From Parvibaculaceae bacterium (GTDB lineage: Bacteria; Pseudomonadota; Alphaproteobacteria; Parvibaculales; Parvibaculaceae), in contig JAPWJY010000008.1 in the NCBI GenBank assembly GCA_028283765.1, positions 682,001 to 746,000 on the forward strand: a stretch of 64,000 bases of DNA, in the 5' to 3' direction. Shown here in pieces: positions 1-64,000 of the stretch. The position numbers and the translations under genes are program-made. Every line of letters starts with the position of its first letter. The first letter of the stretch is position 1. Under the pieces are notes generated by a model. That model was given only the letters and a program-made list of their open reading frames with translations, did not search any database and had not been told where the DNA came from.

Positions 1-615
1 CAGGGCGAGCCCTTCACCATCGAGCTGCCGCTCGCGGGAGCCTTTCAGGCCTCGAACGCGCTGGTCGCGGCGGGCCTTGTCATCGCGTGTGGCGGAGAGC
101 CCGCGAAAGTGTTCGCCGCGCTCGAACATCTGACCGGCGCGAGCGGGCGTCTGGAAGAGGTGGCGCATCTCGACAACGGCGCGACCATCTATGTCGATTA
201 CGCCCATACGCCCGATGCGCTTGAAACCGTGCTGAAGGCGCTGCGCCCGCACACGAAGGGAAAACTTTACGTGGTCTTCGGCTGTGGGGGCGACCGCGAC
301 CCGGGCAAGCGTCCGCAGATGGGCGCCATCGCCGAGGCGCTGGCCGATGGCGTGATCGTGACCGACGACAATCCCCGCAGCGAGGATGCGGCCGCCATCC
401 GCAAGGCCATTCTGGCGGCGGCGCCCCACGCGCGTGAAATCGGCGACCGCGCCGCGGCGATTGCGGCGGCGGTGGCCGGTCTTCAGGCGGGCGATGTTCT
501 GGTCGTCGCGGGCAAGGGTCATGAGAGCGGCCAGATCGTTGGCGACCGGATCATTCCGTTCAGCGACCATGAGGCCGTGCTTGCCGCCGTTGCCGGACAG
601 GGAGGGGCCCGATGA
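1..615 (+). CDS. murE: UDP-MurNAc-tripeptide synthetase MurE (3' part)
   Basis: The frame is open from the first base of the window, so the 5' part of the gene lies outside; 204 C-terminal residues are visible. MurE adds the third stem-peptide residue to UDP-MurNAc-L-Ala-D-Glu in the cytoplasm. The visible part contains the Mur ligase central and C-terminal domains. The DNPR motif encoded at 367-378 is the signature of meso-diaminopimelate-specific enzymes (lysine-adding enzymes differ here), and a GKGHE motif follows. This implies a Gram-negative-type peptidoglycan. The stop codon overlaps the murF start (ATGA), the first of a long chain of coupled mur/fts genes. Identity is secure; only the missing N-terminus limits the description. 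Confidence 0.97.
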
Positions 616-2048
616 GCATTTTGTGGACGGCGAACACCGTATTGGCCGCCGTGGGCGGCGAGGCGACCGGACGGGGATGGACCGTGTCGGGCATTTCCAT
701 CGACAGCCGCACGCTGGAGAAGGGCGATCTTTTCGTCGCGCTGGACGGCGAGAACGCCGATGGCCATGTCTATGTCGCCAGGGCCTTCGCCAATGGCGCG
801 ACGGCGGCGCTCGTTTCGCGCCCGACCGATGAGATGCGCGCCCTCGGTCCCCTCGTCATCGTGCCCGATGTGCTTGAGGCGCTCAACGCGCTGGGCCGGG
901 CCGCGCGCGCGCGCAGCCTCGCGAAGGTCGTTGCCGTCACCGGCAGTGTCGGCAAGACCAGCACCAAGGAAGCGCTGCGTCTGGTTTTCGAGGCGCAGGG
1001 GCGCACCCACGCTTCGGTCGCCTCCTACAACAATCACTGGGGCGTGCCGCTTTCTCTCGCGCGCATGCCTGCCTCCACGGAATATGCCGTGTTTGAAATC
1101 GGCATGAATCATGAAGGCGAGATCACGCCGCTCACCCAGCTTGTCCGTCCGCATGTGGCGATCGTCACCACGGTCGAGGCGGTTCATCTGGCGCATTTCA
1201 GCTCGATAGACGCCATCGCGCGCGCCAAGGCGGAAATCTTCACCGGCATCGAGCCCGATGGCACCGCCATCCTCAATGCCGATAATCCCCATCTCGATCT
1301 GCTGACCCGCGAGGCGCGCGCGGCGGGCGTCGAGCACATTCTCACCTTCGGCGAGGAAACGGGCGCGGACGTCCGGCTTGAAAAAGTCGCGCTGCTGGAA
1401 AACTGCTCGTGCGTGACCGCCAATATCGATGGCGTGCCGGTGGTCTACAAGGTCGGTGTGCCGGGCCGCCATCTGGTGATGAATTCGCTGGCGGTGCTGG
1501 CCGCCGTCAAGGCGGTCGGCGGCGATCTGGCGCTGGCCGCCATGGCGCTGGCACAGTTCGCCGCGCCCAAGGGCCGGGGCGAGCGCCATGCCATCGTCAC
1601 CGAGGGCAAGCGCATTCTGCTGATCGATGAAAGCTATAACGCCAACCCCGCCTCGATGAAGGCGGCCATCGCCGCGCTGGGGCAGGCCATACCCAAGGGC
1701 CGGGGACGGCGCATCGCGGTGCTGGGCGACATGCTGGAACTGGGGCCGCAGGCCGAACTCCACCATGCGCGCCTCGCGCAGGCGTTGCTCGATGCCCGGG
1801 TGGACCGGCTGTTCGCGGCGGGTCCGCTCACGCGCCATCTCTATGAAGCGGTGCCGGAACATATGCGGGCCCATGCCGCGGCTGCCTCTTCCACGCTGGT
1901 GCCGCTCCTTGCCGAAAGCCTGCGCGATGGCGACGTGGTGATGGTCAAGGGGTCGCTCGGCTCGCGCATGGGGCAGATCGTCGAGGCGCTGCTTGAGGCG
2001 AATGAACTGAACGAAGACGTCATGGACAAGACAGAAGGGGGGATCTGA
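612..2048 (+). CDS. murF: UDP-MurNAc-tripeptide--D-Ala-D-Ala ligase MurF
   Basis: MurF joins D-Ala-D-Ala to the UDP-MurNAc-tripeptide, the last cytoplasmic ligation of the pentapeptide. The protein is 478 aa, about the usual length. The N-terminal UDP-binding domain is followed by the ATP loop [10 protein letters not shown] at residues 111-120 and the SYNNHWGVP motif near residue 139. A DESYNANP motif lies near residue 340 at the start of the C-terminal domain. The ATG overlaps the murE stop by four bases and the TGA shares one base with the mraY ATG, so translation is probably coupled on both sides. Confidence 0.98.
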
Positions 2049-3133
2049 TGCTCTACGAGTTTCTATATCGCATGTCTGATCATCCATCCCTGTTCAATGT
2101 GTTCCGCTACATCACGTTCAGGACCGGCGGCGCGACGCTGACGGCGCTCTTCATCAGCTTCATGTTCGGCCCCATGGTCATCGACTCGCTGCGCCTGCGT
2201 CAGAAGCGCGGCCAGCCGATCCGCGAGGATGGCCCCAGGACGCATTTCGTGAAGGCGGGCACGCCGACCATGGGCGGCTTCATCATCCTGCTGGGTCTGG
2301 TGCCCTCGGTGCTGCTCTGGGCGAACCTCGGCAACGCCTATGTCTGGATCGTGCTGTTCGTCACGCTCGGCTATGGCGCCATCGGCTTTGCCGACGATTA
2401 TCTCAAGGTCTCGAAAATTTCGCCCAAGGGCGTGTCGAGCCGGATCAAGCTGTTCTTTGAAATCATCATCGCGCTCATCGGCGTCATCGCCCTCGTGCAT
2501 GTGGCCGAGCCCGGCATGGCGACCATGCTGGCGGTGCCGTTCTTCAAGAGCGTGCTCATTCCGCTGGGGCTTTTCTTTTATGTTTTCGGCGCTTTCGTCA
2601 TCGTCGGCGCGGGCAATGCGGTCAACCTCACAGATGGTCTCGACGGGCTTGCCATCGTGCCGGTGATGATCGCGGCGGCGAGCCTCGGCTTCATCGCCTA
2701 TGTCGTCGGCAACGTCGTCTTTGCCGATTATCTTCAGGTGCATTTCGTGCCCGGCACCGGCGAGCTTGCCGTCTTCTGCGGTGCGCTGATCGGCGCGGGC
2801 CTCGGCTTCCTCTGGTACAATGCGCCGCCCGCCATGGTGTTCATGGGCGACACCGGGTCGCTCGCCATCGGCGGCGCGCTCGGCGCGATCAGCGTGGTGG
2901 CGAAGCATGAACTGGTGCTGGCCATTATCGGCGGGCTGTTCGTGCTGGAGGCCGTTTCGGTCATCGTGCAGGTCGCTTCCTTCAAGCTCACGGGCAAGCG
3001 GGTGTTTCGCATGGCGCCGCTGCATCATCATTTCGAGCAGAAGGGATGGGCTGAATCCACCGTCGTCATCCGTTTCTGGATCATCGCCGGCGTGCTGGCG
3101 ATGGTCGGTCTCGCTACATTGAAGTTGAGGTAG
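2048..3133 (+). CDS. mraY: Phospho-N-acetylmuramoyl-pentapeptide transferase MraY
   Basis: MraY is the integral membrane enzyme that transfers phospho-MurNAc-pentapeptide to undecaprenyl phosphate to form lipid I. It is 361 aa, the typical length, with about ten hydrophobic segments. Family hallmarks are visible: the Asp pair at 116-117 in GFADDYLK, the [10 protein letters not shown] region near 193-202, Asp268 in FMGDTGS, and the HHH motif at 325-327. It sits between murF and murD in the standard order, with a one-base overlap upstream (TGATG) and two bases to murD. Confidence 0.98.
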
Positions 3134-3135
3134 GC

Positions 3136-4545
3136 ATGATCGTCGCCGCCGGTTTCGAGGGACGCACCATCGCCGTGTTCGGTCTGGCAAGGTCGGGCAT
3201 CGCCACCGTGCGTTCTCTCGCGGCGGGCGGCGCGCGCGTGCTGGCGTGGGACGATTCACAGGGCCGCCGCGCGGATGCGCAGGCGCTGGGTCTGCCCCTT
3301 GAAAATCTCTATGAGGCGGACTGGTCGGAAATTTCGGCTCTGGTGCTCAGCCCCGGCGTGCCGCTTACCCATCCCGAGCCCCATGCGCTGGTGCAGCTTG
3401 CCCATGCGGCTGGTGCGGCGGTTATCGGCGATATCGAGATATTCTTTCGCGCCGTGCGCGCCAGCCCCGCGAATGCGCGGATCGTCGGCATCACCGGGAC
3501 CAATGGCAAATCCACGACGACGGCTCTGATCGGCCATATGGTCGAGGAATGCGGCGGCCGTGTCGCCGTGGGCGGCAACATCGGCACGGCGGTGCTGGAG
3601 CTTGAGCCGCCGCGCGACGGGCTTGTCTATGTGATCGAGCTTTCATCCTATCAGATCGATCTTGCGCCTTCGCTTGCGCCGGATGTTGCGATCCTGATCA
3701 ACATCACGCCCGACCATATCGACCGGCACGGCAGCCTTGAGCATTACGCCGAGGTGAAGGCGAACATCTTTGCGCACCAGACCCGGGGCCAGGCCGCCAT
3801 CTGCGGTATCGACGACGAGCTTTCAGCGGACATCTGCACCACGCTCACGGCGCGGCACGAAGCAACGGTCGTTCCGGTCTCCGTCGGCCAGACGGTCGGT
3901 AAAAGCATCTATGTCGTCGATGGTACGCTCTATGACAGCACGGATCTGGCGATCATCAAGGTGGGCGATCTGCGCGGCCTGCGCACGCTGGCCGGTGCTC
4001 ACAACTGGCAGAACGCGGCCATGGCTTATGCGGCGGGGCGCGCGCTCGGTTTCGACCGGGAGCGCATCCTGCACAGCTTCAGGCATTTCCCCGGTCTTGC
4101 CCATCGCATGGAAATCGTCGCCGAGCGCGATCATGTGCGCTTCGTCAATGATTCCAAGGGCACCAATGCGGATGCCACGCGCCACGCACTCGCGGCCTAC
4201 GACAATATTTTCTGGATTGTCGGCGGCAAGGCGAAAGAGGGCGGCATCGAAAGCCTCGAAACGCTTTTCCCCCATGTGGCGCGCGCCTATCTGATCGGCG
4301 AGTCGTCGGACGATTTTGCCGTCACGCTGGAAGGCAAGGTTCCCTATGCGCGCTGCGGAACGCTGGACGTCGCCGTGCCGCAGGCGGCGCGCGATGCGCG
4401 GGCCGGGGCAGGCGATCTGAAGATCGTGATGCTGTCGCCCGCCTGCGCCTCTTTCGATCAATATCCCAATTTTGAAGTGCGGGGCGATGCGTTCCGTAAC
4501 CTTGTTCAGAGCCTGGTCAAAGACTGGGAAGGAGCGCCTGCATGA
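3136..4545 (+). CDS. murD: UDP-MurNAc-L-alanine--D-glutamate ligase MurD
   Basis: MurD adds D-glutamate to UDP-MurNAc-L-Ala in the cytoplasm. The 469-aa protein starts with a Rossmann-like UDP-binding domain (VFGLARSG, residues 14-21). The ATP-binding GTNGKSTTT loop follows at 121-129, with Lys125. An HRME motif is present in the central domain, and the C-terminal domain has a SPACASFDQ motif. The ATG lies two bases after the mraY stop, and the TGA overlaps the ftsW ATG. Confidence 0.98.
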   Translation: MIVAAGFEGRTIAVFGLARSGIATVRSLAAGGARVLAWDDSQGRRADAQALGLPLENLYEADWSEISALVLSPGVPLTHPEPHALVQLAHAAGAAVIGDIEIFFRAVRASPANARIVGITGTNGKSTTTALIGHMVEECGGRVAVGGNIGTAVLELEPPRDGLVYVIELSSYQIDLAPSLAPDVAILINITPDHIDRHGSLEHYAEVKANIFAHQTRGQAAICGIDDELSADICTTLTARHEATVVPVSVGQTVGKSIYVVDGTLYDSTDLAIIKVGDLRGLRTLAGAHNWQNAAMAYAAGRALGFDRERILHSFRHFPGLAHRMEIVAERDHVRFVNDSKGTNADATRHALAAYDNIFWIVGGKAKEGGIESLETLFPHVARAYLIGESSDDFAVTLEGKVPYARCGTLDVAVPQAARDARAGAGDLKIVMLSPACASFDQYPNFEVRGDAFRNLVQSLVKDWEGAPA

Positions 4546-5690
4546 TCAGTCTGTCGCGCACAAATCGCGGTGCGATTGCCGAATGGTGGTGGACCGTGGA
4601 CAAGTGGACGCTGCTGGCGCTCATTCTGCTCATGGTGGTCGGCGCCGTGCTCACGCTGGCGGCAAGCCCCGCCGTCGCCATGCGCATTCATCTCTCGCCC
4701 TTCCATTTCGTTTACCGGCAGGCGATTTTCTACCCGCCCGCCATCGCCATTCTGATCGGCGTGTCGCTGCTGCCGGTGCGTCAGGTGCGCCGCGTCGCCA
4801 CCATGGTGTTTCTCATCGCCTATGTGCTGATGGTGATGACGCTGCTGTTCGGGCCTGAGGTGAAGGGCGCGACGCGCTGGCTGCAACTGGGGCCGATCGC
4901 GATCCAGCCGTCCGAATTCGTCAAGCCGTCCTTCATCGTGGTGACGGCGTGGATGTTCTCCGAAGGCATGAAGTCGCGGCGCTTTCCCGGCACCATCATC
5001 GCCCTTGCCCTTTACACCTGCGTCGTCGCGGTGCTCGCCCTGCAACCTGACTTCGGCCAGCTGATGCTGGTGACGCTCGCTTTCGGCGCGATCTTCTTCA
5101 TGGCCGGGCTCAACTGGTTCTGGATCGTGCTGCTGGCGGTCGTCGCCATCGGCGGCGCCGTCGCCGCCTACACGTTCGTGCCGCATGTGGCGAGCCGCAT
5201 CGACCGGTTCGCTCACCCTGCGTCCGGCGATACCTATCAGGTGGACAAGGCGCTCGATGCCTTCCATGCCGGAGGCCTGTTCGGCCGGGGGCCGGGCGAG
5301 GGCGAGGTGAAACGCATTCTGCCTGACGCCCATACCGACTTCATCTTCGCGGTCGGCGCGGAGGAATTCGGCATTGCGGCGGGGCTTCTCATCATCGGGC
5401 TTTTCTCGTTCATCACGCTGCGCTCGCTCGGACGGGCGGGGGAGGAAACCGATCCCTTTGTGCAATTGTCGGCCTGCGGCCTCACCATGCTGTTTGGCAT
5501 GCAGGCGCTGATCAACATGGCTGTGAACGTCAATCTCATGCCCGCGAAAGGCATGACGCTGCCGTTCATCTCCTATGGCGGCTCCTCGCTGATCGCGCTC
5601 GCCTACACCATGGGCATGCTGCTCGCCTTCACCCGTGTCCGCGCCGGGCGTCAGTCCGCCTCCGCGACCGTCCGGGGGGTGTTTGCATGA
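4542..5690 (+). CDS. ftsW: Septal peptidoglycan polymerase FtsW (SEDS family)
   Basis: FtsW is the SEDS-family glycosyltransferase that polymerises septal glycan strands from lipid II with its partner transpeptidase FtsI. The 382-aa protein has about ten predicted membrane spans. SEDS motifs are visible: RWLQLGPI, the QPSEFVKPS stretch, the large periplasmic loop with PDAHTDFIF, and FISYGGSS near the C-terminus. It is told apart from the second SEDS gene in the window (rodA, at 30.8 kb) by its place between murD and murG. Start and stop overlap both neighbours by ATGA. Confidence 0.97.
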   Translation: MISLSRTNRGAIAEWWWTVDKWTLLALILLMVVGAVLTLAASPAVAMRIHLSPFHFVYRQAIFYPPAIAILIGVSLLPVRQVRRVATMVFLIAYVLMVMTLLFGPEVKGATRWLQLGPIAIQPSEFVKPSFIVVTAWMFSEGMKSRRFPGTIIALALYTCVVAVLALQPDFGQLMLVTLAFGAIFFMAGLNWFWIVLLAVVAIGGAVAAYTFVPHVASRIDRFAHPASGDTYQVDKALDAFHAGGLFGRGPGEGEVKRILPDAHTDFIFAVGAEEFGIAAGLLIIGLFSFITLRSLGRAGEETDPFVQLSACGLTMLFGMQALINMAVNVNLMPAKGMTLPFISYGGSSLIALAYTMGMLLAFTRVRAGRQSASATVRGVFA

Positions 5691-6877
5691 AGCCAAACCG
5701 CGAAGGTCCCATCGTCATCGCCGCGGGCGGCACCGGCGGGCATCTCTTTCCCGGTCAGGCACTGGCGCAGGAACTGCGGCGGCGCGGCCGCGCGGTCGCT
5801 CTCATCTCCGACGAGCGCGTGCAGCATTTCGCGCACCTGTTCCCGGGTGCGGACATTCACCAGGTGCCGTCCGCCACGCCGTCGCGCGGCGGGGCGTTCG
5901 GTCTCGTCAAGGCGTCACCGGCGATCATCGCGGGCATCGTCCGCTCGGCGCTCATTCTGGGCAGGATCCGGCCTGCCGCCGTTATTGGTTTCGGCGGCTA
6001 CCCGACGCTGCCGCCGGTCGCGGCCGCCCTGTTGCGGGGCCTGCCGACCTGCGTTCATGAGCAGAACGCGGTGCTGGGCCGCGTCAACCGGCTGGTCGCC
6101 TCCCATGTCAATGCCATCGCCTCCACCTTCGCCGCGCCGAAATATGTGAGCGCCAGTGCGGCGCGCCATCTGGTCGTCACCGGCAATCCGGTGCGAGACG
6201 CCGTCGCCGCGCTGGCGGGCGCGCCCTATGAAGCGCCGTCGGAGACGGGACCCATAAACCTGCTTGTATTCGGCGGCAGCCAGGGCGCACGGGTGATGAG
6301 CGATGTGGTGCCCGGCGCGCTCGCAAAGCTCGACGCCGGATTGCGCGCGCGCATCCGCCTTGTCCAGCAGTGCCGCCCGGAAGATATGGAGCGCGTCCGC
6401 GCCATCTATGCCGAAGCGGGGATTGCCGCGGAACTTCAGTCCTTTTTCGACGATATGCCCGCCCGCATCGCGGCGGCCCATCTGGTGATCGGCCGCTCCG
6501 GTGCCTCGACGGTCAGCGAACTCACCGTCATCGGCCGCCCCTCGATCCTCGTCCCCCTGCCGCATTCCATCGACAATGACCAGAAGGCGAACGCGCTCAG
6601 CATCGAGCAGGCGGGCGCGGGCTTCATGATCGAGCAGAAGGATTTCAGCTCCGATCATCTCGCCACCGTACTCGCGGGTCTTTTTGCTGCGCCAAAAAGG
6701 CTGGCGCGCACCGCCGAGGCGGCGCTGGGGCAGGGGCGTCCCGATGCCGTGCGCGCGCTCGCCGATCTCGTCGAGGCGCTCGGCCGGGGTGAACTCGGCT
6801 CCTTCTTTGCGCGTTCTCCCGCTGACCGCGGTGCGGACGGTGCTTCCAAATTTCTCCTGTCCGAAGGTGGTGTCTGA
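5687..6877 (+). CDS. murG: Lipid II synthase MurG
   Basis: MurG transfers GlcNAc from UDP-GlcNAc to lipid I at the inner face of the membrane, giving lipid II. The N-terminal glycine-rich loop GGTGGH is at residues 14-19. The FGGYPTLP motif lies near residue 100 and [11 protein letters not shown] near 124. The GGSQGA loop opens the C-terminal domain, and [13 protein letters not shown] lies in the UDP-GlcNAc site. At 396 aa it is slightly longer than many MurG proteins, mainly at the C-terminus. The ATG overlaps the ftsW stop and the TGA shares a base with the murC ATG. Confidence 0.97.
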
Positions 6878-8299
6878 TGCGCCCTGCTCCTCTCGATATT
6901 GGCGCCATTCATTTCGTCGGCATCGGCGGCATCGGCATGAGCGGCATTGCCGAGGTCATGCACAATCTCGGCTACACCGTGCAGCGGCAGCGACCAGAGC
7001 GAGAGCGCCAACGTCAAGCGCCTGCGCGATCTGGGCATCACGGTCCGCGTGGGGCAGAGCGCGGACAATCTGGGCGACGCGGCGGTGGTGGTGATCTCAT
7101 CCGCGATCAAGCCCGACAATCCCGAACTCGTGGAGGCCCGCGCCCGCTTCCTGCCGGTGGTGCGCCGCGCTGAAATGCTGGGCGAACTGATGCGGCTCAA
7201 ATCGTCGGTCGCCGTCGCCGGCACCCATGGCAAGACCACGACGACCTCCATGGTGGCGGCCATTCTCGATGGTGCGGGGCTCGATCCGACCGTCATCAAT
7301 GGCGGCATCATCAACGCCTATGGCACCAACGCGCGGCTCGGCGCGGGCGAGTGGATGGTGGTCGAGGCCGATGAATCCGACGGCACCTTCGTCAAGCTGC
7401 CCGCGACCATCGCCATCGTCACCAACATCGACCCGGAACATCTCGACTATTACGGAAACTTCGACGCCGAGCGCAACGCCTTCCTCGCCTTCGTCGAGAA
7501 TATCCCGTTCTACGGTTTCGCGGTCATGTGCATCGATCATCCCGAGGTGCAGGCGCTGATCGGCCGCGTCCGCGACCGGCGCATCGTCACCTATGGCACG
7601 AGCCCGCAGGCCGAAGTCCGCGCCACCTCGATCCGCATCGAAAAGGGCGTCTCGGTGTTCGATGTCACGCTCTCCGACCGCAAGACCGGCGGCGTGCGCG
7701 AGATCGCCAATCTGCGCCTGCCGGTGTTCGGCCACCACAATGTCATGAACAGCCTTGCCGCCATCGGCGTCGCGGTCAACATGGGCGTGGCCGACGAGGA
7801 CATCCGCAAGTCGCTGGACGGGTTCGCGGGCGTGAAGCGCCGCTTCACCCACACCGGCACCTGGAACGATGTCCGCATCTATGATGATTACGGCCATCAC
7901 CCGGTCGAGATTGCCGCTGTGCTTCAGGCTGCGCGCTCGGCCACGGAAAAGCGCGTCATCGCCGTCATGCAGCCCCATCGTTATACGCGCCTTGCGAGCC
8001 TGTTCGACGATTTCTGCGCCTGCTTCAACGATGCCGACGTGGTGGTGATCGCCGATGTCTATGCGGCGGGCGAGCAGCCCATAGAGGGCATGGACCGCGA
8101 CGGGCTGGTCGCGGGCCTGCGCGATCGCGGCCACCGGCGCGTCATCGCGCTGGCGGGCCCCTCGGAACTGCCGGACCTCATCGCCGAGCTTGCCGAACCC
8201 GGCGACATCGTCGTCTTTCTCGGGGCGGGCAATATCAGCCAGTGGGCCAACGCGCTTCCCGCCGAGCTTGCAGCGCTGGATACGCGGAGGCGCGCATGA
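6877..8299 (+). CDS. murC: UDP-N-acetylmuramate--L-alanine ligase MurC, with a +1 frameshift near 6985
   Basis: MurC starts the stem peptide by adding L-alanine to UDP-MurNAc. The frame starting at 6877 encodes the N-terminal nucleotide-binding signature [19 protein letters not shown] and then loses all homology after GYTVQ. The next frame, from about 6986, continues exactly as expected with GSDQSES, followed by the [14 protein letters not shown] loop, an EADESDGTF motif, an HxNxxNxxAA-like region and the C-terminal domain. One extra base, most simply the C at 6985 in a CAGCGGCAGCG context, separates them. Removing it gives a 473-aa protein of normal length. An internal start at 6947 would lack the Rossmann glycine loop. 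Because murC is essential, sequencing error is more likely than real loss. Confidence 0.93.
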
Positions 8300-9222
8300 T
8301 GCCGGCCCGTATGCCTTCAGATCGCCTGATCGACCGCCTGCCGTCCGTGCGGGGCGAACTGGTGGAGAATGCGCCGCTCGCGCCCTTCACCTGGTTTCGC
8401 GTCGGCGGCGCGGCGGAAGTGCTGTTCCGCCCCGTGGACGCGGACGATCTGGCGGATTTTCTGGCCGCAACGCCAGCCGATGTGCCGGTCACGGTGATCG
8501 GCGTCGGCTCCAATCTGCTGGTCCGCGACGGCGGCGTCGCGGGCGTCGTCATCCGTCTGGGCCGGGGTTTTTCCGCAATCGGGGCGCAGGCCGGTGCGCG
8601 TTTGCGCGCGGGTGCGGCGGCGCTTGATGTCGCGGTCGCGCGCGCCGCGCAGGAAGCGGGCATCGCGGGGCTTGAGTTTTACCGGGGCATTCCCGGCGCC
8701 ATCGGCGGCGCGCTGCGCATGAATGCGGGCGCGCATGGCGGCGAAACGAAGGATGTGCTGGTGGAGGCGGTCGCCCTCGACCGGCAGGGGCGGCGGCATG
8801 TCTTCGCCAATGCGGATATGGGTTTCGGCTATCGCCATGCCTCCGTGCCGGAGGATATGATCTTCATCGAGGCGGTCTTTGCCGGACGTCCCGGCGAGAA
8901 GGCGGCGATCGCCGCGCGCATGGAGGAGATCACGGCGGCGCGCGAGGCAAGCCAGCCGATCCGCACCCGCACCGGCGGCTCCACCTTCCGCAATCCCGAA
9001 GGCCACAAGGCCTGGCAACTGATCGACGGCGCCGGTGCGCGCGGCCTCATGGTCGGCGGCGCGCAGGTCTCCGAAATGCACTGCAATTTCCTCATCAATA
9101 CGGGCAACGCCACCGCCGCCGACATCGAGACGCTGGGCGAGGAAGTGCGGGCCCGGGTCAAGGCGTCGAGCGGCGTCACGCTCGAATGGGAAATCCGTCG
9201 CATCGGCGAGGTGCTGCCATGA
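8296..9222 (+). CDS. murB: UDP-N-acetylenolpyruvoylglucosamine reductase MurB
   Basis: MurB is the FAD enzyme that reduces UDP-GlcNAc-enolpyruvate to UDP-MurNAc with NADPH. The protein is 308 aa. The FAD-binding PP-loop region [12 protein letters not shown] is at residues 69-80, [17 protein letters not shown] lies near 127, and a conserved serine sits in GGSTFRNP near 230. The longer open frame upstream runs through the end of murC. ATG 8296 is preferred because it forms an ATGA overlap with the murC stop and follows GGAGG (8286-8290) by five bases. An ATG directly after it, at 8299, is nearly as good. Confidence 0.96.
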
Positions 9223-10145
9223 GCGGGGTGAAGCACGTTGCCGTCATCAAGGGCGGCTGGAGTTCGGAGCGCGCGGTCAGCCTCGTCACCGGCAAGGGCT
9301 GCGCCGAGGCCTTGCGCGCCGAGGGCTACCGGGTCACGGAAATCGATGCGGGCCGCGATCTTGCCGAGCAGCTTTTGCAGGTGAAGCCCGACGTCGTCTT
9401 CAACGGCCTCCATGGCAAATGGGGTGAGGATGGCTGCGTCCAGGGCCTGCTGGAAATCATGGGCATCCCCTACACCCATTCCGGCGTTCTGGCCTCCTCG
9501 CTTGCCATGCACAAGGAGCGCGCCAAGCAGGTGTTCCGCGATGCCGGGCTGCCGCTGGCCGAAGGGGTGGTCGTCTCGCGCGAGGTTGCGGCGCGCGGCC
9601 ATGTCATGGACACGCCCTATGTCATCAAGCCGGTCAATCACGGCTCCAGCGTCGGCGTCTTCATCGTGCGCAAGGGCGAGAACCGCCCGCCTGTCGAGCT
9701 TTCCTCGAAGGACTGGGATCTGGGCGAGGATGTGCTGGTCGAGCGCTATGTGCCGGGCCGCGAACTGACCTGCGCGGTGATGGACGGGCGCGCGCTCGGC
9801 GTGACGGAAATCATCGAGAATTCGGCCTTTTATGATTATGAGGCGAAATATGCCGAGGGCGGCTCGCGCCATGTCGTGCCCGCGCCGGTCCATCCCGAAA
9901 TTTATGAGAAGGTCCGGGCGGTGGCGCTCGCCGCCCATCTCGCGCTGGGCTGCCGCGGCGTCACGCGCGCCGACTTCCGCTATGACGACACGGCGGGCGA
10001 ACCGGGCCGCCTCATCCTGCTTGAGGTCAACACGCAGCCGGGCATGACGCCGACCTCGCTGGTGCCGGAACTCGCGGCCCATGAAGGCATGTCTTATGGC
10101 GAACTCGTCCGCTGGATGGTGGAGGATGCCTCATGCGACCGCTGA
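9219..10145 (+). CDS. ddl: D-alanine--D-alanine ligase
   Basis: Ddl makes the D-Ala-D-Ala dipeptide used by MurF. The 308-aa ATP-grasp protein begins with a [11 protein letters not shown] segment near residues 12-22, the family's N-terminal signature. It contains [11 protein letters not shown] near 57, the NHGSSVGVF phosphate-binding loop, and ends with [18 protein letters not shown], which holds metal and product contacts. ATG 9219 overlaps the murB stop (ATGA) and replaces an in-frame start 33 bases further upstream. The 3' end overlaps ftsQ by 13 bases. Confidence 0.96.
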
Positions 10146-11236
10146 CGGGATCGAAAAAACCGGCGCGCAAGCGCGTGCCCGCGAAAAAGCGCGGCGCGAA
10201 GATGGGCTCGAAAACCCGCGTGAGCAAAAAGGGCGGGCCGATGGTCATCCATCAGCGCAACTGGTTCTCGCGCTTTTTCATGGGCTTCCGCCCGGTCCGC
10301 CAGCTGGTCGAGGCGATTCGCCAGCCCACCCCCATGACCATGGTCGCCATGGCCCTGATCGTGGTTGCGGCGGTCTATGGGCTGGTGCGGGGCGGCCATG
10401 TCGAGGCCTTTGCCGATGGCGTCACGAACGAGGCGAATGCGGCGCTGGGCTTTGCCGGATTCCGGATCGATGAGGTCACCGTGCAGGGTCGCAAATATAC
10501 GGATCCCGAGGCGCTGATCGCGGCGCTGGGCGTGAATGAGGGCGATCCGATTTTTGCGCTGGATACGCAGCAGGCGCGTTTGCGCCTTGAGGGAATCGAA
10601 TCAATTCAGCAGGCGACCGTGCGCAGAATGCTCCCGGATCGCGTTCATATCGATCTTGTGGAGCGCACGCCGTTCGCAATCTGGCAGAATGGCGGCAAGC
10701 TCACCGTGATCGATCGCGACGGTCATCGGATCACGGACAAGAATCTTCAGGCCTTCGCGGGCTTGCCTTTTATTGTGGGCGAAGGTGCGCCGACTCACGC
10801 AAGTGCCATATTTGATTCAGTAAAATCGGAACCGGCTCTTTACGCCCGTGTGCGCGCCTATGTGCGGGTCGGTGACCGCCGCTGGAATCTGCGTCTCGAC
10901 AACGGCGTCGACATCAAACTTCCTGAAGTCGGATTTGAAAAAACAGTTCAAGAAATCGTTACACTGGACGAGAAATATCGCATTCTTACACGGGACATCG
11001 AATCAGTTGATTTGCGGCTGCCGGACGAGATTACCGTGCGCCTGACGCCAGAGGCTATGGCGAGGCGGGATGCGGGACTCGACTCGAATGATTCGCGATC
11101 CGGCAAGTCCGTAAAGAAGGGTGCGCTGAAGAAATTGCAGATTGATTCGACCAGACCATCCAGGCGGGCGGCGCTGGAGCCGGACAAGGATGGACGTGCC
11201 GTGGCACCGATGGGCCCGCAGGGGGGTGAGGGATGA
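10133..11236 (+). CDS. ftsQ: Cell division protein FtsQ
   Basis: FtsQ is a bitopic inner-membrane divisome protein that recruits FtsL/FtsB. The 367-aa protein has a Lys/Arg-rich cytoplasmic tail (residues 1-45) and one membrane segment near 68-86. A POTRA domain follows at about 110-180 (it opens with [10 protein letters not shown]), then the beta domain and a basic, Ser-rich tail. The start lies inside the end of ddl; the stop overlaps the ftsA ATG. Base composition is odd: from about 10590 to 11150 the gene is visibly richer in A and T than its neighbours and dense in GANTC sites. This suggests regulatory DNA for ftsA/ftsZ embedded in the coding sequence (inference). Confidence 0.94.
10593..11148. 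promoter_or_regulatory. Cluster of ten GANTC (CcrM-type) sites inside ftsQ
   Basis: GANTC occurs at 10593, 10598, 10741, 10814, 10885, 11000, 11076, 11081, 11090 and 11144. Further copies lie at 10315, 10458 and 11261. About two would be expected by base composition in 556 bp, and spot checks of the mur genes give roughly one per kb. GANTC is the target of the alphaproteobacterial cell-cycle methyltransferase CcrM and the context read by GcrA at division promoters. A role as a methylation-sensitive promoter region for ftsA-ftsZ is inferred. Confidence 0.5.
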
Positions 11237-12543
11237 ACATGGTCAGTCTGGGGACAAAGGGATTCCAGGGGCGGCCCGTTTCCGTCAGCCGGTCGGGCAC
11301 GATCGCGGCGCTGGACATCGGCACGACCAAGATTTCCTGCTTCATCGCCCGCATTGAGCCGGGCCGGATGCCCAACGGGCAGGCCCCGGTCCGGGTCATC
11401 GGCATCGGGCATCAGGTTTCGCGCGGCATCCGCGCCGGAGCCGTGGTCGATATGGACAGCGCCGAGGAGGCGATTCGCATCGTGGTCGATGCCGCCGAGC
11501 GCATGGCGGGCGTCACGGTCCGCGATGTCGTCGTCAATGTTTCCGGTGGCGAGCCCCGCAGCCAGACCATCGGCGTGCGTGCGCCGGTCATGGGCGCGGA
11601 GATCACGGATCAGGATCTCCAGCGCCTGATCGGCTATGCCCAGACCAATTTCCAGCCCGAGGGCCGGGCCGTCCTTCATGCCATCCCGGTCAGCTACAAT
11701 GTCGATGACGCGCGCGGCGTGCGCGATCCACGCGGCATGTTCGGCGAGCGGGTGGGCGTGGAAGTCCACATGGTCAGTTCGTTGCGCGGGCCGCTGCGCA
11801 ATCTGGAAATGTGCATCGAGCGCTGCCACCTCAACGTGCTTGGCATGTCCGTCTCGCCTTATGCCAGCGGGCTTGCCTGCCTCGTCGAGGACGAGATGGA
11901 GCTTGGCGTCACCCTCATCGAGATGGGCGGCGGCACCACCTCCCTTGCGGTCTTCTTTGAAGGCGCGATGGTCTACAGCGACATGGTGGCGCTTGGCGGC
12001 AATCACATCACCAACGACATCGCGCGTGGCCTCTCGACGCCGCTCACCCATGCCGAGCGGATGAAGACGCTCTATGGCAGCGCGCTGGCGAGCCCGTCGG
12101 ACGAACGCGAAATGATCGACGTTCCCCAGGTCGGCGAGGACGAGGGCGACATCGGCAATCATATTCCCCGTTCCATGCTGACGGGCATCATCCAGCCCCG
12201 GCTGGAGGAAACACTCGAATTTGTCAGGGACCGGCTGGACGCGTCGGGGTTCGGCCGGGTGGCCGGCCGCCGCGTCGTGCTCACGGGCGGCGCGAGCCAG
12301 CTCAATGGCGCGCGCGAACTCGCCAGCCGCATTCTCGACAAGCAGGTTCGGATCGGTCAGCCGATCCGTGTCATGGGTCTGGCCGAATCGACGGGCGGAC
12401 CTGCATTCTCTACCTGCGCGGGACTTCTGAGTTACTTCCAGATGTCCCCGCTGGAGGCAAGCGGAGCGGATGACGAGGGCGGATCGCGTGGGTCGCGCAA
12501 TCAGTTCTCCAGGTTCGGCCGCTGGCTCAAGGAGAATTTCTGA
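11233..12543 (+). CDS. ftsA: Cell division protein FtsA
   Basis: FtsA is the actin-like ATPase that tethers FtsZ polymers to the membrane. The 436-aa protein has the phosphate-1 motif [12 protein letters not shown] near residue 26, the 1C subdomain, and the phosphate-2 motif [11 protein letters not shown] near 230. The GGASQLNG adenosine motif follows near 353. The last residues ([11 protein letters not shown]) form the expected amphipathic membrane-targeting helix. The ATG overlaps the ftsQ stop. A 187-bp gap follows before ftsZ, the largest break within the division cluster. Confidence 0.97.
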
Positions 12544-12720
12544 TGGTGGGACCAAACACGATTCTTCAGGTCTGGGCCACTTTTGCGGGGGCATCGGAAA
12601 GAGACTGGCGCTCGGCGGCGGCAGCGGGGCATGGGGCACCGTCAATACCGTCGAACAGGATGCGGGGAGCACCCGCTCCTTCGACGGACAAGACGACCCC
12701 ATTCCAATTTTTCAATTTCA

Positions 12721-12725
12721 GGAGG
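12721..12725 (+). promoter_or_regulatory. Strong ribosome binding site that fixes the ftsZ start
   Basis: GGAGG at 12721-12725 lies five bases before ATG 12731. The same frame is open from 12470, inside ftsA, so this site decides the true start. The 187-bp ftsA-ftsZ gap also carries one GATTC (12560) and a pyrimidine/AT-rich stretch at 12700-12720. No clear sigma-70 promoter could be read with confidence. Confidence 0.8.
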
Positions 12726-12730
12726 CTTTC

Positions 12731-14203
12731 ATGAGCATCAATCTTTCGGTCCCGAAGGCCCGTGAACTGAAACCCCGCATTCTGGTGTGCGGTGTCGGTG
12801 GCGCGGGCGGCAATGCCGTCAACAACATGATTCAGGCGGGCCTTCAAGGCGTCGACTTCATCGTCGCGAACACCGATGCCCAGGCTCTGTCCCTGTCGTC
12901 GGCTGAACGCCGCATCCAGCTTGGCGCCTCGATCACGGAAGGCCTTGGCGCAGGGTCGCGCCCGGAGGTCGGTTGCGCCTCGGCGGAAGAAGCGCTGAAC
13001 GAGGTGATCGAGAATCTCCAGGGCTCGCACATGGTGTTCATCACCGCGGGCATGGGCGGCGGCACCGGCACCGGCGCGGCGCCGGTCATCGCGCGGGCCG
13101 CGCGTGAAATGGGCATTCTCACCATCGGCGTCGTCACCAAGCCGTTCCAGTTCGAGGGATCGCGCCGTCTGCGCATCGCGGAAGAGGGCATTCTGGAACT
13201 TCAGCGCTATGTCGACACGCTGATCATCATCCCGAACCAGAACCTGTTCCGTGTCGCCAATGAAAACACCACCTTCGCCGACGCTTTCGCGATGGCTGAC
13301 GAGGTGCTTCATTCCGGCGTGGCGGGCATCACCGATCTGATGATCAAGCCCGGCCTCATCAATCTCGATTTCGCGGACGTGCGCACCGTGATGAACGAGA
13401 TGGGCAAGGCCATGATGGGCACCGGCGAGGCAACCGGCGAGAAGCGGGCGATCGAGGCTGCCGAAGCCGCGATCTCCAACCCGCTGCTCGATGAAGTCTC
13501 GATGAAGGGCGCCAAGGGCGTGCTCATCAACATCACCGGCGGCATGGACATGACGCTCTATGAGGTTGACGAGGCGGCCAACCGCATCCGTTCGGAAGTG
13601 GACCCGGAAGCCAACATCATTGTCGGCTCCACCTTCGACACCGCGCTCGACGGCCGCATCCGCGTTTCCGTCGTCGCCACGGGTATCGAGGCGGAGGGCG
13701 CGCAGCAGACCAAGCCTGCTGCGACGGAAAGCGTCACGGTGCTGCGTCCCAAGGAACAGCGCCCGTCCGCAAGCACCGCTGCCCAGGCCGCGTCGCAGGC
13801 GGCTGAAACCGCCCGTCGCACCAGCCAGCATGACCATCACGGCTTTGAGGCCGAGGTCGTCAACAAGGCCGAGAACGCGCCTCACATCCCCTCGGAGATG
13901 GAGCGCGTCCAGCACAGGCAGGCCCCTGCCGAATTCGCCACGGCCAAGCCCGTGCCGGTCAGTCAGGGCCGCGCGCCGCGCAAGGGTCCGGGCTTCTTTG
14001 CCCGTCTCGGTCTGGGCCGCAGCCGCGATGAAGATCAGGGCGAAGCACCGGCGGAACGCCGGGAACCGGCTCCCGGCGTCGAGACCCGCGCCTCCGCGCC
14101 CCAGCAGACCAGCCTGATGGCGCCGGCCGAGGGCCGTCTCGTCAGCGGCTATGAGGACGAGCAGCTTGAAATCCCGACCTTCCTGCGCCGTCAGGCCAAC
14201 TGA
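12731..14203 (+). CDS. ftsZ: Cell division GTPase FtsZ
   Basis: FtsZ is the tubulin homologue that forms the cytokinetic ring. The start at 12731 gives 490 aa. The GTP-binding domain shows [13 protein letters not shown] near residue 21, the tubulin signature GGGTGTG at 109-115, and the T7-loop [12 protein letters not shown] long variable linker (roughly residues 330-475) precedes the conserved C-terminal peptide [10 protein letters not shown], which binds FtsA and other partners. The extended linker is typical of alphaproteobacteria. A strong terminator lies directly downstream, so the cluster's transcripts end here. Confidence 0.98.
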
Positions 14204-14236
14204 CGTCCGGCGCTCGCTGTAAACGGTTGAAACATG

Positions 14237-14276
14237 AAACGCCGCCCGATTTGATCGGGCGGCGTTTTCTTTTTTA
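14237..14276 (+). terminator. Rho-independent terminator after ftsZ
   Basis: A perfect 14-bp stem (14237-14250 with 14254-14267) has a 3-nt loop. It is followed by TTTT and then CTTTTTT. It begins 33 bases after the ftsZ stop and separates the division cluster from lpxC. Confidence 0.93.
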
Positions 14277-14423
14277 TTTCAATGGCTTGGCGATGCTGCG
14301 GGCGCGTAACAAAGCGTAAGAAAGAGTTATTTGTTGTGGACGGGGGGGGTTGCTACATCTCATCACGAGAAAAGATTTCAGCCGCTTCCAGTTGTGGGGC
14401 GGCCAGCCGAGAGACGAGCGATC

Positions 14424-15413
14424 GTGCGCAGGGAAGAATATAGCATATCGGGTTTTGAGACAGCCGGGCGTGTTCACGCCCATGGTGTCGCAGAGACGAC
14501 GATTGCGCATCGGGCCGAGATCGAGGGCGTTGGCCTTCACACCGGCGCGGCGATCCGCATGTGCTTCGTCCCGGCCCCCGCCCGCACCGGCATCGTTTTC
14601 CGCCGCACCGATCTCGACAGCGTCGATCGCGCCGTGACGGACATTCCGGCCCGTTTCGACCGGGTGACGGAAACCACGCTTTCCACGCTCATCAGCAATG
14701 AGGCCGGTCACAGTGTCGGCACCATCGAGCATGTGATGGCGGCCATCGCCGCCTGCGGTCTCGACAATGTGGTGATCGAGGTATCTGGCGGCGAAACCCC
14801 GGTCATGGATGGCAGCGCCGAGCCTTTCGTGCGTCTGATCCGTCAGGTCGGCCTGCGTTCGCTCGACGCCCGCCGCCGGGTCATCCGCGTGCTCAGGCCC
14901 GTGGTCGTGGAGGAAGCCGGCAAGCGCGCCGCGCTCCTGCCCCATGCCGATGACAGCCAGAGCTTCGTTCTCTCCTTCGAGATCGAGTTCGACAATCCGG
15001 TCATCGGCCATGAAACCTTCGAGGCCGATGTTTCCGACCCGGCGTTCGCCGGCATGATCCTGTCCGCCCGTACTTTCGGCTTCCTCAAGGATGTCGAGGC
15101 GATGTGGAGCATGGGTCTGGGCCGTGGCGGTTCGCTGGAGAACTCCATCGTCATCGATGGCGAAAAGGTGCTCAACGAGGGCGGCCTGCGCTATCGCGAC
15201 GAGTTCGTCCGCCACAAGCTGCTCGACGCGCTGGGCGACCTTTCGCTCGGCGGCGCGGTCATCGCGGGCCGTTATGAGGGCGTCCGCTCGGGCCATGCCC
15301 TCAATAACCGGCTGCTGCGCGCCCTGCTCGGCAATCTGGACGCCTGGACCTTCGAGGATGCGGTTCAGGATGATGCCTGGGCCATGGGTCCGGTCGCCAT
15401 CCCGGCCGACTGA
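14424..15413 (+). CDS. lpxC: UDP-3-O-acyl-N-acetylglucosamine deacetylase LpxC
   Basis: LpxC is the zinc deacetylase for the committed step of lipid A synthesis. With a GTG start at 14424 it has 329 aa. The zinc ligands match the E. coli spacing: His103 in IEHVMAA, then His264 and Asp268 in RHKLLDALGD. The catalytic histidine 27 residues on is His291. The frame stays open upstream to 14331, but that stretch lies in the terminator-proximal region and has no recognisable LpxC sequence, so the exact start is uncertain (family homology begins near TTIAHRAEIEGVGLHTG). It is monocistronic, with a terminator behind it. Its presence shows the cell makes lipid A. Confidence 0.95.
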   Translation: MRREEYSISGFETAGRVHAHGVAETTIAHRAEIEGVGLHTGAAIRMCFVPAPARTGIVFRRTDLDSVDRAVTDIPARFDRVTETTLSTLISNEAGHSVGTIEHVMAAIAACGLDNVVIEVSGGETPVMDGSAEPFVRLIRQVGLRSLDARRRVIRVLRPVVVEEAGKRAALLPHADDSQSFVLSFEIEFDNPVIGHETFEADVSDPAFAGMILSARTFGFLKDVEAMWSMGLGRGGSLENSIVIDGEKVLNEGGLRYRDEFVRHKLLDALGDLSLGGAVIAGRYEGVRSGHALNNRLLRALLGNLDAWTFEDAVQDDAWAMGPVAIPAD

Positions 15414-15433
15414 GCCATTTTGTTCCTGCTTTG

Positions 15434-15470
15434 AACGCCGGTCCGGATTTATCCTGACCGGCGTTTTCCT
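15434..15470 (+). terminator. Rho-independent terminator after lpxC
   Basis: A 10-bp perfect stem (15434-15443 with 15456-15465) is extended inside by a small GGAT/ATCC pairing. A short T-rich tail (TTTTCCTT) follows. It sits 20 bases after the lpxC stop. Confidence 0.8.
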
Positions 15471-15640
15471 TGGTGCTTCCCGCACTGGCTTCGCCCGCGC
15501 AATTGAGCTAGAAACGCTCAGGTCCCCGACCGTCGACGGGGCCGGTTTGAGTCGCTTGGGGGCCTACATTCTCCGTCCGGAGCAGCAGTCCTTTTGTGAA
15601 CGCAACAGAGCATTGGCCAGAAGAAGTGGAATGCGCGAGC

Positions 15641-16498
15641 ATGAGTGAGGCTCTACAAATCCCTCAACGCGGCACGATCCGGCGCCGTCCGGGTGTTCTT
15701 TCTGCCATTGCGCTGGTCGCGGGCAGCCTGCTGTTGAGCGCATGCAGCTCCGGCAAGGAAGAAGTGGCCTATCAGGAGCGCCCGGTCGAGCAGATCTACA
15801 ATCAGGCCATGGACTATGTGCAGGAGGGCAACTACCGCAAGGCCGCGCCCCAGTTCGACGAGGTCGAGCGCCAGCACCCCTATTCGGTCTGGGCGCGCCG
15901 CGCGATCCTGATGTCCGCCTATTCCTATTACCAGACCAACGATTACGATCAGGCGATCCTCGCGGCGCAGCGCTACATCTCGCTCCATCCCGGCAGCCCG
16001 GACGCCGCCTATGCCTATTACATGGTCGCCATCTGCTATTATGAGCAGATCGTGGACGTGGGCCGCGACCAGCAGACCACGCAGAACGCGCTGAAGGGGC
16101 TTGAGGAAGTGGTGCGCCGCTATCCGGCCAGCGAATATGCCCGCGACGCCCGCCTCAAGATCGACCTCACCCGCGACCATCTGGCGGGCAAGGAGATGGA
16201 GATCGGCCGCTACTATCTGTTCAATCAGGAATATGTGGCGGCGATCAACCGCTTCCGCATCGTGCTGGACAAGTATCAGACCACGACCCACACGCCCGAG
16301 GCGCTGGAGCGCGTCACCGAGGCCTATGTCGCGCTCGGCGTGCGCAACGAGGCGCAGACGGCCGCCGCCATCCTTGGCTACAACTATCCCGGCAGCCGCT
16401 GGTATCAGGATGCCTACGGCCTGATGAAGGGCAACCACGCCGAGCCGGAAGTGGATGAGGGCTCCTGGATCGGCCGCGCCTGGGATTCAGTCTTTTAA
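15641..16498 (+). CDS. bamD: Outer-membrane assembly lipoprotein BamD
   Basis: BamD is the essential lipoprotein of the BAM complex that inserts outer-membrane beta-barrel proteins. The 285-aa product has a basic N-terminus, a hydrophobic signal and a lipobox ending in LSAC, with Cys35 as the lipidation site. Five TPR-like repeats follow, beginning at IYNQAMDYVQEGNYRKAA. The frame is open a little further upstream, but ATG 15641 places the signal peptide normally. It is followed nine bases later by recN, and bamD-recN-ligA form one operon. Confidence 0.95.
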   Translation: MSEALQIPQRGTIRRRPGVLSAIALVAGSLLLSACSSGKEEVAYQERPVEQIYNQAMDYVQEGNYRKAAPQFDEVERQHPYSVWARRAILMSAYSYYQTNDYDQAILAAQRYISLHPGSPDAAYAYYMVAICYYEQIVDVGRDQQTTQNALKGLEEVVRRYPASEYARDARLKIDLTRDHLAGKEMEIGRYYLFNQEYVAAINRFRIVLDKYQTTTHTPEALERVTEAYVALGVRNEAQTAAAILGYNYPGSRWYQDAYGLMKGNHAEPEVDEGSWIGRAWDSVF

Positions 16499-16507
16499 GA
16501 GGGGCCC

Positions 16508-20295
<3,788 letters not shown>

Positions 20296-20314
20296 CCCGG
20301 CCTTTCGCGTCCGT

Positions 20315-21235
20315 TCACATCAATATGTAATCGCGGGGCAGGGGTGCGGGCGGCAGATCGGTTTCACCCATGGCCTCGCGCAGGTTGATCTCGATCATGT
20401 CGGCAAGGGCGCTGATCGGCAGGGCGTTGGGCTGGGTGCCGAACGGTTCCTCCAGCTCGTCGCCCAGCGCGTCCAGCCCGAAGAATGTGTAGGCCACCAG
20501 TGCGCTGCTGAAAGGCGTGGCCCAGCCGAGCACGTCGGCGAAGCCGAACGGCAGCAGCAGGCAGAACAGATAGGCGGTGCGGTGCAGCAGCAGCGTGTAG
20601 CCGAAGGGCACGGGCGTGTGGCGGATTCGCTCGCAGATGGCCTGAACCATGCCCATCTGTTCGATGCTGTCATCCAGCATCCGGAATTCAATGTCGCTGA
20701 TGCCGCCATCCGACTTGATCGCGGCGAGTTCGCCCGCCATCCGGCGCAGCAGCATGTCGGGCGGATTGCGGCTGGCGCTGAAGGCCTCCAGCACGCCGGC
20801 GGGCAGATGCAGGTCGACTCTGTCTGCGGGATGGCCGGGCCTCAGATGCACGGCAAGAGCATGGGCAAAGGCGATGGTCAGGGTCAGCAGGCGCCGGCGC
20901 GGCTCCGGCATCTCCGGCGTGCCATCCAGAATCAGGGTCTGCCGGGCGAAGGCGCGGGACGTGGCGATCAGCTGGCCCCAGGCCTTGCGGGCCTCCCACC
21001 AGCGGTCATAGCAGGCGTTGTTGCGAAAGCCGAGGAAGACCGAGAGGGCGATGCCGAGAAGCGCGAAGGGCGCGCCGCTGAACCCGGCCACAAGCCCGGG
21101 AAAGGCGCGATGCCCCCATACCACCAGCGCCGAAAGCGCGAACACGGCCAGCACCTGCGGATATATCCGCGTAATGACGGAGCCGCGAATAATGGTGAAA
21201 AGCTGGAACACGCCAGGTCTGGGGCGGACGATCAT
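20315..21235 (-). CDS. Bestrophin/UPF0187-family membrane channel
   Basis: This is a bestrophin-like protein; bacterial members form pentameric ion channels in the inner membrane. The sequence begins MIVRPRPGVFQLFTIIRGSV, with the typical N-terminal basic and aromatic residues. Four hydrophobic helices are visible. The highly conserved FRNNACYDRWWEARKAWG region is the family hallmark. ATG 21235 gives 306 aa; a GTG 51 bases upstream is also in frame, and neither has a clear Shine-Dalgarno site. It converges on ligA. Ion selectivity cannot be read from sequence. Confidence 0.88.
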   Translation of the reverse strand: MIVRPRPGVFQLFTIIRGSVITRIYPQVLAVFALSALVVWGHRAFPGLVAGFSGAPFALLGIALSVFLGFRNNACYDRWWEARKAWGQLIATSRAFARQTLILDGTPEMPEPRRRLLTLTIAFAHALAVHLRPGHPADRVDLHLPAGVLEAFSASRNPPDMLLRRMAGELAAIKSDGGISDIEFRMLDDSIEQMGMVQAICERIRHTPVPFGYTLLLHRTAYLFCLLLPFGFADVLGWATPFSSALVAYTFFGLDALGDELEEPFGTQPNALPISALADMIEINLREAMGETDLPPAPLPRDYILM

Positions 21236-21391
21236 GGCAAGGCCGGTATTCTGGAGGTGGCGGAAGTCTTTCGACTCATTGACCACATCAGGGCCGTGGT
21301 GCGCAAGAGAGGCCCATGCGACAAGTGCGACAGGCGCGGGAAGTTCGTGGCCGTGCTGCCTGCATCCTCACCACGATCATCTGAAACGGCT

Positions 21392-22120
21392 TCATTTGCC
21401 TGAATAGAAGATGGCCCTGTATCCGCTTTTGTCGAAGGGCGCCCATGTGCCTTCGGCCACGGCCAGCCGGTTCGCCACGGCCCACAGCACGGTGGGGTTG
21501 ACGCAGAGCCCCATGTGGCTGGAGGGGACCTCGATATTATCCGTCAGCGGACTGTCTTCCTCGCGGCAGGCGGTCCACGGCACCACGCCGTCGGAGCGCG
21601 AATAGATCGCGGTCGTCGGCACCGGCGGCGGCAGGCGCAGGCGCTCGGCCAGCGCCGGGTCCATCCGTCCTCCGGCTGTGTAGCCGGCGCGGAACGGGCT
21701 GCCCAGCGTGATCACCTGGCGCACCAGCGTCGGGTGCTGCTTGGCGAGTTCGCGGGCATAGATGCCGCCCATGCTCCAGCCGACAAGGCTGATCTTCTCG
21801 CCATAGCGGTTGGCGAGCTTGTCGAGGCGCTCGCTCATCCGGGCATAAAGAACCCGGTCGGGACCGAGGTTGAAGCCCTGAAGCCAGGGGTGCGCGCCAT
21901 AGCCCAGCATTTCCAGATAGCGGCGGATGACGATGGTGGGGCCGTCATCGGCATAAAGGCCCGGCAGCACCAGCACGCCGTGGCCATCGCCGCGCGGCGC
22001 GTGCATCAGGAAGGGAAGGGAGGGCACCAGCGCCACCATTTCGCTGAGCAGGCGCAGTTCGCCGATCTGCTCAAAGAAGCCGGGTTGGTCGAGGAAAGCT
22101 CTGGTTCTGGTCGGTTTCAT
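21392..22120 (-). CDS. Alpha/beta-hydrolase (putative esterase/lipase)
   Basis: This is a 242-aa serine hydrolase of unknown substrate. The nucleophile elbow GWSMG is at residues 114-118 (Ser116). The acid is probably the Asp in YSRSDGVVPW and the catalytic His the one in SSHMGL, both in the order expected of the fold. There is no signal peptide, so it is probably cytoplasmic. ATG 22120 is chosen over an upstream in-frame start because a purine-rich GGAGACCGAAG lies just before it. A long inverted repeat at 22194-22228 lies about 75-110 bases upstream and may be its operator. Confidence 0.82.
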   Translation of the reverse strand: MKPTRTRAFLDQPGFFEQIGELRLLSEMVALVPSLPFLMHAPRGDGHGVLVLPGLYADDGPTIVIRRYLEMLGYGAHPWLQGFNLGPDRVLYARMSERLDKLANRYGEKISLVGWSMGGIYARELAKQHPTLVRQVITLGSPFRAGYTAGGRMDPALAERLRLPPPVPTTAIYSRSDGVVPWTACREEDSPLTDNIEVPSSHMGLCVNPTVLWAVANRLAVAEGTWAPFDKSGYRAIFYSGK

Positions 22121-22193
22121 CTTCGGTCTCCGTCCCCTCACACCCGCTCGTCCCGGTCACTTTACCGGATTTGAGGCCCGGCAGCGAGGATTT

Positions 22194-22228
22194 ATATTGC
22201 AATGCAACATTATGGTGCGTTGCAATAT
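22194..22228. repeat. Inverted repeat upstream of the hydrolase gene (putative operator)
   Basis: The arms are 22194-22208 and 22214-22228 (15 bp, 13 matching, outer nine perfect) around a 5-nt centre. The core is ATTGCAA. The repeat begins at the stop codon of the cation-efflux gene, but no T-run follows on the minus strand. It therefore looks like a dimeric-regulator site for the hydrolase promoter rather than a terminator. The regulator is unknown. Confidence 0.5.
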
Positions 22229-23208
22229 TACCAGTTTGGCTCACTCGCATGGTCCGGGCAGAGCGAATGTTCGATCTGCACCGTGGCGTGATCAACCCCG
22301 AACCGGCTTTTCAGGCGGTTCTGGATGGCGTGGAGCACCGTTTCGCTGTCCCGGCCCTCGGCGATCGTCGCATGGAGCGTCACCATCGCCCGCTCGCTGG
22401 TCAGCGACCAGCTATGCACATGGTGGATGCCGCTCACGCCCGGCACCTCGGCCATCAGGTCCGCCTCGATGGCGCGGGGATCGATGCTGGAGGGTGCCCC
22501 CTCCATCAGAATATGAACCGAGTCGCGGGTCAGGTCCCAGGCGCTCTTGAGCACCAGCAGTGCCACCAGCACCGAAAGAAGGGGATCGATGGGCATCCAG
22601 CCGGTGAAGATGATCACGCCCGCCGCTGCGATGGCGGCGACCGAGCCCAGCATGTCGCCCAGCACATGCAGGCTGGCGCCGCGCATGTTGAGGCCGCCTC
22701 CGCCGCCATTGAGCAGGCGAAACGAGACGAGATTGGCGATCAGGCCCGCGATGGCGACCGCCATCATGGTCGGCCCGAGCACGCTTTCGGGCGCGCGCAG
22801 CCGGTTGACGGCCTCGACCACGATCCAGATCGAAAGCGCGATCATGGCGAGGCCGTTGACGAAGGCGGCCAGCGTTTCGGCGCGGGCATAGCCGTAGGAG
22901 CGCGCGCTGTCCGCCGGCCGTCTGGCGAGCCGGAAGGCGACCCATGAAAGGCCGAGCGCGCCCACGTCCGTCAGCATGTGGCCCGCGTCCGCGATCAGCG
23001 CCAGCGAGCCGGAGAGGATACCGCCGGCGATTTCCACGACCATGAAGATCGCGGTGATCGAGAGCGCCCACAAAACCCGGTGCTCATTGCCCATGGTGAC
23101 CCGGGGCGCGTGGGAATGGCCTTCGGCGCCGTGATCGTGGCCGCCATGATCGTGGTGGTGGTGCGCTTCATGGCCGTGATCGTGAGAATGGTCATGCGTC
23201 GGCGGCAT
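22228..23208 (-). CDS. Cation diffusion facilitator (CzcD/ZitB-type Zn/Co/Cd efflux)
   Basis: This 326-aa inner-membrane transporter exports divalent metals, probably zinc, cobalt or cadmium, by proton antiport. It has a very His-rich cytoplasmic N-terminus (residues 5-33) and six membrane spans. The metal site HMLTD with Asp74/His77/Asp81 lies in TM2, and the matching HVLGD motif is in TM5. A C-terminal cytoplasmic domain follows. The ATG at 23208 overlaps the end of the upstream regulator gene by 17 bases and follows AGGAGG, so the two are translationally coupled. An ArsR regulator and operator in front suggest metal induction. Confidence 0.93.
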   Translation of the reverse strand: MPPTHDHSHDHGHEAHHHHDHGGHDHGAEGHSHAPRVTMGNEHRVLWALSITAIFMVVEIAGGILSGSLALIADAGHMLTDVGALGLSWVAFRLARRPADSARSYGYARAETLAAFVNGLAMIALSIWIVVEAVNRLRAPESVLGPTMMAVAIAGLIANLVSFRLLNGGGGGLNMRGASLHVLGDMLGSVAAIAAAGVIIFTGWMPIDPLLSVLVALLVLKSAWDLTRDSVHILMEGAPSSIDPRAIEADLMAEVPGVSGIHHVHSWSLTSERAMVTLHATIAEGRDSETVLHAIQNRLKSRFGVDHATVQIEHSLCPDHASEPNW

Positions 23209-23530
23209 GCAGGGCCTCCTGATGCGGTGCGCCCTGTTCCTGAACATGGGCGATCATGTCTTCCACGGTCTGGCGCACATGCTCGTCATGGATCCGGTAG
23301 ATCATGTGCTTGCCGCGCCGCTCGGTCGTCACCAGCCGGGCCGCCCTCAGCAGGCGCAGATGGTGGCTGACCAGCGAGGCGGACAGGTTTTCCGCTTCCG
23401 CCACCGCGCTCACATGCCGGGGCTCGGCGGCGAGCGCGAGCAGAATGCGCAGCCGGGTCGGGTCGCCGAGCAGCCGGAACGTCTCGGCGAGAATCGCAAG
23501 GTCGTCGGATGTGAGCAGGGCCGGTTTCAT
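23192..23530 (-). CDS. ArsR/SmtB-family metal-sensing repressor
   Basis: This is a 112-aa winged-helix repressor; the recognition helix lies around LSASLVSHHLRLL (residues 49-61). It lacks the ELCVCDL-type cysteine metal box. It keeps an alpha-5 pattern D-x-H-x10-H-x2-E (Asp82, His84, His95, Glu98) resembling the Zn/Co site of CzrA-type sensors. The metal is therefore probably Zn or Co, with Glu replacing the last His (inference). ATG 23530 is preferred because an in-frame ATG 24 bases upstream lies within the palindromic operator. It is co-transcribed with the efflux gene. Confidence 0.88.
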   Translation of the reverse strand: MKPALLTSDDLAILAETFRLLGDPTRLRILLALAAEPRHVSAVAEAENLSASLVSHHLRLLRAARLVTTERRGKHMIYRIHDEHVRQTVEDMIAHVQEQGAPHQEALHAADA

Positions 23531-23538
23531 GACAACAT

Positions 23539-23554
23539 ATGAACATCTGTTCAT
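23539..23554. promoter_or_regulatory. ArsR/SmtB-type operator in front of the efflux operon
   Basis: A perfect palindrome ATGAACA-TC-TGTTCAT (7-2-7) lies 8 bases upstream of the repressor ATG. It matches the TGAACA-N2-TGTTCA pattern known for SmtB/CzrA-type repressors. The position, between promoter and start, fits autorepression. The divergent purT starts 112 bases away. Confidence 0.78.
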
Positions 23555-23665
23555 TCGTTTATCAAGCCCGTTTTTCACCCGATTCCGGCGCGCTTGGGCA
23601 TGGTCCGGGACCATGCTACATGTGCGCAAAACCCTCCCTTTTTGCGGGCAGACAGAGGACATTTC

Positions 23666-24868
23666 ATGCGCATCGGCACCCCCTTATCGCCTTCCGCCAC
23701 CCGGGTCATGCTGCTGGGAGCCGGCGAACTCGGCAAGGAAGTGGTGATCGAGTTGCAGCGTTACGGGGTCGAGGTCATCGCCGTCGACCGCTATGAAAAC
23801 GCGCCCGGCCAGCAGGTCGCCCACCGTTCGCACGTCGTCGCCATGACCGATCCGGCGGCGCTGCGCGCGGTGATCGAGCTTGAGCGTCCCGATTTCATCG
23901 TGCCCGAAATCGAGGCCATCGCCACTGAGGTGCTGGCCGAGGTGGAGGCGGCGGGCAAGGCCATCTGCATCCCGACCGCCAGGGCCGCGCAACTGACCAT
24001 GAATCGCGAGGGAATCCGCCGTCTTGCGGCCGAGGAGCTGGGATTGCCGACCTCGCCCTATGCCTTTGCCTCCAGCGAAGCGGAGCTTGCCGCCGCCATC
24101 GAGGGGGGCATCGGCTTTCCCTGCTTCGTCAAGCCGGTCATGTCCTCCTCGGGCAAGGGCCAGAGCTATCTGACGGGTCCGCAGGACATTGCGGGCGCAT
24201 GGGCCTATGCGCTGGCGGGCGGCCGGGTCGAGAAGGCCCTGGTCATCGTCGAGGGGCGGATCGATTTCGACTATGAAATCACCCAGCTCACCGTCCGCGC
24301 GCCCGGGCTGTCGGGCGAAATCGAGACCCGTTTTTGCGCGCCCATCGGCCATCGTCAGGTCAAGGGCGATTACGTCGAAAGCTGGCAGCCGCAGGCGATG
24401 AGCGAAAAGGCGCTGGCGGCGGCGCGCGACATTGCCGGCAAGATCACGCAAGCCCTTGGCGGCAGAGGGATTTTCGGCGTCGAGCTGTTCGTCAAAGGCG
24501 ATCAGGTCTGGTTTTCCGAAGTGAGCCCGCGCCCTCACGATACCGGTCTGGTCACGCTCGTGACGCAGTATCAGAGCGAATTCGCGCTCCACGCCCGCGC
24601 CATTCTGGGCCTGCCGGTTTCGGTCGATCTGCTGTCGCCCGGGGCCAGCGCCGTCATTTATGGCGGCATGGATGCAAGAGGCATCGCCTTTGAGGGGCTG
24701 GACGAGGCGTTGCGCGTGCCGGGAACGGAAGTGCGGCTGTTCGGCAAGCCCGAATCCTTCGAGCGCCGCCGCATGGGCGTGGCGCTGGCCCGGGGCGCCG
24801 ATGCCGCCGAAGCCCGCGCCCGGGCCGGCGAGGCGGCCGGCAAGGTGAAGCCGGTTAAGGTTGACTGA
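23666..24868 (+). CDS. purT: Formate-dependent GAR transformylase PurT
   Basis: PurT makes formyl-glycinamide ribonucleotide from formate, ATP and GAR in purine synthesis, a folate-independent alternative to PurN. The 400-aa ATP-grasp protein has the N-terminal GAGELGKE loop at residues 18-25, and EIEAIATE near residue 80. The [11 protein letters not shown] loop lies near 157 and the [25 protein letters not shown] segment follows. The open frame extends 72 bases upstream, but ATG 23666 follows AGAGGA and gives the family length. It is divergent from the ArsR operon; no functional link is evident. Confidence 0.96.
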
Positions 24869-24989
24869 ATTAATTGCAATTTCGCAAAGCTGACCGGTAT
24901 TTCCATGCAGAAACAGGCGTAAGTCCCTGCTATGCTGCCTTCCACGCAACGGGCTGTTGCGGAGAGTGGGTGATGAAGCGAGGCCGGGC

Positions 24990-25964
24990 GTGAACTGGGA
25001 CGATCTGCGCTATTTTCTCGCCGTGGCGGCGGCGGGCAGCCTGTCGGGCGCTGCCGACCAGCTTGGCGTCAACACCACCACCGTGCTGCGCCGGGTCGCC
25101 TCGCTGGAGGACGATCTGGGTGCGCGCCTGTTCGACCGGGAACGCACCGGCTACCGGCTGACCTCGGCGGGCGAACGGCTTGTCGAGGCCTTGCAGCCCG
25201 TGGACCGGCGGCTTTCCTCGCTCAGCCGGGATTTCGTCTCCACGGGCCCCGGTTCCGAAGCGATTGTGCGGGTTTCAGCCGGGGAAGTGGTCGCCGTCCA
25301 TGTGCTGACGCCGGAACTGGCCAAATTCCAGCAGGAGCATCCGGATCTGGAACTTGAGCTGTTGGCCGATCAGGGCATGACGGGCCCTTCGCTCGCACCC
25401 CGGATGAGCGGCGTCATGAAGGACGTCGATATTGCCATCAGGAGCGCCCGTCCGACCCAGGGCGACATGCTGGTGCGCAAGGTCGGAGATCTGGCCTACG
25501 GGCTTTATGCCTCACCGGCCTATCTTGAGCGCATGGGCACGCCACGGCCGATGTCGGAGCTTGCCGGACACACCATGATCGGCTTTCCCCGGGCGGAAAT
25601 GCCGCTCGGACCGGTCTGGTGGATGTCGCGTGCGGAAAAGATCGCCAAAATCCTGTTTCGTTCCTCCAGCGCGGAGACACGCTCCGCGGCTGCGATAGAG
25701 GGGCTGGGGCTGACGGCGCTGCCCTGTATCCTCGCCGACAAGGAAAAACGGCTGTCGCGGGTGTTCGGACCTGAGACACTGGGCAGCCATGAACTGTGGA
25801 TCATGACGCGCAATGATCTGGCCCAGCTTGCCCATGTTCGTCTGGTCACCGAATTCCTGGTCGAGGCCGTCCGGCGTCATAAGGGAAAGCTTGAAGGCCA
25901 GTCTCACGAGATTACGGAACTGCCGCGGCATCCAGAGACAGGGATTCCGCCTAAAAACCGTTGA
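24990..25964 (+). CDS. LysR-family transcriptional regulator
   Basis: This is a 324-aa LysR-type regulator. The N-terminal helix-turn-helix (NWDDLRYFLAVAAAGSLSGAADQLGVNTTTVLRRV) occupies residues 2-35 and the effector domain starts near residue 90. GTG 24990 gives the usual NWDDLRYF start and follows GCGAGG by six bases; in-frame upstream GTG/TTG codons would only add a short tail. There is no adjacent divergent target: purT precedes it on the same strand and mreB follows after 233 bases. The effector is unknown. Confidence 0.9.
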   Translation: MNWDDLRYFLAVAAAGSLSGAADQLGVNTTTVLRRVASLEDDLGARLFDRERTGYRLTSAGERLVEALQPVDRRLSSLSRDFVSTGPGSEAIVRVSAGEVVAVHVLTPELAKFQQEHPDLELELLADQGMTGPSLAPRMSGVMKDVDIAIRSARPTQGDMLVRKVGDLAYGLYASPAYLERMGTPRPMSELAGHTMIGFPRAEMPLGPVWWMSRAEKIAKILFRSSSAETRSAAAIEGLGLTALPCILADKEKRLSRVFGPETLGSHELWIMTRNDLAQLAHVRLVTEFLVEAVRRHKGKLEGQSHEITELPRHPETGIPPKNR

Positions 25965-26044
25965 TATGATGGCCCTTATGGTTGCCTTGCCTGCCTTTTT
26001 AGTCGTACAACACGTCGCGTCCAGTGATGGTGGATATTCCGTAG

Positions 26045-27238
<1,194 letters not shown>

Positions 27239-27330
27239 GTTGACGGGTGAGCACGGCAGGGCATCAGGAAACAGTCGATTGACCGGACAAACCCACTGAT
27301 CAGAGGGGGCCGGTTCGAGGGAAACCCAGC

Positions 27331-28425
27331 GTGAACGAACCGAGCAGGCGGATTGCCGGACGCTTCTCAGCCCTGACCTCCCGCGCGAGTCTGGTCTTTC
27401 TCATTGTCTTTGCCGTCGCCCTGCTGCTGCTGGGCAGAGCCGAAAACTTCATGATCGAAAAGGCCCGCGAGGTTGCGATCGACTGGGTGGTTCCCGTGAT
27501 TCATACGGTTGCGAGCCCCTTCAACCTTGTCCGGGACCTGTTCGACGAGGTTGCCGTCTATTCCGATCTGCATGAAAGCAATGCGCGCCTTCAGGCCGAG
27601 GTCGATGAGATGAAGGACTGGAAGGCCCATGCCCGCGAGCTGGAGCTGAAGCTCGCCCGCTACGAGGCATTGCTCAACGTGCAGCCTGACCCCTCCATCA
27701 ACTATATAACCGGCCAGATCGTCGCTGAAACCGGCGGTCCCTTCGTCGAGGCCGTGCTGGTCGATGTTGGACGCGAGGAGGGCGCGGCGAGCGGAGACGC
27801 GGTGATCGACGGCAATGGTCTTGTCGGCCGGATCGTGGCAACCGGGGACAAGGCGAGCCGTGTATTGCTGCTGACCGATCTCAACAGCCGGGTCCCGGTG
27901 ATGATCGAACCCGGCGAGGCCCGGGCCGTGCTCGCAGGCGACAATACCCGCTGGCCGAAGATCGAATATATGTCCTCCAGCGTGCCCGTCGGCGTGGGCG
28001 CGCGCGTCTTCACTTCCGGGGATGGGGGCCTCATTCCCCCCGGCCTTCCGGTCGGTACGCTTATCGCCATGCGCGACGGCTCCTGGCGGGTCGCACTTTT
28101 ATCCGGCGACAAGCGGATCGATTATGTCCGCGTGCTCAAATATATCTTCCCCAACAAGGTGGACCAGCCCGGGCCGCCCGACAGCCTGAAGAACGCCCCG
28201 CCCTACAAGGCGCCGGAAGCCCAGCCGACGTCCGGGACTCCCCCCGTCGTCACCGATCCGGCGGGCAATAAAACGAAAAAACTCGCGCCGCCCGTCCCGC
28301 CTGTCCCGCCCGCGCCATCGGCGCAAGCGCCCGTGATCATGCCGGAAGACCTGCCGGCGGATGCCCCGGGCGCGCCGGACGCGCCCGCCCTGCCCGGCTC
28401 GGATGCCGACCAGCGGGGCGATTGA
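27331..28425 (+). CDS. mreC: Rod-shape-determining protein MreC
   Basis: MreC is a periplasmic scaffold, anchored by one membrane span, that activates PBP2/RodA. The 364-aa protein has a cytoplasmic tail, one span near residues 22-38, a coiled coil (about 70-115) and the paired beta-domain with GLVGRIV and SRVPVMIE motifs. It ends with an unusually Pro/Ala-rich C-terminal tail from about residue 285. The start is GTG after GAGGGAAA. One base separates its stop from mreD. Confidence 0.94.
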   Translation: MNEPSRRIAGRFSALTSRASLVFLIVFAVALLLLGRAENFMIEKAREVAIDWVVPVIHTVASPFNLVRDLFDEVAVYSDLHESNARLQAEVDEMKDWKAHARELELKLARYEALLNVQPDPSINYITGQIVAETGGPFVEAVLVDVGREEGAASGDAVIDGNGLVGRIVATGDKASRVLLLTDLNSRVPVMIEPGEARAVLAGDNTRWPKIEYMSSSVPVGVGARVFTSGDGGLIPPGLPVGTLIAMRDGSWRVALLSGDKRIDYVRVLKYIFPNKVDQPGPPDSLKNAPPYKAPEAQPTSGTPPVVTDPAGNKTKKLAPPVPPVPPAPSAQAPVIMPEDLPADAPGAPDAPALPGSDADQRGD

Positions 28426-28426
28426 G

Positions 28427-28957
28427 ATGGCCAGAGCGCCCAGGCTGCAAAGCGCTGCGCCGACCGGCAGGGGGCTCCCGGTTTTCGCCATGCTGCTGCC
28501 TGCGGGGTCGATGATGCTGGCGCTGCTCGCCTCCCTCGTGCCTCTGGGCAGCCTGGCCGGACAGGGCGCCATGCCCGGCTTCCTGCTGATCACGGTTTTT
28601 TTCTGGGCTGTCGAGCGCCCTGGCTGGTTGCCTTTGCTGCCGGTGTTTCTGGCCGGTCTGCTGATCGATCTGGTGTCGGGCGGCCCCGTGGGACTGTGGG
28701 CCTTGTCGCTGCTGCTTTTCTATGTGGCTGTGCGCCGGGAGCGCGCCACGCTCATCAAGATGGGACCTTCCGCGCGCTGGACAGCTTTTATTGCCGGCGT
28801 TCTGCTCACGGGTCTCTTCGCCTGGGCGCTGGCTTCGTTATATTATTTCACTATGCTGCCCCCGGGCACGATCACCTGGCAGGTGGTGGTGACCGTGGTC
28901 CTTTATCCTGTCTGGATGCTGGTTCTCGCGCCCATGCGGCGCTTCGTGACGGATTAG
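28427..28957 (+). CDS. mreD: Rod-shape-determining protein MreD
   Basis: MreD is a small polytopic membrane protein of the elongasome. It has 176 aa and five or six hydrophobic helices. The GLLIDLVSGGPVGLWALS segment is characteristic of MreD. The frame runs back into mreC, but ATG 28427, two bases after the mreC stop codon begins its last base, is the natural coupled start. mrdA follows after three bases. Assignment rests on topology plus gene order; sequence conservation in this family is low. Confidence 0.9.
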   Translation: MARAPRLQSAAPTGRGLPVFAMLLPAGSMMLALLASLVPLGSLAGQGAMPGFLLITVFFWAVERPGWLPLLPVFLAGLLIDLVSGGPVGLWALSLLLFYVAVRRERATLIKMGPSARWTAFIAGVLLTGLFAWALASLYYFTMLPPGTITWQVVVTVVLYPVWMLVLAPMRRFVTD

Positions 28958-28960
28958 CCT

Positions 28961-30844
28961 ATGGCCGCGAAAGGGCGCGACAGTAGCCGTTATCAGGTTT
29001 TCTCCCGCCGGACCATTCTGCTCGGCGGTGTGCAGTTTGCTGCGTTCGGCGTGCTCGGCGCGCGCATGTACGATCTCCAGATTCTCAACCGCGACCAGTA
29101 CAAGATGCTGGCGGACGAAAACCGGATCAATGTCCGGCTTTTGCCGCCCCTGCGCGGTCAGGTTACCGACCGGTTCGGCACGGTCGTCGCGGGCAACCAT
29201 CAGAATTACCGCATCGTGCTGATGCCCGAGCAGGCGCATGAGGTTGAAAAGACGCTCGATCTGCTCTCCCGCATCGTTGAAATCAGCGACAAGGATCGCC
29301 GACGCATCCTGCGCGACGTCGATCGCAACCCAGGCTTCATGCCGATCACCGTGGCCGAGAATCTGAGCTGGGACCAGTTTGCAGAGGTCAATATCAACGA
29401 ACCGGATCTGCCGGGCCTGCAACCGGATGTGGGCGACAGCCGGGTCTATCCTTTCGGGCCGGAGCTTGCCCATGTCATCGGCTATGTCGGCTCGGTTGCC
29501 GACGCCGAGATCGCGAAAGACGACGACCCGCTGTTGAAGCTGCCGGATTTCAAGGTCGGCAAGAATGGCGTCGAGCGCGGGTTTGACAAGGAATTGCGCG
29601 GCAAGGCCGGGACGAGCCAGGTCGAGGTCAACGCCTATGGCCGGGTGATCCGCGAACTCCAGACCGATCTGCCGCGGCAGGGGGACGAAACGGTTCTGAC
29701 GCTCGACATGGAAATCCAGCGGTTCGTCTGGAACCGGTTGCAGGGGCAATCGGCGAGCGTAGTGGTGATGGACGTGCATAATGGCGACATCGTCGCGATG
29801 GCGTCGTGCCCGGCCTATGACCCCAACGCCTTCATCACGGGCCTTTCCCATGCCGAATGGAACTCGCTGGTCGAGGACGACTATCATCCGCTGATCAACA
29901 AATCCATCGGCGGGCTTTATCCGCCGGGCTCTACCTTCAAGCCCGTGGTGGCGATGGCGGCGATCGAGGCCGGCATCGATCCCACCGCCCGCGTTTTCTG
30001 CTCGGGCAAATATCAGCTTGGCGACGCCACCTTTCACTGCTGGCAGAAGCATGGCCATGGCCCCATGGACATGCACGATGGCTTGAAACATTCCTGCGAC
30101 GTCTATTTCTACGATGTCGCCCGGCGGATCGGCATCGATGCGATTGCCGCGATGGCGCGCCGTTTCGGCTTCGGGGAGACTTACGACTTCGGCGTGCCGG
30201 GCGCGAAGGCGGGAGTGGTGCCCTCGATCGAGTGGAAAAAGAAAACATACAAGGCCAAATGGCTGACGGGCGAAACTCTCAATGCCGGTATCGGCCAGGG
30301 CTATATGCTGACGACGCCGCTGCATCTGGTGGTGGCGGCCGCCCGCATCGCCAATGGCGGCAGGCCCGTGGTGCCACGGATCGTGCGTTCCATCGGCGGG
30401 CGGATTCTGGTTCCCGATCCGCTCGACGATCCCGGTTTCAGGCCGGAAGCGCTCGCCATCGTGCAGGGCGGCATGTATTCGGTGATGAATGACCGCATCG
30501 GCGGCACGGCCTACAAGGCGCGCCTGCGCATTCCCGGCGTGGAAATGGCGGGCAAGACCGGCACCGCGCAGGTGCGCCGCATTTCCAAGGCCGAGCGCGT
30601 GACCGGCGTGATCAAGAACGACCGGCTCGAATGGCGCCAGCGCGACCACGCGCTGTTCATCTGCTATGCGCCGGTGGCGGCGCCCCGCTATGCGATCTCG
30701 ATCATCATCGAACATGGCGGCTCGGGCGCGGGCGTCGCCGCGCCGGTCGCCCGCGACATCATGGAGGAGGTGCTGAAGCGCGACCCCTCCCGCCTTGAGG
30801 CCTATGCCACGCCGGTAAAGCCCGGCAGCGGGGAGGCCACCTGA
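28961..30844 (+). CDS. mrdA: Penicillin-binding protein 2 (elongation transpeptidase)
   Basis: PBP2 is the class B transpeptidase that cross-links sidewall peptidoglycan with RodA. The 627-aa protein has one N-terminal membrane span (about residues 20-38) and a pedestal domain. Its transpeptidase motifs are the SxxK nucleophile STFK with Ser324, the second motif SCD in HSCDVYFYD, and KTG at 532-534. It shares one base with rodA (TGATG), fitting the obligatory PBP2-RodA pairing. Confidence 0.97.
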   Translation: MAAKGRDSSRYQVFSRRTILLGGVQFAAFGVLGARMYDLQILNRDQYKMLADENRINVRLLPPLRGQVTDRFGTVVAGNHQNYRIVLMPEQAHEVEKTLDLLSRIVEISDKDRRRILRDVDRNPGFMPITVAENLSWDQFAEVNINEPDLPGLQPDVGDSRVYPFGPELAHVIGYVGSVADAEIAKDDDPLLKLPDFKVGKNGVERGFDKELRGKAGTSQVEVNAYGRVIRELQTDLPRQGDETVLTLDMEIQRFVWNRLQGQSASVVVMDVHNGDIVAMASCPAYDPNAFITGLSHAEWNSLVEDDYHPLINKSIGGLYPPGSTFKPVVAMAAIEAGIDPTARVFCSGKYQLGDATFHCWQKHGHGPMDMHDGLKHSCDVYFYDVARRIGIDAIAAMARRFGFGETYDFGVPGAKAGVVPSIEWKKKTYKAKWLTGETLNAGIGQGYMLTTPLHLVVAAARIANGGRPVVPRIVRSIGGRILVPDPLDDPGFRPEALAIVQGGMYSVMNDRIGGTAYKARLRIPGVEMAGKTGTAQVRRISKAERVTGVIKNDRLEWRQRDHALFICYAPVAAPRYAISIIIEHGGSGAGVAAPVARDIMEEVLKRDPSRLEAYATPVKPGSGEAT

Positions 30845-31989
30845 TGTCGCTCATGCCCATGACCGGACGGCCGATGCGCCTGCGGGACAAGTTTTTCGAG
30901 TTCAACTGGGGCTTTCTGTTCCTGCTGACCTCCATCGCCTGTTTCGGCTTTGCGATGCTTTATTCGGTCGCCGACGGCGGCTTTGCGCCCTGGGCGATCA
31001 AGCAGATGATCCGCTATGGCATCGGCGTCGGCGTCATGATCGCCGTGGCCATGATCGACATCCGGATCTGGATGCGGCTTTCCTATCCGATATACGCCAT
31101 CGCCTTCGTCATGCTGGTGGCCGTCGATGTGGTCGGCTTCAAGGGCATGGGCGCGCAGCGCTGGCTCAATCTCGGCCTGTTCCAGCTTCAGCCCTCGGAA
31201 GTGATGAAGATCGCCCTGATCATGGCGCTGGCCCGCTATTATCACGGGCTGACACTGGAACAGGTGTCGCGCCCGCTCTATGTCCTCATCCCGGCCTTGA
31301 TCATCCTGCTGCCGGTCGGCCTTGTCGTCGCGCAGCCCGATCTGGGCACCGCCATCCTGCTGTCGGCGGCGGGTGGGGCATTGATGATGACGGCCGGGCT
31401 GGCGTGGCGCTATTTCATCGCGGCGGGCGCCATGGGGCTTGCCGCCATCCCGGTCGGCTGGGAACTGCTGCACGATTACCAGCGCCAGCGCGTGTTCACC
31501 TTCCTCGACCCGACGCGCGACCCGCTGGGCGCGGGCTACCATATTCTCCAGTCGAAGATCGCGCTGGGCTCGGGCGGGCTCGCGGGCAAGGGCTTCATGG
31601 AGGGCACGCAGGCGCACCTCAATTTCCTGCCGGAAAAACATACCGACTTCATTTTCACCATGCTGGGCGAGGAACTGGGGCTCTTCGGGGGAATCACCCT
31701 GCTGGCGCTCTATTTCATGGCGCTCATGTTCGCGCTTCATGTGGCGCGCCAGTGCCGCAACCATTATGGACGGCTGATCGCCATAGGCGTCTGCGCGGCG
31801 CTGTTTCTTTACGTGTTCATCAATTGCGCCATGGTCATGGGGCTGCTGCCGGTGGTGGGCGTGCCCCTGCCGCTCGTCTCCTATGGCGGCACGGCCATGC
31901 TTTCCCTCATGTTCGCCTTCGGCCTGCTGATGAGCGCCTATATCCACAGGAACGTCGAAATTCCCCGGACGCCCTCGCTGCTCTGGTAG
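30844..31989 (+). CDS. rodA: Peptidoglycan polymerase RodA (SEDS family)
   Basis: RodA polymerises glycan strands from lipid II for cell elongation. The 381-aa protein has about ten spans and the SEDS motifs RWLNLGLFQLQPSEVMK, a PEKHTDFIFT loop and PLVSYGGTAM. It differs from FtsW at 4.5 kb by its position behind mrdA. It closes the elongation cluster; about 115 bases separate it from tRNA-Lys. Confidence 0.97.
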   Translation: MSLMPMTGRPMRLRDKFFEFNWGFLFLLTSIACFGFAMLYSVADGGFAPWAIKQMIRYGIGVGVMIAVAMIDIRIWMRLSYPIYAIAFVMLVAVDVVGFKGMGAQRWLNLGLFQLQPSEVMKIALIMALARYYHGLTLEQVSRPLYVLIPALIILLPVGLVVAQPDLGTAILLSAAGGALMMTAGLAWRYFIAAGAMGLAAIPVGWELLHDYQRQRVFTFLDPTRDPLGAGYHILQSKIALGSGGLAGKGFMEGTQAHLNFLPEKHTDFIFTMLGEELGLFGGITLLALYFMALMFALHVARQCRNHYGRLIAIGVCAALFLYVFINCAMVMGLLPVVGVPLPLVSYGGTAMLSLMFAFGLLMSAYIHRNVEIPRTPSLLW

Positions 31990-32104
31990 GCAAAGCAGAT
32001 AAAATACAAAAGCCCGGCGGGGTCACTGGACAGGGGCGGCGGCCTTTGCTATTAGCAGCGCTCTCCGGCGGACATGGTGGTCCCGCCACCCGCGAAAGCA
32101 AAGC

Positions 32105-32180
<76 letters not shown>

Positions 32181-32379
32181 TCTAACGGGTTGAGAACCTT
32201 TAGAAATCTCCAGTCTGCTGGTTTGACGGACAGTTCCGGACAGGGCTGTTCGCCCATCGTCGCCATGGGCGCTCCCCTCACGTCGCGTCACATACACGTC
32301 ACACTTGCGGTGGTTGCCGCGGGCAAGGGGAATGGGCACACTCGCGCCCATTCGTTAACCTCGCCTTGGTCCGGTTCCC

Positions 32380-33348
32380 ATGATTACAGCCTATGTGCGC
32401 ACGAACGGCAGCCTCAGCCCCATCTCCGTCGATCATTCCGGCTCCATTCCGCACGAGGCTGTGTGGATCGACCTCGTTGCGCCCTCGGAGCAGGAGGTGC
32501 GGCTGGTGGACGAGGAGTTGCAGATCGACATTCCTTCCCTTGAGCAGATGGAGGAAATCGAGGTTTCCAGCCGTCTTTATGAGGAAGACAACGCCATCTA
32601 TCTGACCTCGACCGTGTTGACCAACGCCGATACGGATCAGCCGGAAGGCATCCCGGTCACCTTCGTGATGGTGGGCCACCGGCTTGTCACGCTTCGCTAT
32701 GGCGAGCCGCTGCCGTTCAAGGTCTATGCCGCCAAGGCGCGGCGTCATCATCTGCCGTGCAGCACCGGGGAGGAGGTTCTGTCGGGCCTGCTCGACGCCA
32801 TCGTCGACCGGGTGGCGGACGTGCTGGAGCGCATCCAGCGCGATCTGGACGATCTCTCGCGGGTCATCTTCGCCAAGGACAGAGCAAGAGGGAAAGTCGA
32901 TTTTGAAGCTGTGCTGCGCGGAGTCGGCCGCATCCAGGCGCTGACCTCCAAGGCGCGGGACTGTCTTGTCGGCATCAACCGCGTGCTCAGCTTTCTGGGG
33001 CGGCCCAGCGAAAGCCGCGTGGCCAAGGCCTCCAGCAAGAATTTCAAGACCATCGCCCGCGACGTGACCGCGCTCAGCGATCACGCCACCTTTCTGACCA
33101 GCAACATCAATTTCGTGCTCGATGCGACGCTGGGCATGATCAACAGCGAGCAGAACGGAATCATCAAGATATTCTCGGTCGCCGCCGTGGTGTTTCTGCC
33201 ACCGACCCTGCTTGCCAGCATTTACGGCATGAACTTCCAGGTCATTCCCGAATTGAAATGGGAATATGGGTACCCCTTCGCCATCGGCATGATGATTCTC
33301 TCCGCTGTCCTGCCTTATTATTTTTTCAAGCGGCGCGGCTGGCTTTAG
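32380..33348 (+). CDS. corA: Magnesium/cobalt transporter CorA
   Basis: CorA is a pentameric channel for Mg2+ (also Co2+/Ni2+) in the inner membrane. The 322-aa protein has a long cytoplasmic N-terminal domain and two C-terminal helices. The selectivity motif GMN is at residues 283-285 in SIYGMNFQVIPE, and the last residues are a basic cytoplasmic tail. Length and topology are standard. It stands alone between the tRNA and the Ara4N operon. The ATG lacks a strong Shine-Dalgarno site. Confidence 0.95.
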   Translation: MITAYVRTNGSLSPISVDHSGSIPHEAVWIDLVAPSEQEVRLVDEELQIDIPSLEQMEEIEVSSRLYEEDNAIYLTSTVLTNADTDQPEGIPVTFVMVGHRLVTLRYGEPLPFKVYAAKARRHHLPCSTGEEVLSGLLDAIVDRVADVLERIQRDLDDLSRVIFAKDRARGKVDFEAVLRGVGRIQALTSKARDCLVGINRVLSFLGRPSESRVAKASSKNFKTIARDVTALSDHATFLTSNINFVLDATLGMINSEQNGIIKIFSVAAVVFLPPTLLASIYGMNFQVIPELKWEYGYPFAIGMMILSAVLPYYFFKRRGWL

Positions 33349-33537
33349 GACCGGGGATGTCCTCGTCCGGGCCGTTGAAATATGGCAATTGGCGGCCGGG
33401 TTGAGGGGCAGGCAGAATTTCCTTGCTCCGGGAACCGTTTCTGGGTTGGATACCGGCGGTTTCCCGAGGCTCTGTGACAGGGCTGCCACACATGACAAAG
33501 GGTCCGGGCGCCGTCTGGCGACGGCCAGCAGGCGATT

Positions 33538-34602
33538 ATGACTCTTAAAGTACTTATTCTCGGGGTGAACGGTTTTATCGGCAGTCATCTGAGCGAAGCG
33601 ATTCTGCGGGAGCGCGACTGGTCCGTCTATGGCATGGACCTCGCCGCCGACAAGCTGGAGAAGTGCCTCGGGCATCCCCGCTTCCATTTCGTCGAAGGTG
33701 ACATCACCATCAACAAGGAATGGATCGAGTATCACGTGCGCAAGTGCGACGTGGTGCTGCCGCTGGTCGCCATCGCGACGCCTTCCGTTTACGTCTCTGA
33801 TCCGCTCAGGGTGTTCGAGCTCGATTTCGAGGCCAACCTCGCCATCGTCCGCTATTGCGTGCGCTACAACAAGCGCGTGGTCTTCCCCTCGACCTCCGAG
33901 GTTTACGGCATGTCGCCGGACCGGGAGTTCGATGAGGAAACCTCCAATCTGGTGCTCGGTCCCATCGGCAAGCAGCGCTGGATCTATTCCTGCTCCAAGC
34001 AGCTTCTCGACCGGGTGATCCACGCCTACGGCCTCAAGAACCAGCTTGAATATACGCTGTTTCGCCCATTCAACTGGATTGGACCCAAGCTCGACAACAT
34101 CATGGCCTCGAACGAGGGCTCCTCGCGCGTGCTGACCCAGTTCCTCGGCAATATCCTGCGTGGCAGCGACATCCAGCTTGTGGATGGCGGCGAGCAGAAG
34201 CGCTGCTTTGTCTACATTGACGACGCCATCGAGGCGCTGCTGACCATCCTCGAAAACAGGGATGGCATCGCCGACAAGCGCATTTTCAATATCGGCAATC
34301 CGGAGGCCGAGCTTTCGATCGCGGAACTCGCCGACATGATGCTCGATGTGGTTTCCGGCTTTTCGGGATTCGAAAATATCCGTGAAAAGATCAATGTGGT
34401 GACGACGTCATCCGGCGACTATTACGGCAAGGGCTATCAGGACATGCTGGTGCGCGTGCCCTCGATCCGGGCGGCGCGCGAGACGCTGGGCTGGGAGCCG
34501 AAGACCGATGTGCGCGAGGCGATCCGCCGCACGGTTGAATTCTATATCGATCAATTCATGCCCGCAGGCGGCAAGGAGCGGGTGGAACGCGAATTGCTAT
34601 GA
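33538..34602 (+). CDS. arnA: UDP-glucuronate C4-oxidase/decarboxylase (ArnA dehydrogenase half, stand-alone)
   Basis: The enzyme oxidatively decarboxylates UDP-glucuronate to UDP-4-keto-pentose, the first committed Ara4N step. It matches the C-terminal half of E. coli ArnA closely. It has NAD loop GVNGFIG at residues 9-15, PSTSEVYG with Ser120/Glu121 (E. coli Ser433/Glu434), and the YSCSK dyad Tyr150/Lys154. Arg306 in the conserved RVPSIR corresponds to Arg619. At 354 aa it lacks the formyltransferase half, which is encoded separately at 36893. It is the first gene of a packed operon; its stop overlaps the next ATG. Confidence 0.93.
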
Positions 34603-35525
34603 GCGCGCTCAGGCTCTCCATCAAGATCGATGTGGATACCGAGCGCGGCACCCGCGAGGGCGTGCCCGCGTTGAGGCGTCTGCTCGAAAGCCGGCATATA
34701 CCCGCCACCTTCCTGTTCTCGCTCGGCCCCGACAACACGGGCCGGGCGATCAGGCGCATGTTCCGCCCCGGCTTCTTCCAGAAGGTCAGCCGCACCAGCG
34801 TCGTTTCCGTTTATGGCGTGCGCACACTGATGAATGGCGTGCTGCTGCCGGGGCCGAATATCTCGCGCAGGCACGCCGACATCATGCGCGGCGTTGCCGG
34901 ATCGGGGTTTGAAACCGGCATTCACTGCTGGGATCATGTTTTCTGGCAGGACAAGCTCCACAAGCTTTCGCAGGCGCGGGTGTTCGAGGAATTCGACAAG
35001 GCCCGCGCCGCCTATGAGGATGTGTTCGGAGCCCCTGCCAGAACGGCGGGCGCGGCGGGCTGGCAGGCAAGCGCCTCAAGCCTTGCGGCCTATGATAACG
35101 CACGGCTCGATTACGCCACGGACGTGAGGGGCGACCACCCCTTCTATCCGGTGGCGGAAGGGCGGCAGTTCAGGACGCTTCAGATCCCGACCACCCTGCC
35201 GACGCTCGACGAGATGATGGGGCGTCCGGAATATCCCGCAGATACGCTTGCGGACTTTCTGCTGTCGCGGTTGCGGCCCGGCCATAATGAGGTTTTTACC
35301 ATTCATGCCGAAATCGAGGGCATGATGATGCTGGACTGGTTCGCCGGATTTCTCGACAAGGCGCAAGGCCGGGGCGTCGAGTTCGTGGCGCAGGCTGAAG
35401 AAGCGGCGATGCTGCGCAAGCAGGGCGGGATCGACGTGGCGGAATTGCAGCAGGGCGAGGTGGATGGAAGATCCGGCACCATGGCGGTGCAGGGGCCTTC
35501 CGTCGCGAAGGGGAACGCACCATGA
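34599..35525 (+). CDS. arnD: 4-deoxy-4-formamido-L-arabinose-phosphoundecaprenol deformylase ArnD
   Basis: ArnD removes the formyl group from the undecaprenyl-linked sugar, trapping it as Ara4N on the lipid carrier. The 308-aa polysaccharide-deacetylase-fold protein has the ArnD-specific start [28 protein letters not shown] segment, the metal-ligand region [11 protein letters not shown] and the AAGWQAS motif follow. The last 40 residues are poorly conserved. Start and stop each overlap the neighbouring gene by four bases. Confidence 0.92.
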
Positions 35526-35887
35526 AATATTTCGCGCTCATCATGGCGGGCGTGCTGCTTAACGCCATGGCCCAGCTTGCCCTCAAGCAGGGGATGCGCC
35601 AGATCGGCCATTTCGAGTTCAATCCGGCCATGCTCATGGCGATGAGCTGGCGCATCGGCACCAATCCCTATGTTATGCTCGGGCTTGCCTGCTATGTGCT
35701 CAGCGTTTGCGTCTGGCTGCTGGTCTTGTCCCGTGTGGAGGTGAGCTTCGCCTATCCGATGGTTTCCATCGGCTACATCGTGACCGCCGTGGCGGCCTAT
35801 GCCTTTTTCGGCGAGGCGGTGACGCCCACGCGCATTGCGGGCATTGCGATTATCATCTTTGGTGTTTATCTCGTCTCGAGAACCTGA
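35522..35887 (+). CDS. ArnE/ArnF-like small membrane flippase subunit
   Basis: This 121-aa protein has four hydrophobic helices of the small-multidrug-resistance/EamA type. In enteric bacteria ArnE and ArnF together flip undecaprenyl-phosphate-Ara4N to the periplasm. Only one such gene is present here, so it may act as a homodimer or pair with a gene elsewhere (inference). ArnE/F-like features are the N-terminal LLNAMAQLALKQGM and the central SFAYPMVSIGYI motif. It lies between arnD (4-bp overlap) and arnC (15-bp gap). Confidence 0.82.
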   Translation: MKYFALIMAGVLLNAMAQLALKQGMRQIGHFEFNPAMLMAMSWRIGTNPYVMLGLACYVLSVCVWLLVLSRVEVSFAYPMVSIGYIVTAVAAYAFFGEAVTPTRIAGIAIIIFGVYLVSRT

Positions 35888-35902
35888 ATCCGGAAGGCGC
35901 GC

Positions 35903-36892
35903 ATGGACAGCACTATTTCACCGGCGAAACCTGCATCAAGCCGCGCCAAGCTCGGCGGCCCGGAAATCAGCATCGTCATTCCTGTCTATAACGAGGCGGC
36001 CAATCTACCGCTTCTGTTCGAGCGCCTGACCCGGGTCGTGGATGGGCTGGGCCGCCCGACGGAGGTTCTGTTTACAGACGATGGCAGCAAGGACAATTCC
36101 CTCGCCCTTCTGAAAGGATTTGTCGAGCGGCGTCCCGACATCATCAAGGTCATCGAGTTCGATCGCAATTATGGCCAGCACATGGCCGTGATGGCCGGAT
36201 TTGAAACGGCTCAGGGCGACATCATCGTCACGCTGGATGCCGATCTCCAGAACCCGCCGGAAGAGATTCCCAAGCTCATTGCCGAGATGGACAAGGGGCA
36301 TGATGTCGTCGGCAGCTATCGCCATCAGCGCCAGGATTCATGGTTGCGGCGCTGGCCGTCGCTGATCCTCAATCGCATCCGTGAGAAGATCACCAGGATC
36401 GAGATGCGCGATCAGGGCTGCATGCTGCGGGCCTATCGCCACGACATCGTGCGCATGATCGTGGAGAGCAACGAAAGCTCCACCTTCATTCCGGCCCTTG
36501 CCCATTATTATTCCACAAACCCGACGGAAGTGGAGGTCGCCCACGCTGCGCGCCATGCGGGCAGTTCCAACTATAATCTCTATCAGCTCATCAGACTCAA
36601 TTTCGACCTGATGACCGGTTTCAGCCTGGTGCCTTTGCAGGTGTTCACCATTTTCGGCATGGGCGTGTCGGGGTTGAGCCTGCTGCTGGTCTGCTATCTT
36701 TTCCTGCGGCGCATTTTTCTGGGACCTGAGGCGCAGGGTATTTTCACGCTGTTCGCGATTGTGTTCCTGTTGCTGGGCGTGGTCATCACCGGGCTTGGCA
36801 TCGTCGGTGAATATATAGGGCGCATCTACATTCAGGTGCGCCAGAGAGGGCGATTCCGCATCCGCGCGGTGCATCAGAAAACCGGTAACTGA
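35903..36892 (+). CDS. arnC: Undecaprenyl-phosphate 4-deoxy-4-formamido-L-arabinose transferase ArnC
   Basis: ArnC is a family-2 glycosyltransferase that loads the formylated sugar onto undecaprenyl phosphate at the cytoplasmic face. The 329-aa protein starts its catalytic domain with ISIVIPVYNE (residues 22-31). The DxD motif is at Asp112/Asp114 in LDADLQNPPEE, and two C-terminal membrane helices (about 240-300) fit the dolichyl-phosphate-mannose-synthase-like ArnC/PglC-type layout. Its TGA abuts the next ATG directly. Operon context supports ArnC rather than a generic GT2. Confidence 0.9.
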   Translation: MDSTISPAKPASSRAKLGGPEISIVIPVYNEAANLPLLFERLTRVVDGLGRPTEVLFTDDGSKDNSLALLKGFVERRPDIIKVIEFDRNYGQHMAVMAGFETAQGDIIVTLDADLQNPPEEIPKLIAEMDKGHDVVGSYRHQRQDSWLRRWPSLILNRIREKITRIEMRDQGCMLRAYRHDIVRMIVESNESSTFIPALAHYYSTNPTEVEVAHAARHAGSSNYNLYQLIRLNFDLMTGFSLVPLQVFTIFGMGVSGLSLLLVCYLFLRRIFLGPEAQGIFTLFAIVFLLLGVVITGLGIVGEYIGRIYIQVRQRGRFRIRAVHQKTGN

Positions 36893-37832
36893 ATGGCGGG
36901 CGGCATTGTCGTTTTCGCCTATAGCGAGGTGGGCTATGCCTGCCTCGACGTGCTGCTCGCGCAGGGGCGCCGGGTGCTGGCGCTCTTTACCCATGAGGAT
37001 GGGCCGGGAGAGGAAATCTGGTTCCGCTCCTGTGCGGCGCTTGCCCGCCGCCACGGTGTTCCCGTCTACACTATCGAGGCGAGTGGACCCGGGGATGAAG
37101 TTGAGGGGCTCGTGCGCGCCCTTGCCCCGGATCTGATCCTCTCGGCCTATTACCGGCGCATGATCCCGATGCGCATCCTGTCGCTGGCGCGGCTGGGCGC
37201 CTTCAACATGCATGGCTCGCTGCTGCCGAAATATCGTGGCCGGGCGCCGCTCAACTGGGCGATCCTGAACGGGGAAACCAGGGTCGGCGTGACGCTTCAT
37301 GTCATGACCGGCCGCGCAGATGCTGGCGACATCGTGGATCAGGAAGCCGTCGCGGTCGCGCCGGATGAAACGGCGGGCGAGGTTGCCCCCCGTCTGGCGC
37401 AGGCCGCCGCGAAACTGCTCGCGCGCCGGACAGACGATCTGCTGGCGGGCACGGCCCCACGCACGCCGCAAAATGAGGCCGGAGGCCAGCAAGTTCGGCG
37501 GCCGCACGCCGGCAGACGGGCTAATCGACTGGACCTTGCCCGCGCGCCGGATCGTCAATCTGGTGCGCGCCGTCGCCGCGCCTTTTCCCGGCGCTTTTAC
37601 ATATCTAGATGGGCACAAATTAACTTTGTGGCGAGCCAGAGCCGTTATAGGCAATGGTCTGCCGGGGGAGATTATTTCCACTTCGCCGCCAGTCATTGCT
37701 GCCGGAGAAGGCGCGGTGGAAGTGCTGGCGATGACGCTGGGCGATGGCACTCTCGCGGACATTCCCGGAGAAAATGCCCGCGCCTTGCTGGCGGCTGGAA
37801 AAAGAATGGGGAATGGGGAGAAGGCTGAATGA
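36893..37832 (+). CDS. arnA: UDP-Ara4N formyltransferase (ArnA formyltransferase half), with a +1 frameshift near 37470
   Basis: This enzyme formylates UDP-Ara4N with N10-formyl-THF. The catalytic domain is intact: Asn105, His107 and Asp143 in NMHGSLLPKYRG and TGRADAG match E. coli Asn102/His104/Asp140. After about residue 192 the frame turns into nonsense. The +1 frame continues with SKFGGRTPADGLIDW and the rest of the FMT C-terminal domain, ending at 37832 in an ATGA overlap with arnT. One extra base in the AAAA run near 37470 (or the GG pair just after it) explains this. Corrected length is 312 aa. It could be a sequencing error or a real truncation of the C-terminal domain. Confidence 0.87.
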
Positions 37833-39586
37833 GCGGACAGGCTCGACGGGCGCGTGGCTGGGCGTTTCTGCTTGTCACATTATTTTGCGTGCTCTACTTC
37901 GGGTTTGAACTGGGAAGCCGCAGCATTTCCTCACCTGACGAGGGCCGCTACATCGAGATTCCGCGCGAAATGGCGCTCTCGAACGATTATGTGCTGCCGC
38001 GTCTCAATGGCGTTCTCTATTTCGAAAAACCGCCGCTGTTCTACTGGTTGCAGGCCCTCACCATCGAGGTGCTGCCCATCAATGGCTGGACCATGCGGCT
38101 GTGGCCCGCCCTGCTGGGGCTGGGAGGGTGCCTGTTCGCCTGCTGGGCGGGCTTGCGTTTTTATGGCCGCACGGCGGGCATCGCCGCGGGCGGCATACTC
38201 GCGACGACATTGCTTTATTACGGGCTGGCGCGCTTCGTCGTGCTCGACATGGCGGTCACGGCGTTCATGAATGCGGCGCTCTTTTTCTATCTGTTCGCGG
38301 CGGAGACCGAGGACGAACGGAAATCGAAAAATTTCGTTCGCTGGGGCCATGCGGCGGCGGCGGGCGCAGTGTTGTGCAAGGGGCTGATCGGCCTTGTGCT
38401 CCCGGCCCTCGTCGTTCTTGTCTGGATCGTGTTGCTGGGACGCTGGGCATTCATCAAACGGCTGTTCAATCCGATCGCCCTTGCCATCTTCATTGTTCTT
38501 GCCGTGCCATGGCATGTCGCGGCGGCCATGGGGAACAAGGATTTCCTCTGGTTCTATTTCGTGCACGAGCATCTGCTGCGGTTCACGACGACGGTGCATC
38601 AGCGTTATCAGCCGCCCTATTATTTCCTGCCGGTCCTGATCGCCGGATTTCTGCCCTGGACGGGCTATATATGGCATGGGCTTCGCAGGGCCTGGCCGAA
38701 AAGCTGGGGGCAGCGGCAGGATCATGCCGTCGAATTGTTCCTGATCATCTGGGTTGCCGTCATCTTCGGCTTCTTCTCGATTTCGGACTCAAAGCTTCCC
38801 ACCTACATATTACCGGTCTTCGCACCGCTGGCCGTGCTGACAGGGCGGATGCTCGCGCCCTGTATCGATGAGGCGCGGCCGGACGATCTGCCGGCCGGCC
38901 GTTTTTTCTTCATCTGGCTGTTCGGTCTGGCCGCCATCGCTCTGCCTGTTGCGTCGCAGGTGCCGGCGCTGAGGGCCATCCCTGATGTCAGCGTGCACTG
39001 GATGGACATCCGGCTCTGGGTGTTCGCGATGGCCGCCGTTTTTGGCGCGGGCGCGCTCGGCGCGTTTTTCCTGCCCCGGCGCTTTGGCGTGCGTGGCACG
39101 CTCGCCTCGATTTTTCTCACCGCCGTGCTGGGCTGGTCGGTGGTCTCCGTTATCGGCGCAAGGATCTCTCCCAATTCCGTAGGCAAGCTGGCGGATGCGA
39201 TCAGGCCCTATATGGACGACAACACAGTCGTCGCCAGCTACGATACATTCTTCTATGATCTGCCGGTCGATCTCGATCGCAAGGTCGTGGTCGTCGACAA
39301 CATGGCGGAGTTCGGTTTCGGCGCGACGCAGGAAGACATCAGCGCCATCGTCATGCCTTATGACAAATACTGGCTGTTGTGGACGAGCAAGCGCCATGTG
39401 CTGATGCTGACGCGCAGGGCCCGCTATGACAGTTGGCAGAAGGAAGGGTTTCCCGCCATTTCCCTGTGCGTGATGGCCGAGACGGACCGCGCCGTCGCCT
39501 TTGCCAACTGGGACGTCAAGGATGCGCAGGGTGCAAGCCGGTGCATACGGAAAATAAAGGCCGGACCGCACGATCTGGCGGAGTAG
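37829..39586 (+). CDS. arnT: Lipid A Ara4N transferase ArnT (GT-83 membrane glycosyltransferase)
   Basis: ArnT transfers Ara4N from undecaprenyl phosphate to lipid A phosphates on the periplasmic side, lowering surface charge and polymyxin binding. The 585-aa protein has about 12 spans in its first 430 residues. The PMT-type catalytic loop region SISSPDEGRYIEIPREMA lies near residue 31, and KPPLFYWLQA near 69. A periplasmic C-terminal domain follows. Overlap with the formyltransferase gene and the surrounding arn genes supports ArnT over other GT-83 members. The acceptor (lipid A or another lipid) is inferred. Confidence 0.88.
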   Translation: MSGQARRARGWAFLLVTLFCVLYFGFELGSRSISSPDEGRYIEIPREMALSNDYVLPRLNGVLYFEKPPLFYWLQALTIEVLPINGWTMRLWPALLGLGGCLFACWAGLRFYGRTAGIAAGGILATTLLYYGLARFVVLDMAVTAFMNAALFFYLFAAETEDERKSKNFVRWGHAAAAGAVLCKGLIGLVLPALVVLVWIVLLGRWAFIKRLFNPIALAIFIVLAVPWHVAAAMGNKDFLWFYFVHEHLLRFTTTVHQRYQPPYYFLPVLIAGFLPWTGYIWHGLRRAWPKSWGQRQDHAVELFLIIWVAVIFGFFSISDSKLPTYILPVFAPLAVLTGRMLAPCIDEARPDDLPAGRFFFIWLFGLAAIALPVASQVPALRAIPDVSVHWMDIRLWVFAMAAVFGAGALGAFFLPRRFGVRGTLASIFLTAVLGWSVVSVIGARISPNSVGKLADAIRPYMDDNTVVASYDTFFYDLPVDLDRKVVVVDNMAEFGFGATQEDISAIVMPYDKYWLLWTSKRHVLMLTRRARYDSWQKEGFPAISLCVMAETDRAVAFANWDVKDAQGASRCIRKIKAGPHDLAE

Positions 39587-39595
39587 GACAGACAG

Positions 39596-40456
39596 ATGAA
39601 ACTCGTTCGATTTGGAGAGCGCGGAGCCGAGCGCCCGGGCCTGATTGATGCAGATGGCCGGGTGCGCGATCTTTCCTCCGTCATCGCGGATATCGAGCCC
39701 TCGACGCTTTCTCCGGAAAGCCTTGCGAGGCTCGGCACGCTCGATGTCTCCGGCCTGCCGGTGGTGGTGCAGGATGTGCGGCTGGGGCCCTGTGTCGGCA
39801 AGATCGGCAAGATCCTCTGCATCGGCCTCAATTACCGCGATCATGCCTCCGAGACGAAGCAGGAACTGCCAAAGGAACCGTTGCTGTTCATGAAGGCGAC
39901 GAGCGCGCTTAACGGCCCGCACGATCATGTGGAAATCCCGCGCACCGGCGTGCAGATGGATTATGAGGGCGAGCTTGCCGTCGTCATCGGCCGTCCCGCC
40001 CGCTATGTGAAGGAGGCCGACGCGCTTTCCTTCGTCGCGGGCTACGCGATCATGGACGATGTATCCGAGCGTCTGTTCCAGAAGCAGCGCGGCGGCCAGA
40101 TGACCAAGGGCAAGAGCGGCGACACATGGGCGCCGCTGGGGCCATGGCTCGTCACCGCCGACGAGGTGCCGGACCCCCAGAAGCTCCTTGTGCGCACCGA
40201 GGTCGATGGAGAGGTCCGCCAGAACGGCACCACCGCCGACATGGTGTTTCCCGTGGCCCATCTGATTTCGTATCTGAGCGAATTTTTCACGCTCTATCCG
40301 GGCGACATCATCTCGACCGGTACGCCGGAAGGCGTGGCGGCGGGCATGAACCCGCCCGGCTGGGTGCAGCCGGGGCAGACCGTGCGCATTTCCATCACGG
40401 GGCCAGACGGCCTCAGCCTCGGTGAGCAACGTTCTCTTTTCGTCAAGGACCAGTAA
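39596..40456 (+). CDS. Fumarylacetoacetate hydrolase (FAH)-family protein
   Basis: This is a 286-aa FAH-superfamily enzyme; members hydrolyse, decarboxylate or hydrate 2-keto-acid-type substrates (ureidoglycolate lyase and 2-keto-4-pentenoate hydratase are relatives). Metal ligands are probably Glu124 and Glu126 in YEGELAVVIG and Asp155 in AIMDDVSER. His83 in LNYRDHASE is a likely catalytic residue. It follows arnT after nine bases and its stop shares a base with the next start (TAATG). It therefore appears to be part of the Ara4N operon, an unexplained association. The substrate is not predictable. Confidence 0.88.
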   Translation: MKLVRFGERGAERPGLIDADGRVRDLSSVIADIEPSTLSPESLARLGTLDVSGLPVVVQDVRLGPCVGKIGKILCIGLNYRDHASETKQELPKEPLLFMKATSALNGPHDHVEIPRTGVQMDYEGELAVVIGRPARYVKEADALSFVAGYAIMDDVSERLFQKQRGGQMTKGKSGDTWAPLGPWLVTADEVPDPQKLLVRTEVDGEVRQNGTTADMVFPVAHLISYLSEFFTLYPGDIISTGTPEGVAAGMNPPGWVQPGQTVRISITGPDGLSLGEQRSLFVKDQ

Positions 40457-41076
40457 TGCCGCGTGCGCTTCCCATCGACATCGAAACGGTCAAGGGCTTC
40501 ATGGATGCCGAAGAGGGCTGGGCCATCCATGACGCGGCGCTGGAAGCCTCGAAGCTCGGACCCTGCCTTGAAATCGGCAGCTATTGCGGCAAGTCCACGG
40601 TCTATTTCGGCGTTGCCTGCCAGGCGAACGGCTCGGTGCTTTATGCGCTCGATCATCATTATGGCTCGGAGGAAAACCAGCGCGGCTGGGAGCATCATGA
40701 TGGCGAGCTTTACGATGATGAAACGGAGCGGCTGAATACCTTTCCCCTGTTCCGGCGCACGCTGCGGCTGGCGGGGCTGGAGGATACGGTCATTCCGCTG
40801 GTCGCGCCCTCCAAAGTCGCGTCCCGGCAATGGGCGACGCCGCTTGCCATGGTGTTCATCGATGGCGGGCACGGCATGGAGCCTGCGCTCGACGATTACC
40901 GGCACTGGGCATCGCGCGTCATCCCCGGCGGCATCCTCGCCATCCATGACGTCTTTCCCGATCCGAAAGACGGCGGCAGGCCGCCTTACGAGATTTACAG
41001 GATGGCGCTGGCATCCGGCCTTTTTGCCGAGATCGGTGCCGTCAAATCGCTGAGGCTACTCCGCCGCCTCGGCTAG
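40456..41076 (+). CDS. Class I SAM-dependent methyltransferase (Methyltransf_24-like)
   Basis: This 206-aa protein has a Rossmann methyltransferase core. The SAM-binding motif LEIGSYCGKST is at about residues 38-48, with a VFIDGGHGMEP motif and IHDVFPDP further on, as in the Methyltransf_24/O-methyltransferase group. No substrate can be assigned. It is the last gene of the operon that starts with the ArnA dehydrogenase, and its 3' end overlaps the convergent toroid gene by 21 bases. Methylation of an Ara4N-related sugar or lipid is speculation. Confidence 0.82.
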   Translation: MPRALPIDIETVKGFMDAEEGWAIHDAALEASKLGPCLEIGSYCGKSTVYFGVACQANGSVLYALDHHYGSEENQRGWEHHDGELYDDETERLNTFPLFRRTLRLAGLEDTVIPLVAPSKVASRQWATPLAMVFIDGGHGMEPALDDYRHWASRVIPGGILAIHDVFPDPKDGGRPPYEIYRMALASGLFAEIGAVKSLRLLRRLG

Positions 41077-42168
41077 GTGGCGCTGGTCGAAAAGGTTGGC
41101 GGCGGCCGTCGTGCCGGTCACGGCGTCGGTGGCGAGGATGATGGCGGCCGCCGTCCATGCGGGCTTTTCCGAAGGCCACGCCACTTCCATCTCGAACTGG
41201 TAGCCCATCCAGTAGGCCCCGTGGGCGTCCCGCCACTGGTGCTGCCAGGAAAGCAGTTGTTCGGCCATGTCGCGTTGACCCGCCGCCAGCAGCGCCATGG
41301 TCAGTTCGGCCGATTCCGCGACCGTTACCCATGGCTGGTCGAGCACGCAGCGGCAGCCTTTGCCGTCGGCAACGAAAATATCCCATTTGGCGGCGATCCG
41401 CTCGCGCGCCGCGCCGCCGCGCACCGCGCCCGCCAGCACCGGATAATACCAGTCCATGGAATAGCGGTCCTTGGGCTCCCATGTCCGGTCGAAGCGATGG
41501 GGCTTGCTGCGCAATGCTTCGCCCAGCCACATGCGGGCATCAAGCCAGCCGGGTCTGGCGTGGCCGAGTTCACGGGCGATCAGGCTGGCGCATTCAAGGC
41601 TCTTGTAAATCGAGGAGCAGCCCGTGATCAGCGCATCGTCTTCCGGCGTATGCGGATCGTTCGCGGCCCAGCGGATTTCGCCATGCGCGCTCTGGTAGGC
41701 CAGAACGAAACCAATGGCGGCCTCGACATGGGGCCAGAGCGTCCGCAGCCAGACCTTGTCGCGGGTGATCAGATAATGATGCCATGCGCCGGTTGCGATA
41801 TAGGAAACGAAATTGGTGTCTCGGATGGGTTTCCCCGCGCCTTCCTCACCGCCGGTATAGGTCTGTTCTTCCTCATCGAAGGGCACCGCGCTGCCAAGCT
41901 GGCCCCACCAGGAGCCATCGTCGAGCTGCGTCTCTATGAGATAGCGGAAGGCCTTGCGCGCAGCCTCGATCTCGCCGAGCACCGTCAGCCCCATGGCGGC
42001 TTCCGTATGGTTCCACGGATCGATGACGCCGCCGTCGTACCAGGGGATCGCGCCATTGTCGCGCTGGAGTTCGAGGATGCGGTTTTTCGCACCGATGAAG
42101 AAATCATCAGGCCAGCGGTCGCCATGCCGGAACATGACGGGCTTTTGCACAGGTGTCTTCCCGGTCAC
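41056..42168 (-). CDS. QW-repeat alpha/alpha-toroid protein (prenyltransferase/cyclase-like), unknown function
   Basis: This is a 370-aa protein with no signal peptide or membrane span. It contains QW-type repeats (QRDNGAIPW near residue 28, QLDDGSWWGQ near 73) and alternating helices. These suggest an alpha/alpha-toroid like prenyltransferases, terpene cyclases or six-hairpin glycosidases. The DXDD motif of squalene-hopene cyclases is not evident, so cyclase activity is doubtful. GTG 42168 overlaps the upstream methyltransferase stop (GTGA). It is the third gene of a coupled trio with a GT4 glycosyltransferase and a methyltransferase. A glycan or glycolipid role is inferred from context only. 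Confidence 0.7.
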   Translation of the reverse strand: MTGKTPVQKPVMFRHGDRWPDDFFIGAKNRILELQRDNGAIPWYDGGVIDPWNHTEAAMGLTVLGEIEAARKAFRYLIETQLDDGSWWGQLGSAVPFDEEEQTYTGGEEGAGKPIRDTNFVSYIATGAWHHYLITRDKVWLRTLWPHVEAAIGFVLAYQSAHGEIRWAANDPHTPEDDALITGCSSIYKSLECASLIARELGHARPGWLDARMWLGEALRSKPHRFDRTWEPKDRYSMDWYYPVLAGAVRGGAARERIAAKWDIFVADGKGCRCVLDQPWVTVAESAELTMALLAAGQRDMAEQLLSWQHQWRDAHGAYWMGYQFEMEVAWPSEKPAWTAAAIILATDAVTGTTAAANLFDQRHLAEAAE

Positions 42169-42881
42169 GCAACGCCTTTCGAGAAATAGAGGACGACGCT
42201 CTTGCCCATCAGGGGGCCTGCCACCGCCTCCAGCGCCTTTGTCAGGCGAGGCCCCTTCATGATGTCCCAGACCAGAAAGCGATGATAGAGCTTCACCAGC
42301 GGATGCTCGTTGTTCTTGACGCCGACGGCGCACTTCAGCCACCAGTAGGGAGAATGCAGACCGTGGGCGAAGTGCTTGTGGAAATAGCTCAGGCCACGGG
42401 CTTCTACCGAGGCGCGCAACTGGGCCTCCTTGAAGATGCGCACATGGCCGCCCGGCTCATTGTGATAATCGTCCGACAGCGCCCAGCAGATTTTTTCCGG
42501 CCACTCGCGCGGCACGCTCACGGCGAAGGTGCCACCGGGCTTCAGCACGCGCTCGATCTCGCGCACGGCCTGAACATAATCGGGGATATGTTCGAGCACT
42601 TCCGAGCAGACGATCTTGTCGAAGGTGGCGTCGGCGAAGGGAAGCTCCAATGCATTGCCGACGGAAAGTGAAAAGGCGCGTCTGGTCTCGGGATCGATGT
42701 CGGGATGAGCTTCGAATCCCTGACGGGTGCGCACCACATCGTCAAAGCCGAGGTCCACGCCGACCACATGGCAGTTGGCGAAATAATACATGGCATGGAC
42801 GTGGCGTCCCTGCCCGCAACCCAGATCGAGAACGCGCTGCCCGTCCTTAAGCCCGAGCACGTTGAGATTGACGGTCTGCAT
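42165..42881 (-). CDS. Class I SAM-dependent methyltransferase (Methyltransf_11-like)
   Basis: This is a 238-aa cytoplasmic methyltransferase. The SAM motif VLDLGCGQGRH lies near residue 18, an acidic loop VVGVDLGFDD follows, then the motif-II region DKIVCSEVLEHI and motif-III LKPGGTFAVSVP. The C-terminal half (GLHSPYWWLKCAVG and beyond) is hydrophobic and aromatic and may bind a lipid or glycolipid substrate. ATG 42881 is preferred; an ATG 30 bases upstream is possible. Its start lies inside the end of the glycosyltransferase gene and its stop overlaps the toroid gene's GTG, so the three genes are translationally coupled. Confidence 0.86.
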   Translation of the reverse strand: MQTVNLNVLGLKDGQRVLDLGCGQGRHVHAMYYFANCHVVGVDLGFDDVVRTRQGFEAHPDIDPETRRAFSLSVGNALELPFADATFDKIVCSEVLEHIPDYVQAVREIERVLKPGGTFAVSVPREWPEKICWALSDDYHNEPGGHVRIFKEAQLRASVEARGLSYFHKHFAHGLHSPYWWLKCAVGVKNNEHPLVKLYHRFLVWDIMKGPRLTKALEAVAGPLMGKSVVLYFSKGVA

Positions 42882-44211
42882 TGGCGATTGCTTCTTTATA
42901 AACGTCGACATAGGCGGCAGCGGTCTGTTGCCATGTCAGGTGGGTGCGGACCCGCTCATAGCCCTTGTGGCCAAGTTCGGCGCGGCGGTCGGGATCATCG
43001 AGCAGGCTGGCAATGGCGCGCGCGAGCGCGCCGGGATTGGAATGGGGCACGATCACGCCGGCGTCGCCGACGACTTCCGGCAATGAGCCGCCAGTCGTGG
43101 CGATCACGGGGCAGCCGCAGGACATGGCCTCACCGGCGGGAAAGCCGAAGCCCTCATAGACCGAGGGCGAGACGGCAATGGTCGCCTGGGCATAGAGTTC
43201 AGTAATGCCTTCGTCGCTCAATCCGCTCACAAACTCGACCTTGTTCATGATGCCGAAGGCGCGCAACTCGTCCGCCGTATTGCCCTCGCGCAGACTGCCG
43301 ATCACCTTGAGGCGCAAGTCCGGGCGCGAATCCAGCAGTTCGGCATAGGCGCGGATCAGGTAGATCAGGCCCTTCAGCGGCACATCGGCGCTGGCGCAGG
43401 CGACGATCAGATTGTTTTCACGCTGGATATGCGGCAGGGGGCGGAACTGCTCGTAATTGATGCCGAGCGAGGCATAGCGCGTCTGTTCCGTGCGCAGGCC
43501 GAATTCGCCCACCACGTCGCGCTGCGTATTCTGTGAGCAGACGATGATCGGCGTTATCTGCCGGGCAACCTTGATCTGCATATTGAGGAAATTGTACCAG
43601 CGCCGTTTCAACAGTTTCAGCGACAGGGTCTTGGCGTGCTGGATGTCGATGCGCCGGTCCATGGTGATGGGATGGTGGATGGTGCCGACGACGGGCAGGC
43701 CCATGTCGCGGACCTTGAGCAGGCCCCAGCTCATGGTCTGGTTGTCGTGGAGCACGTCATACTGGCCGATCTTGTCCTTGAGATAGGCAGCCATCCGCTC
43801 ACCGAAGGTATAGGGCTCGGAAAAGCCGCCCGTATTATGGCTCCACCATTCAAAGAGATCGACCGGTGAGCGGAACATCCAGCGGCGCAGCGCCCGGATC
43901 GGATGGGGATTGGCGTAAAGGTCGAGCGAAGGCAGCTTGATCAGCCCCACGCGGGCGTCGAGCACGGGGTAGGGCGGACCTGAAATCACATCGACCTTGT
44001 GGCCCATATCGCAAAGCGCCTTGGTCACGTGGCGCATATAGACGCCCTGGCCCCCTGTGGTGGGGTTGGAGCGATAGCTCGACATCAGGATGCGCAGGGG
44101 CCGGCTGTTTTCGGGATCGGGGGAAACAATGTGGACCGATGATTTGCCTTCGGTCGTCTCGGCCATCGTGCCAAGCGGTATCTGCGATACCCGCTCTACG
44201 CTCTCCAACAT
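42847..44211 (-). CDS. Family 4 glycosyltransferase
   Basis: This 454-aa GT-B fold glycosyltransferase lacks membrane spans and acts in the cytoplasm. The N-terminal acceptor domain contains a glycine-rich GGQGVYMRHVTKAL near residue 53. The C-terminal GT4 domain has the EX7E-type segment EGFGFPAGEAMSCGCPVIAT and the GGSLPEVVGDAGV nucleotide-sugar region. ATG 44211 follows GAGGA and replaces longer in-frame starts with no homology. It leads the trio GT4-methyltransferase-toroid. Donor sugar and acceptor are unknown; the context suggests a methylated glycoside or glycolipid. Confidence 0.88.
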   Translation of the reverse strand: MLESVERVSQIPLGTMAETTEGKSSVHIVSPDPENSRPLRILMSSYRSNPTTGGQGVYMRHVTKALCDMGHKVDVISGPPYPVLDARVGLIKLPSLDLYANPHPIRALRRWMFRSPVDLFEWWSHNTGGFSEPYTFGERMAAYLKDKIGQYDVLHDNQTMSWGLLKVRDMGLPVVGTIHHPITMDRRIDIQHAKTLSLKLLKRRWYNFLNMQIKVARQITPIIVCSQNTQRDVVGEFGLRTEQTRYASLGINYEQFRPLPHIQRENNLIVACASADVPLKGLIYLIRAYAELLDSRPDLRLKVIGSLREGNTADELRAFGIMNKVEFVSGLSDEGITELYAQATIAVSPSVYEGFGFPAGEAMSCGCPVIATTGGSLPEVVGDAGVIVPHSNPGALARAIASLLDDPDRRAELGHKGYERVRTHLTWQQTAAAYVDVYKEAIANADRQSQRARA

Positions 44212-44513
44212 GCAAATCCTCTTCGTCTTGCCGCCGGGGAGCAGGGAGACGCTTGGTATATGGTTTACGGGTTTGCACCCGATGGGTCCTGGTGGTGCTG
44301 GCTTGCCGGGTGAGAGAGCCCCCCTCCGGTTCCCGGCGCCGTTCATCTGAACGAAGCGATACTATTTATCGCGTTTGCGGGCAACAAGCGACTAACAAGC
44401 ATGTAAGTGCTTGTTTCTGCAATTTCACCCTCTGACGCTGCAAAATAAAGCCGCCCGCGTGGCGCCCGAAGGCGCCTGTCGCGGGCGGCACAGGTGGTAT
44501 CGCGGGAAAAAAC
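44212..44513. promoter_or_regulatory. Intergenic region with promoter-side repeats for the GT4 operon and a terminator
   Basis: This 302-bp stretch has no gene. The half next to the GT4 gene is the 5' region of that minus-strand operon. At 44383-44415 it carries three copies of AACAAGC: two direct copies 11 bp apart (44383, 44394) and one inverted (44409). The last two form an 8-6-8 perfect palindrome (44394-44415). This is typical of a regulator site, but no regulator is known. The other end contains the terminator of the epoxide hydrolase gene. Confidence 0.5.
44442..44489 (-). terminator. Rho-independent terminator after the epoxide hydrolase gene
   Basis: Outer arms of 10 bp (44450-44459 with 44480-44489) pair perfectly around an inner GGCGCC/GGCGCC hairpin with loop CGAA. 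On the minus strand the stem is followed by TTTATTTT. It lies 24 bases after the hydrolase stop. Confidence 0.88.
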
Positions 44514-45479
44514 TCAGGCAAACCGGCGCTTCAGCCAGTCCACGATCAGGGCATTGAGCGCCTCGGGCTGTTCGGCCTGGGTCCAGTGGCCGCAGTCGGG
44601 GATAATGTGTTTTTCGAGGTCGGCGATATAGTTTTCCATGCCGTTGGTGGCCTCGGGACGCAGCACGATGTCGTCGGCAGCCGAGATCATCAGGCAGGGC
44701 ACGCCGATTTTCATCGGCAGATCGGCGCTTCTCTCCCAGTTGCGGGTGAAGTTGCGGTACCAGCCGATGCCGCCTTCGTAGCCGGTCCTGGTAAAGGCGG
44801 CGGTATAATAAGCCAGTTCCTCCTGGTTCAGCAGCTGGGTGCCGCCCCAGCTCTCTTCGGGGGCCTGGAAGCCGTTCAGGAAGGCGAAGTTCTTCATCTC
44901 GGCGGGCAGGGCGTCGTACTGGGCAAGCGTCATGCCGGACTTGCGGTACCAGAAGCGCATGGAACGCTCGATGTCAGCATCCAGCAGCTTTTCCGCCTCG
45001 CCATATTTCTGGAAGAAGACGATATACATGTCCTCGCCATAGAGATGGCGCATCCCGGCAATGGGGTCGAAGTTGCCGCGCGGCATATAGGGGGTGTTGA
45101 CGCCGATGACGCCCGCCACACGGTCCGGATGCCGCAGCGCCATCTGCCAGACCACGATGCCGCCCCAGTCATGGCCGCAGAAAATCGCCTTGTCGATGCC
45201 GAGTGCATCGAGCATGCCCGCCAGATCGTCCGTCAGATGCTCCATGTCATAGAGCGGGATATTTTCCTGCCCTTTGGGCCCGCCGGTATTGCCATAGCCG
45301 CGCTGGTCCGGCGCGACGGCATGGAAGCCCGCCGCCGCGACGGCCGGGATCTGATGGCGCCATGAATAGGCGAGTTCGGGAAAGCCGTGGCAGAACACCA
45401 CGGGCGTTCCCTGCCCCTGTTCATAGACGGCCATGTTGAGGCCATTGGTCTTGACATAGCGTGGTTCAGGAAATGACAT
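44514..45479 (-). CDS. Alpha/beta-hydrolase, epoxide hydrolase type
   Basis: This 321-aa hydrolase has a complete epoxide hydrolase set. The oxyanion motif is HGFPE (31-35) and the nucleophile is Asp104 in GHDWGG. Lid tyrosines aligned with those of mammalian soluble epoxide hydrolase are Tyr152 in MYIVFFQ and Tyr241 in GWYRN. A charge-relay Asp lies near 270 and His298 in CGHW. An Asp rather than Ser nucleophile excludes an ordinary esterase. ATG 45479 is chosen because upstream sequence is not conserved. It lies 49 bases behind an FAD monooxygenase gene and ends at a terminator, suggesting a two-gene epoxidation/hydrolysis unit. Confidence 0.88.
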   Translation of the reverse strand: MSFPEPRYVKTNGLNMAVYEQGQGTPVVFCHGFPELAYSWRHQIPAVAAAGFHAVAPDQRGYGNTGGPKGQENIPLYDMEHLTDDLAGMLDALGIDKAIFCGHDWGGIVVWQMALRHPDRVAGVIGVNTPYMPRGNFDPIAGMRHLYGEDMYIVFFQKYGEAEKLLDADIERSMRFWYRKSGMTLAQYDALPAEMKNFAFLNGFQAPEESWGGTQLLNQEELAYYTAAFTRTGYEGGIGWYRNFTRNWERSADLPMKIGVPCLMISAADDIVLRPEATNGMENYIADLEKHIIPDCGHWTQAEQPEALNALIVDWLKRRFA

Positions 45480-45528
45480 CCGAGCGCTCCCGGTTACATG
45501 TTTTGTTTTTGATGATAGCACGATCCGG

Positions 45529-47034
45529 TCAGGCGGCATTGAGCCGCTGGAGATCGGCGTTGACGGAGAGTTCGAGCGTGGCGAAAAGCCGGTCGCGCTC
45601 GGGACCGATGTTTGCGGGATAATATTTCGCATTGAGCCATTTGCCCCGCGCCCAGTACATCAGCACCCGGGCGAAATTTGCCGGTTCCTTCAGCCATGCG
45701 TTGGGCGCTTCCATCATGTGGAAGGCGGCCATGACCCGGCGCAGCATGTTCACGTCCGCGCGGGTCGCGATCACGATGCCATCCTCGATGAAGCTCTTGA
45801 GGAGGCGGGCCTTCAGGCGGGGCCTGTAATCGGGGTCGAGGGTATTGCGGGCTCTTTTGATGGCGGTTTGGTCCTGGCTGACCATGCTGTCGTAGAAAGG
45901 CCGAAGTTCACGGGCCACGCTTTCATGATAAAGGCGCGCCCGGGCGGCGGGATCGGAACTTGCGGTCAGCGCCTCGCCGAGCAGATGGGCTGAAATGGCG
46001 GCAAATGAACAGCCCCGGCCATAGAGCGGATTGGTGCGGATGACGCAATCTCCGACCGGGAAATAGTTCAGGACCTTCGGCTGGCCGTCCTTGACCATGT
46101 GCCGCCAGCGGCTGATGAGTTCTCCCATGCCGAACACGCGGCTGACGGGTTCGGAGCGGTCGGGATCGACCCACGGGGCCATGCCCGGCATGCTCAGGCA
46201 TATCCTGTCGAAAACCGCCGGGTCGACGGCGGCCTTGCGCAGTTCCATCTCGATTTCCGGGATGGCGAGGGTCACCGAGAAGCGGCGGTTGTCCGCCGGG
46301 AAGATACCGAACTTGATGTAGCCGAGATCGCCGCTCGTGGGGGAACTGCCGCGATCAGGCTCGTTCTGGCCGTCGCGCAGTCTGTAGTGGCGGGTGAAAT
46401 AGAGGATGCCGGTGGGCTCGGATTCCTCCTCGATCTCCAGCCCGGCCTCCTTCAGCCAGTCCATGGCGGGGGCGTTCTTGCCGCTGGCATCGACGATGAA
46501 GTCCGGCCGCCATTCCTGTTTCGTCCCGTCGGCAAGGTCGCCGCTCAGGCCTGTGACGGTGATCTGCCCCGCGCCGTTGCGGCGGGTCTCGAGGCTGCGC
46601 ACCTTGACGCCGGGCTCGATCCGGACATGGGGCAGGCGCTCGACGAAGCGGCGCATGATCAGCTCAAGCGTGGTCCGGCGGCTGGTCAGGATATTGAGAT
46701 TGTCGTCGCTGGGCCGGGGGGTGAAGCCGGCCCGGCTGACCTCGGGGATCATGTTCTCGAAAGGCAGGATGCGGCAGCCCGCAGACAGAAGATCGTCCAG
46801 CAGTTCCGGGTATTTGTCGCGGATCAGCACATAGAGGCGGGCGAGGAAAGCATGGCTGTGGCGGACATGGCCCACGCCCGAGTGCTGCCAGTTTTCAAAC
46901 ACGTCGTCGGGCGAAGTGTCTGGTGGCGGCGGGTCCCGGTCGAGCACCGTTACGTCGAACCCGGCATGACCGAGCGCCATGGCGGACATGAGGCCGCCGA
47001 TACCCGCACCTATGATGATCGCTTTTTCAGCCAT
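45529..47034 (-). CDS. FAD-dependent monooxygenase-like protein
   Basis: This 501-aa flavoprotein has the N-terminal FAD motif IIIGAGIGGL (residues 6-15). A second FAD motif, FPVGDCVIRTNPLYGRGCSFA, lies near residue 325, as in PHBH-type monooxygenases, squalene epoxidases and halogenase relatives. No membrane span or signal is seen. The ATG follows AGGAGCAGGAAG. The flavin halogenase signature WxWxIP is not visible, so halogenation is unlikely. Its only operon partner is the epoxide hydrolase, which would fit an epoxidising oxygenase (inference). The substrate is unknown. Confidence 0.78.
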   Translation of the reverse strand: MAEKAIIIGAGIGGLMSAMALGHAGFDVTVLDRDPPPPDTSPDDVFENWQHSGVGHVRHSHAFLARLYVLIRDKYPELLDDLLSAGCRILPFENMIPEVSRAGFTPRPSDDNLNILTSRRTTLELIMRRFVERLPHVRIEPGVKVRSLETRRNGAGQITVTGLSGDLADGTKQEWRPDFIVDASGKNAPAMDWLKEAGLEIEEESEPTGILYFTRHYRLRDGQNEPDRGSSPTSGDLGYIKFGIFPADNRRFSVTLAIPEIEMELRKAAVDPAVFDRICLSMPGMAPWVDPDRSEPVSRVFGMGELISRWRHMVKDGQPKVLNYFPVGDCVIRTNPLYGRGCSFAAISAHLLGEALTASSDPAARARLYHESVARELRPFYDSMVSQDQTAIKRARNTLDPDYRPRLKARLLKSFIEDGIVIATRADVNMLRRVMAAFHMMEAPNAWLKEPANFARVLMYWARGKWLNAKYYPANIGPERDRLFATLELSVNADLQRLNAA

Positions 47035-47152
47035 AAGGCTTCCTGCTCCTCAAAACCAGACCGTGGTATGGGAAAGATAGGGGCAGGTTGCGGCATCGTC
47101 CAGTGCAACGGCGCAGGAAGGTAGATAATTTTTACGACTTCGCCCGTGCGCG

Positions 47153-47530
47153 TCAGGGGGAGGGTGGCAGGCGCAGGGCGCTGAGCGCAATCAGCGCCCA
47201 TCCGGCCAGAAAGGCGACGCCGCCGAGCGGGGTCGCCAGCACCAGAGCCCGGCTGCCCGTAATCCCCAGAAAATAGAGCGAGCCGGAAAAAAGCACGATA
47301 CCAAGCAAGAAGGCCCATCCGGCGCTTTGCGCAAGGCCGGAACTCGTCTGGGATGTAAGCCAGGCGACGATGACCAGCGCCAGCGCGTGGTACATATGAT
47401 AACGGGCGCCGGTTTCGAAGATCGCAAGATCCGTATCCGGCACCTTGCCGCTCAGGCCATGGGCTGCGAATGCCCCCAGCGCCACGGCCAGAAAACCGTT
47501 GGCAGCCGCGATAAAAAGCCAGAATCGCAT
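47153..47530 (-). CDS. DUF423 family membrane protein
   Basis: This is a 125-aa protein with four hydrophobic helices. The DUF423 (YgdD-like) signature ALGAFAAHGL lies near residues 17-26, followed by ETGARYHMYHALAL and a GSLYFLGITG motif. The function of the family is unknown. It lies upstream of the FAD gene on the same strand with a 118-bp gap, and diverges from the phosphohexomutase gene across 178 bp, so it may be transcribed alone. Confidence 0.9.
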   Translation of the reverse strand: MRFWLFIAAANGFLAVALGAFAAHGLSGKVPDTDLAIFETGARYHMYHALALVIVAWLTSQTSSGLAQSAGWAFLLGIVLFSGSLYFLGITGSRALVLATPLGGVAFLAGWALIALSALRLPPSP

Positions 47531-47708
47531 GGGCTCTCTCCTGTCCTGTCGAATATTGCCGTTCCCTGTGGCAAGCTTCGCGCCTCTGCGCGAAAAAGGA
47601 GACGCTCAAAAGACGAGACGGCCTTTAAAGCACCACCAAGCCCGCCTACCATCCGACGATTCGCACTTTAATCAATCTTCGCGTCCCGGTTCCCTCAAGG
47701 AGAAGTTC

Positions 47709-49208
47709 ATGGCTGTGAAGCCCCGCACCGACCTCAAGCCCAATACATTCGAGTTTGAGAACGAACCCCTCGTGTCGCCCTCCGGCTTCAGGGAATATGA
47801 TGCGCGCTGGCTGTTTCCCGACCAGATCAATCTGGTCGGCGTGCGCGATCTCGGGCTGGGGCTGGGCACGCTCATCCATGAGCTTGGCGTGCGTCCCGCC
47901 ATTTCCGTCGGCCATGATTTCCGCTCCTATTCGCTCTCCATCAAGAACGCGCTGATCGTCGGCCTGATGGCGGCGGGCTGCGAGGTTTATGACATCGGCC
48001 TTGCCCTCTCCCCGGTCGCCTATTTCTCGCAGTTCGCGCTCGATGTGCCCTGCGTCGCCATGGTGACGGCGAGCCACAATGAAAACGGCTGGACCGGCGT
48101 GAAGATGGGTGCCGAGCGCCCGCTCACCTTCGGGCCGGAACTGATGACGCGACTGAAGGACATCGTGCTGGCGGGCGCGGGCAAGGAGCGGGCGGGCGGG
48201 CGCTATCATGCGGTCGACGGCATGGCGCGCACCTATATCGACGATCTCACCGGCAAGCTGAAGCTCAGGCATCCCCTCAAGGTGGTGGCGGCCTGCGGCA
48301 ACGGCACGGCGGGCGCCTTCGCCCCGAAGGTGCTGGAAGGCATCGGCGCCACCGTGATCCCGCTCGATTGCGAGCTGGACTATACCTTCCCGCGCTACAA
48401 TCCGAACCCGGAAGACATGGAGATGCTGCACGCGCTCGCCCATCAGGTGCGCGAGAGCGGGGCTGACGTCGGCCTCGGCTTCGATGGCGATGGCGACCGC
48501 TGCGGCGTGGTCGATAATGAGGGCGAGGAAATCTTCGCCGACAAGGTGGGGGTGATGCTTGCCCGCGACCTCTCGGCGCGCTTTCCCGATGCGCAGTTCG
48601 TGGTGGACGTGAAGTCGACCGGGCTCTATCTCACCGATCCTGTGCTGATCGCCAATGGCGCGAAGACGGATTACTGGAAGACCGGCCATTCCTATATCAA
48701 GCGCCGCTCGCATGAGCTTGGCGCGCTCGTTGGTTTCGAGAAATCCGGGCATTATTTTTTCAACGCGCCGCTCGGCCGCGGCTATGACGACGGCCTGGTG
48801 TCGGCGCTCGCCGTCTGCGAGATGCTCGACCGCAATCCCGGCAAGAAGATGTCGGACCTGCGCCGCGATCTCCAGCAGACATGGGGCTCGCCGACCATGT
48901 CGCCCTACTGCGCCGACGAGGCCAAATATGATGTCGTCGACCGCATGGTCGCCTATTTCGAGGACCAGAAGGCGAAGGGCGGCAAGCTGATCGGCCAGAA
49001 TATCCGCGATCTGGTCACCGTGAACGGCGTGCGCGTCGTGCTTGAAGACGGGACGTGGGGGCTTGTCCGGGCGTCCTCGAACAAGCCCGGCCTCGTCGTC
49101 GTGGTCGAAAGCCCGACGTCCGAGGCCAATATGCGGGGCATCTTCAAGGAGATCGATACGCTGCTCTCGGCTCAGCCGGAGGTGGGCGAATACGACCAGA
49201 AGATATAG
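47709..49208 (+). CDS. Phosphomannomutase/phosphoglucomutase
   Basis: This enzyme interconverts hexose 1- and 6-phosphates for sugar-nucleotide and exopolysaccharide synthesis. The 499-aa alpha-D-phosphohexomutase has the phosphoserine loop TASHNENGWTG (Ser122), the Mg-binding DGDGDR (Asp259/261/263) and the sugar-binding GFEKSGHYFF loop. The C-terminal phosphate-binding RASSNKPGL follows. ATG 47709 follows AAGGAG; the longer upstream frame is not conserved. Whether glucose or mannose is preferred cannot be decided (AlgC/ManB-like bifunctional forms exist). It ends four bases from a convergent gene. Confidence 0.94.
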   Translation: MAVKPRTDLKPNTFEFENEPLVSPSGFREYDARWLFPDQINLVGVRDLGLGLGTLIHELGVRPAISVGHDFRSYSLSIKNALIVGLMAAGCEVYDIGLALSPVAYFSQFALDVPCVAMVTASHNENGWTGVKMGAERPLTFGPELMTRLKDIVLAGAGKERAGGRYHAVDGMARTYIDDLTGKLKLRHPLKVVAACGNGTAGAFAPKVLEGIGATVIPLDCELDYTFPRYNPNPEDMEMLHALAHQVRESGADVGLGFDGDGDRCGVVDNEGEEIFADKVGVMLARDLSARFPDAQFVVDVKSTGLYLTDPVLIANGAKTDYWKTGHSYIKRRSHELGALVGFEKSGHYFFNAPLGRGYDDGLVSALAVCEMLDRNPGKKMSDLRRDLQQTWGSPTMSPYCADEAKYDVVDRMVAYFEDQKAKGGKLIGQNIRDLVTVNGVRVVLEDGTWGLVRASSNKPGLVVVVESPTSEANMRGIFKEIDTLLSAQPEVGEYDQKI

Positions 49209-49212
49209 GCCG

Positions 49213-49665
49213 TCAGGCCGCCGCCAGCGGATGGGGCAGCTTGCGCCGCTCCGCCGCATTCCGCATGAACGCCCAGATGCGCCGGTCGAGGTCGGTCGCA
49301 TCGGGGCCTTCAAGCTCCTCCACATGGCTGTGCAGTTCGATCAGGAGCTGCTTGAGGGCTGCGTTCGTCCGGTCGAGATCGCTGATCCGCAAGGACGTGT
49401 CCTCGCCGCCCGAGGCTTCCTCCAGACGGCGCGACAGGGCGCTGTCCCCTATTCCGGGGGCAGCGGCGGCGAACAGCGTCCGCATTTCCCTGTTCTCCAT
49501 CACGCGCACCTCGGCGCCGCGCTCATATTCGGTGCCGGCCATGGACATCATCATGGCGATGACGCTGGTCGAGCCGATCAGATATTCACTGCCGAGCGCG
49601 GGCGCGATCTGCGCCATGAGGGTGCCGAAAAACGTCTGCATGACGTTGGTGACATGAGGGGTCAT
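49213..49665 (-). CDS. Hypothetical protein coupled to an APH-like phosphotransferase
   Basis: This 150-aa protein is not recognised. It is mostly helical, with a hydrophobic N-terminal third (TNVMQTFFGTLMAQIAPALG and a short AMMMSMAG segment) and a charged C-terminal half rich in Arg/Glu/Leu. The ATG at 49665 overlaps the phosphotransferase stop (ATGA). The longer frame upstream is a shadow of that gene. Coupling suggests it works with the phosphotransferase, perhaps as a partner subunit. No catalytic motif is visible. Confidence 0.75.
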   Translation of the reverse strand: MTPHVTNVMQTFFGTLMAQIAPALGSEYLIGSTSVIAMMMSMAGTEYERGAEVRVMENREMRTLFAAAAPGIGDSALSRRLEEASGGEDTSLRISDLDRTNAALKQLLIELHSHVEELEGPDATDLDRRIWAFMRNAAERRKLPHPLAAA

Positions 49666-50702
49666 GAGCGCGCCCTTTCCACAAGTTCCGAGAGACGGTT
49701 GACCAGAAAGCGGTCGTGCACATCGGTACAGTACCAGCTCGGAAAAGCCAGCACGGGGTCGAGATTGTTGCCGGCGGCAAATTCCTTGCCGGCTGAAATC
49801 CAGATGGCGAGCCCCTTCACCGCATTGAATATTTCCCACCATGTGAAGGCGGCGGGGTCGATCTCAAGCCCGCTATGCGCTCGCCAGATGCGGAAAGCTT
49901 CCTCGCGCGCGATAAGGCCTGCGGGACGGTCATAGTTGCCGAATGCCCAGAGCGGATCGGCGGCCCATGCCAGGTCTTCGAGCGGGTCGCCCAAATGGCA
50001 CATTTCCCAGTCGAGAATGGCGCGGATTTCGCCCTGGACGTCGAAAAGGAAATTCCCGGTGCGGTAATCGCCGTGGACGACCGAGATTTTCTGGGCGGGC
50101 GGCGGCGGATTGCGCTTGAGCCAGCGAATGGCGGCCCGGGCGATCGGCTGGGGCTCCATCTCGTCCTCGTCGATCACCGCTTCCCAGGCGGCCACTTCCT
50201 TTTTCCAGACGTCGGCGGGTTCGACCCATTCCATCGTGCCGGCAAGGCCGATGGCCCTGGGGTCCTGTTTTGCGATGGAGCCGAGGTGACGCCAGAACTG
50301 TTCGCCGATCTTGGGCGCGAGGGCTCCATACGGATCGGGATTGAAGGCTGAACCTGCCGAGCAATCGCGGATTTCCTCCATCACGAAGAAGGGGCGGTCG
50401 AGCCAGGAAAGATCGGTCTCAAGATAGAGGGGTTCCGGCACCGGCAGGCCCAGCGGATGGAAGGCGCGATAGGCGTTATATTCGAGATCGCGTTCCGTCT
50501 CGATCAGGCTGGAAACGGGGTCGCGGCGCAGGATGAGGCCGCGTTCCGTTTCGCTCCCGTCTTTCGTCCAGGAAGCCCGCACCCGATAGGTTTCACGGCT
50601 TGCGCCGCCATGGATGCGGGACAGGCTGGCGATGGCGATGTTCGATGCGTCAGGCATCTTGTGCTGGAGATAGGCCGTGAAGCGGCCTGCAATATCCTCC
50701 AT
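49662..50702 (-). CDS. APH/ChoK-like phosphotransferase family protein
   Basis: This is a 346-aa kinase-fold protein of the aminoglycoside/choline kinase group. The nucleotide-binding N-lobe has GGASRETYRV near residue 32. The catalytic motif HGDYRTGN is at 210-217 and the metal-binding DWE at 231-233. It resembles the phosphotransferase domain fused to or co-encoded with acyl-CoA dehydrogenases (ACAD10/11-like) that handle hydroxy-acyl-CoA. That reading fits the nearby acyl-CoA dehydrogenase genes, but it is inferred. A drug-resistance role is not supported by context. Confidence 0.86.
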   Translation of the reverse strand: MEDIAGRFTAYLQHKMPDASNIAIASLSRIHGGASRETYRVRASWTKDGSETERGLILRRDPVSSLIETERDLEYNAYRAFHPLGLPVPEPLYLETDLSWLDRPFFVMEEIRDCSAGSAFNPDPYGALAPKIGEQFWRHLGSIAKQDPRAIGLAGTMEWVEPADVWKKEVAAWEAVIDEDEMEPQPIARAAIRWLKRNPPPPAQKISVVHGDYRTGNFLFDVQGEIRAILDWEMCHLGDPLEDLAWAADPLWAFGNYDRPAGLIAREEAFRIWRAHSGLEIDPAAFTWWEIFNAVKGLAIWISAGKEFAAGNNLDPVLAFPSWYCTDVHDRFLVNRLSELVERARS

Positions 50703-50768
50703 GGGTATCCTCGCTTTTATTTTTATGTTCCGGTCTGCGCGCCGGATACGGCCGGTCGGATGGCTCCC

Positions 50769-51875
50769 TCAGGGAGCCATGTCCAGCACTTCCTTGAAGC
50801 CGGAAGGTTTATGCGGCCCGATGATGAGCTGTTCGAGCACCCCGAACCCGTTCCGGACGGAACCATCCGGCAACGTCAGTTCCGCCTTCGTGAAGGCCTG
50901 AATATGCAGGTTGGGCGGGATGCAGTTTTTGATGTCGGCGGTTTTGAATTCATCGTAGCCGACCACAAGCTCGCCCTTGTGCATGCCATGGCCCCATTCG
51001 GGGTTTCCGTAGCCAAGGCCCTGCATGTAGAAGGTCCATTGCGGGGTCAGCCTGATGCTGCTTTCACCGCCGGCCTGATGCTGGAAATGGATCGTCGCGC
51101 CGGTCGCGTGGCGCGAGCCGGACTTGAACTTCAACTCCGACCACGCCTTCGCGATATGCTCCGGTTCGGCGTCGCCAAGCCCGGCCATGACGCCGGCCTG
51201 ATTCCAGGCCAGCCCGTCGGCGTCGTCGTTGACGTGATAAAGGGTGATCCGGTCCTCGAAGTTCAGGGGTGCCCACAGCCAGTAGAATTGCTGGGGCATG
51301 GCGGGCGCCATCGGCTGGGCGTCGGGGCTGCCGATGGGACGCACGCCCCATGACCGGTCGCGGGTGCCGACGAAGCGGTCCGGCGTGATCTCGATGCGCT
51401 TGCCGTCGATCTCGATCCAGCCTTCATAGGTTCCGTTCTGGGTCAGGCGGGTGATGTCCATCAGGGTGCGCGGACCGTTGCGCCAGGTGAAGCGCGGCTC
51501 CTTGATCGGCAGGGCGCGGCTGCGGAACAGCAGGTCCGCCTTGAGGCCATGGGGATTGTCGCCGATGCGGACGCGGAGCGCATGAAGCGGTTCGACGACC
51601 TCGATCTGGATCGGACCGACCTGCGTGTCCAGCCGTTCCATGTTCAGCCAGCGCGAGCCATGGAGGTTGCGCTGGACGCCGTCATGCACCACGCAGAACG
51701 AGCCGTCCATGATGTTGAGGTGAGGATAGACGCCAAAGGCGACGGCGAAAAAAGTGTCGCCCTCGCTGTTGTAGCCATTGAAGAAATAGCGGTCATAGAA
51801 ATTGCGGTCCGTGCCGGCGAAGGCAATCGGCTCAGGCGTTTGATGAATGGGGAAATCATCGGCCTTGGTAAGCAT
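50769..51875 (-). CDS. CrtC/AttH-like lipocalin-fold protein, unknown function
   Basis: This is a 368-aa soluble protein rich in beta strands and Trp/Tyr/Gly, without signal peptide. Segments such as RDRSWGVRPIG and QQFYWLWAPLNFED resemble the two-domain hydroxyneurosporene-synthase/AttH-like superfamily, which contains hydratases and many proteins of unknown role. No photosynthesis or carotenoid genes are nearby. ATG 51875 follows AGGGAGAC. It lies upstream of the phosphotransferase and the 150-aa gene on the same strand, 66 bases apart, and may be transcribed with them. Lipid or terpenoid chemistry is a guess. Confidence 0.6.
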   Translation of the reverse strand: MLTKADDFPIHQTPEPIAFAGTDRNFYDRYFFNGYNSEGDTFFAVAFGVYPHLNIMDGSFCVVHDGVQRNLHGSRWLNMERLDTQVGPIQIEVVEPLHALRVRIGDNPHGLKADLLFRSRALPIKEPRFTWRNGPRTLMDITRLTQNGTYEGWIEIDGKRIEITPDRFVGTRDRSWGVRPIGSPDAQPMAPAMPQQFYWLWAPLNFEDRITLYHVNDDADGLAWNQAGVMAGLGDAEPEHIAKAWSELKFKSGSRHATGATIHFQHQAGGESSIRLTPQWTFYMQGLGYGNPEWGHGMHKGELVVGYDEFKTADIKNCIPPNLHIQAFTKAELTLPDGSVRNGFGVLEQLIIGPHKPSGFKEVLDMAP

Positions 51876-52198
51876 GGGTGTCTCCCTGGAACTGTGCGAT
51901 CGGAGGCTTGAGCCCCGGCATTTTTGTTGGAAGGAGAATGCGGGCAAGGTCTGGGTGGGTCAACCGCCCCGGAAAACGCCTTGTGGCGTTAACCCTACGG
52001 CAGGAAATGAATTAAATTCATCGTATGGATGAGATCGACAGCCTGCGGCCGGGCGGCCCCGTCATTTGGCGTTTGTGCGGCATTGAGTCATTGTGGGGCG
52101 TCGCGCCTTGAAGCCGGGCGGCAGGCATTTTACTTGTAGTGTGGTAGAAATAGTCTAATTAGCCCGAACATGACGTGAATTAGGTCCGGAGCAACGAT
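51876..52198. promoter_or_regulatory. Divergent intergenic region between the CrtC-like gene and cobA
   Basis: This 323-bp gap has no credible gene. It contains a perfect 7-1-7 palindrome ATGAATT-A-AATTCAT at 52007-52021 and a small hairpin at 51975-51990 (AACGCC/GGCGTT). An AT-rich stretch just upstream of cobA covers about 52125-52170. The palindrome could serve either divergent promoter. No cobalamin riboswitch (B12 box or its conserved core) was found despite the cob genes downstream. Confidence 0.4.
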
Positions 52199-53065
52199 TT
52201 GGCCGATGACATTCCAGTCCCCTTTGCGGTTCCCGCGGCGCTTCAGCTCCCGCGGTTCGAGCCCGGCTGGGTCTGGCTCGTCGGCGCGGGGCCGGGCGAT
52301 CCGGGGCTGCTGACGCTTCATGCCTTCAATGCGCTGCAACAGGCCGACGCCATCGTCTATGATGCGCTGGTCGATGAGGCGGTGCTGGAGCTTGCCGGTC
52401 CCCGTGTCGAGCGCATCTATTCCGGCAAGCGGGGCGGCAAGCCGAGCGCCCGCCAGCGCGATATTTCCGCCCGTCTGGTGGAACTGGCCCGGCAGGGCAA
52501 GCGGGTGCTGCGCCTCAAGGGCGGCGATCCGTTCGTGTTCGGGCGCGGGGGCGAGGAGGCGCTGGCGCTGGTCGATGCGGGCATTCCGTTCCGCATCGTC
52601 CCTGGCGTTACCGCCGGCATCGGCGGGCTCGGCTATGCCGGCATTCCCGTCACGCACCGCGACATCAACCATGCGGTCACCTTCATCACCGGACATACCT
52701 CGGAAGGCGAAGCGCCGGAGCATCTGAACTGGGAGGCGATCGCCAGGGGCTCGCCGGTCATCGTGCTCTATATGGCGCTCAAGCATCTGCGCCGGATCGC
52801 GGCCCGGCTGGTCGAGGCAGGCCGCAATCCTGCCGAACCCATGGCGCTTGTCCGCAATGCCACCCTTGCCGACCAGAGCGTGCTTGAAACCACGCTGGGC
52901 GCGGCCGCCGACGATGTGGAGCGCACGGGCTTCACCTCGCCCGCCATCATCGTCATCGGCGAGGTGGTGCGCCTGCGCCCGGCGCTGGACTGGCTCGGCG
53001 CGCTTGAAGGCCGCATCCTGCAGGCCGATCCGCTGGGATCGCGCCGCAAGCAGGAAAGCGCCTGA
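52199..53065 (+). CDS. cobA: Uroporphyrinogen-III C-methyltransferase
   Basis: The enzyme methylates uroporphyrinogen III at C2 and C7 to precorrin-2, the branch point to cobalamin or siroheme. The 288-aa protein has the GAGPGDPGLLT motif near residue 27, YDALVDEAVL near 58, RLKGGDPFVFGRGGEEA near 103, and the VPGVTAGIGG SAM region. It lacks the CysG dehydrogenase/chelatase part. The start is TTG 52199 after CCGGAG (8-nt spacing); no better in-frame start exists. It converges on a DUF1289 gene three bases away. Confidence 0.95.
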   Translation: MADDIPVPFAVPAALQLPRFEPGWVWLVGAGPGDPGLLTLHAFNALQQADAIVYDALVDEAVLELAGPRVERIYSGKRGGKPSARQRDISARLVELARQGKRVLRLKGGDPFVFGRGGEEALALVDAGIPFRIVPGVTAGIGGLGYAGIPVTHRDINHAVTFITGHTSEGEAPEHLNWEAIARGSPVIVLYMALKHLRRIAARLVEAGRNPAEPMALVRNATLADQSVLETTLGAAADDVERTGFTSPAIIVIGEVVRLRPALDWLGALEGRILQADPLGSRRKQESA

Positions 53066-53068
53066 GCT

Positions 53069-53257
53069 TCAGTTTTCCCCGGTTTTCGCCCGCTCTCTTT
53101 GCATCCGGTTTGGCAGTCCGGCCATGATGGCGAGGCGTTCGGTTTCGCTCATCGAGCCCCAGCGGGCGATCTCGTCCAGCGTCCGTCCGCAGCCCCGGCA
53201 CACATTCTGGTCAGGCGTCAGTTCGCAAATATCGATGCAGGGGCTGGAAACCGTCAC
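53069..53257 (-). CDS. DUF1289 family small Cys-rich protein
   Basis: This 62-aa protein has the DUF1289 signature: CIDICELTPDQNVCRGCGRTLDEI with four cysteines (CxxxC and CxxC) that probably bind metal, followed by a W-containing helix. The biological role is unknown. The start is GTG, overlapping the cobS stop (GTGA), so it is translated from the cobS message. Confidence 0.88.
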   Translation of the reverse strand: MTVSSPCIDICELTPDQNVCRGCGRTLDEIARWGSMSETERLAIMAGLPNRMQRERAKTGEN

Positions 53258-54114
53258 GGATGCACCATCAGCCCGGCAATGAGAAAGGCCACTTCAGCGG
53301 CCTGCTGGGTGGCTCCCAGCACGTCGCCGGTCTGTCCACCGATCTGGCGGTGGGCGAGAAAGGCGACCGCCGCGCCTGCCCCGAGCGCCGCGACGATGCC
53401 CATGACGGCGGACACCGGGTTGACCGCGAGGAAAACGATGATCCCCGCCGCGACCATGGCCTGCAGCACGGTGACCTCCAGCGGGCGGCCCGCCCTTGCG
53501 CCGGTGCCTTCTGTGCGGGCAGGAGGCACCAGATGCTGGACGATGATCGCGACGCAGCGCGACACGGCTCCGGAGGCGATCAGTACATTGATGACGATGG
53601 AGGCCCCGCCGGTGCCGCCGCCCTCCAGCCGCGCATAGGCGGTGATGAGCGTAAACCTGAGCAGCAGGGTGCAGATGAGCGCGGCCGAGCCATAGGTGCC
53701 CAGCCGGCTGTCGCGCATGATTTCAAGCTTGCGCTCCCGGCTCCAGCCGCCGCCGAAGCCATCGGCCACATCGGCCAGCCCATCCTCGTGGAAGGCCCCC
53801 GTGATCATGAGCAGGGCGGCAAGCGTGATCGCGGCCGACACGTTGACCGGCAGGCCGAGCCAGGCGGTGAACCAGTAGACGAGCCCGCCCAGCAGCCCGA
53901 TGATCGCGCCTGCGACCGGAAAGGCGCGCGACGCGATGGTGAGCGGGCGCTTCTCGAACAGTTCGGCGGGCACATCGAGCGGCAGCCGTGTCAGGAAGGC
54001 GAGCGACACCAGAATGTCGTCGACGAGACGCGCAGGGTTGACGTCCCGCCAGTCGCGCGGCGCGCCCGGCGGCTGATCCGCCTCGTCATCCCCGTTTAGA
54101 TGTTTCCTTTGCAT
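53254..54114 (-). CDS. cobS: Adenosylcobinamide-GDP ribazoletransferase CobS
   Basis: CobS (CobV) joins alpha-ribazole to adenosylcobinamide-GDP, the last step of cobalamin assembly, in the membrane. The 286-aa protein has six or seven hydrophobic helices. It contains the family motifs FLTRLP and AFPVAGAIIG in the N-terminal part, and HEDGLADVADGFGGGWSRERKLEIMRDSRLGTYG in the central loop with acidic metal ligands. The first 30 residues are a charged, unconserved tail and there is no clear ribosome site before ATG 54114. cobT lies divergently across 95 bases. Confidence 0.95.
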   Translation of the reverse strand: MQRKHLNGDDEADQPPGAPRDWRDVNPARLVDDILVSLAFLTRLPLDVPAELFEKRPLTIASRAFPVAGAIIGLLGGLVYWFTAWLGLPVNVSAAITLAALLMITGAFHEDGLADVADGFGGGWSRERKLEIMRDSRLGTYGSAALICTLLLRFTLITAYARLEGGGTGGASIVINVLIASGAVSRCVAIIVQHLVPPARTEGTGARAGRPLEVTVLQAMVAAGIIVFLAVNPVSAVMGIVAALGAGAAVAFLAHRQIGGQTGDVLGATQQAAEVAFLIAGLMVHP

Positions 54115-54209
54115 GAGGAGGCAAGGTATAGGGTTTGCGCCGGAGCGGCACGTGATTTTGCATGCCGTTTCCGCGTCATCGCCGATCCGTCATCCCCGAG
54201 GAGGTCCCT

Positions 54210-55247
54210 GTGAGCCCTGTCAATCCCGGCAATCTGTCCGGCCTTCCGTTCGATGACATCCGCGGCCTGCTGGAGCGGCTGCCGCTGGCGGACGAGGACG
54301 CCATGGCCGAGGTGCGCGCCCGCAACGCCCAGTTGACCAAGCCCGCGGGCAGCCTCGGGCGGCTTGAGGAGATCGCGGAATGGCTCGCGGGCTGGCAGGC
54401 GAGTCCGAAACCCGCCGTTACCCGTCCCCTGATCGCGGTATTCGCCGCCAATCATGGCGTCACGGCGAAGGGCGTGTCGGCCTATCCGGCTGATGTGACC
54501 CGGCAGATGGTCGAGAATTTCGCGGCGGGCGGGGCGGCGGTGAACCAGATCGCGCTCGAATTCGGCGCGGGCCTCAAGGTTTTCGATCTGGCGCTCGATG
54601 TGCCGACGCCGGATATTACGGAACATGAAGCGATGAGCGAGGCGGATTGCACCGCCACCATCGCCTTCGGCATGGAAGCCATCGCGGGCGGCACCGATCT
54701 GCTCTGTATCGGCGAAATGGGCATCGGCAACACCACCATCGCCGCCGCCATCGCCTGCGGCCTGTTCGGCGGCTCAGGCAGGGACTGGGCCGGCCCCGGC
54801 ACGGGTGTCGACAATGAGGGGCTGGCGCGCAAGGCCGCCGCCGTGGACGCCGCCATGGCGCGCCACGCCGGACATCTCGACGATCCGCTGGAGGTGCTGA
54901 GACGCGTCGGCGGCCGTGAGATCGCGGCCATGGCAGGCGCCATCCTTGCCGCCCGCTACCAGCATATTCCGGTGCTGATCGACGGTTTCGTCGCCACGGC
55001 TGCCGCCGCCGTCCTCTTCAAGGTCAATCCCCGCGCGCTTGACCATTGCCTCGCCGCTCACCGCTCGGCTGAACCTGCCCACAGCAGGCTGCTTGAGGCC
55101 ATCGGCAAGAAGCCATTGCTCGATCTCGGCATGCGGCTGGGCGAGGGCTCCGGCGCGGCGCTGGCCGTCGCCATCGTCAAGGCGGCCGCTGCAACGCACA
55201 ATAATATGGCGACCTTCGCCCAGGCGGGCGTCAGCGGCCCGGCATGA
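54210..55247 (+). CDS. cobT: Nicotinate-nucleotide--dimethylbenzimidazole phosphoribosyltransferase CobT
   Basis: CobT makes alpha-ribazole 5'-phosphate from nicotinate mononucleotide and dimethylbenzimidazole, feeding CobS. The 345-aa protein has KPAGSLGRLE near residue 46 and NHGVTAKGVSAYP near 83. GEMGIGNTT, the GRDWAGPGTG region and the catalytic Glu in LGMRLGEGSG near the C-terminus follow. GTG 54210 is chosen over ATG 54162 because GAGGAGG precedes it at ideal distance. Confidence 0.95.
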   Translation: MSPVNPGNLSGLPFDDIRGLLERLPLADEDAMAEVRARNAQLTKPAGSLGRLEEIAEWLAGWQASPKPAVTRPLIAVFAANHGVTAKGVSAYPADVTRQMVENFAAGGAAVNQIALEFGAGLKVFDLALDVPTPDITEHEAMSEADCTATIAFGMEAIAGGTDLLCIGEMGIGNTTIAAAIACGLFGGSGRDWAGPGTGVDNEGLARKAAAVDAAMARHAGHLDDPLEVLRRVGGREIAAMAGAILAARYQHIPVLIDGFVATAAAAVLFKVNPRALDHCLAAHRSAEPAHSRLLEAIGKKPLLDLGMRLGEGSGAALAVAIVKAAAATHNNMATFAQAGVSGPA

Positions 55248-55366
55248 ACAAGCCGGTCGCAAGCGCCTTGCAACCCGCCCTCATGTCACTATTATCGGCG
55301 CAAAATAAGGCGGCTGACAAAATATCGGTTTGAGACCCAAGCGTTCTTGCCCGGTGCTTCTCGAAG

Positions 55367-55389
55367 CTGCCGAAATGGTCATTCGGCAG
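55367..55389 (+). repeat. Hairpin in the leader of the first acyl-CoA dehydrogenase gene
   Basis: CTGCCGAA (55367-55374) and TTCGGCAG (55382-55389) form a perfect 8-bp stem with a 7-nt loop, 53 bases upstream of ATG 55443. No T-run follows, so it is either an operator or an mRNA leader structure. The remainder of the 55248-55442 gap shows nothing clear. Confidence 0.4.
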
Positions 55390-55442
55390 AGGTGGCAGGG
55401 CGTTGCGGCGCGCTTCCACCCCGGCCTTGGGAGTTATGTCCG

Positions 55443-56636
55443 ATGGATATGAGTTTTTCGCCTGAAGAGCTGGCGTTTCGCGATGAGGTGCGGACCTTTA
55501 TCGCCGAGAACTATCCGGCCGAGCTGCGCGGCATCAAGACCCGTGCCGAGATGACCAAGGAGCAGATCCTGCTCTGGCATCGCGTGCTCTACAGGAAGGG
55601 CTGGATCGTGCCGCACTGGCCGGTCGAATATGGCGGCACGGGCTGGAGCATCACCCAGCGCTATATCTGGAACGAGGAATGCGCGCGCGCCGAAACGACG
55701 GCGCTGCTGCCTTTCGGCCTCTCCATGGTCGGCCCGGTCATCTACACCTTCGGCAATGAAGAGCAGAAGAAGCGCTTCCTGCCGGGCATCCTTTCCGCCG
55801 ACGACTGGTGGTGTCAGGGTTATTCGGAGCCGGGTTCGGGCTCGGACCTCGCAAGCCTGCGCACCCGCGCGGTGCGCGAAGGCGATCATTATGTCGTCAA
55901 CGGCTCCAAGACCTGGACGACGCTTGCCCAGCATGCGGACTGGATTTTCTGCCTCGTCCGCACCGATCCCAACGCCAAGCAGCAGGAAGGCATCTCGTTC
56001 CTGCTGATCGACATGAAGACGCCGGGCATCACGGTGCGCCCGATCATCACCATCGAGGGCGGCCACGAGGTCAACGAGGTCTTCCTTGAGGATGTCCGCG
56101 TCCCGGCCGAGAACCTGATCGGCGAGGAAAACAAGGGCTGGACCTACGCCAAGTTCCTGCTCGGCAACGAGCGTTCCGGCATTGCGGGCGTCGCCCGCTC
56201 CAAGAAGGCCATCGAACGTCTGCGCGCGATTGCGGGGGCCGAGCTTGTCGATGGCAGGCCGCTCATCACCGACGGCGAATTCCAGCGCAAGATTTCCGAG
56301 GTCGAAATCGAGTTGACCGCGCTCGAAGTGACGGAACTGCGCACGCTGGCCGCCGAGTCCAAAGGCCGTGGTCCGGGACCGGAAGCCTCGATCCTCAAGA
56401 TTCGCGGCACCGAGATCCAGCAGCGCATCACCGAACTGGTGCTTGAGGCCGTCGGCAATTATGGCCACGTCAACACGCCGCTCGGCGAGGCCGCCAACAG
56501 CAATGAATTCGTTCCGGGACCTGAATATTCAAATATGGCGGCCCAGAACTTCTTCAATATGCGCAAGGCCTCGATCTACGGCGGATCGAACGAAATCCAG
56601 CATAATATCATCGCAAAAATGGTGCTCGGTCTCTGA
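55443..56636 (+). CDS. Acyl-CoA dehydrogenase (first of an adjacent pair)
   Basis: This is a 397-aa FAD acyl-CoA dehydrogenase that would form an alpha,beta-double bond in an acyl-CoA. FAD and substrate regions include WCQGYSEPGSGSDLAS near residue 121, GSKTWTT near 157, and IYGGSNEIQHNII at the C-terminus. The MCAD-type catalytic Glu in the C-terminal helix is Gly here. A Glu at 243 in LLGNERSG aligns with the isovaleryl/long-chain-type base. Its length and pairing with the 376-aa gene behind it suggest a heteromeric enzyme (inference). ATG 55443 follows GGGAG. The substrate is unknown. Confidence 0.92.
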   Translation: MDMSFSPEELAFRDEVRTFIAENYPAELRGIKTRAEMTKEQILLWHRVLYRKGWIVPHWPVEYGGTGWSITQRYIWNEECARAETTALLPFGLSMVGPVIYTFGNEEQKKRFLPGILSADDWWCQGYSEPGSGSDLASLRTRAVREGDHYVVNGSKTWTTLAQHADWIFCLVRTDPNAKQQEGISFLLIDMKTPGITVRPIITIEGGHEVNEVFLEDVRVPAENLIGEENKGWTYAKFLLGNERSGIAGVARSKKAIERLRAIAGAELVDGRPLITDGEFQRKISEVEIELTALEVTELRTLAAESKGRGPGPEASILKIRGTEIQQRITELVLEAVGNYGHVNTPLGEAANSNEFVPGPEYSNMAAQNFFNMRKASIYGGSNEIQHNIIAKMVLGL

Positions 56637-56686
56637 CCGGACCGGAATCTTTAAAACAACGGCCATCACTCAGGGAAGATCGCTTC

Positions 56687-57817
<1,131 letters not shown>

Positions 57818-57842
57818 TCGCGTTGAGCTAATGAATTTCCAG

Positions 57843-57873
57843 GGCCGCGACTCGTCGAAGTCGCGGCCTTTTT
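57843..57873 (+). terminator. Rho-independent terminator after the acyl-CoA dehydrogenase pair
   Basis: A perfect 10-bp stem (57843-57852 with 57859-57868) with a 6-nt loop is followed by TTTTT. It ends only about 20 bases before the next start codon. The downstream crotonase gene must therefore rely on readthrough or on a promoter overlapping this hairpin. Confidence 0.9.
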
Positions 57874-57893
57874 CATCATGGAAAGGAAATCCT

Positions 57894-58694
57894 GTGAGCG
57901 ATCATCTGCTGTATGAAAAGAAAGGCCACATCGTCACGCTGACGATCAACCGGCCGGAGAGCCGCAATCCGCTCGGCGCTGCCGAGGACCCCGACAATTT
58001 CACCAACGCCACGGCCCGCATCAATGCGGATCGCGATGTGCGCTGCGTCATCCTGACCGGCGCGGGCAAGGCCTTCTCGGCGGGCGGCAACGTCAAGGCC
58101 ATGCGCGAGGGCGGCGAAGGTTTCGGGGGTGCGGGCGTCCAGATTCGCGAACGTTATCGCAACGGCATTCACCGCATCGTCAAATCGGTCTGGTCGATCG
58201 AGGTGCCGGTCATCGCGGCCGTCAACGGTCCGGCCATCGGCCTTGGCAATGACGTGGCCTGCCTTGCCGATACGCGCATCGCCGCCGACAGCGCGCTTTT
58301 CGGCGCGACCTTTCTCAAGATCGGCCTCATTCCGGGGGACGGTGGCGCATGGCTGCTGCCGCGCATCATCGGCATGGCGCGGGCCTCGCAGCTTCTTTAC
58401 ACCGGCGACGTGATCGATGCGGCGACGGCCCGCGAATGGGGGCTGGTGTCCGAAGTCGTGCCGGCCGGTCAGCTTCTCGCCCGTGCCCATGAAGTTGCGG
58501 ACAAGATCTGCGTGCAGGCGCCCGATGTGCTGCGCATGACCAAGCAGTTGCTGCGTCATGGCATGTCGTCGAGCTTCGATGCGATCATGGAATTGTCCGC
58601 CTCGATGCAGGCGCTGGCGCACCATACGAGCGACCACAGGGAGGCGCTCGACGCCTTCTTCGAGAAGCGGCCGCCTGTCTACAAGGGTGAATGA
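57894..58694 (+). CDS. Enoyl-CoA hydratase/isomerase (crotonase) family protein
   Basis: This 266-aa crotonase-fold protein has the first oxyanion segment FSAGGNVKAM near residue 61 and the second in NGPAIGLGNDVA. Gapless alignment by eye to rat enoyl-CoA hydratase places Asp at the Glu144 position and Phe at the Glu164 position. Canonical hydratase chemistry is therefore doubtful. The subfamily motif LIPGDGGAWLLPR supplies another acidic residue. An isomerase or another crotonase reaction is as likely. GTG 57894 follows AAGGA; the longer upstream frame crosses the terminator. Confidence 0.88.
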   Translation: MSDHLLYEKKGHIVTLTINRPESRNPLGAAEDPDNFTNATARINADRDVRCVILTGAGKAFSAGGNVKAMREGGEGFGGAGVQIRERYRNGIHRIVKSVWSIEVPVIAAVNGPAIGLGNDVACLADTRIAADSALFGATFLKIGLIPGDGGAWLLPRIIGMARASQLLYTGDVIDAATAREWGLVSEVVPAGQLLARAHEVADKICVQAPDVLRMTKQLLRHGMSSSFDAIMELSASMQALAHHTSDHREALDAFFEKRPPVYKGE

Positions 58695-58791
58695 ATAACG
58701 CAGGGGAATCTGCCGATTGCGGTGGCTTTCCCGACCCTCTAAAGTCGGCCCAACCATATAACTCAATCATAACAGATGTCGGGGAACCCCA

Positions 58792-59091
58792 ATGAGCGCA
58801 CGCGGTATTATCGTCACGATGAAGGTGCAGGAAGGCAAGGAGGCCGAATTCGAGGCCGTGTTCACGGCGCTGAAGGCGCAGGTCATGGAGAACGAAAAAG
58901 GCGCCTGCCTGCTTTACGATCTGTTCAAGTCGCCCAAGGAGCCCCAGACCTATTACATCATGGAGCAATATGCTTCCGGGGAAGCCATCGCGGCTCATGG
59001 CGGCACACCCTATTTCAAGGAAGCCTTCCCCAAGCTCGGCGCCACGCTGGCCGCGGCCCCGGTGATGGAATTTGTCGAGAAGGTTGTGTAA
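58792..59091 (+). CDS. ABM-domain protein (putative quinol monooxygenase, YgiN-like)
   Basis: This 99-aa protein is a single antibiotic-biosynthesis-monooxygenase (dimeric ferredoxin-like barrel) domain. Typical segments are IIVTMKVQEGKEAEFEAVF, ENEKGACLLYDLFKSP and YYIMEQYASGEAIAAHGGTPYF. Family members are cofactor-free oxygenases or have no known role. It lies 41 bases upstream of the third acyl-CoA dehydrogenase gene on the same strand. The reaction is unknown. Confidence 0.87.
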   Translation: MSARGIIVTMKVQEGKEAEFEAVFTALKAQVMENEKGACLLYDLFKSPKEPQTYYIMEQYASGEAIAAHGGTPYFKEAFPKLGATLAAAPVMEFVEKVV

Positions 59092-59132
59092 CCCCGGACT
59101 TTCATGGGGACATAACGCTTGAGGAGCAGGAA

Positions 59133-60341
59133 ATGGATCTGAGTTTTAGCCAGGAAGATGAAGCCTTCCGCGCCGATGTCCGCAAGTTCATCGAGGAGAG
59201 CTACACGCCGGAGCTGCGCGCCAGACATGCGCGTTCCAAGCATGGCTACATCGACAAGGCGGGGCATGTTCAGTGGCAGAAGGCGCTCGCCAGCCGCGGC
59301 TGGCTTGCGCCGAACTGGCCGAAGGAATATGGCGGGCCCGGTTTCACCGCATCCCAGAAATACATCTTCGACGTCGAGATGGGCCGTGCGGGCGTGCCTC
59401 ACACGATCCCCTTCGGCCCGACCATGGTTGCGCCGGTGATCATGAAGTTCGGCACGCCGGAACAGAAGAAACGTTTCCTGCCCGATATTCTGAACACCAA
59501 TGTGCTCTGGTGCCAGGGCTATTCGGAGCCGGGCTCGGGCTCGGACCTTGCCTCCCTCCAGACCAAGGCGGAGCGGAAGGACGATCATTATCTCGTCAAC
59601 GGCTCGAAGATCTGGACCTCGGTTGCACAGTGGGCGGACTGGATTTTCTGTCTCGTGCGCACGTCGAAGGAAGGCAAGCCGCAGGAAGGCATTTCGTTCC
59701 TGCTGATCGACATGAAGACGCCGGGCATCAAGGTCGAGCCGCTGGTGCTGCTCGATGGCACGCCGGCCCCGCATCAGGAGGTCAATCAGGTTTTCTTCAC
59801 CGATGTGAAGGTGCCGTTCGAGAATCTCGTGGGCGAGGAGAACAAGGGCTGGACCTGCGCCAAATATCTGCTGGAGTTCGAGCGCGGCAACCCCTATTCG
59901 GCGGGGCTTTACCGTGCGCTGAACAAGGTGCGCGCCCATGCCGCCGAAACGAAGGTTGGCGATTCCACGCTGGACAAGGATCCGGATTTCCGCGCGAAGG
60001 CTGCCGATCTTGAATCCCAGATCACGGCGATGGAGTACACCGAACTGCGCATCTTCTCGGCGCTCTCGACCGGCGGCAATGTCGGTCCTGAATCCTCGCT
60101 GCTGAAATGCCGGGGCACGGAATTGCAGCAGGCCATTTCCCAGCTCGCGGTCGAGGCGCTGGGCGATTACGTCTTCCCCTTCGTGGAGGATGGCATGATC
60201 GAAACCAATGAGCCGCCGGTCGGCCCCGGCTACGCCATGACCGTCGCGCCCTATTACTTCTCGCTGCGCAAGGCGTCGATCTATGCCGGATCGAACGAAG
60301 TGCAGCGCAATATCATGGCCAAGGCCGTCCTCGGTCTTTAA
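59133..60341 (+). CDS. Acyl-CoA dehydrogenase (third)
   Basis: This 402-aa acyl-CoA dehydrogenase is clearly paralogous to the one at 55443. It shares WCQGYSEPGSGSDLAS, GSKIWTS and ASIYAGSNEVQRNIMAK. The MCAD-type catalytic position is Ala. Glu250 in LLEFERGN aligns with the isovaleryl/long-chain-type base, with Glu248 next to it. ATG 59133 follows GAGGAGCAGG. The longer open frame upstream overlaps the ABM gene in another frame and is rejected. It ends in a bidirectional terminator. Confidence 0.93.
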   Translation: MDLSFSQEDEAFRADVRKFIEESYTPELRARHARSKHGYIDKAGHVQWQKALASRGWLAPNWPKEYGGPGFTASQKYIFDVEMGRAGVPHTIPFGPTMVAPVIMKFGTPEQKKRFLPDILNTNVLWCQGYSEPGSGSDLASLQTKAERKDDHYLVNGSKIWTSVAQWADWIFCLVRTSKEGKPQEGISFLLIDMKTPGIKVEPLVLLDGTPAPHQEVNQVFFTDVKVPFENLVGEENKGWTCAKYLLEFERGNPYSAGLYRALNKVRAHAAETKVGDSTLDKDPDFRAKAADLESQITAMEYTELRIFSALSTGGNVGPESSLLKCRGTELQQAISQLAVEALGDYVFPFVEDGMIETNEPPVGPGYAMTVAPYYFSLRKASIYAGSNEVQRNIMAKAVLGL

Positions 60342-60360
60342 GGCCGGGGCTGACGACAAG

Positions 60361-60395
60361 GAAAAGGCCGCGGGGTTCCGCGGCCTTTTCATTTT
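60361..60395. terminator. Bidirectional terminator between acyl-CoA dehydrogenase and grxD
   Basis: A perfect 13-bp stem (60361-60373 with 60378-60390) with a 4-nt loop has TTTT on both strands' 3' sides. It serves the dehydrogenase gene on plus and the pur-bolA-grxD operon on minus. Confidence 0.93.
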
Positions 60396-60417
60396 GATCC
60401 GTGACGGGTTGGCGGGT

Positions 60418-60756
60418 TCAGGCGGCTTCCAGCATCACGCCCTTTTCCGTGAGGAAATCGGCGAGTTCGCCGCCTTCGAACATTTCGCGCACGATATCGC
60501 AACCGCCCACGAATTCGCCCTTCACATAAAGCTGGGGAATGGTCGGCCAGTCCGAGAAGTGCTTGATGCCATCGCGCAGTTCCGGGTCTTCCAGAACATT
60601 GACGCCCTTGAACGGCGCGCCGAGATAGGTCAGCACCTTCACGACGGTCGCCGAAAAGCCGCATTGCGGAAAAAGCGGGGTGCCTTTCATGAAAAGCACC
60701 ACGTCATTCGCGTCGATTTCCGCCTGAATGCGGTCGAACACCGGGTTCTCGCTCAT
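60418..60756 (-). CDS. grxD: Monothiol glutaredoxin GrxD (Grx4)
   Basis: GrxD is a CGFS-type glutaredoxin that binds and transfers [2Fe-2S] clusters with glutathione. The 112-aa protein has the [12 protein letters not shown] active site with Cys32, a [19 protein letters not shown] segment for glutathione binding, and standard length. It follows bolA by 20 bases; GrxD and BolA proteins form a known [2Fe-2S] complex, and the gene order reflects this. Confidence 0.96.
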
Positions 60757-60776
60757 AGCTGTTCCTTTCCGAATGA

Positions 60777-61010
60777 TCAGGCTTCAGGCGCCGAGGTCTG
60801 GAGTGCAAGCGCGTGCAACTCCGTTCCCATGCCCGTCAGCGCCTTGTAAACCATCTGGTGCTGCTGCACCCGTGACTTGCCTCTGAAGGCCGCCGAGACA
60901 ACCGTCGCGGCATAGTGATCGCCATCGCCCGCCAGATCGCGGATTTCCACATGGGCGTCCGGGATCGCCTGCTTGATAAGCCGTTCAATCTCGGCTGCCT
61001 GCATGGCCAT
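60777..61010 (-). CDS. bolA: BolA-family protein
   Basis: This is a 77-aa BolA/IbaG-type protein with the class II KH-like fold. [28 protein letters not shown] holds the conserved His residues that help ligate the cluster shared with GrxD. It is 29 bases downstream of purL and 20 upstream of grxD in the same operon. It is probably involved in Fe-S trafficking rather than purine synthesis. Confidence 0.94.
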
Positions 61011-61039
61011 GGGCGTCTGTGCTTTCTGTAGCGTCCGAC

Positions 61040-63265
61040 CTAAACGATATCCGCCGCCATGAAGGCCGGGAACCAGCCTTCATGCGCCGTTTTCAGCTTC
61101 GTCCATGATATGGGGGCGGCACCGGGCAGTGTCAATTCATCGCCGCCGGTAGTGCCGATCAATCGCGCGCTGATCTTGAGCATGGCCGCGCGTTCGACAA
61201 AGGCTTCAAGCCCGGCCTGGGGCAGGGTCACCAGATAGCGCGCCTGGTCCTCGCCGAACGCCCAGGCGTGGAGCGGCACCTCGCCGTGGACGGCGTCGAT
61301 GCGCGCGCCGAGCCCTCCCGCCATTGCCATTTCAGCGAGCGCAACATAGAGCCCGCCGTCCGACAGGTCATGGACCGCCGACAGGTTGCCCGCCCGGATT
61401 TCCGCCCGCACGAAGTCGCCGTTGAGCTTTTCGGTGGCAAGGTCCACCGGCGGCGGGGCGCTGCGGTCGTCGGCGGTCGCGACGCCCACAATATCGCGCA
61501 GATAGATGCTCTGGCCCAGATGGCCCTTCGTTTCGCCGATGAGGATGATGGCCTCGCCCGCCGCCTTGAAGCCGATGGTGGCGCGGGTGGCGATGTCGGT
61601 CATCAGGCCGACGCCGCCCATGGCGGGGGTCGGCAGGATGCCCTTGCCGTTGGTTTCGTTGTAGAGCGAGACGTTGCCCGAGACGATGGGGAAGTCGAGC
61701 GCCCGGCAGGCCTCGCCGATGCCCTTTATGCAGCCGACAAGCTGGCCCATGATCTCTGGCTTTTCGGGGTTGCCGAAGTTGAGGTTGTCGGTCGCCGCAA
61801 GCGGTTCCGCCCCGGTTGCCGTCAGGTTGCGCCAGCATTCCGCCACCGCCTGCTTGCCGCCCTCGAACGGATCGGCATGGCAGTAGCGAGGACTCACATC
61901 GAGGGTGAAGGCCAGCGCCTTGCCGGTGTGGCCGACGCGCACGACGGCGGCGTCGCTGCCGGGGCCTGCCGCCGTATTGCCCTGAATGAGGCTGTCATAT
62001 TGCTCCCAGACCCAGCGGCGCGAGGCCATGTCGGGCAGTGCCAGCATTTTGGTCAGCGTCTCGCCCAGATCGTTGGGCGCGTCCACCGCGTCGGCCGGGA
62101 GATCGTCGCCGGTGGACCATTGCGTCCAGGGGCGGTCATATTCGGGAGCCTGATCGCCCAGTTCCTTGATCGGCAGGTCGGCCTTGATCTCGCCCTTGTG
62201 GAGAACACGGAAGCGCAGATCGTCCGTGGTTTGGCCGATGACGGCGAAATCGAGCCCCCATTTGCGGAAAATGGCCTCGGCCTCGGCTTCCTTTTCGGGA
62301 TGCAACACCATGAGCATCCGCTCCTGGCTTTCCGACAGCATCATCTCATAGGCGGTCATGCCGTCTTCGCGGCAGGGCACCTTGTCGAGGTCGAGTTCGA
62401 CGCCGAGATCGCCCTTGGCCCCCATTTCGACGGCAGAGCAGGTCAGGCCCGCCGCCCCCATGTCCTGAATGGCGACGACCGCGCCGGACGCCATCAGCTC
62501 AAGGCAGGCTTCGAGCAGCAGCTTTTCAGCGAAAGGATCGCCGATCTGTACGGTCGGGCGTTTTTCCTCCGCGTCCTCGCCGAATTCGGCCGAGGCCATG
62601 GTCGCGCCATGGATGCCGTCGCGGCCGGTCTTGGAGCCGAGATAGACGATGGGGAGCCCGACGCCCCTGGCCTCGGAAAGGAAAATGCCGTCGGCATCGG
62701 CCAGTCCCGCCGCAAAGGCGTTCACAAGGCAGTTGCCATTGTAGCTCGGGTCGAAATTGACCTCGCCGCCCACGGTCGGCACGCCGAAGCTGTTGCCATA
62801 GCCGCCGACGCCGCCGACCACGCCCGAGACGATATGCCGGGTCAGGGGATGGTCCGGCGCGCCGAAGCGCAGCGCGTTGAGCGCGGCGACCGGGCGCGCG
62901 CCCATGGTGAAGACATCTCGCAGAATGCCGCCCACGCCCGTCGCCGCGCCCTGATAGGGCGAGATGTAGGAGGGGTGGTTGTGGCTTTCCATCTTGAAGA
63001 CGATGACCTGGCCGTCATTGATGTCGACCACGCCGGCGTTCTCGCCCGGACCGACAACGACGCGCGGGCCGGTCGTCGGCAGGGTGCGCAGCCATTTCTT
63101 GGAGGATTTGTAGGAGCAATGCTCGTTCCACATGGCCGAGAAGATGCCAAGCTCGGTCAGGCTCGGCTCACGGCCGATCAGATCGAGGATGCGCTGATAT
63201 TCGTCGGGCTTGAGCCCGTGTTCGGCAACCAGCGCCGGGGTGATCGCAAGATTTGAAGTGCTCAC
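61040..63265 (-). CDS. purL: Phosphoribosylformylglycinamidine synthase subunit PurL
   Basis: PurL is the ATP-dependent amidation subunit of FGAM synthase, the fourth step of purine synthesis. At 741 aa it is the short (Bacillus-type) form that needs separate PurQ and PurS, both encoded just upstream. Motifs include [15 protein letters not shown] near residue 45, ESHNHPS near 94, and [15 protein letters not shown] in the first AIRS-like domain. [10 protein letters not shown] and SDGGLYVAL follow. The start is GTG 63265, overlapping the purQ stop (GTGA). Confidence 0.97.
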
Positions 63266-63936
63266 GCAACCGCCTCCAGCACGCTTTCAAAGAGGCCCCG
63301 TCCGGCGGTGCCGCCGTTCAGGGGTTCGATCATGTTTTCAGGATGAGGCATCAGCCCCATGACATTGCCCTTGGCGTTGAGGATGCCCGCAATGTCGTTC
63401 ACCGAGCCGTTGGGATTGGTGCCGTTGGCATAGCGCAGGCTCACCCGGCCTTCGCCCTCAAGGCGCTTCACCGTCTCGGCGTCGGCGAAATAATTGCCGT
63501 CGCCGTGGGCGACCGGGCAGGGCCATATCTGGCCTTTGGCATATTTCTTCGTGAAATCGCTGTCGGCGTTGGCGACCTCCAGATCCACATTCCTGCAGAC
63601 GAACCGCAGATGGGCGTTGCGCATCAGCACGCCGGGCAGAAGCCCGCTTTCGCACAATATCTGGAAGCCGTTGCAGACGCCCAGCACCCGCACGCCGTCA
63701 GCGGCTTTCTTCGCAACGGCGGCCATGATGTTGGCGCGGGCCGCAATGGCGCCGGTGCGCAGATAGTCGCCATAGGAAAAGCCGCCGGGAAGGACGACCA
63801 GGTCGACATCGGGCAGTTCATGTTCGGTGTGCCAGACGGCCACGGGCTTCACGCCGGTGATGGTTTCCAGCGCATACAGCATGTCGCGTTCGCGGTTGGA
63901 GCCGGGAAAGACGATGACGGCGGACTTCATGCTCAC
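63262..63936 (-). CDS. purQ: Phosphoribosylformylglycinamidine synthase subunit PurQ
   Basis: PurQ is the glutaminase subunit that feeds ammonia to PurL. The 224-aa class I glutamine amidotransferase has the [13 protein letters not shown] motif near 50, and the nucleophile Cys in [11 protein letters not shown] near residue 88. The catalytic His/Glu pair lies in LMPHPENM near the C-terminus. The GTG at 63936 overlaps the purS stop (GTGA); an ATG two codons further in is also possible. Confidence 0.96.
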
Positions 63937-64000
63937 TTCCCGCTTTTGGCGTCGGCCAGTTCGATCGCGTAATTCTCGATCACCGTGTTGGCCAGCAGTT
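63933..64000 (-). CDS. purS: Phosphoribosylformylglycinamidine synthase subunit PurS (3' end only)
   Basis: Only the last 21 residues are inside the window. They read [14 protein letters not shown] and then a short Lys-ended tail, the C-terminal signature of PurS, the small subunit that bridges PurL and PurQ. The frame runs off the window end. The position directly before purQ with a GTGA overlap supports the call. Confidence 0.88.

Follow-up and report, generated by a model that had tools for sequence, protein, structure and literature searches.

A probable methylmannose polysaccharide gene cluster in an alphaproteobacterium of the Parvibaculaceae

Introduction

What is made by a GT4 glycosyltransferase, a methyltransferase and a toroid protein whose genes overlap on one strand of a Parvibaculaceae genome? 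The question is raised by a 64,000-nucleotide stretch of contig JAPWJY010000008.1 (the window), in which an earlier note had seen the three genes as the best candidate for an undescribed pathway, one whose product could be a methylated glycoside with a terpenoid or lipid as acceptor. Here we argue that the locus is very probably a complete methylmannose polysaccharide (MMP) cluster, a reading that draws on homology, fold, catalytic residues, gene order, co-occurrence and donor supply. Since the 1970s MMP has been explained as a partner of mycobacterial FAS-I, and the producers described for it are nontuberculous mycobacteria and Streptomyces.

Results

The three minus-strand frames and their overlaps were as previously described: the GT4 frame (42847-44211) shares 35 bases (42847-42881) with the methyltransferase frame (42165-42881), which in turn shares GTGA (42165-42168) with the toroid frame (41056-42168). 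A fourth gene had been overlooked, a plus-strand methyltransferase (40456-41076) that converges on the toroid gene so that the two 3' ends share 21 bases (41056-41076). Because this gene belongs to the unit, the cluster has four genes and not three, all in one locus (40456-44211) in the same order as in M. hassiacum. The features are as follows:

40456..41076, plus strand: meT1-like 1-O-methyltransferase (phmmer to 6g7d/6g80/6h40)
41056..42168, minus strand: mmpH-like (alpha/alpha)6-barrel endo-alpha-(1->4)-mannosidase, the toroid (phmmer to 7qsj; AlphaFold model)
42165..42881, minus strand: pMeT3-like SAM methyltransferase, presumed mannan 3-O-methyltransferase (Methyltransf_11/31; slot between manT and mmpH)
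42847..44211, minus strand: manT-like GT4 alpha-(1->4)-mannosyltransferase (phmmer to 7qsg; start at 44211, or GTG/ATG at 44166)
47445..49208, plus strand: PGM/PMM-family phosphohexomutase (PF02878/79/80/00408)

The toroid frame stays open upstream to 42342, but conservation of the protein begins near 42168. Compared with a congener (G001), changes fell predominantly at third codon positions in both ManT (14/8/90 by codon position) and MmpH (9/6/69). This bias, together with homologues in the same arrangement across classes, indicates that the manT, MeT3 and mmpH frames are real genes. No transmembrane segment or signal peptide was evident in the four products by crude hydropathy; they look cytosolic, and the polymer would therefore be intracellular.

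Three of the four products found their best matches in the three solved MMP enzyme structures, and nothing else came nearly as close. The GT4 protein matched M. hassiacum ManT (7qsg) over residues 38-444 with an E value of 5.5e-96 (phmmer, PDB), the second-best match reaching only 6.6e-22. It keeps Gly15, His142, Lys240, Glu313, Gly314, Phe315 and Glu321, among which His142, Lys240, Glu313 and Glu321 are invariant in 77 full-length ManT homologues, the window protein included. The convergent methyltransferase matched MeT1 (6g7d/6g80/6h40) at 1.9e-57 over residues 10-204, nearly the whole protein, with no other significant PDB match by phmmer; about 30 MeT1 residues are invariant in 114 sequences, that of M. 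hassiacum included. For the middle methyltransferase the assignment is presumptive: it matches the Pfam families Methyltransf_11/31, has 50% identity to its positional counterpart in the actinobacterium Nonomuraea and sits between manT and mmpH in all loci compared. Position and family fit the mycobacterial pMeT3, and we presume a 3-O-methyltransferase role. To our knowledge, 3-O-methylation by pMeT3 is putative in the literature, mycobacteria included, and proven nowhere.

The toroid matched no Pfam family at cut-off and received no useful name from Pfam or NCBIfam, only weak sub-threshold glycosidase-like matches, because neither collection has an MmpH model. Under family-only annotation it would have stayed nameless. 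Against M. hassiacum MmpH (7qsj) it matched over the full protein length (phmmer, E 1.2e-79). Its AlphaFold model (pLDDT 93.7) aligned with 7qsj at a Foldseek E of 3.8e-35 and a VIA-align Z of 49.0 (rmsd 2.2 Å, 337 aligned), and no other hydrolase came close. The (alpha/alpha)6 fold is common among GH15/GH63/GH125-type glycosidases, and the base glutamate is common to GH15 and GH125 (PMC9883506), but these reached Z of at most 34, against 49 for MmpH. The equivalents of Asp47, Trp49, Glu262, Glu265 and Trp315 are D50, W52, E285, E288 and W338 in the window protein, and both the catalytic base Glu262 (E285) and the candidate acid Asp47 (D50) are invariant in 139 MmpH sequences. The identity of the acid was left ambiguous by published structural work on MmpH, and our comparison of Asp47 with Asp50 bears on this. 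Activity is almost abolished in an Asp50 to Ala variant of the mycobacterial enzyme, yet position 50 is Asn in 67/67 alphaproteobacterial copies (N53 in the window) and in Nonomuraea; M. hassiacum, haloarchaea and most gammaproteobacteria have Asp there. Since a same-order actinobacterial cluster also has Asn, we did not take Asp50 as defining. The invariance of Asp47 and the natural occurrence of Asn50 across a clade make Asp47 the likely catalytic acid.

The earlier proposal that the genes act as one unit was borne out by their distribution. ManT, MeT3 and MmpH in one direction with MeT1 convergent is the order in 104 of 105 distinct four-gene loci, from alphaproteobacteria, gammaproteobacteria and Nonomuraea, and the exact 4-base overlap of MeT3 and MmpH recurs in 59 of the 105. 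Among 659 genomes tested, those bearing MmpH were exactly those bearing MeT1 (34/385 alphaproteobacteria, 7/274 gammaproteobacteria; Fisher p 1.6e-49 and 4.7e-14, values that overstate independence because the sampled genomes are related). The seven gammaproteobacterial genomes checked that had no detected adjacent meT1 hit all carry the gene, in one case (L115) beside the cluster. In the host family, mmpH is present in 35/37 genomes. No fifth gene that could be a primer or partner is conserved across phyla; the next neighbour family occurs in 19/84 loci and is clade-specific. In a quick, midpoint-rooted tree with just two actinobacterial sequences, the alphaproteobacterial MmpH proteins group together in a single clade of 34 rows (SH-aLRT 100), which includes one unclassified Pseudomonadota MAG. 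Recent horizontal transfer from actinobacteria was unsupported, as actinobacterial MmpH falls outside this clade.

Donor supply is consistent with the assignment. The host is equipped for GDP-mannose synthesis, with a GDP-mannose pyrophosphorylase encoded elsewhere in the genome (G000:C3:491703-493100; GMP_PMI, TIGR01479, E 9.9e-204), and the phosphohexomutase at 47445..49208 (+) is a possible source of mannose-1-phosphate. No FAS-I marker was found in the host genome, which leaves MMP without its textbook partner in this host.

With the M. hassiacum enzymes, sequence identity reaches only about 40%, which leaves room for differences in polymer length, decoration and even the sugar. It is conceivable, though unlikely, that the same four enzymes serve a sister pathway to another alpha-(1->4) methylated hexan, with a different donor sugar or methylation site. 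In favour of this, most gammaproteobacterial homologues of ManT have Thr or His at position 293, where the mycobacterial protein has an Asp that contacts guanine, and haloarchaea carry the ManT/MeT3/MmpH trio without MeT1, with His at 101 and Arg at 102 of MmpH. The window proteins, however, retain Leu291 and Asp293 of ManT and all six MmpH subsite residues (Trp49, Asn101, Phe102, Thr163, Met215, Tyr219), and the host genome makes GDP-mannose.

Considerably less probable is an envelope role, in which the product would be a methylated mannan for lipopolysaccharide. There is a precedent in the alpha-(1->2) 3-O-methylmannan O-antigen of the alphaproteobacterium Oligotropha carboxidovorans; ArnC/ArnT-like genes lie among the window neighbours, and in Halieaceae the cluster adjoins genes that by eye look like rfb and waaA. 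Against this, exporter (Wzm/Wzt, Wzx/Wzy), polymerase and ligase genes are not conserved across 84 loci, neither Wzm/Wzt nor Wzx/Wzy was found among the annotated window neighbours, and an MMP-type endo-hydrolase with a reducing-end 1-O-methyl cap would prevent attachment to a lipid carrier.

A terpenoid or lipid-glycoside product, with the toroid as a QW-repeat cyclase or prenyltransferase, we consider hardly credible and dropped after the MmpH match: the local match to squalene-hopene cyclase (E 4.5e-05) covers about 40 residues, whereas that to 7qsj (E 1e-79) spans the whole protein, in structure the cyclases are remote (Foldseek about 1e-8, versus 1e-35), no cyclase or prenyltransferase family was matched in Pfam or NCBIfam, the lack of a DXDD motif was upheld, and the glycosidase catalytic residues are invariant. 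Of the folds once considered for the toroid, the six-hairpin glycosidase stood.

Discussion

Together, the enzyme matches, conserved residues, conserved order and co-occurrence place the locus in the known MMP pathway. The expectation of an undescribed pathway did not survive, as the toroid matches the characterized MmpH (PMC9883506), although the role of that enzyme is related to what had been guessed: the products would act together on a methylated glycan, with no terpenoid or lipid acceptor indicated.

The most plausible reading is that the locus directs synthesis of an intracellular alpha-(1->4) 3-O-methylmannan through MmpH-primed recycling. ManT would transfer mannose from GDP-mannose in alpha-(1->4) linkage onto short oligomannosides, and the middle methyltransferase may 3-O-methylate the newly added residues. 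MmpH would cut mature chains internally, yielding oligomers that prime new chains, and MeT1 would add a 1-O-methyl cap to free reducing ends. The activities of ManT, MmpH and MeT1 have been demonstrated in mycobacteria (PMC9883506); from the genes, we infer that the host produces the polymer. Its most likely job would be to sequester long acyl chains or to help the cell grow at low temperature, in this host without FAS-I.

The closest known system is the nontuberculous mycobacterial cluster (meT1, mmpH, pmeT3, manT; MHAS_04402-04405), which has the same genes, order, folds and catalytic residues. The locus described here differs in its Gram-negative, alphaproteobacterial host, the undetected FAS-I, the roughly 40% identity and the clade-wide Asn50 of alphaproteobacterial MmpH. 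Streptomyces griseus, another non-mycobacterial producer, makes an acetylated MMP (AMMP; PMC9883506), but it is an actinobacterium, and the cluster here has no conserved acetyltransferase gene beside it. The mycobacterial 6-O-methylglucose lipopolysaccharide (MGLP; Rv3030-Rv3032 and others) is likewise a polymethylated polysaccharide of alpha-(1->4) linkage, located inside the cell and made with a GT4 enzyme and a methyltransferase. Unlike MMP, it is glucose-based; its GH57 branching-enzyme domain (PF09210) was not found in the host genome, and the window GT4 is closer by far to ManT than to any other solved GT4.

A literature search for methylmannose together with Proteobacteria returned, by titles and abstracts, other topics only. 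Relative to the searchable literature the hosts of the cluster appear to be new, the polymer being unreported in many marine carriers of the same-order cluster. We think it reasonably likely that MMP extends well beyond the actinobacteria: in this view it is an intracellular polymer widespread among marine alpha- and gammaproteobacteria (OCS116 and SAR86 included) and passed on mainly by vertical descent, haloarchaea have a version that lacks MeT1, and the conserved job of the polymer does not depend on FAS-I. The presence of the four-gene MMP unit in bacteria that give no hint of FAS-I, many of them numerous in the sea, opens the function of the polymer to tests in simple laboratory hosts and argues for a more general role of MMP, in acyl-chain binding or cold adaptation.

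A predicted methylmannose polysaccharide hydrolase and its partner genes

The toroid protein of the window had a single full-length match among solved structures, 7qsj (E 1.2e-79), the methylmannose polysaccharide (MMP) hydrolase MmpH of Mycolicibacterium hassiacum. Its predicted structure (47 sequences; pLDDT 93.7, pTM 0.93) aligned with 7qsj at Z 49.0 and rmsd 2.2 over 337 residues, other fold relatives reaching Z 34 or lower. The QW-like motifs had hinted at a cyclase, a reading that we rejected: Foldseek gave 3.8e-35 for 7qsj and about 1e-8 for the runners-up, cyclases included, and the motifs are incidental. Sequence and model together thus identify the toroid as MmpH. The earlier note described three overlapping minus-strand genes, which holds for the window at both junctions, but it omitted a fourth, convergent gene that matches 6g7d/6g80/6h40 (E 1.9e-57), the M. 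hassiacum 1-O-methyltransferase MeT1 (PDB title: methyltransferase domain protein).

Genes of the predicted MMP cluster in the window
42847-44211, minus strand, ManT (GT4 glycosyltransferase)
42165-42881, minus strand, putative MeT3 (methyltransferase)
41056-42168, minus strand, MmpH (toroid)
40456-41076, plus strand, MeT1-like methyltransferase, convergent

Among solved structures, the GT4 protein matched ManT (7qsg; PMC9883506) at E 5.5e-96, against 6.6e-22 for the second-best GT4. The family search assigned the middle gene only to generic methyltransferases; its location is that of pMeT3, and the window's gene order is identical to that of the M. hassiacum cluster, manT (MHAS_04402), pmeT3, mmpH and meT1 (04405) (PMC9883506). 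Relative to a congener, third codon positions take most of the substitutions in all genes, indicating that the genes are functional and kept by purifying selection.

Conserved residues

Residues were numbered as in PMC9883506, and 11 of 11 named MmpH positions agreed with the 7qsj sequence. Asp47, Trp49, Met215, Tyr219, Glu262 and Glu265 were invariant across 139 MmpH sequences. The window has Asn at position 50, as do all 67 alphaproteobacterial copies and Nonomuraea, whereas M. hassiacum, haloarchaea and 51 of 53 gammaproteobacteria have Asp. The structural paper left the catalytic acid undecided between Asp47 and Asp50 (PMC9883506); because Asp47 is invariant and Asn occurs naturally at position 50, the alignment favours Asp47. 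In ManT (77 sequences), His142, Lys240, Glu313, Gly314, Phe315 and Glu321 were conserved, as was Gly15 save in one sequence; the guanine-contact Asp293 is present in the window but absent from most gammaproteobacteria.

Gene order and co-occurrence

ManT, MeT3 and MmpH in one direction, with MeT1 facing them, was the arrangement in 104 of 105 distinct loci holding all four genes, drawn from alphaproteobacteria, gammaproteobacteria and the actinobacterium Nonomuraea. MmpH and MeT1 occurred in identical sets of genomes, 34 in a draw of 385 alphaproteobacteria and 7 of 274 gammaproteobacteria. Where meT1 was not detected beside the gammaproteobacterial trio, all seven genomes checked hold it, and at one locus (L115) it adjoins the trio. 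No fifth gene was common across phyla among the neighbours at 84 loci (commonest other family, 19/84). A self-priming recycling pathway would be expected to show this pattern, with no additional primer enzyme accompanying the four genes.

Several neighbours were observed. An epoxide-hydrolase-family alpha/beta hydrolase (44514-45632, minus strand; best solved match EphA, 5cw2, E 9.3e-76) lies upstream of ManT in the same direction; of 19 alphaproteobacterial loci that were named or fetched and had flanking sequence, 12 show an orthologue in this place, whereas it was absent there in the loci compared from other phyla. In Halieaceae and relatives (L086-L143), the cluster often lies between rfbABCD-like (dTDP-rhamnose) and waaA/tolC-like genes, named by eye; this placement may be functional or may simply be local gene order. 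Elsewhere in the window, an ArnA-like formyltransferase (36893-37832, plus strand) between ArnC-like and ArnT-like genes seems split, with the formyltransferase N-terminal domain in ORF 36893-37828 and the continuation in another frame (ORF 37320-37832); this may be a pseudogene, a sequencing error or a programmed shift.

Distribution and ancestry

We place the window genome (3.24 Mb in 9 contigs) in the Parvibaculum family, since a Parvibaculum record (L070) shares its MmpH subclade and the MmpH positions of G022, a genome of the window's family, and G422, the genome of L070, are near-identical (C10:267685 and C10:267700). MmpH was found in 35 of 37 genomes of this family, the other two being incomplete assemblies (88% and 74%). 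With each species represented by a single genome, a scan returned at least 585 coding places, the best 80 of which were mostly from marine gammaproteobacteria (Halieaceae, Luminiphilus, Spongiibacteraceae, Cellvibrionaceae, SAR86), alphaproteobacteria (OCS116, Robiginitomaculum MAGs), SAR324 and Natrinema. Alphaproteobacterial MmpH sequences formed one supported clade, which argues that the window cluster is long-standing in the class and not a recent import. The cluster was also seen in Nonomuraea on an 11.85 Mb PLSDB "plasmid" that, judging by its size, is presumably the chromosome (L150, NZ_LT559118.1).

Strong MmpH matches occurred in 11 of 145 haloarchaea. ManT and MeT3 accompany MmpH in Natrinema, where a search for MeT1 found none. 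Haloarchaeal loci L135 and L156-L166 carry MmpH/MeT3 without MeT1, and their MmpH has His and Arg at positions 101 and 102; the haloarchaeal form possibly has a different reducing end or a different sugar.

Proposed pathway and role

The MMP pathway and its enzymes are already known, and the window cluster adds a new member. A full-text search of a partial literature set found no report of MMP in Proteobacteria, MMP and its genes being described there only from Actinobacteria; given this partial coverage, we claim no priority for a proteobacterial cluster. The window cluster most likely follows the mechanism published for mycobacteria: MmpH would cut the mature polymer, ManT would lengthen the released oligomers from GDP-mannose, a 3-O-methyltransferase would mature the extended oligomers, and MeT1 would cap newly made reducing ends. 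The window genome encodes a GDP-mannose pyrophosphorylase, a PGM/PMM-family enzyme gene lies 3 kb past ManT, and all four cluster proteins look cytosolic by hydropathy.

FAS-I is the classical partner of MMP, and its model PF08354 had no match in the window genome while detecting the C. glutamicum control. The GH57 branching-enzyme domain tied to the related 6-O-methylglucose lipopolysaccharide pathway was also searched for there and was absent. With neither present, we infer the role of MMP in this organism from precedent. Polymethylated polysaccharides bind long acyl chains in vitro (PMC4555173), and an M. smegmatis mmpH mutant suggests a role in cold adaptation (PMC9883506); in the window's organism, MMP may likewise serve in long-acyl-chain binding or cold adaptation.
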